Of a stretch of DNA of 20,065 bases, positions 1 through 20,065 are shown piece after piece (position 1 is the first letter of the stretch; every line of letters starts with the position of its first letter). The notes beneath the pieces were generated by a model. It was not told the origin of the DNA. It saw only the letters and a program-made list of their open reading frames with translations, and searched no databases. The stretch is from IMG/VR virus record IMGVR_UViG_3300049893_000503, positions 1-20,065 of that record. The stretch is one strand, 5' to 3'. This DNA is from a virus. Both the position numbers and the translations under genes were made by a program.

Positions 1-1304
1 ACCGTGGAGAGACCGGAGGCGTTCGGCATTCGCGTGAAGTTGATGAGTGCACGTCGGTATCGACCGAGAATCGACTCCAGTTGCTTGCCGCGCGGGACTT
101 CGGTCATCATCCTGGCGGCGCGCCGATCCAGGCTGTCCAGAACGGTGTGAAGGTGCGCTCCAAGGGGGGACAGAACGACATCTCCGCCGCGACCCTGGAT
201 CGCCTGTGTTCCCAGGGCTCCGATGCGGTTGCGAATCGCTCCCGGCATCGATCCGCGCGGAACCAGATTCCCAAGTGATGTGCCCAGGGACTGCGCAGTC
301 GTCGCGAGACCAGCCTGCGATCCGGTCTGCCTCTCCAATTGCTGAACCGCATTCTCCATCGGACTGAAGAACCGCTCGTTCAGCCACCGCCTCGCCTGTC
401 CTCTGCCGATTGGGGAGTTGGCGAGCACGCTGAGCAGGCCGGACACCGTTCCGTGCGGATCGCGACCAATGTCGGGCGGAGCCTGCAAGCCAGGCACGAC
501 CCGACGCGCACGGTCAAACAGGGCCTTGGCCGCATTGACGCCACGAGTGCGAAGCGGAGAGGTCAACGCTCCAGTGACTGCGCCAAGTGCACCAGCAAAT
601 CCAGCCCGAGCGAGCAGATCGTTCGCAGCATCGTCAAGGTCTTCCCCTCCGAGCAGGGCATCCGAGGCGATGTCCGTCGATGTTGCGAGTGTACCGGAGA
701 CGTTCCCAGCAATCGCAGCACCGATCTGCTGCATGGCAGAAACGCCCATGCGACCGCTTGCAGCCGACCCGGCCGCAGCTCGCGCAAGAGGCGATGACGC
801 AAGCCGCGTCGCACCGCTGAATACTTTGTTCGCCAAGCCACCTGGCGAAAGAGCCGCCGCAACACCAGCCGCGGCTTGATAGCCAGGTCGGCTGTCGAGC
901 ATCGAGTTGACTTGCCCGTAGGAGCCCTGGATCGCCTCCATCGGAGATAGGTCGAAACCACGCCTCGCCGCATAGATGGGAGCCGTTGCCAGAGCAGCCC
1001 CGGCCTGTGGCAGGCCGAGCAGAAGTTGATTCCCGTAGTTCATCGCGGTGTTCACGCCACGACCGATCACGCCAAGGGCAGGATGTTCGCTTTGAAGCTC
1101 GTTGGCATAGGCGCGATTCGCCTCGAACTCTGCACGGTCGCGCGCCAGGCGCGCTTCCTGCGCCTGATCCCTCGTGATCTTCCCGGCCTTCAGATCGCGA
1201 CTGATCCGCTCTTCCATCGCGTCGATGGGGATGTATTGCATCGTCTGCCCGCTGGCTAGACGAATGCGAACCAGACGCCCGTCGTTTCTCCATTCGCGAG
1301 GCAT
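1..1304 (-). CDS. Large Ala/Gly-rich virion protein, probable DNA-ejection (internal virion) protein, C-terminus cut off by window edge
   Basis: The frame opens with ATG at 1304 directly after the TAG of the preceding gene (TAG-ATG, no spacer). It stays open for 434 codons to the left edge, so the true C-terminus lies outside the window. The N-terminus (MPREWRNDGRLVRIRLASGQ) is charged, and residues about 28-70 look like an amphipathic charged helix. Ala/Gly-rich, weakly hydrophobic stretches follow at about 88-115, 143-160 and 175-245, with Arg-rich segments after them. No catalytic motif is visible in the part present. Its place as the last of three similar-styled genes after the tail genes is where short-tailed phages carry large internal or ejection proteins, which enter the cell envelope ahead of the DNA. 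That role is inferred from position and composition. A lytic transglycosylase or other enzymatic domain could lie beyond the edge. Confidence 0.6.
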   Translation of the reverse strand, partial: MPREWRNDGRLVRIRLASGQTMQYIPIDAMEERISRDLKAGKITRDQAQEARLARDRAEFEANRAYANELQSEHPALGVIGRGVNTAMNYGNQLLLGLPQAGAALATAPIYAARRGFDLSPMEAIQGSYGQVNSMLDSRPGYQAAAGVAAALSPGGLANKVFSGATRLASSPLARAAAGSAASGRMGVSAMQQIGAAIAGNVSGTLATSTDIASDALLGGEDLDDAANDLLARAGFAGALGAVTGALTSPLRTRGVNAAKALFDRARRVVPGLQAPPDIGRDPHGTVSGLLSVLANSPIGRGQARRWLNERFFSPMENAVQQLERQTGSQAGLATTAQSLGTSLGNLVPRGSMPGAIRNRIGALGTQAIQGRGGDVVLSPLGAHLHTVLDSLDRRAARMMTEVPRGKQLESILGRYRRALINFTRMPNASGLST

Positions 1305-2972
1305 CTACTGCTCGCTTCCCAGCGACTGCAGCGCCTCGTTGTAGTACGCATTCCCGCCAACCATGAGGTCATCCGTTGGATTCTGCGTCCGGCCTCCGGC
1401 CCCCCATTCCATGAGGCCCGCGTGGAGTTCATCCACCGATTGATCGACTTGCCGTCGATAGGCTTCATCGAGTCTCTTCGCCATCCATCTGCGATCCATC
1501 GGCGTCATCGCGTAGAGCTTCTCTTCCGCGAACTTTCGGATCGCGAAGATGCGCGCCCGTCCCTGCGGAGACAACGAGGCCACATCTTGAACGGTCATCG
1601 AAGCAATGCGCTGCTTCAGGCCGCGGTACATCTGCTGCTCGAAGTCGCTGACTTGCTTGCCTCCCTCGGCAGTACCGACAGAGAGTGTCGCGAGCGTGGA
1701 GATCGTGTCGTATAGCTCGTAGAGGGCGCGGCCCGCGCCAGTCGTCTCCTTGAGACTCTCAATCGGCTGCGTGAGCAAACTGGCCGGATCGCCGGTTCGC
1801 TGAAGCTCCGCTGCGAACTCGTGAGCCGCCGCCTCCATCTGCGCCACCATTCCGACGACGCGATTCACAGATTCCACGCGAATGCGGTTGGATGAGGCAG
1901 CTCCAGGCTTGCCGGACTCGCGGTAGATCGGAGCAGCGCCCATCCCGAGAGATGCGAAGCGATCATCCATGAATGCCTTGTTCTCGTTCACGGAGTTCAG
2001 CAAGTCGGTGCCCACGTTGATCCCAGTAACGCGATACTCGGCTCGCGTTGCGGAATCTTCCATCAGCGTGTCTTTGTTCAGGCGGATCGAATCCGCAATC
2101 AATGAGAAGGCGCGTTGCGCATCCTTTTTCAGTACCGGATCGCGCCGAATCTTTTCAATCGTGGACTCGATGCTCGTGCGCTGCACTCGCCTTCCGCGAT
2201 GACCGACAACTTCCTCTGGAAGTGCGGAGGCATATAGTTCTGCCGCAGACGCCGCGACGCGGGACTGAAAGAGTTTCTCCTCGCGCTGCATGTCGAGGTC
2301 TTGGAACGCCGTCCTGCGCGCAGCAAGCGCATCCAGGCTGGTCTCGCGACGATTCGCCGCCGCAGTGGCAGGCAGGAGATCGAGAGACACGCGCGCGTCC
2401 TGACGCTGCGTTCGCTCTCTCTCCGCGAGCGCGTCCCGCAATGCGCGTTCTCGCTCGCGCTGCGCGCTGATCGTCTCTGCATCCGTCAGTGACTGCATCG
2501 ATCCGAGCCTTGTCAGCGCCTGCGTCAGAAGGTCTGGTTGGTCTTGCAGTTGCATTTGCAGCGCAGCCACTTGGTCATTGATCGACGAGTTGATGCCCGG
2601 AGGACGCTGCGCGAGAGGGCCGCCTGCCTTGATGAGTTCTCCGATGGTCGAAAGGGTGCCACCCTCTCCCGTCGCCTCTTGCGCTTTCTTCGCCGCCTTC
2701 CGCTGCGAATCCAGCAGCTTCAGCATCGCACGGCCTTGGGTATCGACCCCAGGAACCGCGGTCAGGACATCGTTCAAGTTCGCGTCTGGCGTCTTCTCCC
2801 AGAGCGTGATGGCGTTCTGATTGTCCTGCTCTTGCTTGCGCAGAACCTCCTGCCTTGCACGCTCTCGTTGCTGAAAATCTTCCTGCCGCCGCTGCTCCTC
2901 AAGCGCGAACACGTCGCGCTCGCGCTGATCGTTGCGCTGGCGGAGCTGCTGGATCAGGGTGATGGCGGCCAT
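1305..2972 (-). CDS. Coiled-coil internal virion (ejection) protein candidate
   Basis: This is a 555-residue protein. Its start at 2972 lies three bases after the preceding stop (2976-2978), and its stop touches the next start at 1304. Residues about 8-55 are extremely rich in Arg, Glu and Gln (heptad-like, RERDVFALEEQRRQEDFQQR) and should form a long helix. A second charged helix lies at about 170-195 and another at about 215-240. No signal peptide, membrane span or enzyme motif is seen. Long helical proteins of this kind in the ejection-protein block of short-tailed phages are packed inside the head or core and are released at infection. I infer that role from the order fibre, ejection 1, ejection 2, ejection 3 and from composition, not from a recognised family signature. 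A structural scaffold or tail-core role is also possible. Confidence 0.6.
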   Translation of the reverse strand: MAAITLIQQLRQRNDQRERDVFALEEQRRQEDFQQRERARQEVLRKQEQDNQNAITLWEKTPDANLNDVLTAVPGVDTQGRAMLKLLDSQRKAAKKAQEATGEGGTLSTIGELIKAGGPLAQRPPGINSSINDQVAALQMQLQDQPDLLTQALTRLGSMQSLTDAETISAQRERERALRDALAERERTQRQDARVSLDLLPATAAANRRETSLDALAARRTAFQDLDMQREEKLFQSRVAASAAELYASALPEEVVGHRGRRVQRTSIESTIEKIRRDPVLKKDAQRAFSLIADSIRLNKDTLMEDSATRAEYRVTGINVGTDLLNSVNENKAFMDDRFASLGMGAAPIYRESGKPGAASSNRIRVESVNRVVGMVAQMEAAAHEFAAELQRTGDPASLLTQPIESLKETTGAGRALYELYDTISTLATLSVGTAEGGKQVSDFEQQMYRGLKQRIASMTVQDVASLSPQGRARIFAIRKFAEEKLYAMTPMDRRWMAKRLDEAYRRQVDQSVDELHAGLMEWGAGGRTQNPTDDLMVGGNAYYNEALQSLGSEQ

Positions 2973-2975
2973 TGC

Positions 2976-4244
2976 CTAGTAACCGTAATCGTTCGGGTTC
3001 GTCTGTCCTCGCGTAACGGTGACACCAGGAGACAATCCATAGAGCCTGTCAATGCCACTATTGAGATTCGCCTGCCGATTGCTCAATTGGGCGGCTCGGT
3101 TCTGTTCGCTGATGAGGCCAGGAATCGATCCTAACTGGTTGGCGAGACCTGTGATTCCTTGACCCAACGCCTGATTGTATTGCGACTGCAACGCTGCCAA
3201 CTGCATCGCTTGATTCGACGCGATGTTCGACAGGGAGACGTTGTTGTTCGACTGAAGCCCAAGAAGAGCGAGCGGAAGCTGATCCTGTGCGTTCAGAGAC
3301 CCCTGAAGCGTTGTCAGTGCGTTGGCCTGTAGACTCTGCTCGCCTCCGAGAAGTTGCAGCGTTCTCGCGAGTGCGTCCGGCCCAGCTGCGAGATTCGCTA
3401 GAGCGCGTCCTTCGCCGAGTCGTCCCATCTGTCCAGCGGGGTTGATTCCGTATGCGTTCGCATGATAGAGGGCAGCCTTATCGCGATCGTCGAACTCGCG
3501 AGCGATCTGCGCTCTAAGAATGTTCTCCATTTCGGCAGAACGCGCTGTCAGTTGCTCTTCCGTAGGCGAGACGAATCCAGACTGGAGGTCGGCAATCCGA
3601 CGCAGAGCATCGTTGCGTCCAGCCGCAGTGGCAGCGGAAGCATCGTTCGCGTCGTTGACGCGGCCTGCGATCTGTCCCTCGAAGTCGAGCTGCGCCTGAA
3701 TGAAGTCTTCTAGTCCGACATAACCGGACGAGGAGAGCAGGCGGTTGAAAACGCTGACGCCACGCTTCTTCTGACGCGCGCTCGGACTGCCTCCCTTGCC
3801 GAAGAACCCGAACGGGTCCATGACGCCGCGAATGTCTTCCTCGTTTCCGAGAAATCCGTCGCGGTATCCCTCGTGCCCGGTCTTGTTGTACCAGGGAGTC
3901 GCTTCGATGTTGCGCGCGATCTCTGCTGCTGAAAGTCCAGCCTCCCTGCCTTTCTGCACCTGCCGATAGAAATTGTCCATCAGCGACGAGAAAGCGACCT
4001 GCCCCTTCCGCTTGAGTCCGATCTGCTGTGCAGCGCCGAGCAGCGTCGCAAGCGGAGAGCCAGCGCGAACGGTCCCAGCATTGATGGGAGAACCAGTTCC
4101 GATGAGAGATTGCATGAGGAGTTGCTGAAACAGTGGACTCGACTGGATACCGATCAGCGCAGGAGAGCCAGGGTTGTGCGGCTTGGATGCCAATGCCCCG
4201 CCGATACTTCCAGCAGCTCCAAGGAGTGCCGTGATCCAGGCCAT
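2976..4244 (-). CDS. Virion protein with hydrophobic N-terminus, ejection-protein candidate
   Basis: This is a 422-residue protein. Its ATG at 4244 shares a base with the stop of the sulfotransferase gene (TAATG), which suggests coupled translation. It begins with a Gly/Ala-rich hydrophobic segment (MAWITALLGAAGSIGGALAS), the type of start common in phage internal or ejection proteins thought to enter membranes. Residues about 215-400 are Gln/Asn/Ala/Leu-rich and look helical, with low-complexity Gln-Ala-Leu stretches and many Asn residues. The C-terminus is short and Tyr-ended (NPNDYGY). No catalytic motif is visible. Codon third positions carry clearly more A and T than in the terminase or portal genes, as in the other two ejection candidates. 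The ejection role is an inference from position and N-terminal character. Confidence 0.55.
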   Translation of the reverse strand: MAWITALLGAAGSIGGALASKPHNPGSPALIGIQSSPLFQQLLMQSLIGTGSPINAGTVRAGSPLATLLGAAQQIGLKRKGQVAFSSLMDNFYRQVQKGREAGLSAAEIARNIEATPWYNKTGHEGYRDGFLGNEEDIRGVMDPFGFFGKGGSPSARQKKRGVSVFNRLLSSSGYVGLEDFIQAQLDFEGQIAGRVNDANDASAATAAGRNDALRRIADLQSGFVSPTEEQLTARSAEMENILRAQIAREFDDRDKAALYHANAYGINPAGQMGRLGEGRALANLAAGPDALARTLQLLGGEQSLQANALTTLQGSLNAQDQLPLALLGLQSNNNVSLSNIASNQAMQLAALQSQYNQALGQGITGLANQLGSIPGLISEQNRAAQLSNRQANLNSGIDRLYGLSPGVTVTRGQTNPNDYGY

Positions 4245-4816
4245 TAGGCCGCCCTCCCAAAGAGCTTGGTCGCCATCGTGAGCGAGAGCGCGATGTCGGC
4301 GCTGCGCACGGTGACGTTCATGTCGCGCAGTTGCTCCCAGCGTTCATTGCGCCAGGCGACCTCGTCGCGTAGGCAGTGCCACCAGATGGCGCGAGCGCCT
4401 TCGCGCAGCGAGAGGTCGCTCCAGCGCAGTTCCAGCGTCGCCGGGTCGGCTGCGATGCGGTCGAGATGATGAGACGCCGCCTCGACCATCCCGCGTGCCT
4501 CGTGCACGTCGATGGTCGGCATGCCGAGGTAGGGGTGCATCCGAACGAGCGATAGGACGACTTCCTCGGGATTGCGGCGCAAGACGACCCAGCGCGCCTT
4601 CGGATAGAGTGCGCGGAGCTCGTCGTAGAAGAACACGAGGCCCGAGTCGCTATCGCCGCAAATCTCCGCCGTCTCCATCTTCTTCTGGAAGGCTTCGAGG
4701 CTCGGCGTGTTCGCGAGTCCGTCATGCCAGCAGAAGGCCGGAGAGACCGAGAGGAAGTTCGCGGCCCAGGCTGTGCGCGAGCGTGGAAGTCCGGTGATGA
4801 AGAACTTACCCGCCAT
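4244..4816 (-). CDS. Sulfotransferase-family protein (PAPS-dependent type), next to the tail fibre gene
   Basis: This is a 190-residue protein. An N-terminal strand-loop-helix, residues 5-23 (FFITGLPRSRTAW then a helix), matches the 5'-phosphosulfate-binding loop of PAPS sulfotransferases. Residues 74-91 (ARWVVLRRNPEEVVLSLV), with Arg80/81 and Ser89, match the 3'-phosphate-binding strand and helix. His31 (FCWHDG) is a candidate catalytic base, by analogy only. The enzyme family transfers sulfate from PAPS to hydroxyl or amine acceptors on sugars, lipids, steroids or protein tyrosines. The acceptor here cannot be read from sequence. It has no signal peptide, so it is probably cytoplasmic. Its length is short for the family, so it is a minimal version. 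It starts 11 bases inside the end of the upstream fibre gene and ends TAATG into the next gene, so it is embedded in the virion operon. A P-loop kinase is less likely because the loop lacks GxxxxGKS/T. Confidence 0.85.
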   Translation of the reverse strand: MAGKFFITGLPRSRTAWAANFLSVSPAFCWHDGLANTPSLEAFQKKMETAEICGDSDSGLVFFYDELRALYPKARWVVLRRNPEEVVLSLVRMHPYLGMPTIDVHEARGMVEAASHHLDRIAADPATLELRWSDLSLREGARAIWWHCLRDEVAWRNERWEQLRDMNVTVRSADIALSLTMATKLFGRAA

Positions 4817-6251
4817 AGGGAAGCACCTTCACCTTCAGATAAGTCGTCTGAGACGAATCCTTCTGCATCGTAATATTGTGGTCGTCGCGCGTGGCGGCGA
4901 TCAGATAACGATAGGACTGCCCCGGGTTTGGTGTTTTGACGACGTGCCCGAGATTCCCCCAATAGTTTTGCGTTCGGCCGGATGATGTCCCATCGCGCGT
5001 CACTTGCAGCGTGTTCACCGCTGAGAAGGCTCCACCGTTCACTGATTGGTAGAGTTTCACCGTCATCGTCTGTGCGGTGGTGTCGTTCACCGTGTCTTCG
5101 CCGTTGAACTGAGCGTCTACCTCGATGTAGTAGCCATCCCCTGGGACGTAAACGGTCACGTCGAAATCTGTGGTCCCACTCTCGATGATTCTGTATCCGG
5201 CATCTATTCCAGCATCAGAACCTGCGTCAATGACTTGGGTTCCTGCCGTCGAGCCAGAGAGGTACTCCACGACCGCAACGCGCTGGGCCAGAGGCGTCGC
5301 CGAGCACTCGCCCCAGCACACGCCAGCGCACCAGACGATGTCGGTATCGGCTGCGGCGAGGACGCTCACGACGATGTTGGTGGGCGTCGCGTCGGTCTGG
5401 ACGACGCCGCCGATGAACGTCCAACCGGTCGAGGTCGTGGTGGCCGTGATGTCGCGGAAATCGGAGGCAGCGTTCGCGCCCGTCGTCGTCAGCTTTGCCG
5501 TGTCGCCAGCCGTTGCCTTCACCAGCGCGTAGATCGCGTAGCGCGTAGCGGACTTCAGGCCGGAGAGCGTGTAGGACATGCCCTCGTTGGCCGAGCCCGC
5601 TGCCGTGATCTTGATGGCACGGCCCTTACCAGCCGTCTTGTCGGCAGCGTCTGCCGCTTCCTGCGCAAGCGTCGCCGTGTTGACGTTTGCCCACCCCGCG
5701 GGGAGACCAGCCGTGACGACGCCGTTGATGCCCGGAATCCACTGGAGCTCGCGTACCGGGAGGTCGCCCCAATAGGTCGTCTCCGCCGTGCCGGTGGCGT
5801 CAAAGCGAGTCGCGTCGATGCCAAGCGCCTGCCGCTCGATGGCGTAGCGCAGCCGATGAATCTCGCCCTCGCCCGTCGTCGCAAGGCTCTCAGAGTTCGT
5901 GACGCCCGGATCGACCGCCGTCGCAGCGCCGGCGGCATTGGCCGAGGTATCCCCCAGCTTGGTGAGCGTGATGTCGGCCGCCGAGTTGATCTTGGCGTTC
6001 AGGATCGTGTCGTCGGCGATGTCGCCGTTCACGATCGTTCCGTTCACGATGTCGGCCGAAACGATCGAGTTCGCGAGGTTCAGCTTCGAGTAGGCAATCG
6101 CCGCGCCAGCGGCCACGTCCGCGTTCAGGATTCCGCTGTTGAACTTGTTGAACAGCGTGTCCATGTCGCCGTTGATGTCATCGGCGTTCCAGACGGCCCC
6201 GGTATTGACCGAGGTTCCACCGCCCGTCTTCGTGTTGCGTGAGATCGCCAT
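4806..6251 (-). CDS. Tail fibre / receptor-binding protein with repeat stalk and beta-rich head domains
   Basis: This is a 481-residue protein. Residues about 40-98 hold degenerate repeats of the type I-x-N-A-D-I / V-N-G-D-I (for example NADVAAGAAI and IVNGDIADDTI), a pattern common in trimeric phage fibre shafts. Residues about 205-315 look like a jelly-roll, carbohydrate-binding-like domain (GMSYTLSGLKSATRYAIYAL near 224-243, then alternating beta strands). A Cys-rich turn follows (WCAGVCWGEC, 307-316). The C-terminal 160 residues are beta-rich and end in a conserved-looking strand (YLKVKVLPYGG). The start is ATG at 6251, three bases after the nozzle gene's stop. Such proteins decorate the tail and recognise host surface polysaccharide. 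Fibre identity rests on repeat style, beta content and position, and the receptor is unknown. The next gene, a sulfotransferase, overlaps its last 11 bases. Confidence 0.72.
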   Translation of the reverse strand: MAISRNTKTGGGTSVNTGAVWNADDINGDMDTLFNKFNSGILNADVAAGAAIAYSKLNLANSIVSADIVNGTIVNGDIADDTILNAKINSAADITLTKLGDTSANAAGAATAVDPGVTNSESLATTGEGEIHRLRYAIERQALGIDATRFDATGTAETTYWGDLPVRELQWIPGINGVVTAGLPAGWANVNTATLAQEAADAADKTAGKGRAIKITAAGSANEGMSYTLSGLKSATRYAIYALVKATAGDTAKLTTTGANAASDFRDITATTTSTGWTFIGGVVQTDATPTNIVVSVLAAADTDIVWCAGVCWGECSATPLAQRVAVVEYLSGSTAGTQVIDAGSDAGIDAGYRIIESGTTDFDVTVYVPGDGYYIEVDAQFNGEDTVNDTTAQTMTVKLYQSVNGGAFSAVNTLQVTRDGTSSGRTQNYWGNLGHVVKTPNPGQSYRYLIAATRDDHNITMQKDSSQTTYLKVKVLPYGG

Positions 6252-6254
6252 CGA

Positions 6255-7928
6255 CTATTCCCCGCCGTCCTGGTAGCCGTGGGTCTGCACCATCTCGGTC
6301 GCCTGTGCGATGTAGAAGGGCTCGTTGGTCCCCGAATGCCTGAACTCTAACGCGATCGTCTCTCCATCGCCCCGCGGGTACACCTTGTCCATCGTCGTCA
6401 CTTGCCCGCCGCCGACGATGCCCGAGCCGACGATCAGGGCTCCAACCAGCTCGCCCGAGGCAGGCATACGAAGCGAAAGCGGCGTCCCTTGCGAATCTCC
6501 ATAGTCGAAGATCGGCGTAACAGTCGGGCGGTGCGAACCGCCGGGCTGAAGCGTGACGTAGATGTCACCGAGACCTTTGGTGACGCCAGAGAGCCCGAAG
6601 TCCTCGTGCCGCGTCCGCATCCGCACGTCGTAGGGCGATCCTAGGTCCGAGTGCGAGCCGGACGAGGAATCGTCGAAACGGCCCACATCGCCCTCGGCGT
6701 TCCCGCCATAGACGAAGAAGCCCGTCGTTCCCGAATCTGTCCGAGCCGTCGCGAGAGCCGTGATGAGCCGCTGATCGGCGGTCAGCGACCCCGCCATCGA
6801 CCAAATGTCCCATTCCACCGTCTTGGCCGTCAGGTTCGCGTTGTTCTTCACGTCGAGGCAGAGGATCGTGTCCGGGTTCGTATTGCTCCCCGTGGGGACG
6901 GCGAAGATCACGAACCCGCGCTTCGGGTCGTAGGCCCCGACCGAGCGGTGTAGCGCCGTCTGGTTCAGCGTTCGGAACGTCTGCCTGATCTTCCAGGAGA
7001 GGAACGAGTCAATGCGCTCGCCGAACTGCTCGCTGATCCGTACCGAGTGGATACCGACCCGCGAGAGGTAGATGGCGTCGCCCGAGTCGAGGCCGAGCGA
7101 GACGAAGGCGTTCTGGTGAACGCATCCATTCATCACGACGCCCACCGGAGGCGTATAGAACGGGGTGACCGAGTCGCCCGTGTTCCCGACCGCGTAGAGG
7201 CGCTTGTTCGAGAGCGCGAGCAGCCAGTCGCCAGCGTTGTTCGAGAACTCGCCGAATCCGGTCAGGAACTCGTCACCGTAGGACGAGAACCCGCCCACGG
7301 CGCTCGTCCCGCCGAAGGTCGAACCCGTCGGCCAGGTGGTCATGTCATTCAGGTCCGAGTAGCGGACGATCATCGGACCCGAGGAGAGGTCGGTCGCGAG
7401 GTTGCCGAGCGAGTTTCGGAAGCCGCAGGTGAAGCCGAAGTTCCACTTCTCGAAGACGTAGGTCGGGTAGATGGCGGCTGCCGAGAGATCGACCATCGCA
7501 ATGTTCGAGGTCGTGCCCGAGCCCGGCCAGCTCCAGAAGTTGTTCGTCCCCGTTCCGCCCGCTCCGTAGAGAACGCCCTTGTGCTGGGCGAACGTCCAGC
7601 GGTGGTTGGCCCCGGCCGTAACCGCCGTGCCCGCGTTCTTGATGCTCGTCGCGTCGGCACGGAAGATGTCGCCGTTCGCGACGACGACGAGGAACTGACT
7701 CGCGTCGTTCGCGAATCGGTAGTCCACGATCCCGTTGACGGCGTCGCCGAGGCCCGCCGAGTTCGTGTAGAAGAGCGTGTCGCGGTTGAAGCCAGGGCGT
7801 GTGCCGCGCGAAGTCCCGCGCCGCCACGAGTTCCGCGCGATCGAGCAGTCGTTGCGCTCCAGCGCCGCCGGGTTCTCATCCTCGTTGAGTCCGCCGAGCT
7901 TCAGCGTGAACGGCTGATAGCGCGTCAC
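6255..7928 (-). CDS. Beta-propeller-like tail hub/nozzle candidate
   Basis: This is a 557-residue protein with a GTG start whose first base is the last base of the preceding stop (TAGTG at 7930-7926). It begins with a motif typical of phage proteins of this type: a short intro (KLGGLNEDENPAAL) then an RxGxxRGTRPGF-like strand at about 36-47. Repeated beta segments follow, such as VNGIVDYRFANDASQFLVVV (64-83), DWLLALSNKRLYAVGNTG and DAIYLSRVGIHSVRISEQFG. Such strings of VxxxNGxI(Y/F) strands suggest a propeller. Proteins of this length and fold between the adaptor and the fibres act in short-tailed phages as the tail nozzle or DNA-stabilising knob that closes the tail channel. No enzymatic motif is visible. 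The role is inferred from fold style and gene order. A baseplate-hub function in a siphovirus-like tail cannot be excluded. Confidence 0.6.
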   Translation of the reverse strand: MTRYQPFTLKLGGLNEDENPAALERNDCSIARNSWRRGTSRGTRPGFNRDTLFYTNSAGLGDAVNGIVDYRFANDASQFLVVVANGDIFRADATSIKNAGTAVTAGANHRWTFAQHKGVLYGAGGTGTNNFWSWPGSGTTSNIAMVDLSAAAIYPTYVFEKWNFGFTCGFRNSLGNLATDLSSGPMIVRYSDLNDMTTWPTGSTFGGTSAVGGFSSYGDEFLTGFGEFSNNAGDWLLALSNKRLYAVGNTGDSVTPFYTPPVGVVMNGCVHQNAFVSLGLDSGDAIYLSRVGIHSVRISEQFGERIDSFLSWKIRQTFRTLNQTALHRSVGAYDPKRGFVIFAVPTGSNTNPDTILCLDVKNNANLTAKTVEWDIWSMAGSLTADQRLITALATARTDSGTTGFFVYGGNAEGDVGRFDDSSSGSHSDLGSPYDVRMRTRHEDFGLSGVTKGLGDIYVTLQPGGSHRPTVTPIFDYGDSQGTPLSLRMPASGELVGALIVGSGIVGGGQVTTMDKVYPRGDGETIALEFRHSGTNEPFYIAQATEMVQTHGYQDGGE

Positions 7929-8305
7929 TAGACAAGTCCGACTTCGCCGAATGCCGCGAGCGTGAGCGTTGTGTTGGCGCTCGCTCCGCCGACCAGGAAG
8001 CCGTTTGCCCCTTCGAGCCGGAGTGCGGGCGAGAAGTAGAGATCATCAACCGACTGCGCGGCGACACTCTTCAGGTTGGCAAGCTCCGTGCCCGCCGCGT
8101 TCGCGCCTGTCGCTCCCTTCCAGAGCGAATAGGTGGCCGCCGCACCTGTCTTGTTCGCAACATGGATTTGGCGAATGAAGATGACGGTGGCCGTTGCCGT
8201 GTAGCCGACGCCACCCGCACCCGCCGCTGCCGGAGCAACGAGGTTTGTGGTGGTTGTCGTCGTGAGCGCGACGGGTCCGAAGATTTCCTGCTTGTTCTGT
8301 GCCAT
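7928..8305 (-). CDS. Small virion-type beta-rich protein, function unknown
   Basis: This is a 125-residue protein. The start ATG at 8305 is preceded by TAGGAG at a good distance, and that site overlaps the upstream gene's stop. The N-terminus has a run of six Thr (ALTTTTTTNLV). It continues as a Gly/Ala-rich beta protein with the strand pattern TATATVIFIRQIHVANKTG (36-54) and ends in ANTTLTLAAFGEVGLV. This simple beta-sandwich look (I-x-x-I-H-V-A-N-K-T-G, then a conserved-looking Y-S-L-W-K-G) is seen in small phage virion proteins that sit on fibres or heads. I do not recognise a specific family. Its last base overlaps the GTG of the nozzle gene. It is probably made with the surrounding tail proteins and is likely structural, not enzymatic. 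Confidence 0.7.
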   Translation of the reverse strand: MAQNKQEIFGPVALTTTTTTNLVAPAAAGAGGVGYTATATVIFIRQIHVANKTGAAATYSLWKGATGANAAGTELANLKSVAAQSVDDLYFSPALRLEGANGFLVGGASANTTLTLAAFGEVGLV

Positions 8306-8314
8306 TCGGTGCTC

Positions 8315-8977
8315 CTAGAAGGCCGTCACATCGGCCCAAGCGATGTCGATGTACCAAGTGATCCCGTAGCTGGTTACGTTCAGCACGCGATTCTCCACCC
8401 AGAGCCCTTCATTTTGGGCGAACACGAACGGGTGCGTACCGTTCACGTCGTCGAACGCATCCAATGGACCCCAAATGGTGGAAGTGTTGATAGCGGCAGC
8501 CACATTGTAAGGGAGAGTGGCGAAGAACTGAGTGTCCTTGGTGCGCGTGAAACCAGTCATACCAGCCGCTGCACCAGCAAGCGTTAGGTGTCGAATCGCG
8601 GCACTCGTACCCGGGTAAGCCACCATCGAGGTGCGCTTCACACTGGAAACTGGAGTGACTGTGTTGGTGGTCGAGGAAGCCGTGAAGGCAGTGCAGCGGT
8701 AACAATCAACTGAGTTTTCCTGTGCCGTCCCAGCTACCGTTTGAAGCGCCCGCACCAGCAAGCGAGTCGGCACGATGAGATTGGTGGCGTGCGTATTGCG
8801 CAGCTCAATGATGCCCGAGTTCGCCGCCTGTGCTGCCGTCGAGTTGATACGCACTGCCGTCCGATAATGCCCAAGCGACCCATACTCCAGCGGCTTGACG
8901 TGAACGTGGAGCCCCCGGAACGCAGTCCCCCCCACGTCCGCAACCACCCCGCTATTCCCCTGCACTTGGATGGCCAC
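8315..8977 (-). CDS. Hypothetical beta-rich virion protein
   Basis: This is a 220-residue protein. The frame is open further upstream to 9217, but that extension lies over the neighbouring 73-residue gene and reads as Arg/Gly/Trp-rich, non-protein-like sequence. I therefore place the start at GTG 8977, which shares a base with the preceding TAG (TAGTG) and has a strong AAGGGGG site upstream. The product is rich in Thr, Ala, Val and Asn with alternating strand patterns (GHYRTAVRINSTAA near 35-48, SGIIELRNTHATNLIVP near 53-69) and an aromatic C-terminus (YGITWYIDIAWADVTAF). No catalytic motif is visible. Strand-rich composition and place between the collagen-like fibre and the nozzle suggest a virion surface or fibre-associated protein. 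The identity is unknown. Confidence 0.7.
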   Translation of the reverse strand: MAIQVQGNSGVVADVGGTAFRGLHVHVKPLEYGSLGHYRTAVRINSTAAQAANSGIIELRNTHATNLIVPTRLLVRALQTVAGTAQENSVDCYRCTAFTASSTTNTVTPVSSVKRTSMVAYPGTSAAIRHLTLAGAAAGMTGFTRTKDTQFFATLPYNVAAAINTSTIWGPLDAFDDVNGTHPFVFAQNEGLWVENRVLNVTSYGITWYIDIAWADVTAF

Positions 8978-9198
8978 TAGCGCGCCCCCTTCAGGAACTT
9001 CGCGAGCCGCATCGCATCCACCACATCCATGTGGAGACTGATCTTGGGCCAACCGAAGGTGGCAGCGCGTTCGAGCTCGCTCTCGATGGCGGCGGCAAGA
9101 TGCTTCGCGTCGAAGCGCTCCAGCACCGGCCCACTTACCTCCGGGAGGAACTCCGCCCCACCAGCCTTCTTCAGCGACCGTTGAAGTGCTCCATTCAT
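8977..9198 (-). CDS. Small hypothetical protein, 73 residues
   Basis: The ATG at 9198 lies three bases after the collagen-like gene's stop, and the stop overlaps the next gene's GTG (TAGTG). The protein has a helical look: KAGGAEFLPEVSGPVLERFD then HLAAAIESELERAATFGWP and DVVDAMRLAKFLKGAR. It has no Cys, no motif and no membrane span. Retention of a precise overlap on one side and a three-base gap on the other supports a real gene. The function is unknown. A chaperone or an accessory to the adjacent fibre is one possibility, purely from position. Confidence 0.6.
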   Translation of the reverse strand: MNGALQRSLKKAGGAEFLPEVSGPVLERFDAKHLAAAIESELERAATFGWPKISLHMDVVDAMRLAKFLKGAR

Positions 9199-9201
9199 GG
9201 C

Positions 9202-9987
9202 CTAACTCCACTGCCAAGAGACGTTGAACTGGCCATAGAGCCTGGTGCCGAACCCAGCCCCACCAGCCCTATTCTGCCCACTAGTTAGGTGACCAAGCGG
9301 CTGCTCATTCACCTGCCCAGTGTTCTTCCCATAGATGGTGAAGCCAGTTCCCGGCACGATGTTCCCCGCTAACACATTGAGCGTCTCCACCCAATGCTCA
9401 TCCGCAGAGTGGTCCGCAGTCGCCACCGGCCTAACCCACGCTTGAAGGGTTGACCCAGCGATGATGCCTGCCTGGCCGGTAACTGCGACCGAGGCATCGC
9501 TCGCACCTGGGAAGCTACCAAAGTTCAGAACCGCTGTTCCCACATTCCCAGCGCCGCCAGCCGGTCCTTGTGGCCCAGTGTCACCTTTCGGGCCAGGTGG
9601 CCCTTCTGGGCCTTCTGGGCCTTCTGGACCTTGAGGTCCGATGTTTCCCTGAACGCCTTGAGCCCCTGTTGCTCCATCAACACCCTGACGCCCCGGCGGA
9701 CCTTCCTCGCCTGGGTCTCCATCCATCCCCGGCGGACCGGGGCTTCCTGTCGCCCCGGTCGCCCCCGCAGTACCTTGGTTCCCTTGCGGACCCGGCGGCC
9801 CTGGGTCTCCGTCCGCACCCGCCTCTCCGGGTGGCCCAGGCTGACCTGCGCCTGATCCTCCGGTTCCCGCCGGAACCGTGAAGTTCCCTTCTCCGTCGAG
9901 ATACTTCGTCGCGTCGTCAGGGAAGAATACCTTCTTGCCCGAGACGGCGTGCTCGTTCTCCAGAAGCCATTTCGGATTGTCGGGCAT
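9202..9987 (-). CDS. Collagen-like phage fibre protein
   Basis: This is a 261-residue protein with three parts. Residues 1-47 form an N-terminal attachment region including [18 protein letters not shown], a motif common just before the shaft of phage fibres. Residues 48-143 are 32 uninterrupted Gly-X-Y triplets, rich in GPP, GPQ, GPE and GAT, which should form a collagen triple helix. Residues about 150-261 form a globular beta-rich C-terminal domain ([18 protein letters not shown], then STLQAWVRP, ending [11 protein letters not shown]), probably the trimerising or receptor-facing tip. The start is ATG at 9987, with an AGGAG site about eight bases upstream. Collagen-like shafts are well known in tailed phages as extended trimeric fibres. 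The Gly-X-Y stretch has internal DNA repeats, so its length may vary between relatives. Whether it sits on head or tail is not decided by sequence. Confidence 0.93.
9599..9625. repeat. Three tandem copies of a 9-bp unit within the collagen-like coding region
   Basis: GGGCCTTCT (plus strand) occurs at 9608-9616 and 9617-9625, and with one mismatch (GGCCCTTCT) at 9599-9607. On the coding (minus) strand these encode consecutive Gly-Pro-Glu triplets. Such runs favour slippage or recombination, so the triplet number may differ between related phages. Confidence 0.85.
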
Positions 9988-9995
9988 GGCTTCTC

Positions 9996-10997
9996 CTACG
10001 GCGTGTAGAAGACGCGCTCATTGCGCGGTCTCGAACCGAACTGCGACGGACCCGTGTTGGCGTCGTGCGACTGAAGCACGCGACGCGCCTCAGGCTGCGG
10101 CGAGTTCTGGATCATCAGGCGCTGGAACCGACGCGCCACGTCCGCCTCGATCCGCTCCGCCATGTCGGGGTCGTTCGCGACCGCAGAGCGGTACGCCTTC
10201 CCCATCGCCTTATCGACGAGCAGGTCGATGAGGACCGGCGGAACGTCGAGCACGTCCGTCTCCGCCGAGAGATCGGGGTGCAGGTAGCGGTAGGAGTAGG
10301 AGAGGACGTAGGCGACGGTCGGAACCGGCCAGACCATGAGGCCCGTCGCCGTCGTTGCAGAGCCGACACCCGTCTCGAACGTGCTCGTCACCGAGCCGCC
10401 GACGATCACCAGATCGGGCGAGTCCTGCTCGTCGAGATGCGCGGACGGGATCAGGCGGTCGAAGCTCGCCGTCTTGTCAACGAACTGAACCGCGATCTCC
10501 GTCTCTTCGTGGCGAACCGAGAGCACGTCACGCACGGTCGCCGGGAGTTGGTAGTCCACGACGTAGACCATCCCATTGATGAGCGTCTCGGAAGTCCCCG
10601 GCCACGGCGTTTCGAGTGTGTAGCGATCCGACACGGTCGGATGGTTGACGGATGCGACCGCAAAGCTCGTCTGCGGGTGCGAGGCCGACCCGGTGATGAC
10701 GAGGCGCGTTCGGAAGTCTCCGCGATAGGTCGCGTGGTCGATCTGGCCGACGTTCGTCACGAGCGTCGATCCGTTCGTCACCTGGAACGACGCCTCATAG
10801 GCCGTCCTCGGCACTACCACGAGCTCGCCGTCGTGGCGGGTGAGGAAGTCCCACTCCGCCGTCTCCAGCACCTCGCGCTTGGCCTCGTTCACGAAGTCAA
10901 GCAGCGTCGGCGCGTGATCGTCGGTGAAGCTGGAGACTTGCTTCAGCTTGAGACGACGCGCGACCCGCTCGACAATCGTGAGGGCGTCCGTCGGCAC
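9996..10997 (-). CDS. Head-tail adaptor/connector protein candidate
   Basis: This is a 333-residue protein with a GTG start, three bases after the TAG of the preceding gene. The N-terminal pattern (RVARRLKLKQ, then LLDFVNEAKREVLETAEWDFL at about 32-52) is typical of helical phage adaptor proteins that dock under the portal and start the tail. The middle consists of beta-rich segments (SFQVTNGSTLVTNVGQIDHA; RFRTRLVITGSA-like strands). The C-terminal part is helical (LIDLLVDKAMGKAYRSAVAN, then ADVARRFQRLMIQNSP) and ends in NERVFYTP. In short-tailed phages the equivalent ring links the portal to the nozzle, and here the nozzle candidate lies downstream. The call is based on N-terminal pattern and gene order. 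A head-completion or stopper protein is an alternative name for the same place in the virion. Confidence 0.72.
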   Translation of the reverse strand: MPTDALTIVERVARRLKLKQVSSFTDDHAPTLLDFVNEAKREVLETAEWDFLTRHDGELVVVPRTAYEASFQVTNGSTLVTNVGQIDHATYRGDFRTRLVITGSASHPQTSFAVASVNHPTVSDRYTLETPWPGTSETLINGMVYVVDYQLPATVRDVLSVRHEETEIAVQFVDKTASFDRLIPSAHLDEQDSPDLVIVGGSVTSTFETGVGSATTATGLMVWPVPTVAYVLSYSYRYLHPDLSAETDVLDVPPVLIDLLVDKAMGKAYRSAVANDPDMAERIEADVARRFQRLMIQNSPQPEARRVLQSHDANTGPSQFGSRPRNERVFYTP

Positions 10998-10999
10998 GA

Positions 11000-11755
11000 C
11001 TAGGCGACCTGCGCCTCAGCCGCGCAGCCCTTCTTGCAGTGCTTCACATGCAGGCGCAGGTGGCCGGGCTTTCCCGTCCACTCGCCGCACTGAGATGTGA
11101 CGGTCTCGGCAGCGGGTTTCGCCGCCTTGGCCTTCTTCGCGGGCTCGGCCTTGCCGACGAGCGCGTTGACGGTGGCTTCGAGCTTCGCGAGGCGCGCGTC
11201 CTTCTCGGCCAGTTCCGCGCGCATCCGCTCGGTCGTCTCGTCGGTCGCGCGGTCCACCATGCGGTCGAGCGCGGCGTCGTATGCCTTCTCCGCGATGATC
11301 GGCTTCTGCGGCACGGTGTTGGTGCCGAGCGGGCAGATGCGGCCCTTCTGCATCGGGTCGAGTTTCACCTTCACGAAGTTGACGACGTTCGGGACAAATC
11401 GCTTCGAGTGGTCGTCGGGGCGCTCGCCGCGCAAGCGGAAGGATTCGAGGTAGAGGAACTCGTCCATGCGCTCGAACTCTTGCTGCGTGAGGACTTCGGC
11501 CTTCCCGTCGATGACAGGGCCGACGGCGAATCTGCGCCAGGGCGGGATGAGGCCGATGGTCAGCGTCTCTCCCATCTGCGAGATGGGTTCCCCGTGGAAC
11601 GTCACGACCGCACTCATGTCCGCCTTCGTGTGGGCGTTCCGCAGATAGTTCGGGTGAACGAGGAACCGCTGCTTGGGCGATGCCCCTTCGATCCAGACGG
11701 GTCGGATGTCGAGATCGAGGCCGGTGCCAGCGAGGTCGGGAGCGACTGCGCTCAT
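11000..11755 (-). CDS. Hypothetical protein with coiled coil, Lys/Ala linker and Cys/His-rich tail
   Basis: This is a 251-residue protein. The ATG at 11755 has a strong AAGGAG site about six bases upstream. Residues 1-155 form a mixed, non-repetitive domain of unknown type. Residues about 156-200 are a heptad-like charged helix (TTERMRAELAEKDARLAKLE at 174-193). Residues about 202-217 form a Lys/Ala/Pro linker (KAEPAKKAKAAKPAAE). The tail at 223-244 carries C223, H232, H236, H239, C240 and C244, which could bind zinc in a small finger. This resembles the linker-plus-finger design of DNA- or protein-binding adaptors. Its place between sulfotransferase 2 and the adaptor gene gives no clear role. 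Possibilities include an assembly factor, a scaffold cofactor or a regulator. I do not recognise the family. Confidence 0.75.
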   Translation of the reverse strand: MSAVAPDLAGTGLDLDIRPVWIEGASPKQRFLVHPNYLRNAHTKADMSAVVTFHGEPISQMGETLTIGLIPPWRRFAVGPVIDGKAEVLTQQEFERMDEFLYLESFRLRGERPDDHSKRFVPNVVNFVKVKLDPMQKGRICPLGTNTVPQKPIIAEKAYDAALDRMVDRATDETTERMRAELAEKDARLAKLEATVNALVGKAEPAKKAKAAKPAAETVTSQCGEWTGKPGHLRLHVKHCKKGCAAEAQVA

Positions 11756-11765
11756 GCGCTTCTCC

Positions 11766-12353
11766 TTAGGTGGTGTAGCCGTAGTGCAAGGCGACTGCGC
11801 GCACGCGCTCGGTCATGGAACCGAGATCGTCCCATACGATGGGCTTCTTGTTGGGGGTTTCCCAAGATGGGTCTCTTTCGACGACTGGAAGAGGCTTGTT
11901 CTCGTCTCCCAGCAGATAAGCGATCCCGCGCCAATCGGACTCACCGTGCTCGACGCGGAAGCGAGCGTCCGGGTTCTGGCGCTCGATGATCTCGTGCCAA
12001 CGCAGCCAGAACTTTGCTGCGAACGAGAGGCTATCGGGTCGATAGACGATGTCCGTGTGCCCCTGTTGCCAGTGCCAGAACTGTGGGTGGTTGAAGGCGA
12101 CGAGAGAGGAGATGCAGGTAAGCGGGTGGCGGATGATGTGGATGAGAAGCGGATTCATGTAGTCGCTCCTCTTCCCGCCCGACTGGAGGTATGGGTTCCA
12201 CCAGTCGTCCACCGTGAGGTAGCAGGAGACTTGACCGTCTCTGCCCTTGGCTTCGTGGAGGGCTCTGACCCCCGCGGCCATGAGCAGGCGCGACACATAC
12301 CGGGTTCCACCGCGTGGTGTCCCGAGCCCGAGTATGGGCCGCGCCTGCGTCAC
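11766..12353 (-). CDS. Sulfotransferase-family protein 2 (PAPS-dependent type)
   Basis: This is a 195-residue protein. The GTG start shares its first base with the TAG of the upstream gene (TAGTG). Residues 8-20 (LGLGTPRGGTRYV) match the 5'-phosphosulfate-binding loop, and residues 70-84 (LIHIIRHPLTCISSL), with Arg75 and Ser82/83, match the 3'-phosphate-binding strand and helix. The helix around 116-123 (WLRWHEII) also matches the family. No signal peptide or membrane span is seen, so a cytoplasmic enzyme is likely. The acceptor is unknown. It differs strongly from the sulfotransferase at 4244-4816 in both sequence and motif details (GTPRGGT versus GLPRSRT), so the two are not a recent duplication. 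It uses codons such as ATA, AGA and AGG that are rare in the terminase, consistent with a separate origin. It lies between a putative decoration gene and a coiled-coil protein gene. Confidence 0.85.
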   Translation of the reverse strand: MTQARPILGLGTPRGGTRYVSRLLMAAGVRALHEAKGRDGQVSCYLTVDDWWNPYLQSGGKRSDYMNPLLIHIIRHPLTCISSLVAFNHPQFWHWQQGHTDIVYRPDSLSFAAKFWLRWHEIIERQNPDARFRVEHGESDWRGIAYLLGDENKPLPVVERDPSWETPNKKPIVWDDLGSMTERVRAVALHYGYTT

Positions 12354-13120
12354 TAGCTGCGAATCCGCAGGTCGGCGAGCACCGAGTGCTCATCCGTTCC
12401 GTTGGGGCCGAGGACGTAGCCGACGAGCGGCAGCGGATCGAGGGTGCCGGTGGCACCCGTTTCCACCGCGAGCTTCACCTGGCCTGCGTCCGACGTGGCG
12501 GCGGTTGCCGGGACGAGCGGCTGTCCGATCGTCAACGAGCCTTCCGCCGACACCGAGCAAGGTCCGCTGGTCTGAATCCAGAAGAACTTGTTCGTGGTCG
12601 AGCCGTCGGTCACGGTGCAGGGCATGACGCCCACCACCGTCTGGGCCTGCGAGTTGCCAGGGAACACGACGACATCGCGGTACAGGTTCTTCTGAAGGGA
12701 ACCCGTGGCCGCTGCGAGCGTCGTCTCCCACGGCTCATCGACGGTGATCGTCTCCGTCGTCGAGCCCGCCGAGGCGTTGTTGCTGACGACGATCCGGTAC
12801 TGGCTGATGCCCGTACCGGAGTCGCACCACATGTAACCATCAGCGTATTGATCGGCCGTGAGGGCCGTTGCACCGATGGCGAGTGTGGCGGTCTTGAGGC
12901 CCGCCGTCGCGGTCATCGTGCGGTCCTGATGATTCGCAACGACCGGAGCCTGACCCATCAACTGACCCCGTGTCAGCGTGGTCGAGTTCGAGTGCATCGC
13001 GTAGTAGAAGACGCGACCGCCGGGCAGAATCAGCTTCGTTCCGAGAGCGTGGAACTTCGTGGTGCTCGACGTGAAGACGGTCTGCGGAGAGTGCCAGATG
13101 ATGGCCGGTTGGATGGACAT
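12353..13120 (-). CDS. Probable head decoration or minor virion protein
   Basis: This is a 255-residue protein. The ATG at 13120 is preceded by AGAAGGGA at a good spacing, directly after a strong hairpin (13137-13162). The protein is rich in Thr, Ala, Val and Gly, with many strand-like stretches (RVFYYAMHSNSTTLTRGQLM near 36-55, STTETITVDEPW, RDVVVFPG, NKFFWIQTSGPCSV). The C-terminus resembles those of virion proteins that coat capsids (PLPLVGYVLGPNG, then HSVLADLRIRS). Position right after the major capsid gene is where phages often encode cement or decoration proteins. I recognise the style, not a named family. It could also be a fibre base. The C-terminal gene overlap with a sulfotransferase is discussed in the findings. 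A Tyr-rich acidic patch (QYADGYMWCD near 91-100) is a conceivable sulfation site. Confidence 0.65.
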   Translation of the reverse strand: MSIQPAIIWHSPQTVFTSSTTKFHALGTKLILPGGRVFYYAMHSNSTTLTRGQLMGQAPVVANHQDRTMTATAGLKTATLAIGATALTADQYADGYMWCDSGTGISQYRIVVSNNASAGSTTETITVDEPWETTLAAATGSLQKNLYRDVVVFPGNSQAQTVVGVMPCTVTDGSTTNKFFWIQTSGPCSVSAEGSLTIGQPLVPATAATSDAGQVKLAVETGATGTLDPLPLVGYVLGPNGTDEHSVLADLRIRS

Positions 13121-13136
13121 GATGCGTCCCTTCTGT

Positions 13137-13162
13137 GCGGATTCGGGTGCTTGCCCGTCCGC
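13137..13162 (-). promoter_or_regulatory. Strong intercistronic hairpin after the capsid gene
   Basis: On the minus strand an RNA stem forms from outer arms GCGGA/TCCGC and inner arms CGGG/CCCG, with a two-base bulge (AA) on one side and a six-base loop (CAAGCA). It lies in the roughly 50-base gap between the capsid stop (13172) and the next start (13120), just upstream of the Shine-Dalgarno AAGGGA. There is no T-run, so it is not a standard intrinsic terminator. An mRNA 3'-end stabiliser, a processing site or a partial attenuator are plausible. Confidence 0.7.
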
Positions 13163-13171
13163 GTTCGTGAA

Positions 13172-14197
13172 CTAGGCCGTGACGCCCGTCAACTTGTTGA
13201 GCAGGCGGCGGTCGCTGACCATCAGCTGACCCTTGAGCACCAGCTCGCTCGACTTCGCTTCCTGCGTGGTCGCGTCCTTCCAGGGCTGGAACTGCATGTC
13301 GGCCCCGGTGAGACAAATCAGCTGGACGGCGTCGGTGTTGATGAAGTAGATCACGCCGCTCGTCGCGAACGGGTCTCCGTAGAACCGCGCGTTGCGGAAC
13401 TGGAGCGCGTTGAACGAGGCGTTGCCGACCTTGTCGTCCGAGCCGTAGCGTTGCTGGCTGACCAGCTGGCCTTCGTAGAAGTTGTAGATGTCGTACGTCG
13501 TGAAGATGACGTTCGGCATCCGCCCGCCCTCGGTCGCGTTCGTCATCGCAAGGCGCATGTCCGAGATGCCCTGCGCGGCGAACGAGCCGCTCGTGAACGA
13601 CACCGAGGCCGCCGCCGTGCCGCGCGCCGAGACGCCACGGCTGTTCCAGTTCGGGAACGAAACGCCCGAGAGTCCCTGCACCGTGTCATTGGCCGAGATG
13701 ATGGAGTCGAGACCCGTGAACTCGGTCGCGGCGTTGCCCGAGACGATGTCGCGCGTCCCGAGTTCCACCAGCGAGGAGTAGACGACCCGCGTCTCGGTAT
13801 CGACGAGGCTCGACCGCGCCGCTGGGCCGGTGTTGATGAGCGTGTCCGTCAGCGAGATCGTGCGGGTGCCAGAGTAGTGCTTCCAGTTCGACTCGCTGCG
13901 GCGGCCGAAGTCCTGCGGCGTGGTGTCGTAGGCACTCCACCCCGAGGCCATCGCCTGGACGGTCGAGTTCTGCTCGACGATGTGATCCATCTGCGGCTTC
14001 TGGCCGCCGTCCTGCATCTTCTTGGCCATCCCGGCCATGACGCGCTGGCCGGCGTCATCGTCGGGATTGTCGCCGAGGAAGATCGAGCCGATGACGCTCG
14101 ACTGGAAGGCGATGTTCTTGACTGTCGAGATGCGCGCTTCGTCCGTGAAGAACAGCTCGCGGTCGATCTGCCGCGAGAGGGTCTGAGAGACTGCCAT
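13172..14197 (-). CDS. Major capsid protein (HK97-fold type)
   Basis: This is a 341-residue protein. The start ATG at 14197 is preceded by AAAGGA at good spacing. The protein has the feel of phage capsid subunits: an N-arm (RQIDRELFFTDEARISTVKN near 9-28), a hydrophilic stretch (GDNPDDDAGQRVMAGMAKKM), and a long domain of short strands and loops. It continues with strand patterns such as NVIFTTYDIYNFYEG (231-245) and SGVIYFINTDAVQLIC, and ends at RRLLNKLTGVTA. Order scaffold, capsid, decoration, adaptor and the TerL/portal upstream all fit. Assembly is into an icosahedral head around the scaffold. The family name is not certain from sequence alone (a Gp13-like group is possible), but the major capsid assignment is strong. 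High expression would be expected, and an mRNA hairpin lies right after the stop. Confidence 0.88.
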   Translation of the reverse strand: MAVSQTLSRQIDRELFFTDEARISTVKNIAFQSSVIGSIFLGDNPDDDAGQRVMAGMAKKMQDGGQKPQMDHIVEQNSTVQAMASGWSAYDTTPQDFGRRSESNWKHYSGTRTISLTDTLINTGPAARSSLVDTETRVVYSSLVELGTRDIVSGNAATEFTGLDSIISANDTVQGLSGVSFPNWNSRGVSARGTAAASVSFTSGSFAAQGISDMRLAMTNATEGGRMPNVIFTTYDIYNFYEGQLVSQQRYGSDDKVGNASFNALQFRNARFYGDPFATSGVIYFINTDAVQLICLTGADMQFQPWKDATTQEAKSSELVLKGQLMVSDRRLLNKLTGVTA

Positions 14198-14209
14198 GAC
14201 GAGATTCCT

Positions 14210-15100
14210 TTAGGCCGGTTCCCGAGCGGCGCGCTCCGCGGCGAGGGCGTTCGCTTTCTGCATTTGCGCCCACGTCATCGGCTTGCCACGCGCTGGGGCT
14301 TGTTCGGCCCCCTGGCTCCCGGCAAGTCCCGCGTCCGTCGCGAAACCTGCGAGTCGGGTGCCGTTTTGCTTTGCCCTGCGTGCGAGGGAAGCCGGAAGGA
14401 ATGGCTCGATGTTGGGCAGTCCGACCCGTTTCTTGAACTGGTCGTACTCCATACGGAGCAGCATCGTCGGGTCGAGGTTCGCGATGTCGGCCGAGAGCGC
14501 CTCGGCGAATTGACTCCGCTCATCGCCTTCGAGCGGGTACTCGCTGAGGAACCTGCGCGTCATGTCGGCGATCTTCTGCTGACCACCGGCCTGGAGCGCC
14601 GTCTCGTTGCGCTGGCGAAGGCTGCCCACCTGCTCGATGAGCGGATTCATCCGCTCGTCGATGTAAGCCTTGATCGCCTTCACCGTCGGGTCTTCGTAGT
14701 CGCCGCCCATCCCGGCATCGGCGTCCACTTGGGCCGCCTTCTGACGAGAGACGGGCGCGTACTCCCATTGCCCGGCTGCGCTCTGCTTGAGGCCGACCTT
14801 CACGTTCTCGGCGGTCTCCGGGTGCGCAAGAATCGCCTCGAACTGCTCCAGGGCGCGGATGATGCCATCGGCCCCAAGCGTCTTGGCGTAATTGCTGGAC
14901 AGGAGACGGCCGAACTTCCCCTTCATCCGATCGTTCTCGGATTGAAGGCCCTTGATGATCTCTTCCGGTGTCTTCCTCGCGCGCGGCTGCCCGTCGGGGG
15001 CCGCCGCCGCTCGTTCGGTCGAGTCGAAACCGTCGGAAGCCGTGGCTCCCGAGTCTCCCTCGTCCGCAGCCGAGCTAGGCTGCGGGATTGCTTCTGCCAT
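14210..15100 (-). CDS. Scaffolding protein for head assembly
   Basis: This is a 296-residue protein. It has a disordered, acidic, Ala/Ser-rich N-terminus (about 1-45), then a charged helix (TPEEIIKGLQSENDRMKGK at 44-62). The middle is mostly helical (AIKAYIDERMNPLIEQVGSL), with no Cys anywhere, and the C-terminal third is basic and helical (PASLARRAKQNG; then QMQKANALAAERAAREPA). This design, together with position between portal and capsid genes, matches the scaffolds of tailed phages, which fill the procapsid and leave before DNA enters. The start at 15100 lies inside the end of the zinc-ribbon gene (25-base overlap) with a GGGGAAG-type site upstream. No protease motif was seen, so removal without cleavage is possible. 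Confidence 0.8.
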   Translation of the reverse strand: MAEAIPQPSSAADEGDSGATASDGFDSTERAAAAPDGQPRARKTPEEIIKGLQSENDRMKGKFGRLLSSNYAKTLGADGIIRALEQFEAILAHPETAENVKVGLKQSAAGQWEYAPVSRQKAAQVDADAGMGGDYEDPTVKAIKAYIDERMNPLIEQVGSLRQRNETALQAGGQQKIADMTRRFLSEYPLEGDERSQFAEALSADIANLDPTMLLRMEYDQFKKRVGLPNIEPFLPASLARRAKQNGTRLAGFATDAGLAGSQGAEQAPARGKPMTWAQMQKANALAAERAAREPA

Positions 15101-15464
15101 GTTTCTTCCCCTTCACGCTCCGAAGCGGTTGTGCTCCGAAGTGAAAGCTGCGTGCGCCGAGCGGGTCGTATTCCGTCCGCGCGCCGTTCACCTTATCACC
15201 CCGCGGGGTAACGCCATAGAGTTCGCGCATTTTCTTGTCGCGCTCTCGGCTGCTGGTCCAGGTAAGATTCTCCCCGCGGGGACCGCAGAGGACGCCGGTG
15301 TGATCTTCTTGCGTCGCACCGGCCACGTCGGTCGCGGGGGCGGTGGTGATCCAGACGCGGCGATTCGTGCCACAGCGCGAGCAGGTTCCGTACTGGCCGA
15401 ACTCGACCATCTCGTCCCGCCACTCGCGGTCGCAGCCTGGGCAGTAGAGGTCGTGGCGAATCAT
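15075..15464 (-). CDS. Small zinc-ribbon protein between portal and scaffold
   Basis: This is a 129-residue protein. The ATG overlaps the portal stop (ATGA). Two CxxC pairs, C8/C11 (CPGC) and C28/C31 (CSRC), sit within the first 35 residues and form a zinc ribbon of the FmdB-like type. The rest is polar, with a basic Lys/Arg/Ser/His-rich C-terminus (GAQPLRSVKGKKHGRSNPAA). Small zinc ribbons at this place recur in phages, but their roles are mostly unproven: they may bind nucleic acid or help portal/scaffold assembly. The gene contains two exact CCCCGCGGGG palindromes (15199-15208 and 15272-15281). Confidence 0.8.
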   Translation of the reverse strand: MIRHDLYCPGCDREWRDEMVEFGQYGTCSRCGTNRRVWITTAPATDVAGATQEDHTGVLCGPRGENLTWTSSRERDKKMRELYGVTPRGDKVNGARTEYDPLGARSFHFGAQPLRSVKGKKHGRSNPAA

Positions 15465-17206
15465 TGGATGCCCGCCCCGGTGAGCGCCTGGATCAGCTGC
15501 GAGTTGTCCGCACCCTCGGGCTGCTCCTGGCCGGGCAACTGCGGCTGCTGCGTCGCCGCGATCTGCTCGTCGTTCAGCATCACCTTCGCAACGTTGTTGC
15601 CCGCGGCGCGGTGATAGGCGGCGACGATCTCCTGCATGTTGTGAAGCTGCGGGAACTGGCTCGCCACCTGAAGGTCAGCGAGCGCCTGCTGTACGCGCCG
15701 GTTCTTCGTGTCCGGGAGCGTCGAGCCCTGCTTGATGATGAAGTCGTACTCGCCCGCGAGGTCTTCGGGCGTCACTTCGAGGTACTTCTGCGCGAGGTCG
15801 GTGATCAGGATGCGCGAGTCCTCGGTGCCGAGGATCGGGACGACCTCTTTTTCGAGCGTCGTCGCGCGCCGCGCCTGCGCGTAGTGGCGGATGCAGGAGT
15901 CGAGATAGTCTTCGAGCGCCTCGATGTTGCGGCTCGAATTCGTGGCCGCGCCCTGCGCAACGCGCGATGCTTCCTGCGCCGACTCGACGTTGATGCGCTG
16001 GCCCCTGTCCATGTCGGACTGCCCGAGCGCCTCGCGCACGTCTTCTTTCAAGAGCGCGTCGTAGATCATGAGTTCCGCCGGGAAGCCGCCTAACTGAATC
16101 TGTCCGATCGCGTTTCCGATCTCGCCGCGCAGCGCGATGAACTCGCCGTCCTGAAGCGTGGACAGCTTCGCGGCTACGCCTTCGCCGAGAGCATTCTCGT
16201 TGTAGGGGATCACACGGCGGAGGCGCTTGGTGAGTTCCTCCATGAGCGTCCGCAATTTGTTCCGCATCTCGACCGCGGGCATGATCGTCTGCGCGAACGG
16301 CACGGGGAAGAGCGTGTCGGCCTGCGGATTGAAGTAGAGCGCGTCGTAGGGCAGGTCTTCCCACGGAAGCGGCCACTCGGCCTCGCCGCGCAGGATGTTC
16401 TCGTAGGTGCCGTCGAGCTGGAGCCAGGTGCGGTCGGTCTTGTCGTAGATCGACCAGACCTCGTAATACTCGGCAGGCGCGGCCTTGCTGCGCGTTCGCT
16501 TCTGGCCCATCGGCGTCGGGAGCGTGATCCGAACCGTCGCCTTCCCCGCCTTCGGCAGCACCATGTTCGGGTTGCGCTTGATCTCGTCCTCGGTCATCAG
16601 CGTCCGAAACGCGCACCAGCGCGCGTCGCCATCGGAATCGGGCGTCTCCGCGGTCGGGTCGAGCCGCGTGTCCCAGAGCGTCCAGCGCCGCACCCACGGC
16701 TTATCGCGCCGAGCGCCTGCATAGGTCTGGAGCAGTTCGTCGTCGCTTTTCCCCTGGAACTCTTCCGAGGGCGTGAAGCCGTGGCGCGTGATGCCGAACG
16801 GGCAGAAGAAGGCGTCGAAGACGGTGCGCTTCCACTGGCGCTTCATCTTGAGCTCGTAGACATCGTAGTTGAGCACCGCCTCGACCTTGCGCGCAGCCTC
16901 GGCCACCTGCGGGCGGCGCGGGAGGACGCTGATCTCGGGCGAGCGGGCGATCAAGCCCGCAACGAACGTGTTCGCGACGCTGAAGAAGAGGGGCGTGACC
17001 GCCAGCGCCTCAGGCGGAAGGCCCATCCAGCCCATCGCATTCCACTGCTGACCGCGGTAGGCCGCGAGGTAGCGCGTTGCCTGCTCGCTCGCGTTCGCCG
17101 TCTCGATGCGCGCCGACTGCTTCCAGCCCGCCTCTTCCCAGACGAGATCGGCGTACTCCATCTGGGTGCGCCAGTGCTTGAGGAGGCTGTTGTTAGGCCG
17201 CGCCAT
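15461..17206 (-). CDS. Portal protein
   Basis: This is a 581-residue protein, starting ATG at 17206 with AGAGGA upstream and overlapping the terminase end by 14 bases. It has the profile of phage portals: an N-terminal helical region, VEAVLNY at 108-114 and the following helix, and DAFFCPFGITR at 131-141, a pattern conserved in many portals. A central beta-rich segment follows (DKPWVRRWTLWDTRLDP near 168-184, EYYEVWSIYDK), then long helices (PAVEMRNKLRTLMEELTKRLRRV; SQEASRVAQGAATNS-like). The C-terminus is Gln-rich and disordered (ATQQPQLPGQEQPEGADNSQ). Twelve copies form the ring at the head vertex through which DNA enters and leaves. Neighbours TerL and scaffold support the call. Confidence 0.95.
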   Translation of the reverse strand: MARPNNSLLKHWRTQMEYADLVWEEAGWKQSARIETANASEQATRYLAAYRGQQWNAMGWMGLPPEALAVTPLFFSVANTFVAGLIARSPEISVLPRRPQVAEAARKVEAVLNYDVYELKMKRQWKRTVFDAFFCPFGITRHGFTPSEEFQGKSDDELLQTYAGARRDKPWVRRWTLWDTRLDPTAETPDSDGDARWCAFRTLMTEDEIKRNPNMVLPKAGKATVRITLPTPMGQKRTRSKAAPAEYYEVWSIYDKTDRTWLQLDGTYENILRGEAEWPLPWEDLPYDALYFNPQADTLFPVPFAQTIMPAVEMRNKLRTLMEELTKRLRRVIPYNENALGEGVAAKLSTLQDGEFIALRGEIGNAIGQIQLGGFPAELMIYDALLKEDVREALGQSDMDRGQRINVESAQEASRVAQGAATNSSRNIEALEDYLDSCIRHYAQARRATTLEKEVVPILGTEDSRILITDLAQKYLEVTPEDLAGEYDFIIKQGSTLPDTKNRRVQQALADLQVASQFPQLHNMQEIVAAYHRAAGNNVAKVMLNDEQIAATQQPQLPGQEQPEGADNSQLIQALTGAGIQ

Positions 17207-18749
17207 GAATCCTCTCGAAGCGGCTCGTCGCGCCGATGAAGTGCTGAGGCCGCTCGAACTGCCGCCGGTAGGCTTCGCCCTCGCGGCGCTTGACCAGCCA
17301 GTCCTTGTACCAATCCGAGTCGCCCGTCTGCGCGCGCGGGCGCGAGCGCGCGAAGGCCCGGAGTGCGTCGATCGCGTGGTCGGCCCCGATCAGTGCGCCT
17401 TCGCTGAACTCGTCCCGCACGCCGTCCTTGAAGCGGATGTCGGTCATCTCGCGGATCGCGTTCTCGCAGCTTGCGTGCACGAAGAGGCGCGGGCGCTTGG
17501 TTGCGGGATCGACGGCGAGGAGATCGCGCAGTTCGCCGTAGCCCGCGGCGCGGTCGCGCAGGTAGTTGGGCGTAAAGGCGTGGAAGAGCGGGAGCCCGGC
17601 GCGGCGCATCACTTCGGTCAGCTGCGGCTCTTGCGGGTCGGGCACCCATTGGTTCACGCGGATGCCGAGATCGGCCTCGCGCTTCTTGGCCCAGGCCACC
17701 ACGTCCGAGACGACGAGGCCGCGCTGATAGATTTCGCTCGCGAGCACCATCTCATTCGAGCCGGGGTCGAGCGCGATGAAGCCGACGAAGGTCGGGTCGT
17801 TGTAGCCGTAGTCGCAGCACGCGACCCAGGTGGCGTTGTAGACCCAGGAGGGGAGCTTCTGGACGATGTTGCACTCGCCATGGCCGTCCTCCAGCCAGCG
17901 GAAGGGGAGGACTTTCCCGCCCTCGAACGTCCAGACGCCCTCGAACTGCTCCAGAAAGCCGGGGTCGTTCTCGGGCGCTCCGAACGTCAGGCGGCTCTTC
18001 TCGCGCGCGATCCGGTAGCCCTCCCAGTCGTAGGCGGGGTTGCACTCTTTGGTGAACGTGATGTGCTCGACCGAGAGCGCGGGATTCTGCTCGCCTTTGC
18101 GCGCGAGGTCGTAGAGCCACTTCGCCTTCCGCTTGGGCGTGGTGGGATAGATGATCCGGTGGCAGCGCGTTTCGAGGTACTTGGGCAAGAGGTCGGGGGT
18201 GTGCTCGGCGGCCTCGGAGACGATGGCGAGCGTCACCTGCTCGCCTTGGAGCGTCTTCTCGTTGCTCGCCGACTTCACCTGGAGGACCGAGCGCACGGTG
18301 CCGGCGCTCGGACTTGTTAGGAACGGCCAGGCGACGCGGATGAGCAGGTTGCCTTGGTTCGGCGAGTTGTAGGACTGCTCGATCTTGCCGCCGAACTTCT
18401 CGATCAGGCGCTTGTCGATGAGCTGCGCCCAGGCGTAGTCCCACTCCTTCGCCATCGAGTAATCGACGGCCACCATCCAGATGACGGTCTCGTCGCGCTC
18501 GGCGACGATCTTCTTCTCGCCGTCCACTTCTTCGATGCGGTAGCGCGGGAAGAAGGCGTGGATGGCTTCAGGCGCAGCCGCGTAGGACTTCGACGTGCGC
18601 GCGGGCGCGGAGACGACCAAGTGGCGGGCGGCCGAGAGGTGGAAGCGCCGGACGGGATCGGCGTAGATTTTGTAGCCGATCAGATCGAAGAGCGTCTTCT
18701 TGGACGTTTCGAGCGTCGGGCCGAAGAACGGTGTGAAGGCCGTCGTCAC
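17193..18749 (-). CDS. terL: Terminase large subunit (ATPase and nuclease)
   Basis: This is a 518-residue protein with a GTG start at 18749; the site upstream is weak. The N-terminal ATPase part has a Walker A-like loop SAPARTSKS (47-55). A Walker B-like strand TLAIVSEAAE sits at 173-182, with Ser before the catalytic Glu where Asp is usual. A coupling motif YPTTPK follows at 201-206. The C-terminal nuclease, an RNase H-like fold, shows its acids at D313 (CCDYGYNDP), D371 (VPDPQEPQ) and D457/D461 (GADHAIDALR). The enzyme pumps DNA into procapsids through the portal and cuts the concatemer. Its gene overlaps the portal gene. No classic small terminase is recognisable upstream, so the recognition subunit is either one of the small genes before it or elsewhere. 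Functional family assignment is very strong. Confidence 0.97.
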   Translation of the reverse strand: MTTAFTPFFGPTLETSKKTLFDLIGYKIYADPVRRFHLSAARHLVVSAPARTSKSYAAAPEAIHAFFPRYRIEEVDGEKKIVAERDETVIWMVAVDYSMAKEWDYAWAQLIDKRLIEKFGGKIEQSYNSPNQGNLLIRVAWPFLTSPSAGTVRSVLQVKSASNEKTLQGEQVTLAIVSEAAEHTPDLLPKYLETRCHRIIYPTTPKRKAKWLYDLARKGEQNPALSVEHITFTKECNPAYDWEGYRIAREKSRLTFGAPENDPGFLEQFEGVWTFEGGKVLPFRWLEDGHGECNIVQKLPSWVYNATWVACCDYGYNDPTFVGFIALDPGSNEMVLASEIYQRGLVVSDVVAWAKKREADLGIRVNQWVPDPQEPQLTEVMRRAGLPLFHAFTPNYLRDRAAGYGELRDLLAVDPATKRPRLFVHASCENAIREMTDIRFKDGVRDEFSEGALIGADHAIDALRAFARSRPRAQTGDSDWYKDWLVKRREGEAYRRQFERPQHFIGATSRFERIHGAA

Positions 18750-18755
18750 TCGTGG

Positions 18756-19100
18756 CTACGCGCCGAGCGGAGCGTCGGAGTCGATGTGCAGCCATCCCGA
18801 CGAGGCGGCATCGGTCTGGAAGGTGATCGTCAGCGTGGTGCCCGAGAGCACGGGATACGCGGTGACCGTCGTGTTCTCGGTGTTGACGATGACATCGGTG
18901 TTCGGCACCGGGCCGCGCCAGTTCGAGATCGTGTGCGTATCGCCATCGGCGGCAATGGTCACGAAGACGGTCTGACCCGGGCGACGCCGCGGGACGATGG
19001 ACTTTCGCAGCGCGTTCGACACCCAGCCGAGCGGAATGACGCGCTGGTTCGGATCGACGTAGTTCGACTGGCCTCGGGTAGCAACCGTAACGGCAGCCAT
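18756..19100 (-). CDS. Small beta-rich protein upstream of terminase, unknown function
   Basis: This is a 114-residue protein. The ATG at 19100 lies behind GGGAGGG, which is partly inside an 8-bp inverted repeat (19110-19140). Its stop is seven bases from the terminase GTG. The protein has an N-terminal polar segment (NYVDPNQRVIPLG), a short basic stretch (RKSIVPRRRPGQ), then strands (TVFVTIAADGDTHTISNW, VIVNTENTTVTAYP, TTLTITFQ), like an immunoglobulin-type or fibre-base virion module. It does not look like a helix-turn-helix small terminase, though it sits where one is usual. Function is unknown. A decoration protein is one idea, from fold style. Confidence 0.7.
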   Translation of the reverse strand: MAAVTVATRGQSNYVDPNQRVIPLGWVSNALRKSIVPRRRPGQTVFVTIAADGDTHTISNWRGPVPNTDVIVNTENTTVTAYPVLSGTTLTITFQTDAASSGWLHIDSDAPLGA

Positions 19101-19109
19101 GACTGGCCC

Positions 19110-19140
19110 TCCCCGCGGGACATTGGCCCATGCGCGGGGA
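19110..19140 (-). promoter_or_regulatory. Inverted repeat overlapping the Shine-Dalgarno of the 114-residue protein gene
   Basis: Perfect 8-bp arms (TCCCCGCG at 19110-19117 and CGCGGGGA at 19133-19140, plus strand) flank a 15-base spacer. In minus-strand mRNA the arm nearest the gene includes the first half of the Shine-Dalgarno GGGGAGGG, so folding would hide it. This could be translational control or a DNA operator; it belongs to the same CCCGCGGG motif family found at 19592-19646. A possible -35 (TTGACA at 19149-19144) lies upstream but without a fitting -10. Confidence 0.55.
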
Positions 19141-19153
19141 AGTTGTCAAGCGG

Positions 19154-19258
19154 CTACTTCTTCTTCGGTCGCTTTCGTCCGTATCTCACGGCTTGGCCTC
19201 GGCGTGGTTGAAGGAGACGCAGCGTCCGGCTTCTCTTGTGGAGCTGCGCATACATCAT
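19154..19258 (-). CDS. Very basic 34-residue protein
   Basis: The ATG at 19258-19256 overlaps the TGA of the preceding gene (19257-19255) as ATGA, directly followed by a second ATG, and it ends TAG at 19156-19154. The product is highly basic, with at least a dozen Arg/Lys among 34 residues, and ends in GRKRPKKK. The middle is Arg/Leu-rich (RSRTLRLLQPRRG). It has no acidic residue. It could bind DNA or RNA, for example as a packaging accessory, or be a minor head protein. The overlap suggests translational coupling. Because it is so short, a chance frame cannot be excluded. Confidence 0.5.
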   Translation of the reverse strand: MMYAQLHKRSRTLRLLQPRRGQAVRYGRKRPKKK

Positions 19259-19551
19259 TGCGTGATCTCGCGTGCCGTATACGCCAGGAAGCCGACCGAC
19301 TCTAGTTCGCGGTGCTTTGCCAGCGCCCTATCTCGTTCGTCCTCAGTCGAGAAGAATTTCCAGTCCGTCATGGACTCGATGTGAACGACGCGCATTTCGT
19401 CCGCGCTTCGGACGAGAAAGTGGTCCGATCCTTTGACCTTCCCGGCGACGACTCCGACGGAATCGACGACACGCCGAGGCGGTGAGAATGCGTCGCTTCC
19501 GAATGAGAGCCCGAACGCAATGAAGTGAAGACCGGAGAGATCGGAGTTCAT
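19255..19551 (-). CDS. Small hypothetical protein at the head of the operon
   Basis: This is a protein of 98 residues if it starts at the second ATG (19551), or 100 if at 19557. The Shine-Dalgarno GAGGT (19562-19558) touches the first ATG but is seven bases from the second, so the second is preferred. The sequence is mixed: N-terminus SDLSGLHFIAFGLSFGSDAF; middle RVVDSVGVVAGKVKGSDHFLV with a strand; and an end helix (TEDERDRALAKHRELES) followed by FLAYTAREITQ. No domain is recognised. It begins the minus-strand operon next to the divergent control region and overlaps the 34-residue gene (ATGA). Confidence 0.65.
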   Translation of the reverse strand: MNSDLSGLHFIAFGLSFGSDAFSPPRRVVDSVGVVAGKVKGSDHFLVRSADEMRVVHIESMTDWKFFSTEDERDRALAKHRELESVGFLAYTAREITQ

Positions 19552-19569
19552 GTTCATACCTCGCGCCGT

Positions 19570-19600
19570 ATTTTACACTACCACGAACTTCCCCGCGGGG
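19570..19600 (-). promoter_or_regulatory. Candidate minus-strand promoter with palindrome at the -35 place
   Basis: On the minus strand TAAAAT (19575-19570) is a good -10-type hexamer, about 8 bases before the Shine-Dalgarno of the first operon gene. No -35 consensus is seen. The place instead holds the perfect palindrome CCCCGCGGGG (19591-19600). This could be an activator or repressor site. It is a weak call by consensus and stronger by position. Confidence 0.35.
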
Positions 19601-19607
19601 AGAAAAT

Positions 19608-19658
19608 AAAATGCGAGCGCTGTTGACCCGCGGGGATTCCCGTGGGAAAATGCGAGCG
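19608..19658. repeat. Direct repeat AAAATGCGAGCG, two copies, each preceded by CCCGCGGG
   Basis: AAAATGCGAGCG occurs at 19608-19619 and 19647-19658, exactly 39 bases apart. Each copy lies downstream of a CCCGCGGG core (19592-19599 and 19627-19634). A second core, CCCGTGGG (19639-19646), abuts the second copy. The paired arrangement in a divergent intergenic region suggests a phage-specific regulator site or a duplicated promoter element. Confidence 0.7.
19623..19651 (+). promoter_or_regulatory. Candidate sigma70-type promoter for the HNH gene with overlapping operator-like palindromes
   Basis: TTGACC (19623-19628) and GAAAAT (19646-19651) are separated by 17 bases. The -35 matches consensus at five of six and the -10 at four of six. 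The spacer is filled by two 8-bp palindromes, CCCGCGGG and CCCGTGGG, four bases apart, which would allow a repressor to block the promoter. The Shine-Dalgarno GAGGGG (19669-19674) and GTG start (19681) follow at short distance. Confidence 0.5.
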
Positions 19659-19680
19659 ACTGACACACGAGGGGCAACTC

Positions 19681-20065
19681 GTGAGAGACGACGGTTGGGC
19701 GACCGATCCTCGGAACCTGCGTTACCAGGATGCGCTGTGGCTGAAGCAGCACAAGCGCAAGAAGGGTCGGCTTCGAAAGTGGCGAAAGCTGTGTTCGAAG
19801 AAGGAACTTCGAGTCTTCGAACGCAACCGTTACTTCGCAGAGCTAGAGCGCGCAGACGCGCACCGCGAACGCGCGAGCGGCGTAATCGAACTGGTGACGC
19901 TGGAGCGTCTGTACGAAGCGCAGGACGGCTGCTGCTACTACTGCCTAAAATCGTTCCATCTTCGAATCAAGCGGGCCGGGAAAAGGTACTGGAACGCCAA
20001 GTTCAACATCGAGCACAAGCATCCCGTTTCCCGCGGGGGCACGAACGAGGCGCAAAACCTCGCCC
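19681..20065 (+). CDS. HNH endonuclease, C-terminus cut off by window edge
   Basis: The frame opens at GTG 19681, six bases after GAGGGG, and is still open at the right edge (128 codons seen). Residues 20-50 are strongly basic (WLKQHKRKKGRLRKWRKLCS), a likely DNA-binding patch. CYYC (85-88) gives a zinc-binding CxxC. NIEHKHPVSRGGTNEAQNLA (109-128) is the core of the HNH motif: E111/H112, H114, GG and Asn122/126. HNH nucleases cut DNA using a metal ion. In phages they act in packaging (next to terminase), homing, or host DNA breakdown. This one is transcribed away from the terminase operon, so it is not simply part of it. Only the N-terminal two-thirds or so may be present, so other domains cannot be judged. 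Confidence 0.88.
   Translation, partial: MRDDGWATDPRNLRYQDALWLKQHKRKKGRLRKWRKLCSKKELRVFERNRYFAELERADAHRERASGVIELVTLERLYEAQDGCCYYCLKSFHLRIKRAGKRYWNAKFNIEHKHPVSRGGTNEAQNLA

Follow-up and report, generated by a model that had tools for sequence, protein, structure and literature searches.

We consider it likely that S1, a gene in a 20,065-nucleotide stretch of DNA from a short-tailed phage (hereafter the window), encodes a minimal PAPS-dependent sulfotransferase, as predicted from its sequence and a structure model, and that podovirus late operons have a conserved slot which this gene occupies as optional cargo. This assessment covers the enzyme class and the cargo slot, with the target left out. 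In these operons, the slot would lie between the head-closure and fibre genes and the DNA-ejection genes. The main genes of the window are all read from the minus strand; terminase comes first, followed by P22-like portal, scaffold, and Mx8-like capsid, and then by tail- and ejection-like genes (Table 1).

Table 1. Coordinates of the features discussed, as positions in the window
Feature	Position	Strand	Description
Putative second ejection/internal virion protein	1305..2972	-	555 aa; placed by position only
Putative DNA-ejection protein	2976..4244	-	Presumed gp7/gp14-like by position; Gly/Ala-rich N-terminus MAWITALLGAAGSIGG; homologue in the relative L090
S1	4244..4816	-	190 aa, ATG start; predicted PAPS-sulfotransferase-fold protein
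Overlap of fibre end and S1 start	4806..4816	-	11 bases
Putative tail fibre	4806..6251	-	481 aa; repeated I-NGDI/I-NAKI segments, conserved C-terminus VLPYGG
Head-closure Hc3 / P22 gp10-like protein (weak)	6255..7928	-	phrog_3287 virion structural, 8e-6
S2, sulfotransferase-like	11766..12353	-	195 aa; GTPRGGT, LHEAKG, RHPLTCISS; among capsid-proximal genes
Major capsid protein (Mx8-like)	13172..14197	-	phrog_9953, 9e-23
P22-like portal protein	15461..17206	-	PF16510, 5.6e-12
Terminase large subunit	17193..18749	-	phrog_6672/5653

S1 is a genuine gene and not a chance open reading frame, since it scores above the cut-off for Sulfotransfer_3 (PF13469; 32.7 bits against 27), matches phrog_10855 (E=9e-16 in a PHROGs profile search), and has a homologue with 52% identity at the corresponding site of an independent contig, the 44-kb relative L090. 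The substitution values between S1 and this homologue (dN 0.48, dS 1.11) are close to those for the neighbouring fibre gene (dN 0.39, dS 1.03). An earlier note on this DNA had described a gene that starts 11 bases inside the end of the fibre gene and runs through TAATG into the next one. Both junctions are present, the second with one base common to S1 and the ejection gene, and the two motifs cited in that note, GLPRSRTAW and LRRNPEEVVLSLV, were found in the protein.

The note had also taken the product to be a PAPS-binding-type enzyme, a class that, as a prediction, has good support from the sequence family, the fold, and the signature residues. Sequence searches of S1 against the PDB gave no significant match and, therefore, the assignment rests on Pfam, fold, and residues. 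PF13469 was matched at E<=0.01 by 19 of 52 S1 relatives. An AlphaFold model (AF2), built from the 52-member family alignment, reached a pLDDT of 90.7 and a pTM of 0.87 and contains a beta-sheet core with the PSB strand-loop-helix and PB strand-turn-helix. All 23 of its PDB matches at E<0.001 were sulfotransferases, the first 13 of them tyrosylprotein sulfotransferases. A point against the class is the small size of S1 compared with most sulfotransferases; TM-scores by target were mostly 0.38-0.45. PAPS sulfotransferases have three essentials, namely a basic 5'-PSB loop residue, a serine in the 3'-PB motif, and a His or Glu base between them (PMC6637879, PMC11625862). The 5'-PSB loop of S1 is GLPRSRT, where the basic residue, R12, is found in 59/59 family sequences, S13 in 56/59, and T15 in 55/59. 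The 3'-PB motif is R81...S89, with the arginine in 58/59 sequences and the required serine in 55/59. Both candidate bases lie between the motifs, H31 (55/59) and Asp or Glu at position 32 (58/59).

PHROG and several GenBank records instead label this family as a P-loop NTP hydrolase or kinase. Isolate genomes carry the annotation 'putative nucleotide triphosphate hydrolase', and shikimate and other kinases do appear lower in the fold list of S1. This reading is very improbable, given that the fold E-values of sulfotransferases are about 100-fold better than those of kinases, that S1 is above the PF13469 cut-off, and that the Walker A pattern GxxxxGK[ST] is absent from the S1 family, whose loop is GLPRS[RGA]T with an invariant arginine in place of the lysine. 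The 'hydrolase' and 'nucleotide triphosphate hydrolase' labels are thus unlikely to be right for the phrog_10855 family, which lacks the Walker lysine, and the 'hydrolase' label on phrog_10855 should be corrected.

The second part of the main finding, the cargo slot, comes from comparing an occupied and an empty site. L090 is close to the window phage (capsid protein 74% and terminase 71% identical), and its S1 homologue has the same 11-base overlap with the preceding gene (18434-18444). L098 is more distant (terminase 35%, capsid 40%), and its slot is empty; the fibre stop is at 13065, the ATG of the next gene is at 13068, and no S1 homologue was found in the 44.8-kb contig. Together, these two genomes suggest a fixed slot that S1 occupies as optional cargo. 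Scans with TerL and MCP for close relatives of the window phage returned only L090 and the partial L096, and a scan with the putative ejection protein returned none. The rest of the L090 contig carries GcrA, RecT, and YqaJ genes (pieces L094 and L093), and GcrA suggests an alphaproteobacterial host.

The names that the earlier note gave to the genes on either side of S1 have weak support from sequence. The fibre assignment has a weak match to phrog_2012, minor tail protein (E=0.008), and the protein is 54-56% identical to its L090 counterpart. The ejection assignment follows from position and composition, while a profile comparison of that protein with the phrog_598 set was negative. Upstream of the fibre, the head-closure candidate matched the Hc3 set at E=0.0012 with a probability of 20% (hhalign). 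Also within the virion operon is a collagen-like protein with Gly-x-y repeats (9202-9987, minus strand). Separately, the 'acetyltransferase' of Xanthomonas phage PBR31 (L103:8066-8437) resembles the window protein at 7928-8305 by eye.

The same surroundings recur in unrelated podoviruses from IMG/VR. Profile searches placed Hc3 upstream and/or a DNA-ejection protein downstream of the S1 gene in 19 of 58 non-redundant family loci, and these virion-slot loci are spread over several clades of the S1-family tree. Around the S1 homologues of L045 and L073, PHROGs names Hc3, tail fibre, and DNA ejection, and further loci show such neighbours too. PMC8954989 describes a gp7, gp20, gp16 ejection operon, with which the sizes of the downstream genes in L045, L053, and L073 are consistent. 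Two other candidate modifying enzymes in the slot, the 123-aa 'acetyltransferase' of PBR31 and a 'sialate O-acetylesterase' of DSL-LC05, were dropped because they had no Pfam support. We also noticed that a 39 kb record, Limnohabitans phage DC33 (PQ492659.1, L108), is filed under Inoviridae, a label that looks wrong.

Since the slot lies within the late operon, S1 would be made late, alongside the virion proteins. The earlier note had likewise proposed production with virion proteins; the linkage to virion genes is supported and recurs in divergent podoviruses. S1 relatives were found in 53 isolate phage records and, by a search with the family alignment, at a minimum of 86 IMG/VR loci. The alignment was needed for this, as single-protein pattern scans of IMG/VR with S1 or S2 gave no relatives. 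A bacterial-genome scan with a narrow pattern for S1 homologues gave only two matches. In siphoviruses of Pseudomonas, Stenotrophomonas, and Xanthomonas, the S1-family genes sit in replication or early regions. The family is therefore not tied to virion proteins, and these relatives are the main evidence that argues against a purely virion role. Two cyanophage-like contigs have a second weak S1-profile match adjoining the main homologue (L018:4286-5050 and L041:5945-6715), and a gene near another homologue (L019:10707-11306) matches the citrate synthase C-terminal domain (PF00285, 2e-9).

One way to read the early-region relatives is that the target of S1 is a small molecule or is related to nucleotides or DNA, or that S1 works against host defence. 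In PaMx11-like and AAT-1 phages, homologues do have replication, ligase, and exonuclease genes around them, and sulfotransferase-based phage DNA modification was proposed earlier, in work that PMC10829341 cites. Such a target is unlikely, however, as it leaves the repeated placement between fibre and ejection genes unexplained.

A second enzyme often accompanies S1 in this slot. A 2OG-Fe(II) oxygenase (PF05118) directly follows the S1 gene in 15 S1-side loci (L012/13, L016, L027, L062, L011, L091, L030/31, L080-82, L084, L085, L083), usually overlapping it by 4-17 bases, and has an invariant HxD, distal H, and Arg. Searching from the oxygenase side, we found S1 directly upstream in 26 of 78 further loci, a fraction biased upward because loci with oxygenases most like the S1-linked ones were ranked first; 18 of the 26 also have an ejection gene downstream. 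The order of S1 followed directly by the oxygenase was also noted in L112-L136, L141, and L177. Where S1 was missing, the largest upstream groups, read by eye, were a fibre-like protein (21 loci) and a 571-aa head-closure-like protein (19 loci). Oxygenase adjacency changes at least eight times on a quick S1 tree, so the pairing has probably been made or broken repeatedly. In the cultured Pseudomonas phage PfAn1, the slot holds the oxygenase together with a GNAT-like gene and without S1 (L107, 4722-5786), ahead of a protein annotated as controlling DNA ejection; the GNAT-like gene scored just under the Pfam cut-off. An S1 homologue elsewhere (L014:6433-7497) has a C-terminal extension that resembles this GNAT-like protein (BLASTP 2e-6) and in which no Pfam domain was found. 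The oxygenase was not found in the window or in any piece of L090. The hydroxylase pairing is a new observation here, and no description of a cassette of hydroxylase, sulfotransferase, and ejection genes was found among the open-access papers listed by a literature search.

As the target we favour, only tentatively, a protein from the tail or ejection apparatus of the phage itself. This choice follows from the recurrent place beside fibre and ejection genes and from the protein-sulfotransferase fold. The family, fold, signature residues, slot, empty slot, and hydroxylase partner are computational results, whereas catalytic activity, late expression, and target are all things that we infer. R12 in the 5'-PSB loop and R81/S89 in the 3'-PB helix would hold PAPS, H31 or D/E32 would deprotonate the acceptor hydroxyl, and the sulfate would move to the acceptor in one step. 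The PAPS itself must come from the host, as no PAPS-synthesis gene was seen in the flanks of L090. A more elaborate and rather doubtful version is that the podovirus hydroxylase and sulfotransferase form a two-step cassette in which a fibre or ejection protein is first hydroxylated and then sulfonated, tuning adsorption or genome delivery; within such a scheme, the window phage would carry the sulfotransferase half.

PF05118 also includes the lipid-A hydroxylase LpxO and, for that reason, a target in the host envelope is nearly as likely as a virion protein. Late in infection, an active S1 might modify the LPS, the capsule, or lipid A and so block re-adsorption to debris or superinfection, with the virion slot merely a convenient site for late-expressed cargo. 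The hydroxylase and the sulfotransferase could both act on lipid A. Glycolipids are sulfated by some bacterial members of PF13469, NodH among them (PMC11625862). The optional-cargo behaviour of the slot, the S1 relatives outside virion operons, and a phrog_3408 glycosyltransferase near S1 in L080 also fit an envelope target. It would remain a less than even choice, since several lineages have the gene in this place just upstream of the ejection genes, beyond what free cargo needs, and the closest folds are protein (tyrosine) sulfotransferases. Virion sulfation by S1 is possible, and the fixed fibre/ejection position, the empty slot, and the recurrent hydroxylase narrow the targets to a few that can be tested. 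Sulfated virion proteins, should they exist, would to our knowledge represent a type of post-translational modification new to phage particles.

The window holds a second sulfotransferase-like gene, S2, that scores 29.6 bits against PF13469 (cut-off 27). Its alignment with the S1 family is limited to the PSB loop and the HE motif (E=0.001, probability 21%, hhalign), and its structure model, made without homologues, had a pLDDT of 34. No phage relatives of S2 were found at ordinary cut-offs, and it was not found in L090. S2, the phrog_10855 membership of S1, and the hydroxylase partner in relatives were all absent from the earlier note.

Among known systems, the sulfotransferases of cyanophages and marine phages (S-SRM01, HMO-2011-type) resemble S1 as PF13469 genes in phages; we found no description of virion-slot linkage or hydroxylase pairing for them, and PMC10580990 treats phage sulfotransferases as auxiliary or metabolic genes whose function 'remains unclear'. 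Our search of the open-access literature found no paper linking phage, sulfation, sulfotransferase, and tail fiber. The Pfam family, in which S1 scores above the cut-off, and an Arg-type PSB loop are common to S1 and the bacterial enzymes of PF13469, for example NodH; the sequence match between S1 and NodH was not significant (E=1.3). TPST1/2 provide the best-matching solved fold and share with S1 a PRSxT loop, an acidic residue or His about 20 residues on, and R-x7-S. Their fold matches rank first, with a TM-score by query of 0.57-0.65, but at 12-19% identity this is insufficient for membership, and the solved TPST domain exceeds S1 in length by about 100 residues. The TPST residues are numbered R78 and E99, and these numbers were not used as evidence. 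The isolates in phrog_10855, namely Pseudomonas phages AAT-1, PaMx11, PaMx25, NP1, and phiH1 together with Stenotrophomonas and Xanthomonas phages, belong to the same family as S1, with 23-35% identity, near full length in most records, and the same signature residues. Their siphovirus members differ from the window phage in where the gene sits, in early or replication regions there and in the virion operon here.
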